A stretch of 64,000 nt of DNA from Ignavibacteriaceae bacterium (lineage in GTDB: Bacteria > Bacteroidota > Ignavibacteria > Ignavibacteriales > Ignavibacteriaceae): contig JAHBUO010000004.1 of assembly GCA_019638025.1 (NCBI GenBank), positions 1 through 64,000 of the forward strand, given 5' to 3'. A model generated the notes under the pieces. It saw only the letters and a list, made by a program, of their open reading frames with translations, did no database searches and was not told the DNA's origin. The position numbers were made by a program, and so were the translations under genes. Positions 1 to 64,000 of this stretch are shown here, piece after piece. Positions within the stretch are counted from its first letter, which is position 1; each line of letters starts with the position of its first letter.

Positions 1-678
1 AAGCCTCACTCCGGCGGGCAACTTTCTTATTCCCTCTAGCGCTACTCTGAATTCATGTTCCACTTCGTTTTCTAAATCCTTCTTGCTATTATCATTCACT
101 AAGAAGAATTCATTTACTCCCGGGAGGTAAATTCTTCCACGCTCTTCAATATCACTTTTAATATCTCTAAGGAAATTTACCTTTTGAAATGCTGAACCCA
201 ACGCACGCGCAGGCTCAAGGAGTGTTTCATATTGCTTTTGATCGCCATCAACAAATACTTTCAAACACATCAACCCGACAACTTCTGCCGAACCATATAT
301 GTAATTTTCGTAATGTTTCTCCTCATAATAATTATTGTACAAATCCATTTCCATACTATCTAAAAACGCATTTATGTGAGCATGTTCAATATTATACCGT
401 GATACAGTCAGTTGAAAAGAATGAAGAATAGGATTTGTGGAAATACCTTCCTTGATTGCCTTAAATGTTTCTTCTCTAAAATCTAATAAAAGTTGTTTTT
501 TATTATGTTGATGAAATGAATCAACGATTTCATCTGCTAATCTAACATATCCGTAAATGGCATAAATTGGGTCACGATACTTCGGTGCAAAAGCCAGGAT
601 TCCCATGCTAAATGATGTACTGTAATTCTGCGTAATTATCTTACTTATATCAAATGCACTTTTATGATAAATTTCCAT
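1..678 (-). CDS. crtB: Phytoene/squalene synthase family protein (CrtB-like), 3' end outside window
   Basis: Condenses two prenyl diphosphates, most likely geranylgeranyl diphosphate to phytoene, the first committed step of carotenoid synthesis. The 226 codons present begin MEIYHKSAFD. They contain both aspartate-rich motifs of trans-isoprenyl synthases: the D-E-x-x-D segment at D49/D53 (LADEIVDS) and the second at D172/D176 (FLRDIKSDIEERGR). The ATG at 678 is preceded by a strong AGGAGG ribosome site. The gene overlaps the end of the upstream crtI by 17 bases, so translation is probably coupled. The C-terminus lies beyond the window edge. Squalene synthase is the alternative within the family, but the desaturases next door favour phytoene synthase. 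Confidence 0.9.
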   Translation of the reverse strand, partial: MEIYHKSAFDISKIITQNYSTSFSMGILAFAPKYRDPIYAIYGYVRLADEIVDSFHQHNKKQLLLDFREETFKAIKEGISTNPILHSFQLTVSRYNIEHAHINAFLDSMEMDLYNNYYEEKHYENYIYGSAEVVGLMCLKVFVDGDQKQYETLLEPARALGSAFQKVNFLRDIKSDIEERGRIYLPGVNEFFLVNDNSKKDLENEVEHEFRVALEGIRKLPAGVRL

Positions 679-2146
679 ATACCTCCTCGATTCTTTCTTC
701 AACTAATTTCGAGCTAATAATCACCATTGGCAGACCTGTTCCGGGAGTTGTTGAAGCTCCCACATAAAATAAGTTTTTAAATTGTTCATCTTTATTCTTT
801 GGACGAAATGCTCCAACTTGTAGCATCCCGTGAGAAAGTCCCAGCCCTGAGCCTTTGTATAGATTAAACATTTTTCCCCAATCTTCCGGGTCAAAAATCT
901 TTTTTACTAATACATTATTCTTAATATCGAAACCGGTTCGTTTAGATAAATCGTCGATTATGTTATTTGCCAACTCTTCTCTATCGCTCCAATCTTTTTT
1001 AAATCGTAAATCAGGAACAGGACAAAGAATAAAAATATTTTCACATCCATCAGGAGCACATTCTTTATATGATTTTGAAGAGACGTTTACGTAGTAATAT
1101 GGTTTTTGCGGACTTATTGATGATGTAAAAATTGCATCGGCATAACCTCTAAAGTTCTTACCTAAGAAATAGTTGTGATGCGCCAAATTATCGATGCTTC
1201 CTTTAACTCCTAAATAAATTGTAAACGGAGCAAGAGTCCACTCCATCTTATCTAACTTCTCTTCACTGAATTTTTCGCGTTTAAGAATTTTTCCTCTGAA
1301 AGAAGCTGCATCAGAATTGGAGATAAAAATATCTGCAGTCCATTTTTTACCATTTTGATCGATAAGAGACGAAATAAAATTATTACTCTTTTCAAAACCA
1401 ACGATTTCTGTGTTGTAAACAATTTTAACTTTTTGTGCCGATAAGAGTTTTAGCAATTCATCAACTATTTTGTACATCCCCCCTTCGACTTTCCAGTAGC
1501 CGTCGTGTTTCATCTCGGTATAGTTGAGTAGCGAGTATATTGCTGGAGTTTGAAAAGGTGTAGAACCAAGAAAGAATGCAACAAGCGAAAAAATAACACG
1601 TACTTCATTCGAGTCAAAATTTCGTTCAACTTCATTCCACATAGTTCTGAATAGATAAGGCAAGTGTTTTTTGGGAACTTTTGACAACTGAAATAGATAA
1701 CTAATCAGACTATTAAAATTTGATTTTATAACTGCATCTTCAGTATCATGAAAGAATTCTCCTCCTCGTTTTAAATACTTTTCAACTTTAGCTGCAAGAT
1801 TAGGTTCAATTTCAGCAAATTCTTTTTCAAGATTCTCCAAAGTTTTCCAAATTTTGTAAGGTTTATCATTCCCTTCAAAATAGACATTGTAAAGTGGATC
1901 GAGTTCCGTCATTTTTATTGGATTTTTCACTCCGCATGATTCAAACAGCTCATTCAACTCGTAACTCATACTCATGAAGGAAGGACCAACATCAAAGGTG
2001 AAACCATCAATTTGTAATTGGTTTAGCCTTCCTCCTGCTTTAGAGTGTTTCTCCAAGATTGTCACATCATACCCCTTGACTGACAATCTCAGAGCTGTCG
2101 ATAATCCGCCTAATCCGGAACCGATAATTAATACTTTTTTCTTCAT
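662..2146 (-). CDS. crtI: Phytoene desaturase (CrtI family)
   Basis: FAD-dependent amine-oxidase-fold enzyme of 494 residues that introduces double bonds into phytoene. The N-terminus holds the Rossmann dinucleotide motif (IIGSGLGGLSTALRL, residues 6-20) followed by the acidic residue of ILEK. Further on are GGRLNQL and a D-V-G-P-S-F motif typical of bacterial CrtI. The C-terminus carries the second FAD signature, VGASTTPGTGLPMVI. Length is normal for the family. It is the middle gene of a minus-strand set: a CrtI-like paralogue lies 60 bases upstream and phytoene synthase overlaps its 3' end by 17 bases. The number of desaturation steps it performs cannot be read from the sequence. Confidence 0.9.
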   Translation of the reverse strand: MKKKVLIIGSGLGGLSTALRLSVKGYDVTILEKHSKAGGRLNQLQIDGFTFDVGPSFMSMSYELNELFESCGVKNPIKMTELDPLYNVYFEGNDKPYKIWKTLENLEKEFAEIEPNLAAKVEKYLKRGGEFFHDTEDAVIKSNFNSLISYLFQLSKVPKKHLPYLFRTMWNEVERNFDSNEVRVIFSLVAFFLGSTPFQTPAIYSLLNYTEMKHDGYWKVEGGMYKIVDELLKLLSAQKVKIVYNTEIVGFEKSNNFISSLIDQNGKKWTADIFISNSDAASFRGKILKREKFSEEKLDKMEWTLAPFTIYLGVKGSIDNLAHHNYFLGKNFRGYADAIFTSSISPQKPYYYVNVSSKSYKECAPDGCENIFILCPVPDLRFKKDWSDREELANNIIDDLSKRTGFDIKNNVLVKKIFDPEDWGKMFNLYKGSGLGLSHGMLQVGAFRPKNKDEQFKNLFYVGASTTPGTGLPMVIISSKLVEERIEEVYGNLS

Positions 2147-2206
2147 TCAGATTTTTAATGTTAGTAACAATAATTAGAACCCGAAAAGAATTAAAAAAGT
2201 TTCAAA

Positions 2207-3664
2207 TCAACTATTTAAGATTATTGTTGAGCAATTTAATGCTCCCCAGATTACAGCAGGAATACCTTGCCCGGGGAAAGTAGTATCTCCAACCGTATAA
2301 AAATTTTTAAATGGAGTTTTGTTTTTTGGTAGAGAAAAAAAATTATTTTGTAAAGAATGAGGTATTCCTCCAACATATCCATTATGTCTCTGTGTGTAAA
2401 AATTGAATGTTTGAGGAGTTCCGGTTAATTGATGTTTTATCTCTGATGAATTAAACTCGGGAAAAGCTTTTTGAAACGATTCAAGAATTTCTTTCGTGAC
2501 AATTTCTTTTCTCTCGAAATAATTGTCCTTAGTTAAGTTAAGCCAATCATTTGGATTAGTATGAATAGATATCGTAACAGCCCGCGAACCTATTGGGGCT
2601 CTTTCGATATCATCATCCAAAGAAAAAGAGACAAAAATTGAATTCCCTTCACAAAACGGAATTCTTTTATTAAGATGTATTTGATAATATGCAGTTTCAA
2701 GTTGATTGTTAGATTCTATTGCAAAGTTGAGTGTAACCGCTCCCCATGCTTTGTTGAAACGTCTTGAATAATTTGAGAAATAGTTTTTTATAGGTCCGTC
2801 TGTAATTAGCTCTAAATTCCATATCGGGATTGATGATACAACCCCTTTTGCTTTATAAGTATTTCCTCTTTCGGTTTTAATAATGTATTCTTTGTTAAAT
2901 TCTATTGAAGTAACTTTTTCTTTGAACTTAATTTCACCTTCATTTAGTCTGAGAGAATTTTGTATTGCCTCCAATGGCTTGTACATCCCACCATAAGGAT
3001 AATACGTCTCTGAAGGATAAGCCAATCCCATAGCCGCCATCAAAAAGGGGGTATCAAATCGGTTATTTTGAGTTGTTATAAGAAGTTGTTCATCGATAAA
3101 AGAAGTAAACTGTTGGTTGCTTGATAAATCATAATCAGTTAAAGCTTTTTCAACAGAAGAGGCTAGACTATAAAGTAAGGGAACTCGTTTTATATTTTTG
3201 AAATTAATTAAATGAAAATAATCTTTGATGCTTGAAGGGGGGAAAGTTATCGGCGATGATATCAGATTATAAACTTCATCATTTATTCTGTAAACTTTTT
3301 CCCAAAACTTATTTTGTCCACTTGTACCAAACTTATTCTCAGCCTCATTTATCCACTGATATTGATCAGAATATCGATTTATTTTCTTTTCATTTTGAAT
3401 GATAACCATACCGGGGTCAAGTTTTTTGAACTTCGGTTTAATATCCAATAATTCAAAAATCTTTCCGACAGGTTGATTCTGCTTCACACCACTGAATGTT
3501 GTTGCACCAACATCAAAAAGAAATTCTTTCCTCTTAAAGTAGGATGCACACCCTCCTATCAGATTGTGTGATTCGAGGACTAAGATTTTTTTCTTTTCTT
3601 TTGCAAGAAGTGCGGCCGTTGTTAAACCACTATAACCCGCACCTATCACAATGAAATCATACAT
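2207..3664 (-). CDS. CrtI-like FAD-dependent carotenoid desaturase or isomerase
   Basis: A 485-residue FAD/NAD-binding oxidoreductase. It has the N-terminal motif IVIGAGYSGLTTAALLA (residues 5-21), GGCASYF at about 38-44, the D-V-G-A-T-T-F-S-G segment, and a C-terminal VGDTTFPGQGIPAVI motif. It is clearly a paralogue of the neighbouring CrtI, but its D-V-G-A-T and GGCAS motifs resemble the CrtD-type 3,4-desaturase and carotene cis-trans isomerase branch more than phytoene desaturase. It is the first gene of the crt set in this window. A role in a later desaturation or in isomerisation of a carotenoid is inferred from family and context; the substrate is not evident. Confidence 0.75.
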   Translation of the reverse strand: MYDFIVIGAGYSGLTTAALLAKEKKKILVLESHNLIGGCASYFKRKEFLFDVGATTFSGVKQNQPVGKIFELLDIKPKFKKLDPGMVIIQNEKKINRYSDQYQWINEAENKFGTSGQNKFWEKVYRINDEVYNLISSPITFPPSSIKDYFHLINFKNIKRVPLLYSLASSVEKALTDYDLSSNQQFTSFIDEQLLITTQNNRFDTPFLMAAMGLAYPSETYYPYGGMYKPLEAIQNSLRLNEGEIKFKEKVTSIEFNKEYIIKTERGNTYKAKGVVSSIPIWNLELITDGPIKNYFSNYSRRFNKAWGAVTLNFAIESNNQLETAYYQIHLNKRIPFCEGNSIFVSFSLDDDIERAPIGSRAVTISIHTNPNDWLNLTKDNYFERKEIVTKEILESFQKAFPEFNSSEIKHQLTGTPQTFNFYTQRHNGYVGGIPHSLQNNFFSLPKNKTPFKNFYTVGDTTFPGQGIPAVIWGALNCSTIILNS

Positions 3665-3736
3665 AATTGAACTTACTTTTATTCTTCTAAACAGAATAAT
3701 TTTAGATTAGTTCCAATCTGTAAGAAAGAAGAGTTA

Positions 3737-3766
3737 GCCCTACGGATTTCCGACAATCAGTAGGGC
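3737..3766. terminator. Hairpin between glycosidase and carotenoid genes
   Basis: A 7-bp stem (GCCCTAC / GTAGGGC) encloses a 16-base loop that can extend the pairing by four more bases (GATT/AATC). It lies just beyond the stop of the GH2 gene, which ends at 3775. The minus-direction flank is TC-rich rather than a clean T-run, so it is a weak terminator candidate. Confidence 0.35.
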
Positions 3767-3774
3767 GAAGAAAT

Positions 3775-6111
3775 TTATTTTAATAATACAAATTTTTTGG
3801 TGGAAGAAAACAAATCACTTTGTAGTCTATAAAAATATATCCCACTCGAAAGGCGGTATATATTGGCATCAAACTCAACTTCATAATTACCGCTTGACAT
3901 TGGGGCGTTAATCAGTTTTGTAACTTCATTTCCTAGAACATCAAAGACGGTAAGAGTAACATGGTTACTTGAATTTATTGCCGGAATTGAAAACTTAATT
4001 TTTGTTGTTGGGTTAAACGGATTAGGATAATTCTGATTCAAATTGAATTCGTTTGGAACGGCATTTTCATCATTATCGATTATTGAAGTAGGCATTCCAC
4101 CAAGATTATAATATGGGGCATAATAATTTTTCAGAGTATCAAGTACAGCTTTTGATGTATCTCTCCCCATTCTATAAAGTCCCATACTCTGAAAACCTTG
4201 TGGATGTTGATGTGAATACCAATCAAAAATACACCACCATGTTACCCCCATTAAGTACCCGCCGTCATAATAAGTACCGTTCGGCTTAATAGTTGCTGCT
4301 CTAAAAGTAAATGCTGAGAAAGTTTCTTTGAAAACATTTACTTGAGCATTTTGCCCACCAATTGCATTTAACTCACCCGACCAATATCCAAATTCTGTAT
4401 CTAAAACCGGCTTAAAAGGATACTCATAACTTGCATCGTTCAGAAATTTTCTTGTTCCGTCATAGTAAGTTCCGCCGTGGAAAATTCCAAAATACATTGT
4501 CCAACCGGCTACATCGCAGACTGCTTGAGATGGATCGTGCGGACCGGGTCTATCAGCAGCAGCAGATTGAGTTATTAATCTTCCATCAGGATAATTGAAA
4601 TTTATGTCTTGTTTCACGCGAGTAATAAAGACTTTTCTATTATCAACATCAGCGCACTCATTTGTGGTACTCCATAGAATAATTGAAGGTCGATTGTAAT
4701 CCTTGAAAACCATCTCTTTAAACATTTGTTCATGAATGTGTCTAATGCTATTTTGAATTACCCATGCCATCTGATTGTCAAACCACCAAACCGGAATCTC
4801 CTCCACTATTGCTATTCCGAGTCTATCTGCAATTTGATATGTGTATAAGTGATTTGGATAATGTGCAGTTCTAAGCATATTCGCATTAGCAGCCTTCACT
4901 TTTTGAAGATCCTGATAAATAACATCAATTGGTATACTTCTTCCATAAACAGGATGATCTTCATGTCGAGCAACTCCTGTAAAGAAAACCGGACTGTTGT
5001 TTAATAATACTTTATTCTCCTCGGTCTTGACAATTCGAATACCGAATTGAGTATGGTATTCATCAAGGATAATATCCCCCTCGGATAACGTCACCTTCAT
5101 TACATAAAGATTTGGAAACTTGGGAGACCACAACCTTGGATTATCAACAACAAGGTTTGTACGCCATACTTTTACAGTGTCATTTGGAATGGTAAACGAT
5201 GTTTGCCCATTCCCAGAAAAAGTTGCGACCGAGCCTATTAATTCTGATGCTTTGTCACTTTGAATATTATTCTCATTCACATCGGCATTGAAAATCTCAA
5301 CCTTTACATTTACATTTTTGTCAGAACCACTTTTATTATATACCGAAATTGTCGTTTGTATTTCGCCATTTGTTGAAAGAGTGACAATATCTCCTCTCAT
5401 AATGGAAACTTTATTAGAAACTTCCAGATATACATCGTGAATAATTCCGGCATAATTAAACCAGTCAACCCGTGTGTAAGGGACTATATCATTCCTACTT
5501 CCCCATGCCGGATTGTCTACACGCACAGCAATTATGTTTTCTGTTCCATAATTCATTTTTGAACTTACATCGAATGCGAAGGGGGTATATCCACCTTCAT
5601 GATAACCGAGATAATTTCCATTTAGCCACACATCAGCAACATAATTAACCGAATAAAACATCAACTTTATAAATTTGTTGTTTAGACTATCAGGAACTGA
5701 AAATTTGTATCTATACCATACTCCATCTTCAAAATATTCAGGAACTTGTGGAAAAGGATTCATTACATTTTCTACACTCGGAATTTCTTTTGTCTCCCAT
5801 GAAATATCATCAAAAGATGGGAGATAACGACCTTGAGCTTCTGTAATAAGATCATTATAACCTGCTATATCCCGTTTAGCTAAAGTAATTTGATCGCTTG
5901 CAGCAAAGCGCTGTTTTTTCCATGTCCCTTTTAAATCAATGATTTGCCTATTTTGTTTTTCGAAAGAAGGGACAGGCATACCATTCTGATATGGGATTGT
6001 TATTCCATCAGATTTAGGAGTTGAAAAGGTTGCTTCTAATGATGCAACTTGGGCAAAAAGTGAAAAAGTAAAAAAACATATAAAAAGGGTTAAGGAATAA
6101 ATTTGGTTCAT
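3775..6111 (-). CDS. Secreted GH2 family glycosidase with T9SS sorting domain
   Basis: Predicted exo-acting beta-glycosidase (beta-galactosidase, beta-glucuronidase or related), 778 residues from the ATG at 6111. That start gives a clean signal peptide (MNQIYSLTLFICFFTFSLFA); an upstream in-frame ATG would add 18 implausible residues. The order is sugar-binding jelly-roll domain, immunoglobulin-like domain and TIM barrel, with RHEDHPVYGRS and a RTAHYPNH segment. The acid/base is E485 (WSTTNE) and the nucleophile E573 (LDTEFGYW). The last ~85 residues form a T9SS C-terminal domain containing NYPNPFNPTTKI and ending KKFVLLK, so the enzyme should be exported across the outer membrane and anchored or released. 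A GH97 gene lies upstream on the same strand. The exact substrate is not readable. Confidence 0.85.
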   Translation of the reverse strand: MNQIYSLTLFICFFTFSLFAQVASLEATFSTPKSDGITIPYQNGMPVPSFEKQNRQIIDLKGTWKKQRFAASDQITLAKRDIAGYNDLITEAQGRYLPSFDDISWETKEIPSVENVMNPFPQVPEYFEDGVWYRYKFSVPDSLNNKFIKLMFYSVNYVADVWLNGNYLGYHEGGYTPFAFDVSSKMNYGTENIIAVRVDNPAWGSRNDIVPYTRVDWFNYAGIIHDVYLEVSNKVSIMRGDIVTLSTNGEIQTTISVYNKSGSDKNVNVKVEIFNADVNENNIQSDKASELIGSVATFSGNGQTSFTIPNDTVKVWRTNLVVDNPRLWSPKFPNLYVMKVTLSEGDIILDEYHTQFGIRIVKTEENKVLLNNSPVFFTGVARHEDHPVYGRSIPIDVIYQDLQKVKAANANMLRTAHYPNHLYTYQIADRLGIAIVEEIPVWWFDNQMAWVIQNSIRHIHEQMFKEMVFKDYNRPSIILWSTTNECADVDNRKVFITRVKQDINFNYPDGRLITQSAAADRPGPHDPSQAVCDVAGWTMYFGIFHGGTYYDGTRKFLNDASYEYPFKPVLDTEFGYWSGELNAIGGQNAQVNVFKETFSAFTFRAATIKPNGTYYDGGYLMGVTWWCIFDWYSHQHPQGFQSMGLYRMGRDTSKAVLDTLKNYYAPYYNLGGMPTSIIDNDENAVPNEFNLNQNYPNPFNPTTKIKFSIPAINSSNHVTLTVFDVLGNEVTKLINAPMSSGNYEVEFDANIYRLSSGIYFYRLQSDLFSSTKKFVLLK

Positions 6112-6323
6112 AATTTTTATCCATAAATAAATTATCGCAATTATTGATGTGCCTTGCCTGCACAAATGACATATCTACTAGTTGCAAAAAGAATACCAAG
6201 ATTTTCAACCGAACATACTCAACTCAGAGCAAATATTGTGTATATAATTTGTGATTAATGCTAGCAAGTTATCAAACAAATAATAAAGTTTATCACTTTA
6301 ATAATTTATTGGATTGAGAGATT

Positions 6324-6359
6324 GGGGTTGATTTTTTAGTTAGATGTGGAATCAACCCC
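6324..6359. terminator. Inverted repeat downstream of GH97 gene
   Basis: A perfect 10-bp inverted repeat (GGGGTTGATT / AATCAACCCC) with a 16-base loop begins 11 bases past the GH97 stop. There is no T-run on the minus side, so it may be an mRNA 3'-end stabiliser, a factor-dependent terminator or a regulatory site for the downstream GH2 gene. The rest of the 6112-6369 gap is AT-rich, and no gene was recognised in it. Confidence 0.4.
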
Positions 6360-6369
6360 GGAATTCAGA

Positions 6370-8508
6370 TTAGTATTTTTTAATTTGAGATGACTCTTCA
6401 CTCGTTGCAGGAAAGAAACTGATTGCTGTTCCACCACTTTCAGCAAGTTTCAATTTAAGTGAAGTTTCTGAGGTTACTATAAACTCTCCGATTTTATATC
6501 CCATTGGATTTATTTCCCAATGAGCATTATCAGCATCTGAATAAATTCTTGCTTTATAATTTTTCCCTGAATCGAGGAAGTTTAAACTGATAGTAAATTC
6601 TCTTTTTTGTTCATCAGTAATAGCGCCCAAGAACCAATTATCGGAATTTTTTGATTTCCGAGCCGTAATTATATAATCGCCCGGTTCAGCTTTAAGGATT
6701 CTCGTATCATCCCAATCAACATCAACATCTTTTATAAACTGAAAGGCATCCGGAAATCGTTCATAGGATTCAGGATAATCTGCAGCCATTTGAAGTGGGC
6801 TATACATAGTTACATAAAGTGCAAGTTGTTTAGTCAATGTGGTTTTAACTTGCTCTTTTTTACCGGGAATAAAATAATCAAGTTTTATTTGGAAAATTCC
6901 CGGGGTGTAATCCATTGGTCCCCCCATGAGTCTTGTGAAGGGTAATATTGTCTCATGTTCAGGCAAGTTACCACTGCTCCATGCATTAAATTCATTTCCA
7001 CGAGCAGCTTCATTTGCTAGCCAATTGGGATAAGTACGATGCAACCCCGTTGGTCTTACAGACTCGTGTGCATTTAACATAATTTTATACTTAGCTGTGG
7101 TTTTTGCTGTATGGATAAAATGATTAACCATTGATTGCCCATCATGATGTTCTCCACGCGGAATAATTCTACCAACATATCCGGTTTTAACTGCGTCGTA
7201 TCCGAACTTGTTCATTAGGCGATACGCTTCATCCATACGTCGTTCATAATTTGCAACGGAGGCTGATGTCTCGTGATGCATTATTAATTTCACATTTTTT
7301 GCTTTTGCATATTCTGAAAGTTCACCTAAATTAAAATCGGGATAAGGGGTTACAAAATCGAAAACTTCCTCTTTCCAGTTTCCAAACCAATCTTCCCAAC
7401 CAACATTCCATCCTTCAACTAAAACACCTTTAAATCCATGTTTGGCAGCGAAATCGATATATTCTTTAGTTCTTTTTGTGTTTGCAGCGTGTCTTCCATT
7501 TGGTTTTAATTTAGACCAATCTGTTTGATTCAACTTAACATTATTCGTGTCAGAATAATTCCATGAGCCAGTACCAACATGCATCTCCCACCAGATACCG
7601 ATATACTTTTGAGGATATATCCAACTTACATCTTCAAAAGTACATGGTTCATTTAGATTGAGAATTAATTTTGACATTAATATCTCTTCAGCCTTATCTG
7701 AAACGATAATTGTACGCCAAGGCGTTTTCTCCGGTGCTTGTAGATATGCTTTACTCCCCAATACATCGGGGACTAAGTGTGCACTTAGCTTATTTTCTTC
7801 AGCATCAATCAAAAGATGCATTGCCGGATAATTTACTAATACCGCTTCGTGAATATTGATGTATAATGGCTTTGAGGTTTTCAACATTAATGGTGTTTGG
7901 ACGCCATATTTATCAAAGATTGATTTAACTCCAATCTCGTTAGCATTATTTCCTTTAAGTGCATCTACTTCTGAAAGTTTGGATAAAGTATATTTATATT
8001 CTTGCGAATCATAGTCACCCGGAATCCAAAAAGCACTATGATCCTCAGTAAGATTAAATTCAGTTAATTCATCAGTCACAACAAAATAGTGTAAGTTTCT
8101 TGACGAAGGGAACTCATACCTGAAACCAAGTCCATCATCGAAAAGACGAAACGTTAGAATAAGATTTCTTCCCTTAACTTTATTTTGCTTAAGTGTAACT
8201 TTCAATTCCGAATAATTATTTCTTATCTCTTTCACTTCTCCCCACACAGGCTTCCAGACTTCATCAAACTCGGTTGACTCATATCTTTCAATAATAAAAT
8301 CATTATCGAATGATGGGAGTTCTTTTAACAATATTCCAAGTTTACTCTTCTTGATGACTGTTTCGTCCTTGAATAATAGAGTGTAAATCGGTTCTTTATC
8401 CTTATTCAATTCGAAAATAAGTTTTAGATTTTTGTTCGGAGAAAATAATGTTTGTGCATTTATAAAGAGTTGCAACATGAACCAAAACATTAAAAATAGA
8501 AGTCTCAT
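6370..8508 (-). CDS. GH97 family alpha-glucosidase (SusB-like), inverting type
   Basis: A 712-residue secreted alpha-glycosidase with the signal peptide MRLLFLMFWFMLQLFINA. An N-terminal beta-sandwich precedes a TIM barrel with EGWNVGWEDW, MHHETSAS, KTGYVG, LNAHESVRPTG and ARGNEFNAW. Glutamates E413, E482 and E506 fall in the three motifs that hold the catalytic and calcium-ligand glutamates of SusB (E439, E508, E532 as I recall them), with the same spacing of 69 and 24 residues. A glycine-containing KTGYVG replaces the nucleophile aspartate of retaining GH97 enzymes. This supports inverting alpha-glucosidase activity on starch-type glucans. No T9SS domain is present, so a periplasmic location is likely. 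It lies upstream of the GH2 gene. Confidence 0.88.
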   Translation of the reverse strand: MRLLFLMFWFMLQLFINAQTLFSPNKNLKLIFELNKDKEPIYTLLFKDETVIKKSKLGILLKELPSFDNDFIIERYESTEFDEVWKPVWGEVKEIRNNYSELKVTLKQNKVKGRNLILTFRLFDDGLGFRYEFPSSRNLHYFVVTDELTEFNLTEDHSAFWIPGDYDSQEYKYTLSKLSEVDALKGNNANEIGVKSIFDKYGVQTPLMLKTSKPLYINIHEAVLVNYPAMHLLIDAEENKLSAHLVPDVLGSKAYLQAPEKTPWRTIIVSDKAEEILMSKLILNLNEPCTFEDVSWIYPQKYIGIWWEMHVGTGSWNYSDTNNVKLNQTDWSKLKPNGRHAANTKRTKEYIDFAAKHGFKGVLVEGWNVGWEDWFGNWKEEVFDFVTPYPDFNLGELSEYAKAKNVKLIMHHETSASVANYERRMDEAYRLMNKFGYDAVKTGYVGRIIPRGEHHDGQSMVNHFIHTAKTTAKYKIMLNAHESVRPTGLHRTYPNWLANEAARGNEFNAWSSGNLPEHETILPFTRLMGGPMDYTPGIFQIKLDYFIPGKKEQVKTTLTKQLALYVTMYSPLQMAADYPESYERFPDAFQFIKDVDVDWDDTRILKAEPGDYIITARKSKNSDNWFLGAITDEQKREFTISLNFLDSGKNYKARIYSDADNAHWEINPMGYKIGEFIVTSETSLKLKLAESGGTAISFFPATSEESSQIKKY

Positions 8509-8532
8509 TTTTTTACCTTACTTAAAGAAAAA

Positions 8533-9624
8533 TTATGGTCTGCTCTTGGGAAGTCTTACAATGAATTTAGTTCCTTCCCCATATTTACTTTCCACTGAAA
8601 TTTCACCGCCGTGCATATTAATTAATTTTTTACAGATTGCTAACCCAAGCCCGGTAGACTTTTCGCCGGCAGTTGGTTGTGATTTGATTTTCACATTCGA
8701 AAATAAATTAAACAAATATTTTAGTTCTTCATCTTTAATACCTTGCCCCTGGTCTTCTACTGAGACGAAGATATCCGATTCTATTTCCCAAATTTTTATT
8801 GTGATTTCAGAATTTTCGAATGAAAATTTAATTGCATTTTCAATAAGATTTGAAAATACTTCTTCTATTCGAGTTGGGTCTAAATTCAGTCTAATTTCGT
8901 TACTGAATGATTCAACAGTTAACTTAATTTTTTTATAATCAGCTCTTAGCTTAACAGAGTTGACTAACTTTTCAATTACTTGGTACAAGTTTATCTCTAG
9001 AATCTTTAAATTAATTTGGCCCATTTCAATTCTAGTAACATCAAGTAATGAGGAGATAATTTCTAATTGATGTTCACATCGCTCCCGAATTATGCTATAC
9101 ATTTCTTTTGCTTGCTCGGGAGTAATGTCTTCATAGGATTCGAGGATTTCAGCATAACCAAGAATTGTTGCCAGCGGATTTCTGAGTTCGTGTGCGGCTA
9201 TTCCTAAAAGAGAATCTCTCTCTTTTTTTGTTTCCCACCTTTCCAGACAATTAAAAATTGTGGTTGAAAGTTCGTACTTACTGATATTGTCTTTTGGAAT
9301 GTAATCGAATGCACCTAGTTTTATTGCTTCGGCTGCAGTTTCTTCATCTCCCCTACCGGTTAGCATAATAATTGGGGCGATGTTCTTTTTTACTAATTCA
9401 ACCAACCAATTCATTCCACCCTTTCCGGGAATTTGATAGTCAATAAATATGACATCAGGCGATAACACTTTGCTGCTTAAAAGAAGATTAAATTCATCAT
9501 CATTCGTCGCCTCTAATACAGCCACATCAAGCCGTTCATTCTGGATGAAAGATTTGAATATTTTAATATCAGTTTTATCATCATCAAAAATATAAATATT
9601 TAAATGTGGGATTTTAGATTTCAT
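8533..9624 (-). CDS. Response-regulator receiver/histidine kinase fusion
   Basis: A 363-residue cytoplasmic protein. The receiver domain occupies residues 8-120, with acidic pocket DDD at 14-16, phospho-acceptor D62 in IFIDYQIPG and K111. A dimerisation/phospho-acceptor domain follows with H145 (IAAHELRNPLATI), then an HATPase domain with N-box NLIENAIKFS, EDQGQGI and GLGLAICKK. There is no transmembrane or sensor domain: input must come by phosphotransfer to D62, which would then control the attached kinase. It is the last gene of a three-gene set, with its start overlapping the stop of the single-receiver gene by 4 bases (ATGA). The partner downstream of H145 is not encoded nearby. Confidence 0.88.
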   Translation of the reverse strand: MKSKIPHLNIYIFDDDKTDIKIFKSFIQNERLDVAVLEATNDDEFNLLLSSKVLSPDVIFIDYQIPGKGGMNWLVELVKKNIAPIIMLTGRGDEETAAEAIKLGAFDYIPKDNISKYELSTTIFNCLERWETKKERDSLLGIAAHELRNPLATILGYAEILESYEDITPEQAKEMYSIIRERCEHQLEIISSLLDVTRIEMGQINLKILEINLYQVIEKLVNSVKLRADYKKIKLTVESFSNEIRLNLDPTRIEEVFSNLIENAIKFSFENSEITIKIWEIESDIFVSVEDQGQGIKDEELKYLFNLFSNVKIKSQPTAGEKSTGLGLAICKKLINMHGGEISVESKYGEGTKFIVRLPKSRP

Positions 9625-10055
9625 ATAATATTGAGTCTCTTTTTATTTTCGGAATTAGTCCAATAGTTTATAATTAACTTAATTTTACTTATTAACTCAT
9701 CAACATCAAGTGGTTTTCTGAAATAACTATTTGCACCGTTTTTATATGCAGTTTCAATATCGTGAGGAGCATCTGAGGTTGTTAAAACAACAACCGGAAT
9801 TACTTTTAATTTTTCATCGGTTTTTAGTTTTTTCAGGTAGTCTAATCCGGAAATTTTCGGGAGATTTAAATCCAAGATAATTAGCTCAGGCAAATCGTCT
9901 TCTGAATTAATTGAACTTAGATGTGAATCTGCTTCTTCAGCATCAAAAAACTGTTCTATTCTAATTTTGCTATGCGCTTTATTGCAGGCAAGTTTTATTA
10001 GTTTTTGATCACCAGGATCGTCTTCTATAACAATTAACTTAAATGTCGATTCCAT
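9621..10055 (-). CDS. Single-domain response regulator (Rcp1-like)
   Basis: A 144-residue protein consisting only of a receiver domain: acidic residues EDD at 11-13, phospho-acceptor D62 (ILDLNLPKISG), T92/T93 and K114 (YFRKPL). It resembles the Rcp1-type receivers that pair with phytochrome-like kinases. It sits between a PAS/GAF kinase (8 bases upstream) and a receiver-kinase (4-base overlap). This suggests it shuttles phosphate from the first kinase to another histidine. No output domain is present. Confidence 0.9.
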   Translation of the reverse strand: MESTFKLIVIEDDPGDQKLIKLACNKAHSKIRIEQFFDAEEADSHLSSINSEDDLPELIILDLNLPKISGLDYLKKLKTDEKLKVIPVVVLTTSDAPHDIETAYKNGANSYFRKPLDVDELISKIKLIINYWTNSENKKRLNII

Positions 10056-10063
10056 AATACCTT

Positions 10064-12490
10064 TTATGAATGTAAAATTGAAAAAGTAAAGATAGTTCCT
10101 TTATCAATCTCAGATGAGACTGATATTTCTCCTCCATGATTTTCGACAATTTTTTTACAAACTGCCAACCCAATACCGCTACCGCGATATTTTTCTTTTG
10201 AATGAAGCCTTTTGAACATCTCAAATATTTGTTGATAATATTTTGAAGGAATACCAATTCCATTGTCTTCTATCTCAAAATAAACGAATTGATTTGTTTT
10301 GTGGGTCCTAATTTTAACAATCGGCTTCACATTTTCACGCTTATATTTTATACCGTTTGAAATTAGGTTTTGAAAAAGTTGATGGATTTGTGTTTTAACT
10401 CCGACAATTTCTAATAAATCATTTTCTATTATTATTTCAGCTTCGGTCTCTTCGATTAGAGCAGATAATTCGAACTCCTTAATCTTATTTATAAGTTCAT
10501 TTACATTAATCCGAATTTTTTCTTTTGCAGCATAAGTTAAGCGGGAATAAGAGAGCAAATCATCAATCATCATTTGCATTCTTCTTGCACCATCAATCAT
10601 GAAATCAAGATTTTCTTTATCATCATCAAAAACTTTCCCGTCAAGCGAACGTTGTAAAAGAGTACCAAATGAAGAAATTTTTCTGAGAGGCTCACGTAAA
10701 TCATGGGAGGCAATATATGCAAATTCTGAAAGTGCTTTATTTGAATTTTCGTAATTAATCAGAAGTTGTTTGAGCTTAAATTCATTTTCTTTTCTGATTA
10801 GAGCATTCGTAAATATCTGTCCGATAATATTTAATAATTTTATTATATCTTCTTCCCACTTCTTGTGAACTCGAACTGAATCAAATCCCAAAAATCCCAT
10901 AAGTTTGTTATTAAATACTAATGGAAGAACAACAAGTGATTTAATATCTTGCATACTCAACACTTCACGTTCCGCGGTAGCTTCTGCAGGAAGATCATCT
11001 AGTGACTCCAAATATATATGCTCAAAAGCTTCCATTTTAGACATCCACCAAGCCATAAAATCCGAGGGAATTTCTTGAAGATTTTCAATTTGTGGTTCGA
11101 TTCCTTCTCTACACCATTCAAAAGTATTATTCATACTCTTCTTATCAGAGGCAAACTCAAAAATATAAGTCCGGTCAACTTCCGCAAAAGTTCCTATTGA
11201 GTTAAGAGCTTTGTTGATTGTTGCGTCAATCATTGATGCATCAATACTAATGAATGAACCTGATATTGTGGTTATAAGGTTTTCAAAATCGAGACGATAT
11301 TTTAATGCTCTCTCGGCAAGTTTTTGCTCTGTGATTTCAACTCCATAAGCAATTATTCTATCTAGATTTCCGTCATCATCCAATAAAGGACTAACTGCTC
11401 TTAAGTAATATTTTTCTTCACCACTGGGTGTGGTGTTTTTTTCTTCAAATCGAATTAACTTCTTTTCAACTCGCATTTGTTCATAAAGCGATTTTCGCCT
11501 TTCTGCTAATGATATATCTATTCCTCTGTACTTACAATAGTCTAAGTCTGTTTTCCCCATAAGCCATTTACGCATTTCAGGGTTTTTAACGCCTTCAGGA
11601 TTTAAATAAATATATTTATAATCTGAATCAAAAACCGCTACTTGTCCGGGGAGGTCATTCAAAATCTGCTCATAAAATCTTTTGAGATTTTCGATTTGAT
11701 GTTCGTACTTTTTCCGATTAGTTATATCGTTATATAGCCAAAGGTGTCCAAGATAATTATCTGAGATGAAAATCGGAATATAATCACGTTCAAAACTCCT
11801 GCCATCAACAAGCTCAAGTTCTTCCGCTTTTATACGTTTTCTTTCAATTAGTATTTCATCAATCCGTTTTATAAAATCATCTGAACCTTTGAATAAAAAC
11901 TTCACTTGTTCTGATGCTGCAACACAATCTGCCCCTACTAAGTCTATTGGATTTGCGTTAATACCGAACATTTTACAAAATTCATCATTCAATAAAACAA
12001 TTTTTCGATTTTGATCTTCTAAAAGAACTCCAGCTTGAAGGCTGTAAATCAATGCCGAAATTCTTGTTGTTGCCTCTCGTAGTTTCACTTCTGTTTTGTG
12101 AGACTCTGTCAAATCATTTAGGATGCCAATAAAATTTGTAACATTATCATTGGAATCTTTTGTCGGGGAAAGTTTTAAATCACACCAAAAAACTTTTCCA
12201 TCTTTCCGATATGCTTTAATAACAGAATGGAATTCTGATCTATTTTTTATAGCATCATTAAATAATTGTACTTTCTGAAGAAATGCTTCATCAAAATGGA
12301 ATCCCCAGTAACTTTTCCCGATTGATTCTTCAACTGAATAGCCTGTAATATTTTCAAATGCCTTGTTGGCATAAATTATTGGATTATCGGACTTACTGCA
12401 ATCAATAATAATAACACCATTAGGAATATTTTCAATTGCTTCTCTGAAAAGGTAATTATTTTGGAATTCTTTAAAAGTTTCTAGCTTCAT
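10064..12490 (-). CDS. Multi-PAS/GAF soluble histidine kinase
   Basis: An 808-residue sensor kinase with no transmembrane segment. Three PAS-like domains are visible (about 15-130, 145-260 and 270-395), then a GAF domain (about 400-560), a HisKA domain with H596 (IASHDLREPLRKISSFG) and an HATPase domain ending near 805 (FEIEDNGIGIP, GSGIGLAVCKK). The first PAS has NKAFENITGYS, but no cysteine at the position that would make it a LOV flavin domain. It is the promoter-proximal gene of the set with the receiver and receiver-kinase genes. The signal it senses is unknown; a cytoplasmic ligand or redox state is plausible. Confidence 0.88.
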   Translation of the reverse strand: MKLETFKEFQNNYLFREAIENIPNGVIIIDCSKSDNPIIYANKAFENITGYSVEESIGKSYWGFHFDEAFLQKVQLFNDAIKNRSEFHSVIKAYRKDGKVFWCDLKLSPTKDSNDNVTNFIGILNDLTESHKTEVKLREATTRISALIYSLQAGVLLEDQNRKIVLLNDEFCKMFGINANPIDLVGADCVAASEQVKFLFKGSDDFIKRIDEILIERKRIKAEELELVDGRSFERDYIPIFISDNYLGHLWLYNDITNRKKYEHQIENLKRFYEQILNDLPGQVAVFDSDYKYIYLNPEGVKNPEMRKWLMGKTDLDYCKYRGIDISLAERRKSLYEQMRVEKKLIRFEEKNTTPSGEEKYYLRAVSPLLDDDGNLDRIIAYGVEITEQKLAERALKYRLDFENLITTISGSFISIDASMIDATINKALNSIGTFAEVDRTYIFEFASDKKSMNNTFEWCREGIEPQIENLQEIPSDFMAWWMSKMEAFEHIYLESLDDLPAEATAEREVLSMQDIKSLVVLPLVFNNKLMGFLGFDSVRVHKKWEEDIIKLLNIIGQIFTNALIRKENEFKLKQLLINYENSNKALSEFAYIASHDLREPLRKISSFGTLLQRSLDGKVFDDDKENLDFMIDGARRMQMMIDDLLSYSRLTYAAKEKIRINVNELINKIKEFELSALIEETEAEIIIENDLLEIVGVKTQIHQLFQNLISNGIKYKRENVKPIVKIRTHKTNQFVYFEIEDNGIGIPSKYYQQIFEMFKRLHSKEKYRGSGIGLAVCKKIVENHGGEISVSSEIDKGTIFTFSILHS

Positions 12491-12723
12491 AAATACTAAA
12501 CTTGTTTTGTACGCAATATTAAAACTTAGTGATAAATAAAGATATATAAAATCGAATTAGTTATAGAATCGAGTCAAACTAACTTATTAATTAATTCCTC
12601 TCTTAAGATTGAAATTAAACTCAAATATATTTAGTTTGCATCAAATATTTGGGTTCGATATAGAACATTATTTGTAGCTGAAAGAATCCATAAGTATCTC
12701 ACAAAAAAAATTGGAGGCTTCCG

Positions 12724-15700
12724 ATGAAACTTACTCACCTACTAGTATTCCTATTTTTAATCGGTGGTGTTACGTTGTATGCACAGATTTATCAAGGACC
12801 CGCAGCCGGTTCGGTATCAAGCGGTGTTTCGGTAAATACTAATAGTTTTACAACCGAGCCACCTGCTAAAAATTTTAGACCAAGACCAATTAAAAACATT
12901 TTTATTAATTCTCAATACGCCAATACTGAAGATATGCCTCGTGCATCCGCACCTGAAGGGGCTAATTATATGGTCGATCCGACTATTGCCAATTCTAATA
13001 GACAAGTTAACGGCGATTTTGTACTATCCAATAATTTCAATGGAATTCCTGACCAAGGATTCACAATCCCTCCAGATCCATATTTGGCTGTAGGACCAAA
13101 TCATATATTAGCCGTTGTTAACAGCCGTTTTAGAATTTTGGATAAGTCGGGTAATGTTCAAAAGACTATCGAAGCATCTTCATTTTATTCTTCAACTCTT
13201 TCCGGTTCAGATCCTTTTGACCCCAAAGTAATTTATGATCAATTTTCTCAAAGATGGATAATGGTTTGGTTACATGTTGGTTCGTCTACAGGTTATTTTT
13301 TAGTTTCAATTTCTGATGACTCTGACCCAAATGGAATTTGGTACAATTGGGCAATGCCATCACATCTAAATGGAACCACTAACGCGGGGAACTGGGGTGA
13401 TTATCAAGGTGTCGGCTATGACAATCAAGCTCTTTATATTACTTCCAATCAGTTTACATTTGCTGGAAGTTATAATTATGTAAAATTAAGAGTAATCAAC
13501 AAAACTAATCTTCTTGCTGCTTCACCGGGACAAGTAACTTGGAACGATTTGTGGGATATTAAAACTGCAAGCGGTACAAATATTTTCACTTTGAGACCAT
13601 CAAGACATTACGGAACTGGTACATATACTCTACTATCCACCTCACCTTTTACAACAGGTACTTTTGTGACTCTCTACAAAGTCACAAATCCAACAACTAC
13701 GCCGGTATTAACTGCCGTAGACATCCCTGTTACGACATACAACTCTCCAAACGATGCAGGACAATTAGGTGGCTCCCAAACGATTGATGGTGGAAGTTTT
13801 TATTTTAGAAATGAGCCGGTCTATCGAGACGGAATCATTCATGCTGTTCACGCCGTTAGAAGCGGAACAGGAAATCTTTACTCATCAGTAAGATATCTTG
13901 CCATCAATACTACAACAAATGCTGTTGTATCTGACATAGCAATGGGTGCTGATACCTATTTCCACACTTATCCCGCTCTTGAAGTTGATGCATCAAACAA
14001 CGTTGCAATTACATACACACGTTCCGGGACAAGTGAATATGCAGGGGCATATTATACTTCCAAACCTTCAGATGTTACTTCACTCACCGGAAGTAAATTA
14101 TTAAAAGCCGGTAACGGTTATTATTACAAAACTTTTGGTGGGAGCAGAAATAGATGGGGCGATTATAATGGTGCTTGGCTTGATCCTGCTAATACAAATA
14201 GAATTTATTTGCTAACTGAATTTGTAGCTTCTACAAATACTTGGGGAAGCTGGATTGGTGAATTAACTTTTTCAACTACTGCGGCTTATACTTTAGTAAC
14301 GGCTCCAAATGGTGGTGAGAATTGGCAAATTGCTTCAACTAAAAATGTTACATGGAATAGTAGCAATGTAGCAAATGTCAAGATTGAATACTCTACAAAC
14401 AACGGAACAGCTTGGCTACCAGTTGTTCAGTCTATTCCCGCATCATCAGGTAGTTACGCTTGGGTTATCCCTAATACTCCCTCAACCCAATGTTTAGTTA
14501 GAATTTCTGATGCAGCAAATTCAAGCATTATTGATGTAAGTAATGCACCATTCACAATTAGTGCTTCCGGACAAGTATTAAACTGGGCAGCCGTAACAAG
14601 CGGAACAACGGGTGATATCTGGGGAATCGATATTGTCGATGATAATGTTATTTGGATTTCAGCAGCTAATGGAGATGTTAGACGCTCCACAGATGGCGGA
14701 AATACTTGGTTAAGCGCAGGTAATCCAGGCAACGGAGCTTATGCGGTAGCTGGTATTGATGCTAATACAGCAGTTGTTGCAACCGGACCTACATCTGGGA
14801 ACGGCTCTATTTTCAGAACAACAAATGGTGGAACTTCCTGGACTAACGTATATACTGCAACAGGAGCATGGTTTAATTTTGTCGATAATTTTGACGCTAA
14901 TACACTTTGGGCACAAAGCGATCCTACAGACGGAAGTTTTCACATTGTTAAGTCGACAAACGGAGGAGCTACATGGGCGCTAACTTCGAATCGACCTGTC
15001 GCCCCTGCATCAACAGTTTATGGCGCAAATTCCTCTTTCTACAGAATTGGAAATACTTGCTGGTTTGGAACCGGAGGAGCTAGCGGTTCTACTCTTGCTA
15101 ATCGAGTTTACAAATCAACAAATGGTGCAGATGGTCCATGGACTTTCGCTTCAACAGCACAGCAATTTACCGGTTCGCTCGCATTTAGCACTGCAACCGG
15201 AGCCGGTTTGGTTGGTTATTGGCAGGCAACAAATACTTTGGGAAAAAGTACCGATGGTGGCGCAACCTTTACTGCACAAGCTACAACCATCGGCCTAGTC
15301 AAAGGTTTAGAGTATGTTCGTAATACTCCAATTACTTATGCTGCAGGTGATAATGGTTTGTTTGTATCACTTGATAACGGTGCAACTTGGACAGCCGACT
15401 TAACCCCAACAGGAACTGCAAGCATGTTATCTGTTAGATTTAATGAGAGTGGAACTGTTGGTTTTGCAGGAGGAGCCGGAGGAGTTCTTCTAAAAAATAT
15501 CGTGCCCCCTGTTGTACCTGTTGAGTTTACTGCATTTAATGCTTCAGTTGCTAACGGAAAAGTTATGCTTGATTGGTCTACTGCGACAGAATCAAATAAT
15601 CAAGGGTTTGAAGTGCAAAGAAAATTAGTGGAATCAGAAGATGCACAGTTCACTACAATCGCATTTAAACCAGGAGCAGGAACAACTACTCATGCTCAAA

Positions 15701-16089
15701 ATTATAATTTCACTGATGATCTTTCAGATTTTCAAGCAACATCTGTTGCATATCGATTAAAACAAATTGATTTTGATGGAAGATATGCATACAGCCAAGA
15801 AATATTAATTGATAATATTGCTCCGGATAAGTTTGAACTTGCTCAAAATTATCCTAATCCATTTAATCCTATAACTAGTATCAATTATCAGCTACCTGTT
15901 TCCGGAAATGTTACTTTAACAGTTTATGACGCACTCGGAAAACAGGTTGCAACTCTTGTTAATGAGTTCAAAAATGGTGGAAGATATTCAGTTGAGTTTG
16001 ACGGGTCAAAACTCTCAAGCGGAATTTACTTCTACGAACTTAGGTCCGGAAATTTTGCTTCAGTTAAGAAGCTTGTTCTGATGAAGTAA
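12724..16089 (+). CDS. Large T9SS-secreted protein with BNR/YCF48-like repeats
   Basis: A 1121-residue secreted protein with signal peptide MKLTHLLVFLFLIGGVTLYA. Residues ~100-510 form a propeller-like domain (DPYLAVGPNHIL and similar). Residues ~525-615 are an Ig-like domain of the PNGGENW/IEYSTNNG type common in T9SS cargo. Residues ~620-925 contain six BNR/YCF48-like blades (RSTDGGNTW, RTTNGGTSW, KSTNGGATW, KSTDGGATF and similar). A fibronectin-like segment (VEFTAFNASV) follows, then the sorting domain with NYPNPFNPITSI ending KKLVLMK. No catalytic motif is visible; surface adhesion or structural roles are guesses. A GGAGG ribosome site is located a few bases before the ATG, and a strong terminator follows. 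Confidence 0.8.
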   Translation: MKLTHLLVFLFLIGGVTLYAQIYQGPAAGSVSSGVSVNTNSFTTEPPAKNFRPRPIKNIFINSQYANTEDMPRASAPEGANYMVDPTIANSNRQVNGDFVLSNNFNGIPDQGFTIPPDPYLAVGPNHILAVVNSRFRILDKSGNVQKTIEASSFYSSTLSGSDPFDPKVIYDQFSQRWIMVWLHVGSSTGYFLVSISDDSDPNGIWYNWAMPSHLNGTTNAGNWGDYQGVGYDNQALYITSNQFTFAGSYNYVKLRVINKTNLLAASPGQVTWNDLWDIKTASGTNIFTLRPSRHYGTGTYTLLSTSPFTTGTFVTLYKVTNPTTTPVLTAVDIPVTTYNSPNDAGQLGGSQTIDGGSFYFRNEPVYRDGIIHAVHAVRSGTGNLYSSVRYLAINTTTNAVVSDIAMGADTYFHTYPALEVDASNNVAITYTRSGTSEYAGAYYTSKPSDVTSLTGSKLLKAGNGYYYKTFGGSRNRWGDYNGAWLDPANTNRIYLLTEFVASTNTWGSWIGELTFSTTAAYTLVTAPNGGENWQIASTKNVTWNSSNVANVKIEYSTNNGTAWLPVVQSIPASSGSYAWVIPNTPSTQCLVRISDAANSSIIDVSNAPFTISASGQVLNWAAVTSGTTGDIWGIDIVDDNVIWISAANGDVRRSTDGGNTWLSAGNPGNGAYAVAGIDANTAVVATGPTSGNGSIFRTTNGGTSWTNVYTATGAWFNFVDNFDANTLWAQSDPTDGSFHIVKSTNGGATWALTSNRPVAPASTVYGANSSFYRIGNTCWFGTGGASGSTLANRVYKSTNGADGPWTFASTAQQFTGSLAFSTATGAGLVGYWQATNTLGKSTDGGATFTAQATTIGLVKGLEYVRNTPITYAAGDNGLFVSLDNGATWTADLTPTGTASMLSVRFNESGTVGFAGGAGGVLLKNIVPPVVPVEFTAFNASVANGKVMLDWSTATESNNQGFEVQRKLVESEDAQFTTIAFKPGAGTTTHAQNYNFTDDLSDFQATSVAYRLKQIDFDGRYAYSQEILIDNIAPDKFELAQNYPNPFNPITSINYQLPVSGNVTLTVYDALGKQVATLVNEFKNGGRYSVEFDGSKLSSGIYFYELRSGNFASVKKLVLMK

Positions 16090-16112
16090 GATTCATCATC
16101 AATCTTTTCGAG

Positions 16113-16140
16113 AGGCTGTCTAAGTTAGACAGCCTTTTTT
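16113..16140 (+). terminator. Rho-independent terminator after T9SS protein gene
   Basis: Perfect stem AGGCTGTCTAA / TTAGACAGCCT with a minimal loop, followed immediately by a T-run. It lies 24 bases past the stop at 16089 and just before the convergent kinase gene. Confidence 0.88.
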
Positions 16141-16141
16141 A

Positions 16142-18667
16142 TTAAGTTTTTGGGAAGGAGATATAAAATACGGTTTTTTGATTGGGAATACTTTCTGCCC
16201 AAACTTTTCCACCATGACGTGAAATTATTCTTTTAACATTAGCGAGTCCAATTCCTATACCGCTAAAATCATTTTCATTGTGAAGTCTCTTAAATACTCC
16301 AAAAAGTTTATCGGAATTTTTAGAATCAAATCCGACACCATTATCCTCAACGCAGATTACAATTTCTCTCTCATCATTCTGAATTGAACCAACTTTAACA
16401 ATCGGATTCTCTTGTTTAGATGAGAATTTCACTCCGTTTTCAATCAGATTATAAAAAACAGTTTTTATCATTTTATAATCGGCAAAAATATTGGGAAGTT
16501 TTTCAACTTCTATTTTAACATTTGGATTTTGAAGCTCCGGCTTCATATCAGCCAAAACTTTTTCGATTAATTCGTTCAATGAGATATCTGATTTAATAAT
16601 ATCCGTTTTACTCTTTCTTGAAAATTCCAACAGTTCATCAATCATTAAGGACATCCTAACTGCCGATTCTTTAACTACACTCATATATCTAACCAATTCG
16701 TCAGAAACTCTCTCCGGTAGTTCAAGTTTTGCCAATTCAAGAAAACTTAGAATATGTCGTAGAGGGGCTCTCAAATCATGTGAAATTGAATAAGAGAAAG
16801 CTTCCAGTTCTTTATTCAATTCTTCAAGTTGCGAAGTCCTCTCAACCACACGCTCTTCAAGCTCTGATGTCAACCTTCTCAATTCTTCTTCAGCTTCGCG
16901 CCTTTTAGTTATATCTGAAGCCATACTTATTGCACCGGAAACCTTATGAGACTCATCAAAGATTGGTGCTATAAATAGACTGACATAAAACTTCTCCCCA
17001 TTTTTTCTTTTTCTCTCAAGCTCAATATTTGAAATTACTTCACCGGCTTTTATATGAGCTTTTAATTTTTCAAACTCGCTCCAATTTTCTTCAGCTATGC
17101 TTGGTAACCTTTTACCTATAACCTCTTCTTTTTGCCAACCGAATATTTTTTCTGCAGTTTTATTCCAGATAGATTTAACAACTCCATTCCCGTCAAGGTC
17201 ATAAATAGCAATTGGAGAAGAATCGATTAAAGTCGTCAAATAATTATTTATGTCGAACATTTTTTTCTCAGCTTCTTTCCTCTCGGAAACATCTCGAATA
17301 ATTGCTTGGATATAATGTTTTCCTTCAACTAAAATTAATCTTGAACTGAGTTCTACATAAAAAGTGGTTCCATCTTTCCTTTTATGAATTGTTTCGAAAA
17401 TTAGTCCCTCTTCATTATCTTTAACTTGTTTAACAATGGGCTCTGAATGCGCATTAGGAGCCCTCAAATCAGTTAAAGTCAGGTTCATAAATTCTTCTTG
17501 AGAGTAAGTGTAAGTTGAAATTGCTTTTTCATTTACTTCAATTATATGCCCATTATAATCACTAAGAATAATTATATCGGTTGCGTATTTGTGGAGGTAA
17601 GCGTAGTGCTTTATTAATGCTTGTTTTTGTGACTCAAGATTGTATTTTTCTTCATAATATTCAGACTGCTGATTTTTTATAAACAACCAGAACCCCGATG
17701 AAATTACGATTATCAATAACCCTGTTATAATGACTAAATAAATTCCATTTTGATATACAAGAGCAAAACTTTCGCCAACATCAATTTTGGCTATGATGTA
17801 CCAGTCTGTTCCTTCAACAGCAGAAAAGCTTGCTATTACACTTTCCTTTCGATAATCACTTCCCTCTATCACTCCTTCAGCGGATAGGTTCTGCTTATTA
17901 AAAATTGATGCCTCTTCATTACTTTGAATGAGAAAGTTAAGGGCTGTATTTTTTTTATGTCTTAATTCATTTAGGATTAAGAATGAATCATCCTTATCTC
18001 TAAGAAGCATAGTTTCGGCAGTTTTAGTTTGTACAGGCCAACTTTGGATTAGAGGGAATAAATTTATTTCCGGATCAATTCTAAATAATAAAATCCCCGG
18101 AGAATATTGACTTCCATTTTTATTAATAAGCAGAGGAACAACATTATCCATGAATATTGTATCTGAGGAATCATCCTTTATTAAGGATGAAAGTGTAACT
18201 TTTCCATTTTGAGATGTTTCGAAAATTCTTTTGATATCATTCTGATTTAGAGTAGAGTCATTTTGATTCATTCTCAAAATCTCATTTCCCTCATTATCAA
18301 AAAGAATAATGTTCAAGTAATCGTGATTTTTGTATAGAGGGAGCAACCAGCCATGAACATCTTTCAATAACATTTTATTATTTGATTTAAGATAGTCTGC
18401 AACAAGGCTCTTAAAAAATGGATTAGAATAGAAGAAAAGACCATCCGCAGTTCTTTCACTACGCCACTGAATAATCTGTTGCTCTTTTAGGTTGGTAATA
18501 AAATAGAGTTCATTGTACTTTTCCTTTTTTGCTCTATTTTTTTGAATATTAAATAGAACAAAAGCAGAACTTATCAACAAGAGAATAATAACCCCAAGAA
18601 CCAGATAAAGCTTTTTTGAAAAAAACCTTCTCTCTGAATGCGAATCAGTATGCTGATTAATCTTCAT
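16142..18667 (-). CDS. Membrane-bound PAS histidine kinase with periplasmic sensor
   Basis: An 841-residue sensor kinase. TM1 spans about residues 20-42 and TM2 about 308-330 (LVIITGLLIIVISSGFWLFI), bounding a periplasmic domain of ~265 residues. Its start (NLKEQQIIQWRSERTADG) suggests a Cache-like extracytoplasmic sensor. Two PAS domains follow (about 355-475 and 480-600), a coiled coil (RLTSELEERVVERTSQLEEL), a HisKA domain with H630 (SISHDLRAPLRHILSF), and an HATPase domain (CVEDNGVGFD, GIGLANVKR). The ATG at 18667 has a strong AGGAGGTC ribosome site. No response regulator is adjacent. The ligand is unknown. Confidence 0.88.
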   Translation of the reverse strand: MKINQHTDSHSERRFFSKKLYLVLGVIILLLISSAFVLFNIQKNRAKKEKYNELYFITNLKEQQIIQWRSERTADGLFFYSNPFFKSLVADYLKSNNKMLLKDVHGWLLPLYKNHDYLNIILFDNEGNEILRMNQNDSTLNQNDIKRIFETSQNGKVTLSSLIKDDSSDTIFMDNVVPLLINKNGSQYSPGILLFRIDPEINLFPLIQSWPVQTKTAETMLLRDKDDSFLILNELRHKKNTALNFLIQSNEEASIFNKQNLSAEGVIEGSDYRKESVIASFSAVEGTDWYIIAKIDVGESFALVYQNGIYLVIITGLLIIVISSGFWLFIKNQQSEYYEEKYNLESQKQALIKHYAYLHKYATDIIILSDYNGHIIEVNEKAISTYTYSQEEFMNLTLTDLRAPNAHSEPIVKQVKDNEEGLIFETIHKRKDGTTFYVELSSRLILVEGKHYIQAIIRDVSERKEAEKKMFDINNYLTTLIDSSPIAIYDLDGNGVVKSIWNKTAEKIFGWQKEEVIGKRLPSIAEENWSEFEKLKAHIKAGEVISNIELERKRKNGEKFYVSLFIAPIFDESHKVSGAISMASDITKRREAEEELRRLTSELEERVVERTSQLEELNKELEAFSYSISHDLRAPLRHILSFLELAKLELPERVSDELVRYMSVVKESAVRMSLMIDELLEFSRKSKTDIIKSDISLNELIEKVLADMKPELQNPNVKIEVEKLPNIFADYKMIKTVFYNLIENGVKFSSKQENPIVKVGSIQNDEREIVICVEDNGVGFDSKNSDKLFGVFKRLHNENDFSGIGIGLANVKRIISRHGGKVWAESIPNQKTVFYISFPKT

Positions 18668-18717
18668 CTTGACCTCCTTACTCCGGAGAGTTTATTAAGA
18701 AGAAGTAATTTAATGAT

Positions 18718-19848
18718 TTAAATGGCTAATTTTACTCGCTCAATTACTAAGTCAATCTCTTCACAAGTATTATAAAAATGCGGGGAAAATCTCACAAACC
18801 CTTCACGTAAAGAGCAAATGATATTAGCTTCGGTTAACGAATTGTATATTGATTTTGCACTATCGGAACGGAAACTTATTATTCCGGAGATGTGTTGAAA
18901 ATCGTACCCTGACAAAAGGGTTTTTATACCGATATTATCAAGATGCCGTGTTAAGTAGAGAGAATTTGCAAGAACACTCTCTTCAACGTTTTCAATTCCA
19001 AACATTTCAAATAATTCCAAAGAGGCATCAAGTGCATTAACACCAACAACGCTTATAGTTCCGTTTTGAAAAGCCTCCGCACTCTTTTTAAGTTCTAAAT
19101 CATAGTTTAATAAAGTCCAAGGATTTTCAACTGATTGCCAACCTACATACTTTGGTGCTAATTTTGTTTGAAGTTCTTCGGAAACCGCAATAAAAGCTAA
19201 TCCCATCATACCCATTAACCACTTCTGAGCACCGCAAGCTAAAAAGCTGATATTACATTCCTCGAAGTTAAGAGTTGTTGCACCTAAACCTTGAATCGCA
19301 TCAACACAAAACAAAATATTTTTACTCTTGCAAACTTCTCCAATTTTTTTTAGGTCAGCTCTATAACCGCTTAAAAACTGAACTGAGCTGATGGAAATCA
19401 ATTTAGTTTTGGGAGTTATTTTTCTGATAATGTCGTCAGCAGTAACTATTCCGTTATTCGATTTTACAAAATCTATTTCTACACCTTGAGTTTTTAAGTT
19501 CAAGAAAGGATAAACATTGGAAGGGAATTCAACATCATTGAGAATAATACGGTCACCTGTTTTCCAATTCAAACCTTGGGCAACAATATTTAATCCATTT
19601 GAAGTATTATCAACAAAAGCTATTCTATCAGGCGAGGTGTTAATAAGTCTGGCAAGTTTATTTCTGACTGATTCAGTTACAAACTGAGTTTTGGGAACAT
19701 TTTCGATGTCTGTTTCACTTCTCTCTCGAAGAAAGTCTTTTACCCGCTCTGTTACAAGTGATGAGAGGGGACTAATAGATGCATGATTTAAATATATTTT
19801 CCCGCTATTAAGATAAGGGAAGTATTTGCGGGCTTCTTGAACCGTCAT
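18718..19848 (-). CDS. Class V aminotransferase (cysteine desulfurase-like PLP enzyme)
   Basis: A 376-residue pyridoxal-phosphate enzyme of the NifS/CsdA-like class V fold. The start at 19848 gives MTVQEARKYFPYLNSGKIYLNHASISPLS and has a GAGGAT ribosome site; a longer in-frame start exists 33 bases upstream but lacks support. The PLP lysine is K209 (CGAQKWLMG), and VDAIQGLGA holds the cofactor-stacking aspartate region. A cysteine-desulfurase active-site loop (a cysteine in an RxGxHC-like context near residue 330) is not evident; the segment reads SLREGFVRFSPHFYNT. Transamination or C-S lyase-like chemistry is therefore as likely as desulfuration. The substrate is unknown. Confidence 0.82.
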   Translation of the reverse strand: MTVQEARKYFPYLNSGKIYLNHASISPLSSLVTERVKDFLRERSETDIENVPKTQFVTESVRNKLARLINTSPDRIAFVDNTSNGLNIVAQGLNWKTGDRIILNDVEFPSNVYPFLNLKTQGVEIDFVKSNNGIVTADDIIRKITPKTKLISISSVQFLSGYRADLKKIGEVCKSKNILFCVDAIQGLGATTLNFEECNISFLACGAQKWLMGMMGLAFIAVSEELQTKLAPKYVGWQSVENPWTLLNYDLELKKSAEAFQNGTISVVGVNALDASLELFEMFGIENVEESVLANSLYLTRHLDNIGIKTLLSGYDFQHISGIISFRSDSAKSIYNSLTEANIICSLREGFVRFSPHFYNTCEEIDLVIERVKLAI

Positions 19849-19918
19849 TATATCCTCGAAATAAGTTTTCCTAAGATACAAAAAAAATTTTTCAATTATT
19901 CATTTTCAAGTTTCGTGA

Positions 19919-19949
19919 TTTGAAAAATCGTTAAGAATTTATATTATTC
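19919..19949 (+). promoter_or_regulatory. Candidate Bacteroidota-type promoter for the TerB-like gene
   Basis: TTTG at 19919-19922 is separated by 19 bases from TATTATTC, a partial match to the TAnnTTTG element of Bacteroidota promoters. It lies ~40 bases upstream of the ATG at 19989, in a divergent intergenic region. Sequence similarity is the only evidence. Confidence 0.35.
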
Positions 19950-19988
19950 AATATTATTTCTTCTAAAAAAAGACAAGAAGAGGGTTCA

Positions 19989-20375
19989 ATGACTGACGAT
20001 AAAAAGGTTTTATTAAATAACCTTGGATATTTATATATCGCTTTCGCTCATTTAACTGATGCTAATTTGCAACAGAGTGAGTTAGAGGCAATCAAATCTA
20101 AGTTAATTGAAAGAGCACCCGACCTCAGTTACGATGAAGTAACTAATCTTCTAGATGATGCTATTCAGTGGTACAATAAAAGTGCAGATGAGCGGTTAAG
20201 AGTTGTGAATACAATTGCCGAAGCGATTCACTATGACATTGAAGAAGCATCAATTAAAATTTCTATTCTTGATGACCTTGTTGCAATTGCCAAGGCAGAC
20301 GGTAATTATCAATTCGAAGAAAAAGCTTTTGTTAATGTTCTAAGCAGTGCTTGGGGAATTGATTACTCAGTGTAA
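19989..20375 (+). CDS. TerB-like helical protein
   Basis: A 128-residue cytoplasmic acidic protein. The C-terminal half (ILDDLVAIAKADGNYQFEEK followed by AFVNVLSSAWGI) carries the alternating pattern of TerB-fold domains, including the conserved A-D-G and the downstream glutamate. TerB domains occur in tellurite-resistance and stress-related proteins and may bind metal, but no ter genes lie nearby. A purine-rich GAAGAGGG precedes the ATG. It is followed 92 bases later by a Lon-like protease gene on the same strand; a functional link is possible but unproven. Confidence 0.65.
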   Translation: MTDDKKVLLNNLGYLYIAFAHLTDANLQQSELEAIKSKLIERAPDLSYDEVTNLLDDAIQWYNKSADERLRVVNTIAEAIHYDIEEASIKISILDDLVAIAKADGNYQFEEKAFVNVLSSAWGIDYSV

Positions 20376-20467
20376 ATCGTTATTGCTGTTATTTGTTAAA
20401 TTCATCATTTTTGTGTTTAGAATTTCGTTCTTCTAGTTAACTTCTTCTTACTAATTGTGGCAGTTAT

Positions 20468-22948
20468 ATGAATCTGAAACATATCTCTAAATTTTCGGAA
20501 TTAAAACCGAAAGACCTTCGCTGGAAATGTAATCCCAATATTTTTAATTTTAAATCTACTGATGAACTTGAACCGATTGAAGGAATACTCGGGCAAGATC
20601 GAGCTATCCGAGCAATCAAACTTGGTATAAATTTGCGTAGCCCCGGTTACAACATTTATATTTCCGGATTATCGGGAACCGGAAAAGCTTCATCAGTAAA
20701 AAAAATTCTCGAAAATATGTCGTTTAATTGCCCGATGCTTTTTGATTATGCATATGTAAATAATTTCCAAAACCCCGATAATCCAACACTTTTAATATTC
20801 GCTGCCGGTGAAGCAAAAGAATTCAAAAGTGAAATGGCAAGTTTGATTGAATTCCTGCAGATGAAAATACCTCAAGCCCTGGAAAGTGAAGCATATATCA
20901 AAAAACGAAAAAAGATATCTGATGCTTGCTCTGAAAAAGAGAAAGAACTTGTTCAAACTTTTGAATCAAAAATAAGTGGGCAAGGGTTCACCTTAGGACA
21001 AATTAAAGTTGATGAGAGCATTCGTCCCGAAGTTTTTCCGATTTACAAAGAGAGAGCTATCCCAATTACTGAACTTGAGAAACTCGTTCTTGACGGTGAG
21101 TTACCTAAGTCGGAGGCAAGAGAAATTTATAGAAAGTATACTGCTTTCCAGAATGAGTTAGTTCAGCTTTTCAAAAAGGGATTAAAACTTAGTCAAAGCA
21201 TGCACAAAGAAGCACAACTACTTGAGCAAAAAGAAGTTGAGGCGATTGTTACTGGTGCGATTACAAATTTTAAAGAAAAGTATTCCGACCCCAAAATACT
21301 CAGCCACCTTACTCAGATTGAAGAGAGCATCTTAGACAATCTTCAAATCTTTAAAGGACAAAAACCAGATGGAGAGACAACTAGCGAAGGCTTCATTATA
21401 GATTACTTTAAAGAATACGAAGTGAATATCATTCTTGATAATTCAAATCAAAAAGAATGTCCCGTGGTTGTTGAGATTTCTCCAAGCTTCACAAATCTAT
21501 TCGGTACAATCGAAAAAGTAAGTGATGGACGCGGAGGATGGTATGCTGATTTTACTAAAATTAAAGCAGGGTCATTACTAAAAGCAAACGGAGGTTACTT
21601 AGTATTAAGCGTTAATTCAGTTTTTGAAGAGCCGGGAGTATGGCGAACTTTAAAGAGAGTTTTAACCCATAGAAAATTAGAAATACAAGACTCAATGAAT
21701 TTCTTCCAAGTTTCCCCTTCAATAATAAAACCGGAACCTATTGATATTGAAACGAAAGTTATTTTAATAGGGAGCTCTACAGTTTATTCTGTTCTTGCAG
21801 AATATGAGTACGATTTCAAAAAGATATTTAAAGTCCGCGCAGAATTTGACCATGAAATAACTAAAACAAACGATGTGATGAAAGAGTATGCGCGAGTTAT
21901 CAAAAGTATGATAAAAGAAGAAAGTTTACTTGAGTTTGATAAATCCGCTATTGCAACATTATTAGAACTTGCCGCTCGTTATGCGGGGCAAAAAGATAAA
22001 TTAACTGCTCGCTTCTCAATGATTGCTGACCTGGCTCGCGAGGCTAATTTTTGGGCTACACAAGATTCACAAAAAACTGTCAATCAAAAACACATTGAAA
22101 CCGCTTATTCATATGCTCGCGAAAGGCATTCGCTGTCGGAAGAGAAAATGTCTGAGATGATAAAAGAAGGATCGTTTCTGATTGATACTAAAGGCGAAAA
22201 AGTTGGTGAAATTAATGGGCTCGCTGTTTACGGAAATGATTTATTTGCATTTGGAAAGCCTTCAAAGATTACTGCAGCTATAGCCCTAGGCAACGGAACT
22301 ATAATAAATGTTGAGCGTGAAGCCGGTATGGCTGGCAGTACTTATAATAAAGGAGTTTTAATTATTTCCGGATATTTTAGAGAAACTTTCGGGCAAGATT
22401 TTCCACTTTCGTTTTCAGCTAATCTTGTGTTTGAACAATCATACGGAATGATTGATGGTGATAGCGCCTCTGCTGCAGAAATTTTTATATTACTCTCTCA
22501 ATTCTCAAACATCCCGATAAAACAGTACATTGCAGTTACCGGCTCTGTAAATCAAAAAGGTGACATTCAACCGATTGGCGGAGTAAATGAAAAAATTGAA
22601 GGCTTCTTTGCAACTTGCAAACTGAAGGGATTAAACGGAAAACAAGGAGTTATTATTCCAACTCAAAATGTGAAAGACTTAATGCTTAATGAAGAAGTGA
22701 TTGCGGCTGTTAAAAAAGGAGATTTTCATATCTACCCTATCAGTCGCATTGAAGAAGGAATTCAAATTCTAACGGGAGTTGTTGCAGGAACAAAAGACAG
22801 CAAGGGCCATTTTGCCCCGGGAACACTATATCATTTAGTCTACGAAAGATTAAAGAAGATGTATCTTTCGGTTAAGCATCCGTTCGATAGACCGAAACCT
22901 AAAAAAGAAGAACCTAAAAAAGTTACAACAAGAGGGAGGAAAAAATGA
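20468..22948 (+). CDS. Lon-like ATP-dependent serine protease (LonB/AAA_32 type)
   Basis: An 826-residue AAA+ protease of the LonB-like group (COG1067 type), distinct from the classical Lon with its N-terminal LAN domain. Walker A is GLSGTGKA with K73 close to the N-terminus. A long helical insertion follows (about 120-300), then the second part of the ATPase module (KANGGYLVLSVNSVFEEPG). The Lon proteolytic domain lies at ~560-775 with the Ser-Lys dyad S666 (DGDSASAAE) and K709 (GGVNEKIEG). The 43-residue spacing equals that of E. coli Lon (S679/K722). The C-terminus is a basic tail (KPKKEEPKKVTTRGRKK). The stop overlaps the pyruvate kinase start by 4 bases. Confidence 0.9.
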   Translation: MNLKHISKFSELKPKDLRWKCNPNIFNFKSTDELEPIEGILGQDRAIRAIKLGINLRSPGYNIYISGLSGTGKASSVKKILENMSFNCPMLFDYAYVNNFQNPDNPTLLIFAAGEAKEFKSEMASLIEFLQMKIPQALESEAYIKKRKKISDACSEKEKELVQTFESKISGQGFTLGQIKVDESIRPEVFPIYKERAIPITELEKLVLDGELPKSEAREIYRKYTAFQNELVQLFKKGLKLSQSMHKEAQLLEQKEVEAIVTGAITNFKEKYSDPKILSHLTQIEESILDNLQIFKGQKPDGETTSEGFIIDYFKEYEVNIILDNSNQKECPVVVEISPSFTNLFGTIEKVSDGRGGWYADFTKIKAGSLLKANGGYLVLSVNSVFEEPGVWRTLKRVLTHRKLEIQDSMNFFQVSPSIIKPEPIDIETKVILIGSSTVYSVLAEYEYDFKKIFKVRAEFDHEITKTNDVMKEYARVIKSMIKEESLLEFDKSAIATLLELAARYAGQKDKLTARFSMIADLAREANFWATQDSQKTVNQKHIETAYSYARERHSLSEEKMSEMIKEGSFLIDTKGEKVGEINGLAVYGNDLFAFGKPSKITAAIALGNGTIINVEREAGMAGSTYNKGVLIISGYFRETFGQDFPLSFSANLVFEQSYGMIDGDSASAAEIFILLSQFSNIPIKQYIAVTGSVNQKGDIQPIGGVNEKIEGFFATCKLKGLNGKQGVIIPTQNVKDLMLNEEVIAAVKKGDFHIYPISRIEEGIQILTGVVAGTKDSKGHFAPGTLYHLVYERLKKMYLSVKHPFDRPKPKKEEPKKVTTRGRKK

Positions 22949-24384
22949 GTATCGATTTTAGTAAAGTGTTCGCCAAAACCAAAATCCTGTGTACACTCGG
23001 ACCAGCTACAAGTTCTAAAGCTATGATTAAACAATTAATGGAATCAGGTCTCGATGGTGTAAGACTTAACTTCTCTCATGGTGATTATAATTTTTATCAA
23101 AACCTCTTCAAAGAAATTCATGATGCATGTATTGAAGAAGATGAGCCTCTTGCAATTCTATTGGATTTACAAGGTCCGAAAATTAGAATTGGAGATTTAT
23201 CCCAAGCAAGCTTTGAAATTTTTACAGGCGACACTCTCGAAATATCTATCGAAGATTTTAAGGGAGATAACAAACGAGTTTCAACATCTTACAAACTTCT
23301 AGTTCAAGATGCAAAAATTGGTGAGCAGATTTTAGTTGATGACGGACTTATACGACTTCGCGTAAAAGATAAAACTCCTACTTCTGTAATTTGTGATATT
23401 GAAAACGGTGGTACATTAAAACCGAAAAAAGGGATGAACCTTCCCGGAATGGAATTATCAACTCCATCGGTAACAGAAAAAGATTTTAGAGACCTCGAAT
23501 TCGCACTTCAGTTTCGAATTGATTTTATTGCTTTATCTTTTGTTAGAAAAGCTATTGATATTAGTCAACTGAAAGAATGGTTAAAACAACGTGGGAAACA
23601 CATTCCCGTAATAGCAAAAATTGAGAAGAAGGAGGCTATTGATAATTTTGAATCAATATTAAAAGTGGCTGATGGAATTATGGTTGCTCGAGGCGATTTA
23701 GGAGTCGAACTTGAACCTCAAGATGTTCCTATAGTCCAAAAACATATAATCAAAAGATGCAATGAAGTTGGTAAGCTTGTAATAACAGCAACTCAAATGT
23801 TTGAATCGATGATTAGTAATCCAATTCCCACAAGAGCAGAAGCTTCTGATGTTGCTAACGCTGTATGGGATGGAACTGACGTTGTAATGTTAAGCGGTGA
23901 AACTTCTGTTGGGAAGTATCCGCTACGAACAGTTGAGATTATGAACAATGTAGTCTTAAAAGCTGAACTTAACGTAAAACAATGTGTCCCGATAAAGTTT
24001 GAAATTCCGTCAATCCTCGAAGAGAATTTGTTTGACTCGATGAACCGCGCTATAGTTGCCATGAGCGAGCAAGTAAATGCTGCTGCAATTGTGGTATTCA
24101 CACATGAAGGAAGAACAGCTCAGAGAATTTCCAAATTCCGACCTAAAGCAAGAATTATTGCAATATCCGATCACTTTGAAACAATGAATAAGCTGTGTTT
24201 AAAGTGGGGAGTTACTTCATTATTTCTCGAAGGGATTAAGAAAGAAGGCATAGCCATCGAAAATGCAAAAAAACTTATTCTTGATAAAAAACATGTTAAA
24301 GCTGGTGATATAGTTATCTTTACAGCCGGAGCTCCCTATTCTGAGAAGAGTAGGGTTAATTGGTTGCGTTTTGAATCGATGTAA
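22945..24384 (+). CDS. pyk: Pyruvate kinase
   Basis: Converts phosphoenolpyruvate and ADP to pyruvate and ATP, the last step of glycolysis. The 479 residues match the family length. Conserved elements are GPATSS near the N-terminus, VRLNFSHG, IPVIAKIEKKEAIDN (the lysine/glutamate of the active site), VARGDLGVEL, ITATQMFESMI and the SGETSVGKYP loop. The C-terminal domain is complete. Its ATG overlaps the stop of the Lon-like protease (ATGA), so both are probably co-translated. A GAGGGAGG ribosome site lies inside the upstream gene's last codons. The stop is only 4 bases from a convergent gene. Confidence 0.97.
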   Translation: MSIDFSKVFAKTKILCTLGPATSSKAMIKQLMESGLDGVRLNFSHGDYNFYQNLFKEIHDACIEEDEPLAILLDLQGPKIRIGDLSQASFEIFTGDTLEISIEDFKGDNKRVSTSYKLLVQDAKIGEQILVDDGLIRLRVKDKTPTSVICDIENGGTLKPKKGMNLPGMELSTPSVTEKDFRDLEFALQFRIDFIALSFVRKAIDISQLKEWLKQRGKHIPVIAKIEKKEAIDNFESILKVADGIMVARGDLGVELEPQDVPIVQKHIIKRCNEVGKLVITATQMFESMISNPIPTRAEASDVANAVWDGTDVVMLSGETSVGKYPLRTVEIMNNVVLKAELNVKQCVPIKFEIPSILEENLFDSMNRAIVAMSEQVNAAAIVVFTHEGRTAQRISKFRPKARIIAISDHFETMNKLCLKWGVTSLFLEGIKKEGIAIENAKKLILDKKHVKAGDIVIFTAGAPYSEKSRVNWLRFESM

Positions 24385-24388
24385 AATT

Positions 24389-26518
24389 CTATCTGAGATA
24401 AATCATTTTATTTACTGCTGATTTAACTCTTTCTGTTTGCTCGGATTTTATTTCAATTCTACAGAAATAAATTCCTGATGAAAGACCTTCAGCATTAAAA
24501 TTAATTTTGTGATTTCCCTGTTGTTTTGCTCCTTGTGAGATATTGCGAACTTCTTTTCCAAGAACATCGAAAATTTTGATTTCAACAAAGGAAGAATTAT
24601 CAAGAGTATATTCAATCGTTGTGCTATTATTAAACGGATTTGGATAATTCTGTTTTAATGAAAAGTTAAAATCGTTCTGCTCTTCTTTTGCAGACAAAAT
24701 ATCTGTAGGATTTTGCCCGCCTGTAGTTGTATGCAGAATCATTCCATTATCACCGAACAGCCACCCTTCACCATCAGGGAAGAAATGAATAAAGTTGATA
24801 TAGTTAGCAATTCCCGTTTTCATCTCTATCCAATTAAATCCACCATCGACTGTACGAAATAATTTTCCATTACTACCGGCAACCCAACCGGTATCAGGAT
24901 TTGAAAATCTAACTGACATCAATTTATTAACAGGAACAAATGCCGTAGTGTCCCAGGTCCAGCCTTGGTCAATTGTTCGCATAACAATTCCATATTTACC
25001 GACCACCCAACCATAAGTCGGATTAATAAATAAAACATGTGTCATATCGTATTGTGGACCCGGTGAATAATCATCAATAATTAACATTCCTAGTGAACCC
25101 ATACGCAACTTTACAAAAACACCCCCATCACCTGCTAAAAAACCAACGGATGTTCGAGTAAATTCCGAAGACCTAATGGCATTATTTATACCAAACTGTG
25201 TTTGATACCAAGATTCTCCGCCATCGCTTGTACGTAACGCCAATCCCATACTTGCAAAAATTCGTCCACCAAGGTGACTTTCGAAGACAATTGAATTGAA
25301 ATCGAGTTGTCCTCCAAGAGTAGTGCTAATTCTTATCCAATCTTCACCACCGTTGGTAGTTCTCAATAATACTCCTTTATTTCCGACTATGTACGCAGTA
25401 TCAGGCTTGAGAAAAACTATTTGATTTAATCGTTCGTTCGTTCCACTATTTTGCTGCACCCAATTAATTCCACCATCTGATGTTTTTAAGATTACACCAT
25501 TGTCCCCAATAACATAAGCTAAAGTTTTACTTCTGAACGCTGCATTAGTAAAGTTTGTAAAAATTCCGGAGGTTTTGAAATTCCAATTCTGTCCTGAATC
25601 AGTTGATTTCAACATTAAACCTTTTTCACCGCAAATCCATGCATCGCCAAAAGAATTATTTCTGATTGCATTCAGCTGAAATGATTGTCCGCTAATATGA
25701 ACTTCCCACATGCTACCAGCGTCGGTTGACTTTAAGATTATTCCTTGACTTCCAACTATCCAAACATCACTTGATGTTAAAAATGCTACATCGTATAACC
25801 ATTTATTTGATGGTGAATTTATTTGTGACCAAGTTACTCCACCATCAGTTGTTAAAAGAATTGTTCCGCTTTTACCTACAACTATTCCGTTGTCTGCATC
25901 TTTAAAACTTAGAGAAGAAAGAATTTCTCCCGTTCCGACTTGTAGAGAATTCCAATTATTCCCTCCATCAACAGTCTTTAAAACTTTGCCGAAACCACCA
26001 ACTGCATAACCTACCGATGAATTAACAAAATTTATTTTCGAAAGTCCTCCGTCAACACTTAAATTACTAACACTCCAGTTTAATCCACCATCTGAAGTTT
26101 TTAGAACGATACCATCTGCGCCAACAATAAATCCATCTGAATTATCAATAAAAGCAATAGAGTAGAGTGATTTTCCGGTTACATTAGGTAGCTCTATCCA
26201 GTTATCACCACCATCTGAAGTTTTGTAAATTTTACCAAATTCAGCACATATAATACCGTTGTTTTCATCAAAGAAATGTAAATCATTAAAATTAACTTGC
26301 GAGTTAATAGTTTTGATTTGCCATGTAGCCCCGCCATCATTCGATTTAATAAAACTTCCACCATCTCCACCGGCAAAAACAAAATTATTGTTCAAAGGAA
26401 AGATTGAGTTAAGCGATTTTCCTTGTGGTAAAGGATTTTGCCAAGAGAAACCAAATTGTCCGTTTAGTTGATAAGAAAACAGAACAACAATTACGCAGAA
26501 TATTTTTATAAATCTCAT
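24389..26518 (-). CDS. T9SS-secreted YCF48/BNR beta-propeller protein
   Basis: A 709-residue secreted protein with signal peptide MRFIKIFCVIVVLFSYQLNG; an upstream TTG is a less likely start. The body consists of ~45-residue repeats each carrying an S/T-x-D-G-G-x-x-W motif (KSNDGGATW, KTSDGGDNW, KTSDGGLNW and so on). Twelve repeats keep the tryptophan and two are degenerate, consistent with 14 blades or two seven-bladed propellers. YCF48/HCF136-type propellers are known from photosystem II assembly, but in this phylum they are common in surface proteins. The C-terminal T9SS domain has NYPNPFNNSTTI and ends NKMIYLR. The role is unknown. Confidence 0.8.
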   Translation of the reverse strand: MRFIKIFCVIVVLFSYQLNGQFGFSWQNPLPQGKSLNSIFPLNNNFVFAGGDGGSFIKSNDGGATWQIKTINSQVNFNDLHFFDENNGIICAEFGKIYKTSDGGDNWIELPNVTGKSLYSIAFIDNSDGFIVGADGIVLKTSDGGLNWSVSNLSVDGGLSKINFVNSSVGYAVGGFGKVLKTVDGGNNWNSLQVGTGEILSSLSFKDADNGIVVGKSGTILLTTDGGVTWSQINSPSNKWLYDVAFLTSSDVWIVGSQGIILKSTDAGSMWEVHISGQSFQLNAIRNNSFGDAWICGEKGLMLKSTDSGQNWNFKTSGIFTNFTNAAFRSKTLAYVIGDNGVILKTSDGGINWVQQNSGTNERLNQIVFLKPDTAYIVGNKGVLLRTTNGGEDWIRISTTLGGQLDFNSIVFESHLGGRIFASMGLALRTSDGGESWYQTQFGINNAIRSSEFTRTSVGFLAGDGGVFVKLRMGSLGMLIIDDYSPGPQYDMTHVLFINPTYGWVVGKYGIVMRTIDQGWTWDTTAFVPVNKLMSVRFSNPDTGWVAGSNGKLFRTVDGGFNWIEMKTGIANYINFIHFFPDGEGWLFGDNGMILHTTTGGQNPTDILSAKEEQNDFNFSLKQNYPNPFNNSTTIEYTLDNSSFVEIKIFDVLGKEVRNISQGAKQQGNHKINFNAEGLSSGIYFCRIEIKSEQTERVKSAVNKMIYLR

Positions 26519-26584
26519 GTATGAACTCAATCAGTTAGAAAAGCAATTTCAATTATTTATAATTAAGAATAAATTAATTTAATA

Positions 26585-27784
26585 TCAAGCATCAAGAAAA
26601 TCGTTTTTTTCGTTATCACGATACTTTCGTTTTTTACTCCCCTCGTAACTCTCGATATTTACTAATACACCCTCTAAATTACCGTTTACAAGTGGAATTC
26701 TTTTCGATGTTCTTAATCCGATATGTTTTCTAAGTGAAACATCACCCATATAAATAAAGGCTGAAGTCCCTTTGCAACTATTTTTTAGAAAATCTCCGAG
26801 CTCTTTATAGAGTAGCTGAACATCTTCAATTTTACCGAGACGAATCCCATAAGGAGGATTGGTAATCAGCGTACCATTTTCAAAACTCTTTATATGTTGA
26901 AATGGTTGCCCGAATATCTCAACATTCTCTGTGTATGGAATCCTTGATAGATTTTCGCGTGCGGTTACAATTACTCTTTGCGAAACATCACTCCCTCTTA
27001 TCAATCCTTTTGGGAGTGGTCTCATCAAACCATCAGCTTCAGATTTAATTTTCTTCCATAATTCCTTTTCAAAATCCGGCAGATAAAAAAATCCGAAATT
27101 TTTACGTAGATACTGAGCGGGGATTCTACAATAACTCATCACAGCTTCGCACAAAATTGTTCCGGAGCCGCACATGCAATCCCAAAGCTGATTTTCCCCA
27201 TCCCAATTACTGATTTTGATTATCGCAGCAGCAAGAGTTTCTTGCATCGGAGCTTCACCTGCTAAAAGTCTATATCCTCGTTTGTGAAGGGAGTCGCCGG
27301 AAGTATCAAGACTTACAATTGCAAAGTTTTTTTCAATATGAAGATTAAAACGAACGTCGGGATTAGAGACATTAACATTGGGGCGTTTACCAAACTTGTC
27401 TCTAAAATAATCAGCTATACCATCTTTTAAGGCTTGAGCAGCATACAATGAATTTGTAATTGTACTTTTGTTTACCGAGGCTGTTATGGCAAAAGTTTTA
27501 TCCACTCCAAAAAACTTTTCCCATTCAATTTCTGATGCTGATTTTATAAGTGCCGAAGGAGTGTGACAACTAAATGAAATAAGTGGTGCTAAAACTCTAG
27601 ATATTAATCTCGATTGATAATTAATTCGATATAATGCTGATTTATCGGCTTCAAAATAGACTCCGCGATAATCAACTTTACAATTAACCGCTCCAAGAGA
27701 TTTCAATTCTTCTTCTGCAAGAGCTTCCATCTGCCCGGGGACTTGAGCATAATATCGATTATTTTTTTGATATAAATATGTCAT
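26585..27784 (-). CDS. THUMP-domain RNA methyltransferase (RlmL/Trm14-like)
   Basis: A 399-residue class I SAM-dependent methyltransferase, probably forming N2-methylguanosine in 23S rRNA or tRNA. Residues ~5-155 form the ferredoxin-like/THUMP RNA-binding module (AEEELKSLGA). KRGYRLLAGEAPMQETLAA marks the start of the catalytic domain, WDCMCGSGTILCEA is the SAM-binding motif I, and TNPPYGIRLG is the N-P-P-Y catalytic motif of exocyclic-amine methyltransferases. The C-terminal rRNA methyltransferase domain of E. coli RlmKL is absent, as in most Gram-positive and Bacteroidota homologues. It lies upstream of the T9SS propeller gene with a 66-base gap. Confidence 0.85.
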   Translation of the reverse strand: MTYLYQKNNRYYAQVPGQMEALAEEELKSLGAVNCKVDYRGVYFEADKSALYRINYQSRLISRVLAPLISFSCHTPSALIKSASEIEWEKFFGVDKTFAITASVNKSTITNSLYAAQALKDGIADYFRDKFGKRPNVNVSNPDVRFNLHIEKNFAIVSLDTSGDSLHKRGYRLLAGEAPMQETLAAAIIKISNWDGENQLWDCMCGSGTILCEAVMSYCRIPAQYLRKNFGFFYLPDFEKELWKKIKSEADGLMRPLPKGLIRGSDVSQRVIVTARENLSRIPYTENVEIFGQPFQHIKSFENGTLITNPPYGIRLGKIEDVQLLYKELGDFLKNSCKGTSAFIYMGDVSLRKHIGLRTSKRIPLVNGNLEGVLVNIESYEGSKKRKYRDNEKNDFLDA

Positions 27785-27858
27785 TCGAATACTGAATTCT
27801 TTTTAAAAATTAAGATGCAATATAACGAATGTTTGGTCGGCAGATGGAAATAAATAAA

Positions 27859-28170
27859 TCAGTTTAAAGAAAACTGAGGAAATCCTATTGCAGAAGTATT
27901 GTGGAAGTTAAGTTTAAATATCTCATAAGAAATATAATCGTAAATCGGGAACTGACTAAGTAAATCTTCTACTTGAATTTCCGATTCACAAGTAGCAATA
28001 AGCCAAAGTTTTCTTCTTTCAAGTGATAAAGAATACGAGCGGATTTTTCCGAGTTGCACTAATCTATCAACTGCAATACGCTGATGAGGAATTTTCGAAA
28101 CGAAATCATCCGTCATTGCACTTGGCAATTGAATTTCAACCATAAAATCATACATAATTAAATTTTCCAT
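27859..28170 (-). CDS. Small protein resembling muconolactone isomerase-like/YciI-type fold
   Basis: A 103-residue cytoplasmic protein. The pattern MYDFMVEIQLP...RIAVDRLVQLGKIRSYSLSLERRKLWLIATCE is that of a dimeric alpha/beta (ferredoxin-like) barrel as in muconolactone delta-isomerase-like domains. No aromatic-degradation genes are nearby, so that enzymatic role is not supported. The start is either 28170 or the ATG at 28155 (MYDFMVE); neither has a clear ribosome site. It lies 74 bases upstream of the methyltransferase gene on the same strand. Confidence 0.55.
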   Translation of the reverse strand: MENLIMYDFMVEIQLPSAMTDDFVSKIPHQRIAVDRLVQLGKIRSYSLSLERRKLWLIATCESEIQVEDLLSQFPIYDYISYEIFKLNFHNTSAIGFPQFSLN

Positions 28171-28358
28171 AATCTTAACACAAAAATAAAAAAAATCTAA
28201 ACATCCGAATGTAGAAATATTTTGCTCTACTTTTATAACTACTCAAACTTTAAAAAAGTTTCTTATTCAGATTATCGACAAAAAATTGTAAAACTTGAGC
28301 TATTGCATTCTTCTTCAATTTGATTAGTTTTGAGAGTGTTACATAAAAGGAGGTTTTA

Positions 28359-28760
28359 ATGGATTCTATGTCAATAAACATTTTTGCTGTTGCAATTACA
28401 TCATTAGTAACTTTTGCTGTTGGAAGTCTTTGGTATTCGGTTCTATTCGGTAAAGTTTGGATGAAAGAGAATGGCTTTTCAGAAGAGGACTTCAAAGATG
28501 TAAATATGTTCAAAGTAATGGGTGGGGCTTATATTCTGTCACTAATAATCTGCTACAATCTTGCAGCATTCTTGGGTCCTGAGCCAAATTTTATTATGGG
28601 AATGATTTATGGATTTCTAACCGGTGCCGGTTGGGTTTCGACTTCAATTGGAATAATGTTTTTATATGAAAAGAAATCCATAAAACTATTTTTAATACAT
28701 GCCGGTTACAATACTCTTACTTATACTATTATGGGTGGAATACTTGGTGTGTGGAAGTAA
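28359..28760 (+). CDS. DUF1761 family membrane protein
   Basis: A 133-residue integral membrane protein with four predicted segments. The N-terminal INIFAVAITSLVTFAVGSLWYSVLFGKVW contains the W-Y-S-x-L-F-G-K motif characteristic of DUF1761. The C-terminus ends in a short hydrophobic hairpin (YTIMGGILGVWK). The ATG has an AAGGAGG ribosome site 6 bases upstream. No function is established for the family. It is followed 41 bases later by an exported hydrolase gene on the same strand. Confidence 0.8.
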   Translation: MDSMSINIFAVAITSLVTFAVGSLWYSVLFGKVWMKENGFSEEDFKDVNMFKVMGGAYILSLIICYNLAAFLGPEPNFIMGMIYGFLTGAGWVSTSIGIMFLYEKKSIKLFLIHAGYNTLTYTIMGGILGVWK

Positions 28761-28801
28761 TCTGACAATAACTATTTATAAATTTACTTTCGTATTATAA
28801 A

Positions 28802-29791
28802 ATGAAAATAATCTTTTCCCTCGTTCTAATCTTAACGTTAGCTGTTTTTCCGCAACAACAACTTGTCAATATAGGGGACTTCACAACCGAAAATGGTGGG
28901 ATTATTACAAATTGTCAAATCGGGTTTAGAACTTTTGGTATTGTGAATAGTGACTCCTCAAATGTTGTTCTTTATTTATCCTGGTTTGGTGGAACTTCAG
29001 AGCAGTTGAGCAAAGCTCTCGGGAAGGATAATCTGATTGATTCTACAAAATATTTTGTAATTACAATTGACGCTCTCGGAAATGGTATTTCCTCCTCCCC
29101 TTCAAATTATCAAGGAGAATTTCCTGACATCTCAATAAGAGATATGGTAGTTTCTCAAAAAAAAATGCTTGAGCAAATCGGAATAAAAAAGGTTCATGCC
29201 ATTGTTGGTGGATCAATGGGGAGTATGCAAGTTTTTGAATGGCTAATCACTTATCCCTCTTTTATGAATAAAGCTGTTCCTTATGTTAGTTCTCCCAAAT
29301 TGTCAACCTATGATCTTTTATTAATGAATTGGCAAAAACAGATTATTGAAACGGGTTGGAAACACGGAGCTTCAGATATTGAAATTGCAACATCCATTAA
29401 TATGTTCACAGCGGCATTCGGTAGAACTCCGGAGAAGGTAAATGAGATGATTAACATTGACAGCACAGAAAAATATATCGGTTCTATGCGAAGAGATTTA
29501 TCAAAGACATTTACAATCAAAAATTATTATAGTCAACTTAAAGCTATGATGACAAATGACATCTCGCGTCATTTTAATAATTCATTTACAGATGCTGCAA
29601 ACGCAATAAAAGCAGACATTCACATAATAGTTTCAGCTACCGATTTATTGATTAATCCAAAATCATCAATCGAATTAGCTAAATTATTAAATTGTGAATT
29701 AACGATACTTGAGAATAACTGCGGACACCTTGCCCCCGGGTGTGAATTAAAAAAAACTTCTCGGATAATTTCAGAGTTTTTAGAAAATTAA
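28802..29791 (+). CDS. Exported alpha/beta hydrolase of the MetX (homoserine acetyltransferase) family
   Basis: A 329-residue alpha/beta-hydrolase with the sequence features of the homoserine O-acetyltransferase group: FGGTSEQLSKALG, the nucleophile elbow GGSMGSMQ with S138, ATDLLINP holding the triad aspartate, and NNCGHLAPG holding the histidine. Unlike true MetX it begins with a signal peptide (MKIIFSLVLILTLAVFPQ), so it should act in the periplasm or outside. No other methionine genes are adjacent. Hydrolase or acyltransferase activity on an unknown extracellular substrate is inferred. Confidence 0.8.
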   Translation: MKIIFSLVLILTLAVFPQQQLVNIGDFTTENGGIITNCQIGFRTFGIVNSDSSNVVLYLSWFGGTSEQLSKALGKDNLIDSTKYFVITIDALGNGISSSPSNYQGEFPDISIRDMVVSQKKMLEQIGIKKVHAIVGGSMGSMQVFEWLITYPSFMNKAVPYVSSPKLSTYDLLLMNWQKQIIETGWKHGASDIEIATSINMFTAAFGRTPEKVNEMINIDSTEKYIGSMRRDLSKTFTIKNYYSQLKAMMTNDISRHFNNSFTDAANAIKADIHIIVSATDLLINPKSSIELAKLLNCELTILENNCGHLAPGCELKKTSRIISEFLEN

Positions 29792-29806
29792 ATCTGGACT
29801 AATAAA

Positions 29807-29838
29807 AAAGGGTTATGAATTTGAACTCATAACCCTTT
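29807..29838. terminator. Bidirectional terminator between hydrolase and isocitrate dehydrogenase genes
   Basis: Perfect 12-bp stem AAAGGGTTATGA / TCATAACCCTTT with an 8-base loop. The minus-strand side is followed by a T-run, serving the icd gene that ends at 29863; the plus side also carries Ts and serves the hydrolase gene ending at 29791. Confidence 0.87.
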
Positions 29839-29862
29839 ACTGATTATTACTTATAACTCCAA

Positions 29863-32136
<2,274 letters not shown>

Positions 32137-32208
32137 TTATAAAAATAAAGATTCTTTAGCAATTATCGAAGAATATGAACTCGATTATCAGAAAATTGTG
32201 ATGCTCCA

Positions 32209-34533
32209 TTACTTTTCAATTAACTCATTAATCAGATCTAGTATGTTTACTTTATCAAAAGGTTTTGCTAAAAAGTGTGTAAAGCCCTCCGATAAAAAAT
32301 TCTCTTTATCTTCAATCATCGAATATCCGGTAACAGCAACAATCGGAGTATTTTCGTATGAGGGTATTTTTCTTATTTCCCTTGTCGCGTCAACACCCGA
32401 TAGACCAAGCCCAAGATTAATATCCATTAGAATAATATCATAATGGTTCATCGTAGCTAAATCAATTGCACTTTGACCATTTGTGGTAGAATCTGACGTA
32501 CAAATTTCTTTTACATATCGCTCTAATGCCAGTTTATTTATGAAATTATCCTCTACAATTAATACGTGCGGTTTTTTATTTTGTATTTTGGAATAAGTAA
32601 CAGAACTTTTAAACTCAGTATTGTTAATCTCGAAAACTTCATCTTCTATCACACTCGGAATTATAACCGTAAAAGTTGAACCATCGTCTAACTCACAATC
32701 AACTAAAATTTTTCCTTTCGAAAGCGTTACAATTCTTTTAATTAAAGATAAACCCAATCCGCTTCCTTCATAGGTTCTTGACAACCCCTCGCTTACTTGT
32801 CTAAAGTCATCAAATATAACAGATAGATTCTTGCTATCGATTCCGATACCTGTATCACGAACTACAATCACGGCATATTTTATTTCATCGATAAAATCTG
32901 TCTTTAGCTCAAGCTCTATTTTCCCCTCCTTAGTAAACTTAACTGCATTGTCCAGTAAATGAATAAGTACTAATTTCATATTCTGATAGTTGGCATCAAC
33001 AAAAATTTGCTCTTGAGGAAGCTTAAGATAAAACCCGATTCCTTTCGCTGAGGTTTTTTCAAGATATTCATTTGAAAGCTCTTTAGCGATTGATCCAAGT
33101 TCAACTTTTATTTTGTTGGTCTTAGAATACTTTGATTCAAGATTTGCAATTAGCAATACGGTATCAAGTAAAGTCATAAGTCTTTTACCCGAAGTGATGA
33201 TATTTCCTAGCAGTTCCTTTGTATCGTCTTCATCGTTATTATTATCGAGTAGAAGGTTAGTCATTCCGAGTATTCCATTCATGGGGGTACGAAATTCGTG
33301 ACTCATATTAGCGAAGAACTGAGATTTAATTCTATTCATCTCTTCAGCTTTTTCTTTTGCTTCAATAAGTTCTTGAATCATTTTCTTTTTCTCGGTAATA
33401 TCTTCCTTAACTCCGACAAAATGAGTGATTTTACCCTCGTCATTATGAACAGGAGAGATAGTTGCATTTTCCCAATAGAGTTCGCCGTTTTGCTTTTTAT
33501 TTAGAATTTCACCAGCCCAGGTATTTCCGTTGATTATTTGTCGCCACAATTCCTCATAATATTTTTCTGATTGATAACCTGATTTTAATATTCGTGGGTT
33601 CTGATTAATAATTTCTTCCTTCGAATAACCACACTTTTCAATAAAGCTTTTATTGATATACTCAATGTTTCCTTTTTCATTAGTAATCACAATTGAGACA
33701 GGTGTTTGCTCAATTGCACGATTTAATAATCTTAATTCCTCTTCGGCTTTTTTGCTTTCTGTAATGTCACGGGCAATTCCCTCAATTGCAATCAGGTTAT
33801 TATTTGCATCATAAATGGGAACATTTCGTTGTTCGACCCATATCAATTGCCCATCTTTTTTTATCCAGCGAAGAATAATTGGTTTTTTAATTACATCAGG
33901 ATCGGTTGTGAGTGAATTAAGTAATTCTCTGTCGGGTGGGTAAATAATTTTGGACCCCAAATCCGGATCAGAGTAATGTTCTTCTTGAGTGTAACCGGTG
34001 ACTTCCATGACAATAGGACTAACGTAAGCAAATTTTCTTTCAGGAAAGAACTCATATCTGTAAATTAAATCACGGGCATTTTCGGTAAGTCTTTGGTATC
34101 TTTCATCACTTTCGATTAGCCTACGTTCAATTAATAATTTCTGAACTTTATTTTCTTTATGTTCTAAAGCATTTTTTAGCGCAGGACCTAATCTCCGGAT
34201 ATGCTCTTTTATTACATAGTCTACAGCCCCCGCCTTCATACATTCAACCGCAGTATCCTCATTCATTGAGCCGGTTAATATAATGAAAGGTGTTGTCGGG
34301 CATTTTTCAAGTTGTATTTTTAGTGCCGATAAACCATCGAATGCGGGGAGTTTAAAATCGGAGATAATTATATCTGCACTAAAATTTTCTAATTGAAATA
34401 TGTAATCATCTTTATTATCAACAACTATTAGTTCATAATTCGGAATAGTTTTTTTTATTTCATATTCTGCTAACTGAGCATCGGTTGGTAAGTCTTCAAT
34501 TAGAAGAATTTTTATTTTTTTTGCTTCATCCAT
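32209..34533 (-). CDS. Hybrid histidine kinase: receiver-PAS-PAS-kinase-receiver
   Basis: A 774-residue cytoplasmic hybrid kinase. The N-terminal receiver has D59 (IIISDFKLPAFDG). Two PAS domains follow at about 140-265 and 268-390, with NPRILKSGYQSEKYYEELW in the second. The HisKA domain has H412 (NMSHEFRTPMNGILGM), the HATPase domain has VRDTGIGID and GSGLGLSLIKR, and the C-terminal receiver has D704 (ILMDINLGLG). Phosphate can thus enter by the first receiver and leave by the second. It is the last gene of a set with a single receiver (15-base gap), a membrane kinase and a solute-binding lipoprotein. There is no DNA-binding or enzymatic output domain. Confidence 0.9.
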   Translation of the reverse strand: MDEAKKIKILLIEDLPTDAQLAEYEIKKTIPNYELIVVDNKDDYIFQLENFSADIIISDFKLPAFDGLSALKIQLEKCPTTPFIILTGSMNEDTAVECMKAGAVDYVIKEHIRRLGPALKNALEHKENKVQKLLIERRLIESDERYQRLTENARDLIYRYEFFPERKFAYVSPIVMEVTGYTQEEHYSDPDLGSKIIYPPDRELLNSLTTDPDVIKKPIILRWIKKDGQLIWVEQRNVPIYDANNNLIAIEGIARDITESKKAEEELRLLNRAIEQTPVSIVITNEKGNIEYINKSFIEKCGYSKEEIINQNPRILKSGYQSEKYYEELWRQIINGNTWAGEILNKKQNGELYWENATISPVHNDEGKITHFVGVKEDITEKKKMIQELIEAKEKAEEMNRIKSQFFANMSHEFRTPMNGILGMTNLLLDNNNDEDDTKELLGNIITSGKRLMTLLDTVLLIANLESKYSKTNKIKVELGSIAKELSNEYLEKTSAKGIGFYLKLPQEQIFVDANYQNMKLVLIHLLDNAVKFTKEGKIELELKTDFIDEIKYAVIVVRDTGIGIDSKNLSVIFDDFRQVSEGLSRTYEGSGLGLSLIKRIVTLSKGKILVDCELDDGSTFTVIIPSVIEDEVFEINNTEFKSSVTYSKIQNKKPHVLIVEDNFINKLALERYVKEICTSDSTTNGQSAIDLATMNHYDIILMDINLGLGLSGVDATREIRKIPSYENTPIVAVTGYSMIEDKENFLSEGFTHFLAKPFDKVNILDLINELIEK

Positions 34534-34548
34534 TATAAAAATCCTTAT

Positions 34549-34989
34549 TTAAGGGGCTTCATTTATTAATAACCAAAATAATCCGGTGTTTTGAACTGCT
34601 TTGACAAAATCTTCGAAGTCAACGGGTTTAACTACATAACTATTTGCTCCAAGTGAGTAAGCCTTTTTAATATCTGGATCTTCTTTAGAGGAACTTAAAA
34701 TCACTACCGGAATAGATGAGGTTTCAGCTCTGCTTTTAATTTCTTTGAGAACTTCTAGCCCATCAATTTTGGGGAGTTTTAAATCCAGAAGCACTACTTT
34801 TAGCGATTGTGAATTTTTTCTCTCTGAAAATTTATCTCTACAGAAAATAAAATTTAAAGCTTCTTCACCATCTATTGCACAAAAAATTTCATTAGCAATC
34901 CCTTGTTTTTTCAATGCTCTAATCGTTAACTCTGCATCCAGGGGATTATCTTCAACAAGAAGAACGTCTGCACTAAGATAATTTTGCAT
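34549..34989 (-). CDS. Single-domain response regulator (Rcp1-like)
   Basis: A 146-residue receiver-only protein: acidic residues ED at 13-14 (LVEDNPLDAELTIRALKK), phospho-acceptor D69 (LLDLKLPKIDG), and the conserved serine and lysine (VILSSSKED, YVVKPVDFEDF). The ATG has an AGGAGGT ribosome site. It sits 14 bases after the membrane kinase gene and 15 bases before the hybrid kinase gene, so it likely carries phosphate between the two. It resembles the receiver encoded at 9621-10055, which sits in an equivalent gene order. Confidence 0.92.
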   Translation of the reverse strand: MQNYLSADVLLVEDNPLDAELTIRALKKQGIANEIFCAIDGEEALNFIFCRDKFSERKNSQSLKVVLLDLKLPKIDGLEVLKEIKSRAETSSIPVVILSSSKEDPDIKKAYSLGANSYVVKPVDFEDFVKAVQNTGLFWLLINEAP

Positions 34990-35003
34990 ATACCTCCTAA
35001 TTT

Positions 35004-36797
35004 TTAATTATGTAATGGAATTGTAAACCCGAAAACAGCACCTTTGTTCAATTCACTTGTTGCCGTAACTTCACCACCGTGTTTAAATATGATACGCTGA
35101 ACAAGAGCCAACCCCACACCATTTCCCTCAAATTCGTTAATATTGTGTAATCTTTGAAATACACCGAATAATTTGTGCTGGTATTTGGTATCGAATCCCG
35201 CCCCGTTATCTTTAACAAAATATTTAACTTCATGATTATTAACCTCGCTAAATATAGATATTTCTGATTTCTCTTTTTTTGAAGAAAACTTAATTGCATT
35301 GCCAATCAAATTGGATAAAACTAGTCGCATCATATTGGGATCGCAATAACAATCCGGAATATCTTCAACTCTGAATTGAATTCGACTTGAATCAATGTCG
35401 AGGGTTAATTCATGATAGATTGAATTTGAAAGTGATTTCATATCTACATTTGATTTTATAATTTCTTTTCTGGAAAGACGGGAGAAAGTCAGCAAATCAT
35501 CAATAAGTTGTCCCATCTTTTGTGCACTCTCTTTAATTACGGAGCAAAGGTGTTTTCCCCGTTCATCCAATAGATGGCTATGCTCTTCGATTAATATGTT
35601 CGAGAATCCGTTTATACCTCGGAGTGGTGCTCTTAAATCATGTGAGACAGAATAACTAAAGGCTTCGAGTTCATTGTTGGCGGCAGTTAATTGGGAAGTT
35701 CTTTCGGTGACTCGATGCTCCAACTCTTCGTTTAATTTTCTAAGTTCGTTTTCACTTTTAATTAAATCTTGTTCAGCCTTAACTTTCTCGGTCACATCGT
35801 TAGCAAGTACAAGTTTTGCTTTCATTCCATCAATTTGAATTATGTGAGAAATAATCTCAACTATTATAGACGAGCCATCCTTTTTAATGTGTGTCCAAAG
35901 CCCGGCAAACTCAACCCCCTCAACATGATTTTTAACACTTTTAATTAATCTATCAACTTCCTCTTTTGGTCTTATATCCTTAATTGTCATCGAGAGAAAT
36001 TCCTCTCGTGTATAACCATACTTATTTAATGCGGCTTCATTAACGGTTAGATACTTCATAGTTTGTACATCGTAAACCCACATTGGCAAGGGATTATTTT
36101 CAAAAAGAAGTCGATATTTTTGTTCATTCAGTCTAAGTATTTCTCTTGTTTTATCCCTCGAGCTAATACTGAATACTAAAAGAATACTGAATAACAATAT
36201 CAATCCGACAAATCCCCACATCAGATAAAAGTAAACTCTTTCGAACTTGAAGAGAATCATGTCGAGTTCCCCTTGAATCAATGCTTCAATTTCGGAAGTC
36301 TTTCTTTCTAAATTAGAATAAGTTATATGAAGTGTAATTTTGTAAGCAGCATCTCTTTCAATCTTTATTTTATTCGTTATTACACTATTTCTAAAACCAG
36401 CAATGTTTAACTGAAAATCACTAAAGTGAGTTTCATAATCTGCTGTTGAGATAAAAGAATACCATCTTCCGGAATATTCGTTCTGAAGTAAAATTACTCT
36501 TTTGAGAGATGTTTCCACCTGACTGATTAAGCTCAGTCCTTGTTTAAAATCATAAGGTAATGATTCATCCTCAGATATAACTATGTTTAGATAAGCTTTT
36601 GCTAAATCAATTTTAATTTTTCTGAGTAAAATTTGCTGTTGGGAGAAATGTGTAATTGTATTGCTTTGATTTCTTTCTATTATGATTATTGAAGAGGCGA
36701 GTAGAATAATCGTTCCCAATATTATTAGTCTCAGAATACGTGGATTGATAAAATTAATCAACTCCTCAAAAGATATTTTTAAAGTTTGATTAATCAT
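35004..36797 (-). CDS. Membrane histidine kinase with periplasmic helical sensor and PAS domain
   Basis: A 597-residue sensor kinase. TM1 spans about 18-40 (LRLIILGTIILLASSIIII) and TM2 about 188-210, enclosing a ~145-residue, mostly helical periplasmic domain reminiscent of CHASE3/four-helix-bundle sensors. A PAS domain lies at 225-345 (NNPLPMWVYDVQTMKYLTVN), a coiled coil leads into the HisKA domain with H386 (SVSHDLRAPLRGINGF), and an HATPase domain ends the protein (FVKDNGAGFD, GVGLALVQR). Its ATG overlaps the stop of the upstream solute-binding lipoprotein gene by 4 bases. This strongly suggests the binding protein presents its ligand to this kinase. Confidence 0.9.
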   Translation of the reverse strand: MINQTLKISFEELINFINPRILRLIILGTIILLASSIIIIERNQSNTITHFSQQQILLRKIKIDLAKAYLNIVISEDESLPYDFKQGLSLISQVETSLKRVILLQNEYSGRWYSFISTADYETHFSDFQLNIAGFRNSVITNKIKIERDAAYKITLHITYSNLERKTSEIEALIQGELDMILFKFERVYFYLMWGFVGLILLFSILLVFSISSRDKTREILRLNEQKYRLLFENNPLPMWVYDVQTMKYLTVNEAALNKYGYTREEFLSMTIKDIRPKEEVDRLIKSVKNHVEGVEFAGLWTHIKKDGSSIIVEIISHIIQIDGMKAKLVLANDVTEKVKAEQDLIKSENELRKLNEELEHRVTERTSQLTAANNELEAFSYSVSHDLRAPLRGINGFSNILIEEHSHLLDERGKHLCSVIKESAQKMGQLIDDLLTFSRLSRKEIIKSNVDMKSLSNSIYHELTLDIDSSRIQFRVEDIPDCYCDPNMMRLVLSNLIGNAIKFSSKKEKSEISIFSEVNNHEVKYFVKDNGAGFDTKYQHKLFGVFQRLHNINEFEGNGVGLALVQRIIFKHGGEVTATSELNKGAVFGFTIPLHN

Positions 36798-37669
36798 TTA
36801 TCAGCCTCTGAGTTTGGAATATTATTTTTATTCATTCCAAACTTTGAAAGTATCGCCATATGTGAATCAGAGCCGACAATTTTTGATAATGCAAAATCCC
36901 ATCGATTTAAGTTTTTGATGTCATCTTTTCTGAATGCAAAGGCACCTTTGTGTAAAGAGATGAAGTCTATCGATTTATCTTTTTGATTTATAACTTCAAA
37001 TTGCTTCTCTTTTTGTTTTGTAACAACATAAGAGAGTGTCGGCGATGAAAGTGCAAGTGCGTCTGCAATACCATCCTTAACTGCGGCTACACCGGTAAGT
37101 GCATCGGGAACAAGAACCAAAAGGGACTCAGCAATTCCTATTTTTCTTAATATTTGCTCTTCGATTGAACTATATAAAACAGCTGATTTGATATTCAATG
37201 TGATGCAATCTGAATAGGAGAAAATCTTCTTAGGATTACCAAAGGGGACTAACAATGCTTGATTTACGATGAACGAGGGTTTACTAAATTTTACTTCTTT
37301 CTCGCGTTCCGGAGTTACAAACATTCCGGCGGCTATTACATCGAATCTTTTTGATTGTAATTCGGGAATTAGCAATCCAAATTCTGTATGGTACCACTCT
37401 ACATTTTTTATCTTTAAAGAATCGAGAACTAATTTAGCTAACTCGATTTCTGTACCGGTTAGATTTCCATCATCATCATAAAACACATAAGGGGTTTCAA
37501 TTGCATAACCAATACGGCAAACTTGATCTTCATCGCGGTTCTGTTCACTACATGCAGAAAAAATAATCAGTAGTAAAGGTGTAAGAAAGACAAGAGGTAA
37601 AACTTTTCTCGATAAACGACTGTGATTTTTTCTAAAGATTGAGCTATTTGAACTTATTTGAATGTTCAT
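36794..37669 (-). CDS. Solute-binding lipoprotein, family 3 (EhuB-like), probable sensor subunit
   Basis: A 291-residue exported lipoprotein: basic N-region, hydrophobic stretch VLPLVFLTPLLLIIFSAC and a lipobox cysteine at C40. The mature part is a family 3 periplasmic binding protein (RIGYAIETPYVFYDDDGNLTG, ELAKLVLDSL). RFDVIAAGMFVTPERE followed by ALLVPFGNP closely resembles the ectoine/hydroxyectoine-binding protein EhuB; the arginine in TPERE is in the region that binds the ligand carboxylate. No permease or ATPase gene is nearby. Instead it overlaps a membrane histidine kinase by 4 bases, so a sensory rather than transport role is inferred. The ligand may be an amino acid or compatible solute. 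Confidence 0.85.
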   Translation of the reverse strand: MNIQISSNSSIFRKNHSRLSRKVLPLVFLTPLLLIIFSACSEQNRDEDQVCRIGYAIETPYVFYDDDGNLTGTEIELAKLVLDSLKIKNVEWYHTEFGLLIPELQSKRFDVIAAGMFVTPEREKEVKFSKPSFIVNQALLVPFGNPKKIFSYSDCITLNIKSAVLYSSIEEQILRKIGIAESLLVLVPDALTGVAAVKDGIADALALSSPTLSYVVTKQKEKQFEVINQKDKSIDFISLHKGAFAFRKDDIKNLNRWDFALSKIVGSDSHMAILSKFGMNKNNIPNSEADK

Positions 37670-37687
37670 TATAAACTCTCATCGAAA

Positions 37688-37738
37688 AGATAAGACTCAA
37701 TTATAATTTCTATAAATCGGAAAAAATAAATCTTATCT
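37688..37738. repeat. Inverted repeat upstream of the solute-binding sensor gene
   Basis: AGATAAGA (37688-37695) and its exact reverse complement TCTTATCT (37731-37738) are separated by 35 AT-rich bases, starting 19 bases upstream of the ATG at 37669. It may be a split operator around the promoter. The remaining gap to 37796 is AT-rich, with no recognisable gene. Confidence 0.35.
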
Positions 37739-37795
37739 AAAGGACCCTATTAAAGTCATTAAATATTTTTTTAATAAAAATAAAAAACCTGATGA

Positions 37796-37835
37796 AATAA
37801 AAAAAACCTGCCCATCAAAGTTTTGATAGGCAGGT
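37796..37835 (-). terminator. Rho-independent terminator of the sulfur redox operon
   Basis: Stem CCTGCC-ATCAAA / TTTGAT-GGCAGG, with one mismatched pair and a 2-base loop, at 37807-37835. On the minus strand it is followed by eight Ts and more AT-rich sequence. It lies 41 bases after the stop of the YeeE-rhodanese gene. Confidence 0.85.
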
Positions 37836-37875
37836 CACCTGATAAAAAAAATTTTAAGCAAAGTGATAAAAAAAA

Positions 37876-39066
37876 CTAACAACCACCAATAACACGCTTT
37901 GATTCCTTCTTAACCACAACTATGTTTTTATTTTTTTCGATTAATTCAGGAATAACAATGCTGGCTTTTTTCTTAAACCTGACATTACTCTCCTCTTGTC
38001 TTGTTGAGGTAGTTAAAGGTAAACTAGGATTAATAATTTCAGTATAGAATTTATTCATTCCCCCCTCTAATACTCTAATATTGCTATGTCCAAGTTCAGT
38101 TGCAATAACTGCAGCTTTCATAGCATCTAATTCATTTTCCGCAATAAAGACATTTATGTTGTTTCTAACATCCAACATCTTCCCGCCGTCTTTAGTGAAT
38201 AGTTCATCAATTGTCATATTAAATGATTGAGGTAATTTTGTTCTGTTAAATTGTTCCGGAGTTCTGAAATCAAGGATATTAATTCGCACATCTTTATCCA
38301 TTAACCGAAATGCAAGTTCATCTGATGTTATTCTTTTGATTTCAACCGAGTTCAAAAATTTTTCATCTTCAACCTTCGATAGAACAACCTCTTTCTTGAC
38401 CGGCAACATAAAGGCAGTCAAGCCGAACAAAAACATTATCGAAACAAAAGCATAGAAATATTTTTTAACAGGTACATCCTCATTAGGTTTACCGGTAACT
38501 TTAGCTTCTACAAATCGAACAGCAATAAATGCACCTACCGCCATCACTGTCAACAAAAATGCAAAAAGAGCTTGCGATGTTCCCAATACTTCAAACATAG
38601 TTATGTTGCCCCAGTTTTCAGCTAAGTATAACCCCTCGAAGACGGGATAAGCCTCAGCAAACAACCAAACTCCTATAAATGACCCGGCAACGAAAATAAT
38701 TGCATCGATTTTTCCGATTGCAGCTGCACAGACAGAAGTCCCGGGACAAAATCCCCCAATTACAAAACCTAATCCCATAATCAATCCGCCCACTAAAGCT
38801 GAATATAAAAATGTCGGATTAATGTATATCAAACTTATATCGAGGATTCCAAAATGTGCGAAAGCTATCACTCCTATCATCGCCGTAATTCCTGCTGTGA
38901 AGAATACACGTAATACCGTAAAATCGTATCCATAGAAAAGTCCGACAAGTTTTTTTGAAGTGGAAAATCCCGCTTGCTCAAGTATATAACCGAAAGCAAT
39001 TCCAATAAAGATTGCGACTACAAAGTTTAATTCATTTGAAATAATATCCGGTACTAATGGTCCCAT
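37876..39066 (-). CDS. YeeE/YedE sulfur transporter fused to a rhodanese-like domain
   Basis: A 396-residue protein from the ATG at 39066, which has an AAGGA ribosome site; an in-frame TTG upstream is unlikely. The first ~210 residues hold several transmembrane segments of the YeeE/YedE (DUF395) family, which moves thiosulfate or sulfur compounds. The conserved cysteine motif is GGFCPGTSVCAA. A further TM (FYAFVSIMFLFGLTAFML) leads to a rhodanese-like domain (about 255-365; ILDFRTPEQFN, VLEGGMNKFY). Its active-site loop reads VFIAENELDA with no cysteine, so it cannot form the usual persulfide there. The chain ends in I-G-G-C, leaving a C-terminal cysteine. It is the last gene of the operon. 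Confidence 0.85.
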   Translation of the reverse strand: MGPLVPDIISNELNFVVAIFIGIAFGYILEQAGFSTSKKLVGLFYGYDFTVLRVFFTAGITAMIGVIAFAHFGILDISLIYINPTFLYSALVGGLIMGLGFVIGGFCPGTSVCAAAIGKIDAIIFVAGSFIGVWLFAEAYPVFEGLYLAENWGNITMFEVLGTSQALFAFLLTVMAVGAFIAVRFVEAKVTGKPNEDVPVKKYFYAFVSIMFLFGLTAFMLPVKKEVVLSKVEDEKFLNSVEIKRITSDELAFRLMDKDVRINILDFRTPEQFNRTKLPQSFNMTIDELFTKDGGKMLDVRNNINVFIAENELDAMKAAVIATELGHSNIRVLEGGMNKFYTEIINPSLPLTTSTRQEESNVRFKKKASIVIPELIEKNKNIVVVKKESKRVIGGC

Positions 39067-39080
39067 TTTATAATTCCTTC

Positions 39081-39596
39081 TTAAATCCAAAGTTTTCTAA
39101 AAAAGTAAGCAAAGGCATAAGCCCCGCCGAATATTGCAAGCATCGTTATAATACCCCCAAATGAAAGCACAGCCATTCCGCTTAATGCCGATCCGCTTGT
39201 ACAGCCTCTTCCAAGTTGCGCTCCTAAACCAAATAATGCACCACCAAGAAGAGCTGTAATGATTCTCGTTTTTGATGTTACACCCTCTTTTCTCTCAAGA
39301 GTAAAGTTCAATCGGTTTGAAACCAATCCTGAAATAAATGCCCCTATAATCACTCCGATTACTTCAAAGACAAGCCAATTTTTTAGAGGATTATTTTCAT
39401 GTTCTCGCATGTAGTCACTATAAAACTTGGAACTTTCTCCATGACTCGGAGCGATAGTAGTTACAGCCGCTACAACACTACTTTTAACTGCACCACTTGC
39501 GCCCAAACCTCTTCCGGTTATAAAAATTGTTACAAGTAATAATAACCCTAATAATACTCCGGCTATGTAAGGATTCATATATTTTGTCTGTTCCAC
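39081..39596 (-). CDS. YeeE/YedE family transporter half
   Basis: A 171-residue membrane protein of the YeeE/YedE (DUF395) family. The GTG at 39596 is preferred as start: it follows GAGG by six bases and begins one base after the upstream cytochrome b stop. The internal ATG at 39578 has no ribosome site. About four transmembrane segments are visible, with the family motif LGRGCTSGSALSGMAVLSFGG holding the conserved cysteine of the sulfur-conducting path. It probably forms one half of the transporter, and the next gene supplies the other half plus a rhodanese-like tail. The spacing to that gene is 14 bases. Confidence 0.85.
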   Translation of the reverse strand: MEQTKYMNPYIAGVLLGLLLLVTIFITGRGLGASGAVKSSVVAAVTTIAPSHGESSKFYSDYMREHENNPLKNWLVFEVIGVIIGAFISGLVSNRLNFTLERKEGVTSKTRIITALLGGALFGLGAQLGRGCTSGSALSGMAVLSFGGIITMLAIFGGAYAFAYFFRKLWI

Positions 39597-39597
39597 T

Positions 39598-40263
39598 TTA
39601 AACCTCTTTCCCCGTTTCATTTTCTTCTGATGATTTTGAAGAAATATTCTCTTCATGACTTTCGAGTTCTTCGTAACCTGTAATCATTGCTTTTATATTA
39701 GATGTAATTGTTTCACCCGTTGTAATCAAGTAGAGGTGGGCAATGATAAAGGCAATCAATATAAATGCCCCTAAAGTGTGTACATAAGCAATTAATTCAA
39801 GCGAATCAATATTTAAAGATTGAATTGATTCTTTTTGCGGATAACGATAAAACATATAGAGCAATCCTGAAATTACCATTACCGGAATTACCATTACTTT
39901 TAACCCAAGATAAACCAATTTTTGAAGCGGATTGAGTTTGCTCAATACACTCTTTTTAGTTGGATGGGGAGCGTTTCTGAATATTCCGATTAAGTAAAAA
40001 TTGATTTGTGCTCTAATATTTTTTAATGTCGGAAGATACTGCTTCCATTCTCCGGTTGAGAAATGCCAAAAGATTGCAAAGATAATTAGTACGATAAATG
40101 TATAAGCAGCAATATTGTGATAATTAACAGCATTTTCGTAACCAAAAAATCGGAAAGAACCATGAATCTCAAATCCCGTTGCAACTAAAAAGAAAATTAA
40201 AATTGATTGAGTCCAATGCCAAAATCTTTCAAATGAGCGATAGATATAAACTTGCTTTTTCAC
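39598..40263 (-). CDS. Cytochrome b/b561-type membrane subunit
   Basis: A 221-residue diheme cytochrome b of the Ni/Fe-hydrogenase/thiosulfate-reductase gamma-subunit type. Four to five transmembrane helices carry histidines suited to heme ligation: RFWHWTQ near residue 16, NYHNIAA near 49, and the C-terminal YVHTLGAFILIAFIIAHLYL. It would pass electrons between the quinone pool and the octaheme cytochrome encoded immediately upstream; the two genes touch at 40263. The hydrophilic tail is rich in glutamate and serine. Confidence 0.85.
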   Translation of the reverse strand: MKKQVYIYRSFERFWHWTQSILIFFLVATGFEIHGSFRFFGYENAVNYHNIAAYTFIVLIIFAIFWHFSTGEWKQYLPTLKNIRAQINFYLIGIFRNAPHPTKKSVLSKLNPLQKLVYLGLKVMVIPVMVISGLLYMFYRYPQKESIQSLNIDSLELIAYVHTLGAFILIAFIIAHLYLITTGETITSNIKAMITGYEELESHEENISSKSSEENETGKEV

Positions 40264-41837
40264 TATTTCGCTCCTTTCTTTAATTTCTTTGAAGAATAAA
40301 TACGAACCGTCAAATGACTTAGAACCCCAATCAGTGTTAAAAATATGATTGCTTTACCGAATGTTTCAATAAATTCCGAATAATCTCTTCCCGGCATATA
40401 AAAATCATTTAGACCGGCTAAACGGCTCTCTTTACGGGTATGGCACTCAATACAGTCAACCGATTTATCTTTTGTAGAGACCATATGATTAATTGGCCAT
40501 GTCATTTCTGTATTTATAAAACTAATTTCTCCACTAAAAGGAAGATTAACATCTTTCATTCCTATTTCTGAAGCACGCTTCCAATCAAAATCTTTCCACA
40601 AAGCTCCTTCACCATACTTATCAGAAAATAATTTTGGTTGTATAAGCATTTTGTTTACAGGATCAAACGGTTGCCTTGCTCTATGAATTTTAACAGGAGT
40701 TATTTTCGATTCATTATCATCATAACTTCCCTTTAGATTGTTTACCTTAAGTGGTTTGGTTGTATCCTCGACAATATCGCCAAGCATATAATGATCTGCG
40801 GTACCGTTGAACCAGATATATTCCGGTTGCAAATTCTTACCCCATGTAAATGAGCCTTTAATTGAAAGATATGTGTGATTCCCATCTTCATCTTCAATAT
40901 GATATGGTTGACCATCACGTAAATCACCGGCGGTTGACCAATTCCAATCTGTTTTTGTTGCATTCACTTTTGCATAAATCGGAATATGACAAGTTTGACA
41001 AGCTACTTTTATTGTGTGTTCATTTAATATTCCGGATTCATGCGGTTGTTCACCGTGGCATTGTTCACAAGTTGAACGATTTCTGTTCATTGACGAAAGA
41101 GAATAAACTCTACCCAACATCATATGGTTTTCACTTGTATGACAAGCTACACATGACATGTTTATTCCGTCCACAGCCATGTGAACATCAATTTCTTTTG
41201 TTGGTTCAAACATTGATTTTTCAAGGTCACCATGCTTTACATTGTTCCCACCACCACCGAAGAAATGACAAACGCCACAATTTGAACGTGTAGGAGTTCC
41301 AACATTTTGCGCAATTTTGGTAAGATTAATATTTGGATCAGGGGCTCCACCTTTTTCAGAAGCCTTTACATATGTTTCGGTTTGGTCATGACACACAAGA
41401 CAATCGATATTATTTTCATTCGTGTATGCTTTTAGCTGGTCAGTCATACCAAATCCGACATGGCATTTCGCACAACTTTGTTCATTCCCCTCAACACCTA
41501 TACAAAAATTATTAATTGCATTTTTCTTACCGATGTACACTATACCTCTTCCTTCGATATATTCTTCTCTCTCCCAATTCCAGTGATTTGACGCCATAAC
41601 TTCTTTATGTCGTTCCGTATGGCATGCAATACAAGTTGCAGTTACCTCTTGCGGGTTAGAAAAGTTTTTTTGAAGTGGTGGAAGTTTTGCATGATCAACA
41701 GATTTTTGCTTCTCTTTATTATACTTTTGTTTCAACAAATTTACATTGGATTGTATAATTTCTGTTGGCTTAAGAAATACAATTGCCAAAGTGATTACAA
41801 ATCCGATTAAGACAAGTACTGTAGCTATTTTTTTCAT
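40263..41837 (-). CDS. Octaheme c-type cytochrome, tetrathionate reductase family
   Basis: A 524-residue membrane-anchored multiheme cytochrome. Eight CxxCH heme sites begin at C69, C122, C146, C187, C229, C257, C280 and C462. The fourth, CGVCHFFGGGG, with the KHGDL motif just after it, is characteristic of the octaheme tetrathionate reductase (OTR) family. An N-terminal signal anchor (IATVLVLIGFVITLAIVFL) and a C-terminal helix (~495-515) hold it at the periplasmic face. OTR-type enzymes reduce tetrathionate, nitrite or hydroxylamine in vitro; the physiological substrate is not settled. Pairing with a cytochrome b and YeeE transporters favours sulfur compounds. A probable operator precedes it. 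Confidence 0.9.
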   Translation of the reverse strand: MKKIATVLVLIGFVITLAIVFLKPTEIIQSNVNLLKQKYNKEKQKSVDHAKLPPLQKNFSNPQEVTATCIACHTERHKEVMASNHWNWEREEYIEGRGIVYIGKKNAINNFCIGVEGNEQSCAKCHVGFGMTDQLKAYTNENNIDCLVCHDQTETYVKASEKGGAPDPNINLTKIAQNVGTPTRSNCGVCHFFGGGGNNVKHGDLEKSMFEPTKEIDVHMAVDGINMSCVACHTSENHMMLGRVYSLSSMNRNRSTCEQCHGEQPHESGILNEHTIKVACQTCHIPIYAKVNATKTDWNWSTAGDLRDGQPYHIEDEDGNHTYLSIKGSFTWGKNLQPEYIWFNGTADHYMLGDIVEDTTKPLKVNNLKGSYDDNESKITPVKIHRARQPFDPVNKMLIQPKLFSDKYGEGALWKDFDWKRASEIGMKDVNLPFSGEISFINTEMTWPINHMVSTKDKSVDCIECHTRKESRLAGLNDFYMPGRDYSEFIETFGKAIIFLTLIGVLSHLTVRIYSSKKLKKGAK

Positions 41838-41860
41838 TTCGATGTATTTATTATTGACAA

Positions 41861-41879
41861 ATTATTTTAGGGACTAAAA
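41861..41879. promoter_or_regulatory. Candidate MarR operator upstream of octaheme cytochrome gene
   Basis: On the minus strand, TTTTA and TAAAA arms flank a GTCCC centre, continuing into ATAAT. The 12-mer CCCTAAAATAAT within it is identical to one found upstream of the marR gene. It lies in the 44-base gap between the marR stop and the octaheme ATG, 24 bases before the ATG. Confidence 0.6.
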
Positions 41880-41881
41880 CA

Positions 41882-42334
41882 TTAACGCGAAATTCTTTTC
41901 TTTAAATCTTCAATTAGAATTTCAAGAAGATGAGCAATTGCTTCTCTTTTATCAAGATCGAGTTGTTTAAGCAAATTCAAATTAATATTGATGTGACTTT
42001 GGTATAAATTTGAAACAAACGGCTTGCTCTTTGGTGTAAGACTAACAAAGATATTTCTTTTATCAGCTTTGTCTATTGTTCGTGTTACAAACTTTTTAGT
42101 TTCTAGTTTTGTTATTATTTGAGTAATTCGCCCCGGAGTTAAATTCAACTTAGCACAAAGTTCTTTTATTGAAATTGTTTCGGTGAAAAAGAAGATTTTT
42201 AATAATCTGAATTCTGCAGGGGTTATATTGAAACTTGTAGCGAAATATTCTTCGCTAATATTACATGTTCTTGTTAAATCACAGATTAATTCTGCAAAAT
42301 GTTCGGCTTCTTTAAGTTCTGATTTGTTAGGCAT
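41882..42334 (-). CDS. MarR family transcriptional regulator
   Basis: A 150-residue winged-helix regulator. The sequence FNITPAEFRLLKIFF, then TISIKELCAKLNLTPGRITQIITKLE (helix-turn-helix, about residues 55-80) and the wing KKFVTRTIDKADKRNIFVSLT are typical of MarR proteins. A cysteine-bearing N-terminal helix (ICDLTRTCNISEEYF) could sense redox or sulfur species, but that is speculation. It is encoded upstream of and on the same strand as the octaheme cytochrome operon. A palindrome lies just upstream of its own start and a related one before the octaheme gene, so it probably represses itself and the operon. Confidence 0.9.
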   Translation of the reverse strand: MPNKSELKEAEHFAELICDLTRTCNISEEYFATSFNITPAEFRLLKIFFFTETISIKELCAKLNLTPGRITQIITKLETKKFVTRTIDKADKRNIFVSLTPKSKPFVSNLYQSHININLNLLKQLDLDKREAIAHLLEILIEDLKKRISR

Positions 42335-42343
42335 AAAACTAAT

Positions 42344-42364
42344 TTATTTTATACCCTAAAATAA
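42344..42364. promoter_or_regulatory. Candidate MarR autoregulatory operator
   Basis: A 21-base palindrome: an 8-bp perfect inverted repeat (TTATTTTA / TAAAATAA) around a TACCC centre. It is located 10 bases upstream of the marR ATG at 42334. It shares the 12-mer CCCTAAAATAAT with the site before the octaheme cytochrome gene, in the opposite orientation. Confidence 0.6.
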
Positions 42365-42393
42365 TATTTGACGAAACAACAAACAAGAATTTA

Positions 42394-43803
42394 TCAAACC
42401 AAACTTAAACTAAAACTAAATTTACTCCCCTTTCCCTCTTCACTCTCAACATGAATTGTACTTTTATGTTTTCGAATAAATTCATTACAGAGTATTAAGC
42501 CTAACCCTGTGCTGGGTTCATTATCCGTTCCAATCGAACCAACATTTTCATCAATTTTAAAAAGTTTTTCTTTAATCGAAGATGGCATACCAATTCCATT
42601 ATCAGATATTGTGACGATAACTTCCGATTCCTTTTTCTCTGCGGTTAATTTGACAATTCCGTCTCTCTTAGTAAATTTTAAAGCATTACTCAATAGATTC
42701 CTTATGACAGTGTTAATCATGTTTCTATCGATTTTACAAACGATAGTGTCATCACAATTAAACTGCAACAATATTCCTTTTTGTGCGGCTCTGGAGGAAA
42801 CCATATCTATGTTTTCTTCAAAGACATCTTTCAGATTAACTACTTGTAAATTAAAAACTATAGCTCCTCTTTGTAACCTTGCCCAATCAAGTAAATTCTC
42901 CAAAAGTTTATAGAGGTTTCGTGATGAGTTTTTCATTGATTGAACCATTTGGAAAATCGATTCTCTATCAAAAGCATCATACTCGCTTTCCAGCATTGAC
43001 GTTGCCAACATAAAGCTTCCTAATGAACCTTTTAGGTCATGTGCAATTATTGAGAAAAATTTGTCTTTTTCAGCATTCAGGTTCTTCAAAGTTTCTTTGG
43101 ACTCTGCTAAATCATTAATCAGCAAATTTTGGAATTGTATATTTTCTTGAAGTGTTTCTTGAGAATTCAGTAACTCTGCATTAGCTTTAAGTAATTGTTC
43201 TTCAGATTCTGCAAGTTCATTGAGCAGAGCGTTCTGTTTTTCAAGACTTTCAATTAACGAATTTCGTGATAGCTCTAATTCCTTAAGTAACTTTTCATTT
43301 GCAATCTCTGTCTCTTTTCTTAAAGTTATATCTTCCTTAACTGCGATATAGTTTGTGATATTGCCGCTATCATCAATCAATGGTGCAATAGTCGAATATT
43401 CCCAATAATACGTTCCATCTTTTTTTCGATTATGAAACTCGCTCTTCCAAACCTTCCCCTCTGATAAAGTTTCCCACATATTCTTATAAAAAGTTTCATC
43501 TTGATGTCCTGATTTAAGAATCCTTGGATTTCGCCCGATTACTTCATCGAATTTATAACCCGTTATTTCTTCGAAGAAAGGATTTACATATTCAATTTTG
43601 CCGCGAACATCTGTTATAACAATTGAACTACCGCTTTGCTTAACGGCTTCAGAAAGTTTTTTTAACTGCCGGTCATCTTCATCTTTTTTCCTCAATTTCT
43701 TCTCATAGTCTGATGTAAGCGATGAAATTAAATTTTCGTAATAATCTCTAATTTCATTAAAAGAATTCTCACCCTCATATCGTATATCTTCTGAATTTGA
43801 CAA
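42394..43803 (-). CDS. PAS domain histidine kinase
   Basis: A 469-residue soluble sensor kinase. A PAS domain (about 48-165) carries RNPRILKSGHQDETFYKNMW, close to the second PAS of the hybrid kinase at 32209-34533. A long coiled coil (about 165-245) with repeated LxxLAESxE units leads to the HisKA domain with H255 (IIAHDLKGSLGSFML) and an HATPase domain (TISDNGIGMP, STGLGLILCNEF). There are no transmembrane segments. A 10-bp inverted repeat lies 24 bases upstream of its ATG. No response regulator is adjacent. Signal and target are unknown. Confidence 0.87.
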   Translation of the reverse strand: MSNSEDIRYEGENSFNEIRDYYENLISSLTSDYEKKLRKKDEDDRQLKKLSEAVKQSGSSIVITDVRGKIEYVNPFFEEITGYKFDEVIGRNPRILKSGHQDETFYKNMWETLSEGKVWKSEFHNRKKDGTYYWEYSTIAPLIDDSGNITNYIAVKEDITLRKETEIANEKLLKELELSRNSLIESLEKQNALLNELAESEEQLLKANAELLNSQETLQENIQFQNLLINDLAESKETLKNLNAEKDKFFSIIAHDLKGSLGSFMLATSMLESEYDAFDRESIFQMVQSMKNSSRNLYKLLENLLDWARLQRGAIVFNLQVVNLKDVFEENIDMVSSRAAQKGILLQFNCDDTIVCKIDRNMINTVIRNLLSNALKFTKRDGIVKLTAEKKESEVIVTISDNGIGMPSSIKEKLFKIDENVGSIGTDNEPSTGLGLILCNEFIRKHKSTIHVESEEGKGSKFSFSLSLV

Positions 43804-43826
43804 AATTACCTCATTCTTAATTCATT

Positions 43827-43861
43827 AATTATCCCATTATCGAATGTTTAATGGGATAGTT
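43827..43861. repeat. Inverted repeat upstream of PAS kinase gene
   Basis: TATCCCATTA (43830-43839) and TAATGGGATA (43849-43858) form a perfect 10-bp stem with a 9-base loop, extendable by a G-T wobble and two more pairs. It lies between the kinase ATG (43803) and the neighbouring terminator, in the kinase leader. It could be an operator or an RNA hairpin. Confidence 0.5.
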
Positions 43862-43872
43862 TAGGGATTAAA

Positions 43873-43897
43873 AAAGGCTGCATTTTAAGCAGCCTTT
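43873..43897 (-). terminator. Terminator after the sortilin-like gene
   Basis: Stem AAAGGCTGC / GCAGCCTTT with a 7-base loop, followed on the minus strand by a T-run. It lies 22 bases past the stop of the gene ending at 43919, separating it from the downstream PAS kinase. Confidence 0.83.
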
Positions 43898-43918
43898 CTT
43901 TTTAGTATTTTGATTTGA

Positions 43919-46900
43919 TTATTTAATCTTTAATTCAGGGAGTTGTGTTGTAAGTACAGGGCCACCGAGTTTATCTAATTCATCTACTAACAATTTATAT
44001 TCTGTTGAGTATAGTTGTTTTATCCTTTCGTAAACCGGAGGAAATTCTTCAGCTAGAACATCATATGCGACTATTTCATTTTTAGTGATTTTTGATGTAG
44101 ACCTCCAATGAGTATAAGTTAATGTTCCTAATCGCTCACTAAACGTAACCGATGAAGGTGGATTTTCTTCAGCACTCGGGCTATCGCTTCTTCGTTCAAA
44201 ACTTAATAAAATATTATCTAACTCAACCAATAAATTATCGGCTTTATTTGATAATTGATGAGTTTCAGCAGGGGTTACAACAAGTGCTTGCTTAATCGCA
44301 TTTGTTTGTTTAATCATTTCGGTAAGATATTGGTGAGTTCCGCGAATTGAACGTCCCAACTCATTTGCTTTTCTCTGGAAGGCAACTAGCTCATTTCTAT
44401 CAGTTGCGGGAAGAGTTGTGTTTCTTAAAGCGGAAGTATTAAAATTTACTTTTTCGCCCAATTGTTTAACCCCTTCGCGAGTAACAAGTTCAAGTTTTAC
44501 CGCGTACTTACCGGGCATTACCGGAGTACTTCCGGATTGTTTTGCTGTTGGCTCAAATTTTTCTACTTTTATAGTGTTAATATTAGGATATCGTAAATCC
44601 CAATTCACTCTACTTATCCCTTTTGAAGCATTAGTGTTAATTTTTCTAATAACATTATCGCTCTCATCATAAATAGTAAATACAAGATAAGGGACAACTT
44701 CTCGCTGCTCAGCAAGTAATTCTTCCTGTTTTGGTTGAGGAATAGGTTTACTCTCTTTAAATAGTTGTTTTTCTTTTTCTTGTCTGATTTGCTTTAATGT
44801 CTTGGGTATGTCCTTAATATAATAAGTAAAAGTCGCTCCAAATTCAGGATTAGGGGCACGATAATAATTTGCTCCTTGTGCATAGAGTGAGGCTGCTTGA
44901 ATATACATTAAAGCATCTCTTACAGGAAATAGAACAGCTTCTTTATTCAGAGTTTCTTTTGATACATTTCTCAATGCCGAGTAATCATCAATTACATAAA
45001 ATCCACGCCCAAATGTTGCAACAACAATATCGCTTTCTCTTTTTTGAATTGAAATATCTCTAACAGGGATATCGGGAAGCCCGTTGTTTAGTTGAATCCA
45101 CTTACCTCCTCCATCAATAGAAAAGAAAAATGAAAACTCTGTCCCAACAAAAAGGAGTTCAGCATTTTCGAAATCTTGTTCAATTGTCCAAACCGAACCG
45201 TTAGCAGGTAAATCCGATGAAATAGATTTCCATGTTTTCCCTTTGTCATTGCTTCTATAAACATAAGGTTTAAAGTCATCTCTCTTATGGTTATTAAACG
45301 TAGCGTAGACAACGTTTTCATCAAATTTGGAGGGGAGAATATCGCTAACGTAAGTGTACTCAGGCAATCCGGGGAATGAAGAAGATTTTCTCCAACTCTT
45401 AGCATCTTCCGATACTTGAATTAATCCATCATCTGTACCCGCGTACAACAAATTTTCTTTTAAAGGTGATTCCGCAAGTGAGACGATTGTTCCGAATAAT
45501 GATGTTGATTTATCTTTAGCGACTGCATCAATGCTCCAGTATTTTCCCATTACAGGAAAACTGTTTCTGTCGATTTGAGTTGTTAAATCCTCACTAATTA
45601 CATCCCAACTATCACCTCTGTCATCACTTCTAAAAACTTTATTCGCGGCACAATACAATCGAGTGTTTTTATGCGGGCTTATGAATAATGGTGTATCCCA
45701 ATTCCACTTATAAGTGTTTTCTCCTTTTCGAGGTTCAGGACGAATATCAATTGCTTCTCCACTTTGGCGGTCGTATCTAACCATTCCTCCGTATTGAGAT
45801 TCAGCGTAAACTATATTAGGATTTTCGGGGTCAACAGAAGACCAAAATCCATCGCCACCGTTAGTAATGAACCAATCAGAACTAACAATCCCATCACTGC
45901 TGATTGTTCGAGAAGGTCCGCCCATACTTGAATTATCCTGTGTACCACCATAAATATAATAGAAAGGGGTAGAGTTATCGGCAAAGACTCTATAAAATTG
46001 AGTTACCGGAAGATTAGTTTTGTAGTTCCAATTTTTCCCCATATCGTACGACTCATAAATTCCACCATCTCCCCCCATAATTAGATGATCAGTGTTATTT
46101 GGATTTATCCACAATGCATGGTCATCAACATGTCTATCGTTTATTCCAAGATTGCTCCATGTTTTACCTGCATCGGTAGTAAGTTTAGAAACAACTTCAA
46201 GTGAATAGATTTTATCGGGATTTTTCGGGTCACAAACTATTTCATTAAAATATTGCCCCGATGAAGTATAAGTGTTCATCTTTTCCCAAGAAGCTCCACG
46301 ATTAGTGCTTCTAAAAAAACCGCCGGCTTTTTCAGCAGCTTCCATAATTATATAAATTATATCGGGATTAGCTGGAGAAATATCAATTCCCATTCCCCCA
46401 ATATCAACCTTCGGAAGTCCATTCATAATTTTTTCCCATGTTTCACCTGCATCTTCACTTTTATAAACTGCAGATTCTGGTCCACCACTAATTTTTGTAA
46501 ATACGTGTCTTCTTCTCTGTTCGGAAGTTGCGTACATTACATCGGGATTTCGAGGGTCATATATCAAATTATTTACACCCGTATTCTCACTAATCTCTAA
46601 AACTTTCTTCCAAGTTTTACCACCATCGATTGATTTATATAAACCTCGTTCTCCACCCGGTCCCCAAACAGAACCTTCAGCAGCAACAAAAACATTATTT
46701 GAATTGCGGGGATCAACAACAATCTTACCAATTTGACGAGACTCTTTAAGTCCCATATTTTTCCATGATTTTCCGCCATCAATCGATTTGTAAACACCAT
46801 TTCCATACCCAAGAGCTCGCTGATGATTATTTTCTCCTGTTCCAATCCATATTACAAAAGGATTATTTGGATCAATAGCCAAGCAACCTATTGAATATGT

Positions 46901-47182
46901 TCCGTGATTATCAAATATTGGTTCGTATGTTGTCCCGGCATTTGTGGTTTTCCATACGTGACCGCTTGCAACACCAACATAATACTCGCTAAAGTTATTT
47001 GGGTTAAAGGCAAAATCAGAAATTCTCCCGGATGTTAATGCCGGTCCAATACCGCGCCACTTTAATCCTTTAAATGTTGATGAATTCAATGGGTCTTTAT
47101 TTTCTTTGTTTTCTTCCTGTGAAAAAAGGTTAAGGCTTAACAAACAAAACAAAAGTAAAAGCGATAGATATTTTATTTTCAT
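43919..47182 (-). CDS. Exported sortilin/VPS10-like BNR-repeat protein
   Basis: A 1087-residue secreted protein with signal peptide MKIKYLSLLLLFCLLSLNLFS. Residues ~30-760 hold about ten BNR/sortilin-type blades (KSIDGGKSW, KSIDGGKTW, KSEDAGETW, RSTNRGASW, RSDDRGDSW, RSNDKGKTW and similar) plus conserved YVGVASGHVWKTTNAGTTYEP. This resembles the widespread BNR proteins loosely annotated as glycosyl hydrolases; no hydrolase catalytic residues are recognisable. The C-terminal ~300 residues are a helical and beta region (PKTLKQIRQEKEKQLF, PVMPGKYAVKLEL). Unlike the other large secreted proteins here it ends without a T9SS domain, so a periplasmic or outer-membrane-associated location is likely. 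Confidence 0.8.
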   Translation of the reverse strand: MKIKYLSLLLLFCLLSLNLFSQEENKENKDPLNSSTFKGLKWRGIGPALTSGRISDFAFNPNNFSEYYVGVASGHVWKTTNAGTTYEPIFDNHGTYSIGCLAIDPNNPFVIWIGTGENNHQRALGYGNGVYKSIDGGKSWKNMGLKESRQIGKIVVDPRNSNNVFVAAEGSVWGPGGERGLYKSIDGGKTWKKVLEISENTGVNNLIYDPRNPDVMYATSEQRRRHVFTKISGGPESAVYKSEDAGETWEKIMNGLPKVDIGGMGIDISPANPDIIYIIMEAAEKAGGFFRSTNRGASWEKMNTYTSSGQYFNEIVCDPKNPDKIYSLEVVSKLTTDAGKTWSNLGINDRHVDDHALWINPNNTDHLIMGGDGGIYESYDMGKNWNYKTNLPVTQFYRVFADNSTPFYYIYGGTQDNSSMGGPSRTISSDGIVSSDWFITNGGDGFWSSVDPENPNIVYAESQYGGMVRYDRQSGEAIDIRPEPRKGENTYKWNWDTPLFISPHKNTRLYCAANKVFRSDDRGDSWDVISEDLTTQIDRNSFPVMGKYWSIDAVAKDKSTSLFGTIVSLAESPLKENLLYAGTDDGLIQVSEDAKSWRKSSSFPGLPEYTYVSDILPSKFDENVVYATFNNHKRDDFKPYVYRSNDKGKTWKSISSDLPANGSVWTIEQDFENAELLFVGTEFSFFFSIDGGGKWIQLNNGLPDIPVRDISIQKRESDIVVATFGRGFYVIDDYSALRNVSKETLNKEAVLFPVRDALMYIQAASLYAQGANYYRAPNPEFGATFTYYIKDIPKTLKQIRQEKEKQLFKESKPIPQPKQEELLAEQREVVPYLVFTIYDESDNVIRKINTNASKGISRVNWDLRYPNINTIKVEKFEPTAKQSGSTPVMPGKYAVKLELVTREGVKQLGEKVNFNTSALRNTTLPATDRNELVAFQRKANELGRSIRGTHQYLTEMIKQTNAIKQALVVTPAETHQLSNKADNLLVELDNILLSFERRSDSPSAEENPPSSVTFSERLGTLTYTHWRSTSKITKNEIVAYDVLAEEFPPVYERIKQLYSTEYKLLVDELDKLGGPVLTTQLPELKIK

Positions 47183-47336
47183 AAGACTCTCCGAGTTGTG
47201 AAAGTAGAAATTTTGTTGAGCGAGAAAATAATCAATGTTAACTCAATTTCTCCAAAAAAAATGTTTAAGCGGTTAAATAATTTTTTGGTATGAAACTCAT
47301 TATTGAGCGCATGATATTATCTATCTATACTTTCAC

Positions 47337-47344
47337 TATATTTG
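47337..47344 (+). promoter_or_regulatory. Candidate Bacteroidota -7 element for fbp
   Basis: TATATTTG is a perfect match to TAnnTTTG, but no TTTG was found at the expected -33 distance. It lies 64 bases before the fbp ATG, which would leave a leader containing the 16-base palindrome at 47375. Confidence 0.3.
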
Positions 47345-47374
47345 GAGTAAACATTTCTATATCACAATTAATTA

Positions 47375-47390
47375 TTTTACAATTGTAAAA
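47375..47390. promoter_or_regulatory. 16-bp perfect palindrome in the fbp leader
   Basis: TTTTACAATTGTAAAA is fully self-complementary and ends 18 bases before the fbp ATG, just ahead of the AGGAGG ribosome site. It is a candidate binding site for a dimeric repressor of the gluconeogenic gene; chance in AT-rich DNA cannot be excluded. Confidence 0.45.
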
Positions 47391-47407
47391 GGTTTAGGAG
47401 GTTCTTT

Positions 47408-48421
47408 ATGGCGAAACTTCGCTTTATGACTCTCGAACGTCACATTATTGAAGAAGAACGAAAACATCCCGAAGCAACAGGTGAGTTGTCACGACTTCTC
47501 TCTGACCTATCAATAGCTGCTAAAGTAATTTCACTTGAAGTGAATAAAGCCGGATTAGTTGATATTCTTGGATTTACCGGTGATCATAATGTTCACGGAG
47601 AAAGTGTAAAAAAACTTGATATTTATGCACATGATATGTTGTTTAGAGCTATGGATCATGGCGGACACCTTTGTGTTATGGCTTCAGAGGAAGAAGAAAA
47701 TATTATTCATATTCCACATCATCACAGACTTGGAAAATATGTTCTATTGTTCGATCCTCTTGATGGCTCTTCAAATATTGATGCAAATGTTAGCATCGGA
47801 ACAATTTTTTCAATCTATAAAAGAATCACTCCCGATAATACACCGGGAACTCTTGATGATTGTTTACAAGCCGGAATGCATCAAGTTGCAGCAGGATATA
47901 TTGTTTATGGTTCATCAACAGTGTTAACTTATACAGCAGGAAGCGGTGCCCACTGTTTTACCCTTGAACCTTCGATTGGTGAGTTTTTATTATCTCATGA
48001 GAACATCAAAATTCCTTCTAAAGGGAAGATATACAGCATTAATGAAGGAAATTATAAATATTGGCATCCCGGGTTGAAAAAATACATTAAGTATCTTCAA
48101 GAAGAAGATGCAGCCACAAATCGTCCATACTCAACAAGATATATTGGATCTATGGTTGCCGATATTCATCGAACACTGCTTTACGGCGGAATATTTATGT
48201 ATCCGGCTGATTCAAGAAATCCAAACGGTAAACTTAGACTTATGTACGAATGTAATCCCGTGGCGATGATTATCGAAGCTGCCGGTGGTAAAGCTTCGGA
48301 TGGGAAAAAACGGCTTCTTGAAATTAAACCTGATGAACTTCATCAAAGAGTACCGATTTTTGCCGGTAGTCCCGAGGATGTACTTATGTTAGAAGAATTT
48401 TTAAGAAATGAAGAAGAATAG
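47408..48421 (+). CDS. fbp: Fructose-1,6-bisphosphatase, class I
   Basis: Hydrolyses fructose-1,6-bisphosphate to fructose-6-phosphate in gluconeogenesis. The 337 residues include the metal-binding signature DPLDGSSNIDANVSIGT and the substrate-binding/C-terminal segment RLMYECNPVAMIIEAAGGKA, both diagnostic of class I enzymes. MASEEEE supplies the acidic metal ligands upstream. The ATG has a strong AGGAGG ribosome site, with a 16-bp palindrome before it that may be an operator. It is a single-gene unit ending in a bidirectional terminator. Confidence 0.97.
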   Translation: MAKLRFMTLERHIIEEERKHPEATGELSRLLSDLSIAAKVISLEVNKAGLVDILGFTGDHNVHGESVKKLDIYAHDMLFRAMDHGGHLCVMASEEEENIIHIPHHHRLGKYVLLFDPLDGSSNIDANVSIGTIFSIYKRITPDNTPGTLDDCLQAGMHQVAAGYIVYGSSTVLTYTAGSGAHCFTLEPSIGEFLLSHENIKIPSKGKIYSINEGNYKYWHPGLKKYIKYLQEEDAATNRPYSTRYIGSMVADIHRTLLYGGIFMYPADSRNPNGKLRLMYECNPVAMIIEAAGGKASDGKKRLLEIKPDELHQRVPIFAGSPEDVLMLEEFLRNEEE

Positions 48422-48430
48422 CTTTTATAT

Positions 48431-48460
48431 AAAAGGGAGTTTTTAACAACTCCCTTTTTA
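48431..48460. terminator. Bidirectional terminator after fbp
   Basis: Perfect 11-bp stem AAAAGGGAGTT / AACTCCCTTTT with a 6-base loop and T-rich flanks on both strands. It serves fbp (stop at 48421) and the convergent small gene ending at 48461. Confidence 0.85.
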
Positions 48461-48727
48461 TTATTTCTTTATTGAAGTTAATTCTGTTTCAATTAATTCA
48501 GCTAATTTTTTTTCCGAAATTCCCTTCAACGATAGCTTTGCATTTCTAACTGTTATGTAAGGAGCATCTCCCTCTCCTTTAACAAATTTGAAAAGAGCGT
48601 ATCCCAAACGATTTCTATCATTAATTACAGGAATAAACTCAGAAAATTTTTCTACAATGTTATAAACTTGTTTTTCAATTGAATCTGCCGAAAATTCTAA
48701 AGTTGATGGCGAAGCTAAAGTTGTCAT
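48461..48727 (-). CDS. Small uncharacterised protein
   Basis: An 88-residue soluble protein that I do not recognise. The N-terminal half looks helical (STLEFSADSIEKQVYNIVEKFSE split around a serine-rich start), and the C-terminal half has an alternating pattern (APYITVRNAKLSLKGISEKK) ending in an amphipathic helix. The start ATG at 48727 follows an AAGAAAGAT purine-rich stretch. It is transcribed alone, convergent with fbp and divergent from the lipopolysaccharide gene cluster. It has no signal peptide, transmembrane segment or cysteine. Confidence 0.6.
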   Translation of the reverse strand: MTTLASPSTLEFSADSIEKQVYNIVEKFSEFIPVINDRNRLGYALFKFVKGEGDAPYITVRNAKLSLKGISEKKLAELIETELTSIKK

Positions 48728-48820
48728 ATCTTTCTCTTAATATTATTTTACTACAAAAATAGTCAACAGAAATTAAAGTTCAATACTTTCACTTGGTAAC
48801 ATCTCCCCTTTTAGGTAATT

Positions 48821-49831
48821 TTGCCAAAATATTTTGTAAAGATTTTGATTAAAGATACATTTCAAAAAATATTAGTAGTCAGATTAAGCTCATTGGGTGA
48901 TGTTATTCTAACAACACCCATTTATCGGTCTCTAAAAAAAAGCGACAAAGATATAATTATCCATACTGTTGTCTTAGATGCATATAAGGATGTATTAAAG
49001 ACCAACCCCTACATAAACAGCGTTTGGGAATACAGTAAAAATTCCGAAGTTATAAAAATTCTGAATGAATCTCTTATTCACGAAGAGTATGATTATGTAA
49101 TTGATTTACAAAATAATTTTCGTTCCAGAGAACTTCTTCGAAATGTTTCAAAGAACACCTATAGATTTGAAAAGCATAGTTTGAAAAAACTTCTTTTAGT
49201 TCATTTTAAAATCAATCTGCTTAAAAACTTCCCTCATATAACTGAAAGATACGCCGCCACATTTCCGGAAATAAAATTAGATAACGAGGGACCTGAAATA
49301 TTTATCCCCTCATCAGTTAAACCGAGAATAGCTGAAAATGAAGTTGTTATTGGATTGTGTCCCGGTTCAAAACATTTTACTAAAATGTGGCCTATTGACA
49401 ATTTTGTAGAGCTCGGTAATATGCTGATTAAAAAGGGAGTTAAAGTTGCAATCTTTGGCGGCAGTGACGACAAAAATATTTGCAAACATTTAGAAAGGAA
49501 TATTAAAGGAAGCATTAATTTGACTACCGATAATAATATTCTTCAATTAGCTTCTGATATGAAAAATTGCATTGCAATTATTTGCAATGACTCCGGATTG
49601 ATGCATACTGCAACTGCCGTTAAAACTAATGTGTTAGCAATATTCGGCTCTACAGTTAGGGAATTTGGTTTTTATCCGTATAAATCGACTCATTCTGTTT
49701 TAGAAAATTTTTCTTTATCTTGCCGACCATGTTCACATATTGGACGAAAAAGTTGTCCTAAAAAACATTTCAAATGCATGAAAGAAATTACACCTTCACA
49801 AGTATATGATAAACTTCAAGAGTTAATTTAA
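48821..49831 (+). CDS. Glycosyltransferase family 9 (heptosyltransferase-like)
   Basis: A 336-residue ADP-heptose:LPS heptosyltransferase-like enzyme of the lipopolysaccharide inner core. It has the N-terminal ILVVRLSSLGDVILTTP motif, the donor-site IGLCPGSKHFTKMWP segment, NDSGLMHTATAV, and a C-terminal cysteine-rich stretch (CRPCSHIGRKSCP). No ATG lies before the first motif. The TTG at 48821 (MPKYFVK) or a later TTG must be used, and a weak AGGTAA precedes the former, so the exact start is uncertain. The Kdo transferase gene follows after 3 bases. Which heptose it adds cannot be read. Confidence 0.87.
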   Translation: MPKYFVKILIKDTFQKILVVRLSSLGDVILTTPIYRSLKKSDKDIIIHTVVLDAYKDVLKTNPYINSVWEYSKNSEVIKILNESLIHEEYDYVIDLQNNFRSRELLRNVSKNTYRFEKHSLKKLLLVHFKINLLKNFPHITERYAATFPEIKLDNEGPEIFIPSSVKPRIAENEVVIGLCPGSKHFTKMWPIDNFVELGNMLIKKGVKVAIFGGSDDKNICKHLERNIKGSINLTTDNNILQLASDMKNCIAIICNDSGLMHTATAVKTNVLAIFGSTVREFGFYPYKSTHSVLENFSLSCRPCSHIGRKSCPKKHFKCMKEITPSQVYDKLQELI

Positions 49832-49834
49832 TTT

Positions 49835-51111
49835 ATGATAGAAAATATCTGGCTTCATCTATATAATTTGATTGTAATTCCATTGTTCTATGTGTTTCTG
49901 AATGTCGGGCAATTATTCAACAAAAAAATAAAAGCCGGCATTATCGGTCGGAAGCGCCTTTTTGAAAAGTTAATTTTAAGTATTTCAGATATTGATTCAT
50001 CAAAAAAATTGATTTGGTTTCATTCTTCTTCATTGGGTGAATTTGAACAGGCAAAACCAATTATTGAAAAATTAAAAGAGCTTAGTAATATCAATATTCT
50101 TGTAACTTTCTTTTCTCCTTCAGGTTTTGAAAACTCAAAAAAATATCCCTATGCAGATATTGTAACTTATATTCCTTTAGACACCCCTTTCAATGCTAAA
50201 CGCTTTGTCGAAATTTGTAAACCGACATTGGCAGTTTTTATGAGATATGATATCTGGCCTAATCACGTATATCAACTTCATCAAAAAGGAATTCCGACAA
50301 TTTTAGTTGATGCAACCATGCGCGATAATTCACCAAGAAAAAATGTCTTCGCAAAGAGTTTTCATAATGGTATTTATAAAAAACTATCAAAGATATTAAC
50401 CGTTTCTGAAAGTGATGCACTAAATTTTAAAACATTTAATATAACACCGTTTCAAGTTGATGCTGTTGGAGATACAAGGTTTGATCGTGTTTATCAACGG
50501 AGTCTGATTGCAAAACAGAAAAATTTGATAAGAGATGATATCCTTGCCGGAAGGAAAATACTTGTTGCCGGCAGCACATGGTTTGAAGATGAAGATGTTT
50601 TGATTCCCGCTCTGATAAAAGCTCTCAAATATCATAATGATTTTCTTGTTATTATCGCTCCGCATGAACCAACCATTCATCATCTTGAAAAACTTGAAAA
50701 TGATTTTAACGGAAAAGAAAAAGCAATCCGCTTTTCTTATTTAAATAGTTATAATAACGAAAGAGTCATACTTGTTGATTCAATAGGGATTCTCTTAACA
50801 CTCTATTGTTATGCCGACCTTACATTTGTAGGCGGAAGTTTTAAAAGCAACATACATAATTCTCGAAGCGGCTGTTTATGGAGTCGGTAATGTTTGGTCC
50901 CAAAATTCACAACTCCCAAGAAGCAAAAAAATTAGCTGAAACTGGAGGGGGAATAATTATCAAAAATAAAAAAGAAGCGTACAGAAACATTAAGCAACTA
51001 CTCACAAACGATGAGCTTTGTAAAAGTAAAGGAGAAGCTGCCGGCAATTTTGTGTTGTCAAATATTGGCGCAACAGAAAAAATCTTAAAAGAAGTTTATA
51101 AATATATATAA
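49835..51111 (+). pseudogene. waaA: Kdo transferase (WaaA/KdtA) with a twice-shifted reading frame
   Basis: Transfers Kdo to lipid A. The first 342 codons read normally: N-terminal membrane segment, IWFHSSSLGEFEQAKPIIEK with the catalytic glutamate region, and AGSTWFEDED, up to FVGGSFKSNIHN. There the frame closes at 50890. The conserved continuation ILEAAVYGV is found in the +1 frame (50859-50885), and VMFGPKIHNSQEAKKLAETGG in the third frame (from 50887 to the stop at 51111). Two separate 2-base losses, near 50859 and near 50885, would restore a complete protein of about 425 residues. Because the rest is well conserved, sequencing error or very recent mutation is likely. Confidence 0.85.
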
Positions 51112-51115
51112 TACA

Positions 51116-53578
51116 ATGTATGTTCAAATAGTATTCCCTGTTCCCTTCAAGAAATCCTTTACTTACTCTGTCCCAACCGAATTAGAAGAATACATTCAGG
51201 CAGGGATAAGAGCTGTAGCTCAATTTGGTAAAAGGGTTACAACCGGTTTTATCATTAGCCATTCTTCCGAAACCGATGTGAAAGAAAAAATAAAACCGAT
51301 AATTGATCTATTAGATGATCAGCCGGTTTTTAATCAAACTGATTTTGAATTCTATAATTGGATGGCTGATTATTATTTATCAACAATTGGAGAAGTATTA
51401 CGTTTAACTGTTCCGCAAGGAAGCGATGTTCAAAGTAAAAAGAAATATTCTTCTGATAGAGAGTATGCCACTCAATTGCTTTCAGATGAGAAAAATAAAA
51501 ATTCCCTAAAAGCTAAATTGCTTAAAGTTTTTTCGGATAAAGAAATTGCTTCCTTAAAGTTTCTTCAGAAAGAAGTCGACAAAAAAAACATCTACTCACA
51601 GTTAAGAACATTGATAAATAAAGGGGTCATTACTGAACATGAAGATACTGAAGCCCCAAAAGCTAAAGAGAAGAAAGTACTTTTTGCAAAATTAATTAAA
51701 CCGATTGATGAAGTTTATGATTTTATTCCAAGCATTGAGAGTAAGTCACCAAAGCAAGTTGCATTGCTACTTCGCTTGCTTAATATCCCGGAAAAAGAAG
51801 CCTCATTAAGTGAACTCTCAAAAGAGCTTAACATTACAAAATCTTCAGCTGATTCGTTAGTTAAGAAAGGAATTCTTTCTGTTTATTATAAAGTGATAGA
51901 GCGGAAACATTCGATCTCATATCAAGAAGAATTTAAGAATTTCGAACTTACACCCCAACAGATTAGCGTTGTAGATACTGTTAATCAATCCGTTATCAAT
52001 CCGGCTTTTAAAGTATTTTTATTGCATGGAGTAACCGGAAGCGGCAAAACTCAAGTATATATCGAGTTAATTAAAACTGCTCTCTCGGTTGGCAAATCAG
52101 CTTTATTACTTGTTCCGGAAATATCTTTAACTCCACAAATGACTGCCAGACTCTACAACATTTTCCGTGATGAAGTTACTGTTATGCACAGCAGAATGTC
52201 ACCCGGAGAAAGATTTGATGCATGGCAAAAAGTTTTAAAAAGAAAATCAAAAATTGTTATCGGAGCCAGGTCAGCACTGTTTGCTCCACTGGACAATATC
52301 GGGATAATAATTGTTGATGAAGAGCATGATCACAGTTATAAGCAAGATGATAACCCAAGATATAACGGAAGAGATTGTGCAATTATGCGCGCTAAGTTTT
52401 TGAATATTCCGGTTCTGCTGGGTTCAGCTACTCCCTCTGTTGAAAGTATGTGGAATGCTAATCAGAATAAATATACTTTGCTGCAACTTCCGGAGCGCGT
52501 TGATAATGCTAAACTGCCTCTCATCACTCTCGTAAATATTCTTGATGAGAAAAAGCAAAAAAGAATGGAAAATATTTTTTCCAAGACTTTATTGGAAAAA
52601 ATAAATGATAGACTTTTAAAAAAAGAAGGGATAATTATCCTTCAAAATAGAAGGGGGTTTTCAACCCAACTCTATTGTATTGAATGTGGTCAAATTGAGG
52701 TATGCGATAATTGTTCTGTCTCTTTAGTTTATCATATCAATCAAAACATATTGAAATGTCACTACTGTGGTTTTACAAAAAAAATTCCACCTACATGTAA
52801 TCACTGCGGTTCACATCATCTAAAATATTTTGGTACAGGTACAGAGCGAGTTGAAGACGAGCTTTCGTTTTATTTCCCGAACACTAACATTACGAGAATT
52901 GATTCTGATTCAGTTTCAAAAAAAGGATTCCTTGGCGAAATTCTTAATAAATTTAGAAACGGTGAGATTGATATACTTGTCGGAACTCAAATAGTTTCAA
53001 AAGGTCTTGATTTTTCAAGAGTAAGCTTGGTTGGAGTTATCTCAGCGGAGACAAGCTTATGGATGCCAGACTTTCGTGCCGATGAAAGAACTTTTCAGTT
53101 ATTAACACAAGTTTCAGGAAGAGCCGGAAGAAGTACTCTCAGTGGCGAAGTATTAATTCAAACACAAAATCATAGGCACTTCGTCTTGAAAATGGTTCTT
53201 GAGAATAACTATAACGGTTTTTATAGTAAAGAAATTATCGATAGAAAAACTCACGGATATCCACCATTTGTTAGAATTTGCTTGATTGAAACTAAACACA
53301 AAATTGAGGAACATGCGCGGGGAGCAATTATCGATTTTTATAATGAACTTAAAATATTTGATAAAAGATTAAAAGTATCTCCTCCTACAACTGCAGTGTT
53401 GGCGCGGTTAAAAGGTGAATTTCGATATCAATTAATAGTTAAAAGTTCTCGTGAGATTGACCCGGCAGGTTCGCTTTTAAGAAAAGCAATTTTAGAATCT
53501 TATGCAAATTATAACCGCAAAACAAGATTTCGAGATGTGAGAATAATTTTTGATATCGATCCGCAAAGTATAATATAA
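51116..53578 (+). CDS. priA: Primosomal protein N' (PriA replication-restart helicase)
   Basis: An 820-residue 3'-5' superfamily 2 DNA helicase that restarts stalled forks. The N-terminal DNA-binding domain (QIVFPVPFKKSFTYSVP) and a winged-helix region precede the helicase core: Walker A GVTGSGKTQ with K311, the DEEH box (IIVDEEHDHSYKQ), and the zinc-binding insertion with four cysteine pairs (CIEC, CDNC, CHYC, CNHC). GTGTERVEDEL, IVSKGLDF and QVSGRAGR complete the helicase motifs. The ATG lies 4 bases after the waaA stop, so all three genes appear to be co-transcribed. A strong terminator follows directly. Confidence 0.96.
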   Translation: MYVQIVFPVPFKKSFTYSVPTELEEYIQAGIRAVAQFGKRVTTGFIISHSSETDVKEKIKPIIDLLDDQPVFNQTDFEFYNWMADYYLSTIGEVLRLTVPQGSDVQSKKKYSSDREYATQLLSDEKNKNSLKAKLLKVFSDKEIASLKFLQKEVDKKNIYSQLRTLINKGVITEHEDTEAPKAKEKKVLFAKLIKPIDEVYDFIPSIESKSPKQVALLLRLLNIPEKEASLSELSKELNITKSSADSLVKKGILSVYYKVIERKHSISYQEEFKNFELTPQQISVVDTVNQSVINPAFKVFLLHGVTGSGKTQVYIELIKTALSVGKSALLLVPEISLTPQMTARLYNIFRDEVTVMHSRMSPGERFDAWQKVLKRKSKIVIGARSALFAPLDNIGIIIVDEEHDHSYKQDDNPRYNGRDCAIMRAKFLNIPVLLGSATPSVESMWNANQNKYTLLQLPERVDNAKLPLITLVNILDEKKQKRMENIFSKTLLEKINDRLLKKEGIIILQNRRGFSTQLYCIECGQIEVCDNCSVSLVYHINQNILKCHYCGFTKKIPPTCNHCGSHHLKYFGTGTERVEDELSFYFPNTNITRIDSDSVSKKGFLGEILNKFRNGEIDILVGTQIVSKGLDFSRVSLVGVISAETSLWMPDFRADERTFQLLTQVSGRAGRSTLSGEVLIQTQNHRHFVLKMVLENNYNGFYSKEIIDRKTHGYPPFVRICLIETKHKIEEHARGAIIDFYNELKIFDKRLKVSPPTTAVLARLKGEFRYQLIVKSSREIDPAGSLLRKAILESYANYNRKTRFRDVRIIFDIDPQSII

Positions 53579-53613
53579 AAGACTGACCTAATAAAAATTA
53601 GGTCAGTCTTTTT
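53577..53613. terminator. Bidirectional terminator between priA and carboxypeptidase genes
   Basis: Stem AAAAGACTGACCTAAT / ATTAGGTCAGTCTTTT (up to 16 bp) with a 4-base loop and a T-run on the plus side. The pairing begins at the priA stop codon itself and ends 4 bases before the convergent gene. Confidence 0.9.
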
Positions 53614-53617
53614 GCAA

Positions 53618-56317
53618 TTACTTCATCAACATAAATTTTTTAGTTGATACAAAATCGCCGGTTCGTAATTCGTAAAAATATAATCCGCTTGAAAGATTGT
53701 GATAATCAGCCGAGTTAAATTCAACTTGATGTTTGCCGGCATTCTTAATCTCATGAACTAAGGTTTTGATTTCTCTGCCGAGTAAATCATAAACCTTCAA
53801 ACTTACAAAACCCGATTTTGACAATTGATAATTGATAACTGTTGATGGATTAAATGGATTGGGATAATTTTGTTCGAGTGAGTATTCAAATCCTCCATTA
53901 AAATCAACTTCAACAATTCCAACAGTCTTTACTGAACCATCGAAATCAATTTGACGCAATCTGTAACTGGATTTACCCATAATTGGATTTATATCAACAA
54001 AGGAATATGAATTTACTTCTGTTGTTGTTCCACTTCCCTCAATATATCCCAACAAATTCCATTCAATATTATTAGATGATCTTTCAACGCTGAACTTAGA
54101 ATTATTAATTTCACTATTAGTTAACCATTTTAACCGTATCGATTGCTCAAAAACACTTGCAGTAAAAGATGAAAGTTCAACCGGAACTACTCCGTATGTA
54201 TAAATGCCAATATCATCAATATACCACCCGTCGTTATTTATTGAACCATCAGTTCGTAATTCAAATCTTAACTTGATGTCTTGTCCGGCAAATGAAGTTA
54301 AATCGAATTCTTCTTTAACCCATGACGCTCTTAAACCATCGTACATCGGCATACCTGTTGGGACTTGTTTTCCACTTCCAGATGCAGGCTTAGTATATTG
54401 ACCGGATATCGGATTCCATGTGGAACCGTTGTTTGTGCTAATTAAAACTACTCCGCAATCCCACTTTGTTTCGATATCCCACTTAGTCCAGAATGATAAA
54501 CGTGGATTATTCAATCCGGTTAAACTTATTGGATTGGTAGTCGTCAAACTTACTGTTGCATTTGAGACATAGTTCCCTATTGGGCTATCTGTATAAGAGT
54601 TAGGGGTTGAATAATAAGATGAAGTTGTTGCTCCCCACTGCGGTGTAGTCGGTGAGGCAGAAATAGTCCACAAATTTGTTGGATTGTTTGTAGTATCAAC
54701 AAAAGCAAAATTTGGCGTACCCAATACAATACGCAAAGTATCGCTGGACATTACAGTTCCGTTAGTTGAAGTTCTTACTAACAGTTTTGCAAGGTAATCA
54801 ATCGGAGCCATTGGTGAAATTGAAAATATAAAAGGAGTGGTTACCGGAATTGTTGTGCGTGCGGGTAAAGAAGGAATATTAACCGTTCCACTATTAATAG
54901 ATATAAATTGGTCAAGCGAAATTAGCTCGACCGTTAGATTGGCAGCATCACCTAATCCTTTATTCTTAATACTCGAAATATTCATTTGAATATTTTGATC
55001 ACCGGGATTAAAATATTGTCTATCATAAGCTACATTATTTAATTTAACATATTCACCGGCAACATAGGCGTAATACAGATTCGGAAGAACATTTTCTTGT
55101 GCAAGCGGGAATATTCTACTTTGTGCAGGCCAAAATCCATCACTTGAAGAGCCAACCTCCGGAGTCATTGCAAATATTTTTCCTTGTTGGGGAATATTTC
55201 CGTCATACATATAGTCATCACTATTACCGCGTGTAGAATAGCCAACGGTTTGAACATCGGTTCCCGGTAAGTAACCATTATATGCAACCATATCACCGGC
55301 AAATTCACGAAAGATTGCTGAATCGGGTGTTTCCATACCTAACGCACCATAAGGATAAATCAGTAGGTTACTGTAAGTATGATAATTAAGAGCATTTTTA
55401 AAATTTCGGGAGATAATGAAGTTACGATAATTTTGAGTTTCAGGTTCGGAAAATGGTGAGGGTCCTCTATAAGTATCGGAAGAAGGAGTAGTACTTGAAC
55501 CACCATTAGGTGCGTTCCAATAGTTTTCGGGTCCAAAATTTCTGTTTAAATCAATACCATAACTACCGATGTTATTTTTTCTGTTTTTCCTCCACATTCC
55601 ACCCCCTGAAGGTGAATTTATTTGATTGTAATAGTATCCATCCGGATTTAATATCGGTATAAAATACATCTCTCTATTATTTACAAGGTAAGTTACCTCA
55701 GGATTTGTCCCATAGTTTTCGAGAAGATAGTACATGAAGTATATCATTTGCATCATAGCTTGAGGTTCTCGAGCATGAATCATTGCTGAGTATAAAACTT
55801 CAGGTTCATTTTCATCTATATCAGGATTATCCGATATTTTTACCATATACATCGGTCGTCCTTCAACAGTATTCCCGATTGATTGTTTTGTAGTTATCAA
55901 GTTTGGATAAAGCATTCTCATACTATCAAGTTTTGCAGTTACTTCTGCAACAGTATAGTATCCCGCCAAAGAACCGTAACCAAAGCCTGTCACACCGAAA
56001 TTTTCCTTGCTATGGTTTAAAGCTTCAGCTTTTTCAAAATCCGTAAGTTTGGGAAGTTTTTCAAAATATTCTTTCCAATCATCGATTAGAATTTCAACTT
56101 TGTAATTAAGTAACGATAACTGTGAAAATTCTTCTTCGTTTACAAAAAGGATGAGTTCGTTATCTTTTGTCCATTCAACATGTTCTAAATCGAAACCAAA
56201 TTTTATTAAGTCAGATAATTGACTTCTTTCCTGAAATGATATTTTGATTTGTTTATAGGATTGTGAATACCCGATGGTAGTTAATAGAAGAAAGAGTAAG
56301 AGAATCAGCTTGTTCAT
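53618..56317 (-). CDS. T9SS-secreted zinc carboxypeptidase (M14 family)
   Basis: An 899-residue exported metallopeptidase with signal peptide MNKLILLLFLLLTTIGYS. Residues ~118-420 are the M14 catalytic domain: zinc ligands H181 and E184 (HAREP) and H313 (NYHTYSN), substrate-binding GIDLNRNFG, and catalytic E387 (MTPEVGSSSDG). Residues ~430-530 form a beta domain. Residues ~545-705 look like an immune-inhibitor/MAM-like lectin fold (LSFWTKWDIE, VVLISTNNGSTWNP). A fibronectin-like segment (VELSSFTASV) follows, and the C-terminal T9SS domain contains NYPNPFNPSTVI and ends KKFMLMK. It probably degrades extracellular peptides. Confidence 0.92.
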   Translation of the reverse strand: MNKLILLLFLLLTTIGYSQSYKQIKISFQERSQLSDLIKFGFDLEHVEWTKDNELILFVNEEEFSQLSLLNYKVEILIDDWKEYFEKLPKLTDFEKAEALNHSKENFGVTGFGYGSLAGYYTVAEVTAKLDSMRMLYPNLITTKQSIGNTVEGRPMYMVKISDNPDIDENEPEVLYSAMIHAREPQAMMQMIYFMYYLLENYGTNPEVTYLVNNREMYFIPILNPDGYYYNQINSPSGGGMWRKNRKNNIGSYGIDLNRNFGPENYWNAPNGGSSTTPSSDTYRGPSPFSEPETQNYRNFIISRNFKNALNYHTYSNLLIYPYGALGMETPDSAIFREFAGDMVAYNGYLPGTDVQTVGYSTRGNSDDYMYDGNIPQQGKIFAMTPEVGSSSDGFWPAQSRIFPLAQENVLPNLYYAYVAGEYVKLNNVAYDRQYFNPGDQNIQMNISSIKNKGLGDAANLTVELISLDQFISINSGTVNIPSLPARTTIPVTTPFIFSISPMAPIDYLAKLLVRTSTNGTVMSSDTLRIVLGTPNFAFVDTTNNPTNLWTISASPTTPQWGATTSSYYSTPNSYTDSPIGNYVSNATVSLTTTNPISLTGLNNPRLSFWTKWDIETKWDCGVVLISTNNGSTWNPISGQYTKPASGSGKQVPTGMPMYDGLRASWVKEEFDLTSFAGQDIKLRFELRTDGSINNDGWYIDDIGIYTYGVVPVELSSFTASVFEQSIRLKWLTNSEINNSKFSVERSSNNIEWNLLGYIEGSGTTTEVNSYSFVDINPIMGKSSYRLRQIDFDGSVKTVGIVEVDFNGGFEYSLEQNYPNPFNPSTVINYQLSKSGFVSLKVYDLLGREIKTLVHEIKNAGKHQVEFNSADYHNLSSGLYFYELRTGDFVSTKKFMLMK

Positions 56318-56484
56318 GTTTGACGCCTTTAAATAAAAATTTAAGTATAAAAAATAGAGTATTTGAATTAAAGATGCTGAAATAATTTCATCAGGCGATA
56401 CATCTCCCTATCAGTAAATTAGTCCTTATAAATATTTGATTAGATATTTTAAACATTATACGTAATATTTATTGAATGAATTTT

Positions 56485-56492
56485 TATATTTG
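56485..56492 (+). promoter_or_regulatory. Candidate -7 promoter element for the SpoIIE-type phosphatase operon
   Basis: TATATTTG matches TAnnTTTG exactly and lies 29 bases before the TTG start at 56521. A -33 TTTG at the expected spacing is not present. The 56318-56520 divergent gap is otherwise AT-rich with no gene seen. Confidence 0.33.
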
Positions 56493-56520
56493 ATAATAAA
56501 AAAATAATCTGAAGGATTAG

Positions 56521-57612
56521 TTGGCAGAGTTCAAATTATTTAAGAGCATTTATCATTTGTATTCGAATGATCTTTCTTATTCGGAATTCGAAAGACTCAT
56601 AAAGCGTGAAGCTCCGGAAATTTATGCTTTCTATTCTGCCGAGCTTACACCTCTCGATTTATCAAAGAACAAGGTTTCCGGGACACTTACATTTCTTAAA
56701 AATCTGTTTGTTGCCTTCTTAATGAAGTTAAGTCCGGTACGCAGAATTATTTATTCAATGTCTTTATTTTTTTTCTTCTATGGTTATTTATATGGAATGT
56801 GGGGTTGGAGTACACTTGCCTTTGTTCTAATTAATGGATTGCTTGCTTTTGAACTTGCAGATAAGCTTTCTGCTAGAGACGAACTTAACATTGCGCGAAA
56901 AATTCAGTCCAATCTGATGCCAAAATCCCCACCTAAACTTATTAAATATGATATAGCCTGCTATAGCGAAACTGCTAAAGAAGTTGGTGGAGATTATTAT
57001 GATTTTATTTCAATGAATAATGATAACAATCACTATTTGGTGATTGTCGGAGATATTTCAGGTAAAGGAATGGCTGCAGCAATCTATATGGTTCAGGTTC
57101 AAGCTATTCTTCATCACTTAATAAATTTTAATTCGGAGTTAAAACAGATTTTAGTTCAGTTGAATAAAAATCTGTACAGAATACTTAAAAGAGAGTTTTT
57201 CTTTACTTCCGGAGTTGTTTCACTCTCAAACAGTAATGAATTAACTATTTGCAGAGCAGGACATATGCCTTTCATCTTTTATTCAACTCTCGAAAAAAAA
57301 TGTACTAAACTTACACCACAGGGAATCGGTCTGGGCTTAACAGATAAGACCATTTTTAACGATTCACTTAAATCAGACAACTTAGAGATGAATACAGGTG
57401 ACATACTCCTAATTTTTACCGATGGTGTTACTGAAACAATGAATAACTATAAACAACAGTTTGGTGAAGAACGACTTCTAAATCTTATTGAAAGAAATGC
57501 ACAAAAATCTGCTAAGGAAATTGAAATCGCATTACTTAGAGAGATCAATTTATTTAAGAGAGATGCTTCGCCACATGACGATTTAACATTCGTTATTTTA
57601 AAAGCTAATTAA
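56521..57612 (+). CDS. Membrane-linked PP2C/SpoIIE-type serine phosphatase
   Basis: A 363-residue phosphatase. Residues ~65-115 hold two hydrophobic segments (IIYSMSLFFFFYGYLYG, LAFVLINGLLAFELA), anchoring the protein with a small cytoplasmic N-terminus. The RsbU/SpoIIE domain follows: ELNIARKIQSNLMP helix, GGDYYDF with D158, GKGMAAAIYM, FTDGVTET with D301 and PHDDLTF with D353/D354, the usual metal-binding aspartates. Translation starts at a TTG with a GAAGGA ribosome site 5 bases upstream; no ATG fits. It usually dephosphorylates an anti-sigma antagonist, but no such partner is encoded here. Downstream is an exported esterase gene. Confidence 0.9.
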   Translation: MAEFKLFKSIYHLYSNDLSYSEFERLIKREAPEIYAFYSAELTPLDLSKNKVSGTLTFLKNLFVAFLMKLSPVRRIIYSMSLFFFFYGYLYGMWGWSTLAFVLINGLLAFELADKLSARDELNIARKIQSNLMPKSPPKLIKYDIACYSETAKEVGGDYYDFISMNNDNNHYLVIVGDISGKGMAAAIYMVQVQAILHHLINFNSELKQILVQLNKNLYRILKREFFFTSGVVSLSNSNELTICRAGHMPFIFYSTLEKKCTKLTPQGIGLGLTDKTIFNDSLKSDNLEMNTGDILLIFTDGVTETMNNYKQQFGEERLLNLIERNAQKSAKEIEIALLREINLFKRDASPHDDLTFVILKAN

Positions 57613-57646
57613 TATTGGTTTCTACTACAATTGAAGGGATTTGAGC

Positions 57647-58369
57647 ATGATTAAAAATAATTTGTTGCGGTTTCTTTTTCTTACTCTAATTTTTATAAGC
57701 AATGGTATGGCTCAAAATAATAACGACTGTAATCTAGAAAAAGTTTTAAATAAAGAGATTATTTGTTCTGTTGAAGTTCCTTACTTACAATACCTTCCGG
57801 AAAACTATTCGCATGAGGGAGAGGCTTTTCCACTACTTATATTTCTTCATGGTTCCGGCGAGCGAGGTACTGAACTTAAAAAAGTTAAGGCACACGGACC
57901 TCCTAAATTAATTGCAGAAGGGAAAGAATTTCCGTTTATTGTTATATCACCTCAATGTCCCGAAAACAGATGGTGGGATATTAAAGAGCTTAATCTCCTA
58001 TTAGATAATTTAATTGAAACATTAAATATTGATAAAAGAAGAATTTATCTAACCGGTTTATCAATGGGTGGTTACGGAACTTGGGCTTGGGCAGAAAGTA
58101 GTCCGAATCGATTTGCGGCAATTGCGCCTGTATGTGGTGGTGGAAATCCATTAACAATTTCAAAAATTGGAAAGATGCCTGTTTGGGCATTTCACGGTGC
58201 AAAGGATTTTGTAGTACCTGTAGCTGAATCGGAAAGATTAATTGAAAAACTTAAAACTTTAAACTCTGATGTTCAATTAACAATATATCCCGAAGCCGGA
58301 CATGATTCTTGGACAGAAACTTACAATAATGAAAAGTTATATGAATGGTTTTTAACTCACTCTAAATAG
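57647..58369 (+). CDS. Exported alpha/beta-hydrolase esterase
   Basis: A 240-residue secreted hydrolase of the phospholipase/carboxylesterase or polyhydroxybutyrate depolymerase-like group. The ATG at 57647 has a GAAGGG ribosome site and gives the signal peptide MIKNNLLRFLFLTLIFISNGMA. FLHGSGERG is the oxyanion-loop motif, GLSMGGYGTW holds the nucleophile serine, GAKDFVVP the aspartate and AGHDSW the histidine. It lies 34 bases after the phosphatase gene and 11 bases before a small membrane protein gene. The substrate is unknown. Confidence 0.87.
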   Translation: MIKNNLLRFLFLTLIFISNGMAQNNNDCNLEKVLNKEIICSVEVPYLQYLPENYSHEGEAFPLLIFLHGSGERGTELKKVKAHGPPKLIAEGKEFPFIVISPQCPENRWWDIKELNLLLDNLIETLNIDKRRIYLTGLSMGGYGTWAWAESSPNRFAAIAPVCGGGNPLTISKIGKMPVWAFHGAKDFVVPVAESERLIEKLKTLNSDVQLTIYPEAGHDSWTETYNNEKLYEWFLTHSK

Positions 58370-58380
58370 TTAGCTGAAAT

Positions 58381-58698
58381 ATGAAATCTGTTAGTACCAA
58401 ATCAAAAAAAACGAAGAATATCCCAATAAAGTTTGATAAGGATAATTTCTTTTTGTTCTTCGGAATTGGAATTGTAATGGTTCCGCTCGGGGCTTTATTA
58501 ATGTATGCAACTCTAATTATATCAGAAGATGAAACATTAATATCACAATTATCAAATATTGAAAATGTATTGCCGGAAGGATTTAAAGGTTGGATTGCAT
58601 TAATTCTGGGAGGTTTGTTCGTTCTGTTTGGTTTATTCTTATTGCTGATGAGTCTACAGATATTCTTGAAATTCATGAAACAGAAAATGAAGCTTTAA
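58381..58698 (+). CDS. Small two-TM membrane protein, unknown
   Basis: A 105-residue protein that I do not recognise. A basic N-terminus (KSVSTKSKKTKNIPIKF) is followed by two transmembrane helices (about 24-48 and 70-95), with a short acidic loop between (ISEDETLISQLSNIENVLPEG) and a basic C-terminal tail. The topology suggests both ends are cytoplasmic. It is in a same-strand run between the esterase and a secreted protein gene (gaps of 11 and 19 bases). Confidence 0.7.
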   Translation: MKSVSTKSKKTKNIPIKFDKDNFFLFFGIGIVMVPLGALLMYATLIISEDETLISQLSNIENVLPEGFKGWIALILGGLFVLFGLFLLLMSLQIFLKFMKQKMKL

Positions 58699-58717
58699 TC
58701 GGATTAGAGAGTATATT

Positions 58718-59626
58718 ATGAACAAACATTATTTGTCCATTTTTATTGTAATTTTATTTTCGACAAGCACTCAAAATTTAATTGCACAAGTTGAGTTAAG
58801 CAATCAAATCTGGTTTGATCAAAATTATTCTAAAGCAATAATCGCTGAAGTTGATGAATCAGAATTATATGAAGCAACTTTTTACAATCACTCTTATCTA
58901 CATTCGTTTATTTGGAGCTACGGATTTAAGACTCCTGCGTTTGTAGTAGTATCTCAAAACTCAAAATGGAGAATTGGAAACTTTGAAGGCGTTGACCCTG
59001 AGCTGAAATCGAAAGCGTTTCTTATTCAAAAAGGAGAAAAAGTTAAGTCCCTTTGGGAGCTAACCACTAATTCAGACAAGGGGGAAATCTTCGATGAATT
59101 CTATAAAACAACTTGGGTTGGATGTTGTGGTACTATTTCTAATTCAACGCTTTATAATTTGTTAAACGGAACTAAAATATTAGAGTTCACCGAACCTGTT
59201 CTCTCTTTCAAAGTTTTTAATACCTCTCCTTCCGTTGAGAGATTAATCGGTTTTAAAAATTCATTCACTGAATTGAAGGAAGTTTATGAAGAAGAACCTT
59301 TTTATATCGGAACAATCACATATTCGTCAAGAAGTTCTGTTATATCAAAGTTAGCGGTTTATAATAACAATAATGCAGACGATCCGATGTTTCCTTCCTC
59401 AATAGAATTTGTAAGCATGAAGTATGCAGATAAAATTAGCGAGGAAGGTAAAATAATATCTCTTTTTAGTGATAATGGAAATTCTGATAAAAATATTTTT
59501 TCTGATTTCGAAGTACAAATAACTTTCGACCAAATCGACGAGCCGTTGATTGTAAAAGTAAATCAAGACAATCTCTCTTTCGATTCTAAGCTGAATAAAG
59601 GTTATAAAGTTAAAAGGATTAAGTGA
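58718..59626 (+). CDS. Exported protein of unknown function
   Basis: A 302-residue secreted protein with signal peptide MNKHYLSIFIVILFSTSTQNLIA. I do not recognise a family. The mature part is beta-rich with many aromatic residues (SYLHSFIWSYGFKTPAFVVVS), a WVGCCGT double-cysteine motif near the middle, and an acidic C-terminal third ending in a basic KVKRIK. There is no T9SS domain or lipobox. It is the last gene of the run starting with the SpoIIE-type phosphatase and ends 5 bases from the convergent sugar transferase gene. Confidence 0.7.
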   Translation: MNKHYLSIFIVILFSTSTQNLIAQVELSNQIWFDQNYSKAIIAEVDESELYEATFYNHSYLHSFIWSYGFKTPAFVVVSQNSKWRIGNFEGVDPELKSKAFLIQKGEKVKSLWELTTNSDKGEIFDEFYKTTWVGCCGTISNSTLYNLLNGTKILEFTEPVLSFKVFNTSPSVERLIGFKNSFTELKEVYEEEPFYIGTITYSSRSSVISKLAVYNNNNADDPMFPSSIEFVSMKYADKISEEGKIISLFSDNGNSDKNIFSDFEVQITFDQIDEPLIVKVNQDNLSFDSKLNKGYKVKRIK

Positions 59627-59631
59627 TAGGA

Positions 59632-61029
59632 CTAAAAGCCTTTTGTATCAGCTTTAATCATTTGCCATGCTGTTAAGAAAATAATTTGTAAGTCAAGACT
59701 GAAAGACCAGTTTTCGATATACCAAATGTCATGCTCAATTCTTTTAATTGTTCGTCTCCTTTGCTCTTCTTCATCAAGAACATCTCCACGCAAACCATGA
59801 ACTTGAGCCCATCCCGTTAAGCCTGGTCTCACTATATGCCTCAATTTTATTTCATCATAGAGCTCAGAATAAGCATTGTTAAAAGCAATAGGATGTGGAC
59901 GAGGACCAACAAATGACATATCTCCCAATAGAATATTAAATATTTGTGGTAACTCATCGATGTTTGATTTTCGCAAAAACTTTCCGATTCCGGTAATTCG
60001 AGAATCTTCTCTCGTAGTCGGTACAAACTTATTGTCATCCGAGTTCAACCTCATAGTTCGGAACTTAAAACATTTAAATATTTTATTCCCTTTTCCAATT
60101 CTATCTTGTATAAAAAAAGCAGGACCCTTTGAAGATAATTTTATCATTATAACTAAAATTGGAAACAACCAACTGCTAATTGTAATTAAGAATAGTAATG
60201 AGAATACGAGGTCGAAAGTTCGTTTAACAAACCGCCACTGCAATTCAGCTAACGGTTCTTGTCTAACACTTATAATCGGGAAATTACCCACCATACTAAG
60301 TTGGAATTTTTTAGATACAAATCGAAAATAATCCGGAATTATATGGGTTCGCACTGCATTTGTGTTGCAGACTTTTATTATTTCATTCAATTTGTTAGAA
60401 GCATCAGCAGGTAAAGCAATGATAACTTCTTCAACATTATGACTTTTTATTTTGTCTCCCAATTGATTTGTATTACCTATTACTAATGTGCTATCGTCCT
60501 CTTTGTAGTCATCAACAAACCCGATAAAATTTAATCCGAAATCAGGATTTACTCTTATCATTTCAGAAAAACTTCGACCAACTTCTCCCGCTCCTATTAT
60601 AATAGTGTTTCTAAGATTTTTTCCTTTTGCACGCAACGAAGAAAGAATTTTTCGAAAAAGAATAGTCCGCAAACCGACTGCGCTCAATAAAAGCGAAATG
60701 TAAATAACTATGAAATTTCTGGTAAACAAATCTTCTTTTGCCGAAAAAATAAAAATGATTGCTGCAATAATCTGCACTAAAGAATTCTTGGTAAGATTAA
60801 TTAGCTGATAGGAAATATCTCGTAGTCCGGTTTCATCATAGAATCTAAATATTGCCGATGTGAAAAACCAAAGAATGTTCAGCATCAACAATAGAATGAA
60901 CATATAATTCCTCAAAAGTAATATTTCATATGATTGCGCAAGAGTTGCAGCTATCAGAAATGATAAGTTGAGGATTATTAAATCTGTTAAAATCCTAAAG
61001 TTGTGAATCGATTTCTTATTGACAATCAA
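59632..61029 (-). CDS. Polyprenyl glycosylphosphotransferase (initiating sugar transferase)
   Basis: A 465-residue membrane enzyme that transfers a sugar-1-phosphate to undecaprenyl phosphate to start exopolysaccharide synthesis (WcaJ/WbaP-like). Four N-terminal transmembrane helices (about 12-110) precede a CoA-binding-like Rossmann domain (NTIIIGAGEVGRSFSEM). A fifth hydrophobic segment (VFSLLFLITISSWLFPILVI) leads into the C-terminal catalytic domain: FFIQDRIGKGNKIFKCFKFRTM, SNIDELPQIFNILLGDMSFVGPRP and RPGLTGWAQV. All are family hallmarks. It is the last gene of the minus-strand glycosyltransferase run; the next gene upstream ends 2 bases before it. Confidence 0.93.
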   Translation of the reverse strand: MIVNKKSIHNFRILTDLIILNLSFLIAATLAQSYEILLLRNYMFILLLMLNILWFFTSAIFRFYDETGLRDISYQLINLTKNSLVQIIAAIIFIFSAKEDLFTRNFIVIYISLLLSAVGLRTILFRKILSSLRAKGKNLRNTIIIGAGEVGRSFSEMIRVNPDFGLNFIGFVDDYKEDDSTLVIGNTNQLGDKIKSHNVEEVIIALPADASNKLNEIIKVCNTNAVRTHIIPDYFRFVSKKFQLSMVGNFPIISVRQEPLAELQWRFVKRTFDLVFSLLFLITISSWLFPILVIMIKLSSKGPAFFIQDRIGKGNKIFKCFKFRTMRLNSDDNKFVPTTREDSRITGIGKFLRKSNIDELPQIFNILLGDMSFVGPRPHPIAFNNAYSELYDEIKLRHIVRPGLTGWAQVHGLRGDVLDEEEQRRRTIKRIEHDIWYIENWSFSLDLQIIFLTAWQMIKADTKGF

Positions 61030-61031
61030 GA

Positions 61032-62159
61032 CTAAGCTCTTCCGTTATTGAAAGAACTAAACTTTAACTCAACATACTCGCTTATTTCCTTTTCAAAACG
61101 AGTACGGGAATATTTTTGCGCAGAGAGTGAAATAGCATTCGGATTAAATTTATCAATACTTTGCTCGAAATCATGAATCGCTGTTCTCAATGAGATTTCA
61201 TTTTGATGATTGTAATGAATACCATTTTGTTTATGAATAATCGTTTCGGCAGTTCCTCCATAATTTAGCGCTATTACCGGAGTTCCGCATGAAAGTGCTT
61301 CAACAACTGTTATTCCGAAATCTTCATCTGCAGCAAACACAAAAGCTTTTGCTCGTTGCATATATGCTACTAAACTCTTTCCCGATTGATAGCCTAGAAA
61401 TTCAATATTTGGAGTTGCGATCTTTTTAAGACTACTTAATTCAGGACCATCACCTATTATTACTAACTTTTTATTTTTTAACTCTGAGAATGCTTTTACA
61501 ATGACATCTATCTTCTTGTAACTAACTAATCTGGAGGCAGTTAAATAGTAATCATCTTTGTTTTCATGGAGCGGAAATAGCTCAACATCAACCGGGGGAT
61601 AAATTACATCAGCATCTCTGTTGTAAATTTTCTTAATTCTTCTTGCAACATATTTAGAATTCGCAATGAAGTAATCGACACGGTTTGAGCTTGCGACATC
61701 CCAAATTCTTATTTTATGCAAAATATATTTTACCAAAAAAGCCTTTAGTCCCTTGTCTAATTTAGCTTCTCGCATATACTGATAATACAAATCCCAAGCG
61801 TACCTCATCGGAGTATGACAATAAGAAATATGCAATTGATTTGAATTAGTTAAAACCCCTTTAGCAACTGCATGCGAACTTGATATAATTATGTCATAAG
61901 CGGATAAATCGTGCTGTTCAACTGCATAAGGAAAGAGTGGGAGCATCGACCTAAATATTTTCCTCGCAAAAGGAAGATTCTGAATAAAAGATGTATGAGG
62001 TTTTTTACCCTTCAATATCTGAAAGAGTTCTTCATCTGAGAGAAAGTTCACCAATGCAAAAACATCAGCTTCAGGATAAAGAGTATTAAAAGATTCTACA
62101 CATCTTTCTGAGCCTGCATAACTATCAAACCACTCGTGAACTATTGCATACTTTGGCAA
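61032..62159 (-). CDS. Glycosyltransferase family 4
   Basis: A 375-residue GT-B glycosyltransferase acting on a lipid-linked or polysaccharide acceptor. The N-terminal HEWFDSYAGSERC segment is an acceptor-side motif of this subgroup. The donor half contains YYLTASRLVSYKKID, KLVIIGDGPELSSLKK and the E-x7-E signature around FGITVVEALSCGTPVIA. It lies between two other glycosyltransferase-locus genes with gaps of 2 and 15 bases. Sugar specificity cannot be determined. Confidence 0.92.
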   Translation of the reverse strand: MPKYAIVHEWFDSYAGSERCVESFNTLYPEADVFALVNFLSDEELFQILKGKKPHTSFIQNLPFARKIFRSMLPLFPYAVEQHDLSAYDIIISSSHAVAKGVLTNSNQLHISYCHTPMRYAWDLYYQYMREAKLDKGLKAFLVKYILHKIRIWDVASSNRVDYFIANSKYVARRIKKIYNRDADVIYPPVDVELFPLHENKDDYYLTASRLVSYKKIDVIVKAFSELKNKKLVIIGDGPELSSLKKIATPNIEFLGYQSGKSLVAYMQRAKAFVFAADEDFGITVVEALSCGTPVIALNYGGTAETIIHKQNGIHYNHQNEISLRTAIHDFEQSIDKFNPNAISLSAQKYSRTRFEKEISEYVELKFSSFNNGRA

Positions 62160-62174
62160 TTTAATCTCTTCTTA

Positions 62175-63275
62175 TTAATCATGAATACTAAAATAAAGTT
62201 TTTCTGTCAGCTCTGCCATTCGTTTAACAGTAAAATTATTTTTAACTCTCTCTCTTGAAGCGATTGATTGAGAAAGCCATAAATCCTTTTTTTGTTTAAG
62301 TTGCAACAAATATTCCACTGATTTTGAAATCCTACTTTCTTCATACAAAAAACCGGTTAGATTATGGATAACCGCATCTTTATTGCCCCGAACATTTGTA
62401 GCAATTACAGGAACGCCAAACGACATAGCTTCAAGTAAAGCAAGAGGAAGCCCTTCCCACCTGGAAGTTGAAAGATATACAAATGCCATTTTATAAAATG
62501 GACTTACATCTTCCTGAAATCCATGAAAGACAAAATGCGAATTGTATTTTCGTTTAGTGATTTCATTTTTTATCATATTTTCCGATTCACCGGAACCTAT
62601 AAGGTGAAATTCGAAATCTTGCAAAAGACCTCTCTCATAAAGTTCATCAGCTATTTGTATAACAAGTTCGGTGTTTTTCGAATAATCAAATCTTGTTACT
62701 GACACAATCCTAAACGGTTTCTTATAATTATAATCGCTATTAATCTGCTCCGGAAAATCAACACCATTTTCGATTACAGATAATTTATTTTTGGGTACTA
62801 ACCTAAGGAGTTCAACGGTTTCCCTCTCTCCATTTGATACAGCTATTGCTCTATTAGTAAATATCGAAAGGATACGCTCGATTAAAAAGTACAACTGCTT
62901 TGATAGTGTTGACTCACGTGGAATATGAATACCATGAAATGTGTGAATACACTTTGTATTTGTGAGAGCAGAAATTATTCTAGAATATATTCCTGCACCT
63001 TTTCCGTGCGAGTGAATTAAATCAATTTTATTTTTAACACAAAAGTAGATTAACCTAATTACAGCTTTATCCTGAAATTTACGATGTGGGATATTTATCA
63101 GATTATTTTCACCAATTACTTCGCTGAATTTAGAATAATAAGGTTCTTCTTTGGGTGAAGCTATAAAGATAGAAAAATCACTTGGCAAATTTTGAATTAA
63201 CTTCAAAATGTGTTGTGGACCTCCGCCATAGTCAGCGCGACTTGTAATCATTAATATTTTTATTTTTTTATTCAA
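62175..63275 (-). CDS. Glycosyltransferase family 4
   Basis: A 366-residue GT-B glycosyltransferase. The N-terminus has the glycine-rich SRADYGGGPQHILKLI loop. HSHGKGAGIYSR and CIHTFHGIH lie in the acceptor half. IENGVDFPEQ, FRIVSVTRFDYSKN and the E-x7-E region WEGLPLALLEAMSFGVPVIA lie in the donor half. The ATG overlaps the stop of the upstream family 2 gene by 4 bases. It probably adds one sugar of the exopolysaccharide repeat unit. Confidence 0.92.
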   Translation of the reverse strand: MNKKIKILMITSRADYGGGPQHILKLIQNLPSDFSIFIASPKEEPYYSKFSEVIGENNLINIPHRKFQDKAVIRLIYFCVKNKIDLIHSHGKGAGIYSRIISALTNTKCIHTFHGIHIPRESTLSKQLYFLIERILSIFTNRAIAVSNGERETVELLRLVPKNKLSVIENGVDFPEQINSDYNYKKPFRIVSVTRFDYSKNTELVIQIADELYERGLLQDFEFHLIGSGESENMIKNEITKRKYNSHFVFHGFQEDVSPFYKMAFVYLSTSRWEGLPLALLEAMSFGVPVIATNVRGNKDAVIHNLTGFLYEESRISKSVEYLLQLKQKKDLWLSQSIASRERVKNNFTVKRMAELTEKLYFSIHD

Positions 63276-64000
63276 TTGATATTGACTCTATCTCGGATTG
63301 CATAAAAGTTTGCTAATTGATAATTCAGATAATGAATAATATTTCTTAATAATCGAAAAGCAATATTTCTATTTCGAACAAAGTTATACTTTGGCAACTT
63401 TATGTTGAGCTTATCAGATAAGTAGTCAACATTCTTTTGCTTTGTTTCCCAACTTCCCGAAAACTGATTTTGATGTACTCTGTATAGACAATGTATTCTT
63501 GGAATAAAATAATAATCTCCTAACTCACCTAATCTAATCCACAAATCATAATCTTCAATTTTTAGTTGCGGGTCTTCATCGAAATAGTTGACTTCAATTA
63601 ATTTTTCTTTCAGAATAATGACTGTTGAAGTCGGAATTGAATTCCCCTTCGTAATAAGTTCAGTACGAGTTCTAGCCGCTTTGGAGAGTAACGGGAGGAC
63701 TTCATAAAAGGGAGAGAAGATATTTACGTCTCCAAAAGTTAGACTCATCGAATAAAACAATATTGATTTCGGATTATTATTAGCGACTTCAATTTGAACC
63801 GCTAATTTATTGGTTGTCCATAAATCATCCCCATCAAGAAATGCGATGTATTCACCTTTAGCAAGTTTAATCCCAACATTTCTTGTAACAGATGGTCTGC
63901 CAGCATGTTCAATTTGATGGAAGCTAATTTTCTTTTCTGATTTAATCATATTTTCGACAACATATTTAGTGTCATCAGTTGAACCATCATCGACAATTAT
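63272..64000 (-). CDS. Glycosyltransferase family 2, 5' end outside window
   Basis: The C-terminal 242 residues of a GT-A glycosyltransferase. The frame is open to the window edge and the first visible residues are IIVDDGSTDDTKYVV, the nucleotide-sugar motif normally found ~30-40 residues from the start. LAKGEYIAFLDGDDLW supplies the D-x-D metal site and EDYDLWIRLGELGDYYF the base region. The C-terminus (DKLNIKLPKYNFVRNRNIA and after) is a short helical tail. It overlaps the next gene by 4 bases. Around 30-40 N-terminal residues are missing because of the window edge. Confidence 0.92.
   Translation of the reverse strand: MIVDDGSTDDTKYVVENMIKSEKKISFHQIEHAGRPSVTRNVGIKLAKGEYIAFLDGDDLWTTNKLAVQIEVANNNPKSILFYSMSLTFGDVNIFSPFYEVLPLLSKAARTRTELITKGNSIPTSTVIILKEKLIEVNYFDEDPQLKIEDYDLWIRLGELGDYYFIPRIHCLYRVHQNQFSGSWETKQKNVDYLSDKLNIKLPKYNFVRNRNIAFRLLRNIIHYLNYQLANFYAIRDRVNIN

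Follow-up and report, generated by a model that had tools for sequence, protein, structure and literature searches.

Octaheme tetrathionate reductase (OTR) is best approached through the Shewanella oneidensis enzyme (1sp3; TIGR04315), and the physiological role of this family is contested, with sulfur and nitrogen compounds both proposed. Other systems of interest handle periplasmic sulfur. Sud of Wolinella is a periplasmic rhodanese-fold protein that transfers polysulfide sulfur and feeds a Psr/Phs-type enzyme, its reactive residue being the Cys of the rhodanese loop. SoxYZ instead has a flexible periplasmic C terminus with a single terminal Cys set among glycines (GGCGG in SoxY); it has been proposed to feed the YeeE-like pore SoxT, a handover step described as unknown (PMC11582611). 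YeeE-type channels also occur in the YTD cluster of sulfur disproportionators (YedE, TusA, DsrE), again together with sulfur-transfer proteins (PMC12998232). The locus described here is from an Ignavibacteriaceae bacterium. The window is the whole 64,000-nucleotide stretch of DNA that was analyzed.

Organization of the locus

The cassette occupies positions 37876 to 41837 of the minus strand and encodes, in order, an OTR, a cytochrome b561, the C-terminal half of a YeeE channel, and the N-terminal half followed by a rhodanese-like domain (Table 1). This is the gene order that the first-pass annotation had read as one operon, and all four genes are in place. The GTG start of the b561 gene shares one base with the OTR stop codon, and the strong terminator directly after the last gene fits a single transcript for the cassette. 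Upstream, the MarR-family regulator carries an N-terminal pair of cysteines (..LIC..L..TC..), the second of which is present in 11 of 11 homologues near OTR/YeeE loci and the first in 8 of them; this pattern makes it a possible thiol or persulfide sensor.

Table 1. Features of the cassette and its flanks, with positions counted in the window
Feature	Position	Strand	Remarks
MarR-family regulator gene	41882..42334	-	44 bases upstream of OTR
Octaheme OTR gene, 524 aa	40263..41837	-	TIGR04315, eight CXXCH
Cytochrome b561 gene, 221 aa	39598..40263	-	PF01292; GTG start
PmpA-like YeeE C-terminal half	39081..39596	-	GTG start 39596; ORF listed from 39656
PmpB-like YeeE N-terminal half, rhodanese-like domain and arm	37876..39066	-	ATG start 39066; ORF listed from 39090
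C-terminal arm (final 20 residues and stop codon)	37876..37938	-	Net positive, terminal Cys
Intrinsic terminator, 14 pairs, T-run	37805..37836	-	Directly 3' of last gene

The octaheme cytochrome and its b561 partner

The octaheme protein scores 570 bits against TIGR04315 (curated cut-off 375), matching positions 1 to 440 of the 440-position model, and its closest solved structure is 1sp3 (E = 5e-121). Eight CXXCH heme motifs were counted. C112 and K201 are the counterparts of C64 and K153, active-site residues of the Shewanella enzyme (SoOTR), and the corresponding motifs are found in 124 and 123, respectively, of the 125 OTRs scanned. By score, length, hemes, and these two equivalents, the protein is assigned to the OTR family.

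How, then, does it differ from the Shewanella enzyme? It begins with a signal or anchor and ends in a membrane helix (19-residue mean hydropathy, 1.82) carrying the motif GVxxHxxxR. Among OTRs that have a helix of this kind, 32 of 38 show the motif, compared with none of the 87 that lack one. OTRs that lack b561 lack the helix as well. The helix, and the contrast with a soluble Shewanella protein, had both been pointed out in the first-pass annotation, and both are borne out. The OTR of the window is thus anchored at its C terminus and has a dedicated b561, YeeE halves, and an arm, whereas the YeeE halves and arm are absent from Shewanella loci. The b561-type, quinol-reactive subunit (PF01292; E = 9e-30) has as its best NCBIfam match the PhsC-type thiosulfate reductase cytochrome b, under the cut-off.

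A split channel

Because the first YeeE gene matches positions 164 to 309 of the 310-position Sulf_transp model, it represents the C-terminal half of a channel; the second matches positions 4 to 161, the N-terminal half, and then continues into the rhodanese domain. The order of the halves is therefore swapped, and each is a protein of its own, one PmpA-like and the other PmpB-like. Like PmpA/PmpB, TsuA, and SoxT, they retain the equivalents of both TsuA channel cysteines: the Cys of GRGCTSG in the PmpA-like half aligns with Cys293, and Cys107, in GGFCPGTS of the PmpB-like half, aligns with Cys91. Unlike those channels, the PmpB half is fused to, or in other loci followed by a separate gene for, a transmembrane segment, rhodanese-like domain, and arm. 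The score against the TsuA equivalogs of NCBIfam is far too low (52.6 bits; cut-off, 400), the channel consists of two halves and not of one full-length chain, and the cassette contains no TusA/TsuB-like cytoplasmic partner. The YTD cluster differs similarly, in that its TusA and DsrE are missing here and a periplasmic rhodanese-arm stands in their place (PMC12998232).

A rhodanese-like platform with a terminal-cysteine arm

The most telling part of the locus, missing from the first-pass annotation, is a terminal-Cys arm on what appears to be a dead rhodanese domain. The domain is recognized by PF00581 (E = 6e-9), gives Foldseek matches to solved rhodaneses with TM-scores of up to 0.80 (normalized by target), and in a profile search finds Sud of Wolinella (1qxn; E = 1e-4). 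Its catalytic-loop Cys is absent from both the window protein and the homologue consensus, and the domain is on that basis judged catalytically dead. While it resembles Sud as a rhodanese-fold protein, predicted to be periplasmic, that would serve a Psr/Phs-type enzyme in some loci, it has lost the loop Cys of Sud, and the reactive Cys would lie on the terminal arm instead.

The protein ends in KKESKRVIGGC, a flexible, basic tail with Cys396 at its tip; residues 382 to 396 are predicted to be disordered (pLDDT < 50). Where does this tail reside? Loop charges alternate in the topology prediction, which gives six helices with the N terminus outside; in homologues where the two parts are split, a single signal anchor with the N terminus inside is predicted. 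An outside N terminus and six helices predict that the rhodanese domain and arm are periplasmic. The terminal Cys is present in 95 of 97 homologues, behind a linker that varies in length and sequence, and in the last 200 residues it forms the only conserved Cys column (the next best reaches 10/97). Nearly all arm homologues have GG.?C near the end, a pattern that none of the 1,382 remaining genes at these loci has near its C terminus; the exact ending GGCGG was found in 1 of 74. Neither exception to the terminal Cys was accepted as a genuine loss. One (L165) has a frameshift, and its shifted-frame continuation ends in REGC; in the other (L116), an in-frame TGA replaces the Cys codon, as discussed below.

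The arm resembles SoxYZ in its flexible, predicted periplasmic C terminus and single Cys beside glycines (GGC here), but differs in that its tail is basic, that its rhodanese-fold platform lacks Cys and is tethered to half of a channel, and that some members probably have selenocysteine (Sec). Pfam and NCBIfam scans gave no SoxY match in the arm protein, and a search of open-access full text found no description of a YeeE-rhodanese arm or of its association with Psr or OTR. Because no membrane helix follows it, the tail was not taken for a sorting signal or a lipid anchor. Instead of carrying sulfur, the arm could also relay electrons as a redox arm, bind a metal, or serve in docking.

A candidate selenocysteine

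Three Neomarinimicrobiota genomes (67 to 76% DNA identity), including that of L116, have GGG-TGA-G-stop where others have GGGCG-stop. A hairpin lies 3' of the TGA in all three, with three two-sided compensatory changes. Bacterial SECIS elements are described as having a loop of 3 to 9 nucleotides with a G in the first two places, 16 to 37 nucleotides from the TGA (PMC13188914), and the in-frame TGA at the conserved Cys and its hairpin agree with this description in all three relatives. SelB scores over the cut-off in two of them (G296 and G529). None does in the third (G535; 1.2 Mb), perhaps owing to genome incompleteness. A tRNA-Sec was found in G296, the single TGA genome scanned for it. The terminal residue in some Neomarinimicrobiota is therefore a candidate, and probable, selenocysteine. 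Sec as a rule stands in for redox-active Cys (PMC1794560).

Distribution and partner exchange

OTR neighborhoods were compared, largely in metagenome assemblies. Of the 40 loci from the phylum, 24 have the complete order (OTR-CYB-YEEC-YEEN) and one more lacks b561 at its usual place; an arrangement so often repeated is not chance. In a broader set spanning about ten phyla, YeeE halves adjoin OTR in 54 of 80 further loci, most of which have a multiheme-b561 fusion. The channel-plus-arm module is not restricted to OTR. It also adjoins operons for PhsA/PsrA-like molybdoenzymes with FeS and NrfD subunits, as well as periplasmic rhodaneses, in four loci (L164, L178, L180, and L181) without any respiratory enzyme. 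More than one partner exchange is seen on the tree. The putative carrier arms end in Cys or, in some cases, probably in Sec and are fused to, or encoded beside, split YeeE channels.

Conversely, OTR occurs without channel and arm in Shewanella, Chlorobiaceae-like, and Geobacter loci, so the arm is dispensable for OTR catalysis as such. The Chlorobiaceae-like genomes have OTR-CYB pairs in loci that lack the arm, and no SoxYZ was seen by eye among the neighbors listed for these loci. A published parallel to the carrier reading comes from lucinid symbionts, in which otr adjoins soxY-S3 and soxZ (PMC11237559).

Proposed mechanism and alternatives

What might such a cassette do? We favor, with a probability of about 0.52, a sulfur oxidoreductase that is bound to the membrane, linked to quinones, and equipped with a protein arm for handing over its substrate. 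In this scheme, b561 would exchange electrons with the quinone pool and feed them to periplasmic OTR, held beside it by the OTR C-terminal helix. The YeeE halves would pair into a single pore with two TsuA-type channel cysteines, and the sixth helix would place the rhodanese-like domain in the periplasm, where, lacking its own Cys, it would be a platform for the flexible, positively charged tail. The terminal Cys (probably Sec in some Neomarinimicrobiota) would be loaded with sulfane sulfur or thiosulfate, held as a persulfide or S-thiosulfonate, much as the GGCGG arm of SoxY is loaded. The arm would then shuttle this sulfur between pore and OTR, in whose active site quinol electrons would most likely reduce the S-S bond.

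The sulfur role is well supported. Sulfur, already the reading of the first-pass annotation, is preferred over nitrogen because the same module lies beside PhsA-like operons of the thiosulfate/polysulfide reductase type and periplasmic rhodaneses, and because canonical full-length NrfA is encoded elsewhere in the source genome (G000:C13); many further genomes with the cassette also encode NrfA. On these grounds, the cassette was not taken to serve nitrite ammonification alone. That OTR reduces nitrite or hydroxylamine, with the YeeE and rhodanese genes as unrelated passengers, is accordingly very improbable: SoOTR does reduce both compounds in vitro (Atkinson 2007, as cited in PMC11237559) and the C64 and K153 equivalents are kept here, but in about ten phyla the channel and arm genes follow OTR in a consistent order. 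The annotation had also proposed a dedicated membrane sulfur unit, which is borne out in part. Its quinone-OTR-YeeE link is strongly supported by the conserved order across phyla, whereas the complex, the reductive direction, a thiosulfate- or polythionate-type substrate, and covalent sulfur carriage are what we infer.

The strongest competitor, itself doubtful, is sulfur import to meet needs of the cytoplasm (assimilation, or a supply of FeS or persulfide), in which OTR or another partner makes periplasmic sulfane sulfur, the arm loads the pore, and OTR is a supplier, not an energy-conserving reductase. YeeE/TsuA imports thiosulfate using the two cysteines kept here, SoxT brings in sulfur, probably from SoxYZ (PMC11582611), and the modules beside periplasmic rhodaneses alone would suit this role. 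The quinone-linked b561, and NrfD subunits elsewhere, nevertheless indicate respiration, and the TusA/TsuB-like partner expected from TsuA-TsuB is absent. Could electrons flow the other way, from an arm-bound persulfide or thiosulfate through OTR to quinone? Cytochrome b561 and multiheme cytochromes are in principle reversible, and OTR-CYB pairs also occur in Chlorobiaceae-like genomes, but those loci lack the arm, the cassette has no Sox-type oxidizing partner, and OTR and its PhsA-like counterparts are characterized or named as reductases, which makes oxidation unlikely. Finally, Gly-Cys/Sec tails at the C terminus can act as redox arms, as they do in thioredoxin reductases, and Sec replacement is compatible with redox catalysis, so the tip might re-reduce a disulfide or persulfide of channel or enzyme and carry no sulfur. 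The domain, however, has no second conserved Cys for a dithiol, and carriers such as SoxY typically bear just one Cys on their flexible arm; we consider this role highly unlikely.

Implications

Whether the arms form an undescribed family of membrane-tethered sulfur carriers, a common handover module adopted separately by OTR, PhsA/PsrA-like molybdoenzymes, and rhodaneses, with OTR naturally acting on the loaded arm and not on free tetrathionate, is in our estimate an even bet. The arm proteins would add one more candidate family of selenoproteins, in which Sec occupies the reactive tip, and the cassette may represent a new route for sulfur transfer linking respiratory enzymes and membrane pores. 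For the disputed role of OTR, a dedicated sulfur channel and Cys/Sec arm shared with PhsA-like enzymes offers a testable answer: that OTR acts on arm-bound sulfur.

The OTR cassette and its distribution

The octaheme cytochrome c (OTR) named in the first-pass annotation is a clear TIGR04315 member, with 1sp3 as its nearest solved structure. The four-gene cassette described there is present as claimed: OTR, the quinol-reactive cytochrome b561, the C-terminal half of the YeeE sulfur channel, and the N-terminal half fused to a rhodanese domain. With the preferred starts (GTG 39596 and ATG 39066, each 3' of a Shine-Dalgarno-like sequence), neighboring genes are -1, 1, and 14 bases apart, and the operon closes with a strong terminator. 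By profile search, the genome holds this single OTR, and its only Sulf_transp genes are the two in the cassette.

Positions of the cassette features and compared loci
Feature	Locus	Position	Remarks
Four-gene cassette	Window	37876-41837	Minus strand
OTR	Window	41837..40263	Minus strand; TIGR04315 570 bits, cut-off 375
MarR-family regulator	Window	41882-42334	44 bases upstream of OTR
MarR-type regulator	L174	8066-8554	Near molybdoenzyme-type module
TGA and hairpin	L116	12780-12830	Neomarinimicrobiota
TGA and hairpin	L192	2735-2790	Neomarinimicrobiota
TGA and hairpin	L193	2660-2715	Neomarinimicrobiota
Split YeeE-rhodanese	L048 (G005)	9814-11006	OTR cassette
Broken OTR	G015:C42	1988-2857	Chlorobiaceae-like genus
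Two OTR types	L110	3497-8308	Long OTR and plain b561 beside short-OTR cassette
Two OTR types	L125	4196-8410	Divergent OTR pair

How widespread is this arrangement? TIGR04315 exceeds its cut-off in 41 of the 296 genomes of the phylum. The neighborhood comparison that the annotation proposed, made on loci mostly from metagenome assemblies and picked by relatedness and best score so that frequencies are not population estimates, bears the gene order out: 24 of 40 phylum OTR loci read with their flanks have it in full, in one, both YeeE genes are present and b561 is missing from its usual position; in seven, OTR has only b561 beside it (chiefly a Chlorobiaceae-like family, a label inferred from its place in the phylum); and in the remaining eight, a short OTR stands by itself. 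A wider scan took one genome per species; among its best 80 loci, 54 have YeeE halves adjoining OTR, and in most of these a multiheme-c/b561 fusion of 720-950 aa replaces plain b561. The other 26 are mainly solitary OTRs, such as those of Shewanella and Desulfuromonadales, or lie on cut contigs. Hosts of the loci with YeeE halves include Chloroflexota, Myxococcota, Pseudomonadota, Bacteroidota, Ignavibacteriota, Spirochaetota, Kiritimatiellota, Bdellovibrionota, Eiseniibacteriota, and Fidelibacterota. The motif GVxxHxxxR lies in the C-terminal membrane helix of 32 of the 38 OTRs having such a helix and in 0 of 87 others.

Individual loci vary. One Chlorobiaceae-like OTR gene is interrupted by stops and falls into several frames but is intact in sister genomes, and Anaerolineae genomes can carry two OTR types side by side. 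On large plasmids of Paracoccus, such as pFER4 of Paracoccus ferrooxidans (L154), OTR and then a b-type cytochrome frame lie directly 3' of a suf/cysteine-desulfurase cluster, with no YeeE genes beside them.

A predicted periplasmic arm ending in cysteine

Structure comparison confirms the rhodanese fold of the C-terminal domain; its catalytic-loop Cys, looked for in the window protein and homologues, is missing. The domain continues into an arm that is predicted to be disordered, carries a net positive charge (mean +3.6 across 18 residues), and in nearly all aligned proteins ends in GGC, GGCG, GGCS, or near variants. A Cys stands among the last three residues in 95 of 97 homologues (73 fused and 24 split), which share descent and are not 97 independent events, and this is their sole conserved Cys in the last 200 residues. 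A GG.?C terminus occurs in 0 of 1,382 other genes from the same loci. Linker divergence and the candidate replacement by selenocysteine (Sec) are stronger arguments for the arm than the count. The rhodanese domain and arm are predicted to face the periplasm: loop charges alternate strictly, which places the N-terminus, domain, and tail there, and the topology of the split homologues (lysine in the N-terminus, then a single anchor helix) agrees. In G005, the protein is divided into a PmpB-like gene and a rhodanese-arm gene, which suggests that the two parts can function as separate chains.

A candidate selenoprotein in Neomarinimicrobiota

At L116, the loss of the arm Cys is only apparent, as an in-frame TGA sits exactly at its codon (SGGG-TGA-Gly-stop versus SGGGCG-stop in relatives). 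Two more Neomarinimicrobiota genomes share the arrangement at 67-76% DNA identity. In all three, a hairpin of six pairs, its three-base loop starting with G, lies 18 bases 3' of the TGA; it shows three two-sided compensatory changes, and 16 of 500 shuffles were equally good on these three sequences. TGA and hairpin fit the bacterial SECIS model published in PMC13188914, a review that also counts members of TIGR04315 and of YeeE/YedE among Sec-containing proteins. Two of the three genomes have SelB above its cut-off, and tRNA-Sec passes the gathering score in the one scanned for it; in the window's own genome, neither exceeds its cut-off. The three proteins are candidates for a new selenoprotein. 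Because Sec generally stands in for redox-active Cys (PMC1794560), the terminal arm residue is probably reactive.

Exchange of partners

A phylum search with the YeeE(N)-rhodanese alignment found the same trio of channel halves and arm in OTR-less genomes, 3' of either a Tat-signal molybdoenzyme with ferredoxin-like and NrfD-type subunits or a periplasmic rhodanese protein. The molybdoenzyme is closest to PhsA (1e-160 and 1e-141, below the equivalog cut-off). Such PhsA/PsrA-like operons, with YeeE halves and a TM-rhodanese at the end, occur at L156, L158-L163, L165, L166, L168, L171-L176, L182, L232, and L233; the TM-rhodanese is usually a separate gene ending in KKKKREGC or GGC. At L164, L167, L178, L180, and L181, from some Bacteroidota-like genomes, the trio accompanies the periplasmic rhodanese with no respiratory enzyme, and tails read VRMGC or MRMGC (RFQC at L167). 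Some genomes (G062, G014, and G296) have OTR-type and molybdoenzyme-type copies together. On the tree of channel halves, branches with good support demand no fewer than four changes of the molybdoenzyme label; partners therefore swapped more than once.

A shared MarR-type regulator whose N-terminal cysteines are conserved lies near modules of both the OTR and the molybdoenzyme type. Its second N-terminal Cys is kept in 11 of 11 homologues, compatible with sensing of the thiol or sulfane-sulfur state.

A proposed model for sulfur handover

For one Ignavibacteriae genome, a reported Otr-b561 cluster has been read as tetrathionate or nitrite reduction, with the YeeE genes and arm unmentioned (PMC7509429). 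Caldithrix has Otr, and growth experiments gave no support for sulfur, polysulfide, or thiosulfate respiration (PMC5317091). The PmpA/PmpB halves and channel cysteines have been described (PMC11582611); no description of the rhodanese arm was found in the open-access literature. In symbionts, Otr adjoins SoxY/SoxZ variants (PMC11237559), an independent instance of OTR beside a carrier arm.

Given the observed anatomy, conservation, and co-occurrence of the cassette parts, the best supported reading is that the arm would pass sulfur between the YeeE pore and the quinone-linked periplasmic enzyme, presumably as an adduct on the arm and perhaps within a physical complex of the cassette proteins. 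The system would most likely run reductively. The module is common to two unrelated catalytic machineries, and what these share is periplasmic sulfane-sulfur chemistry.
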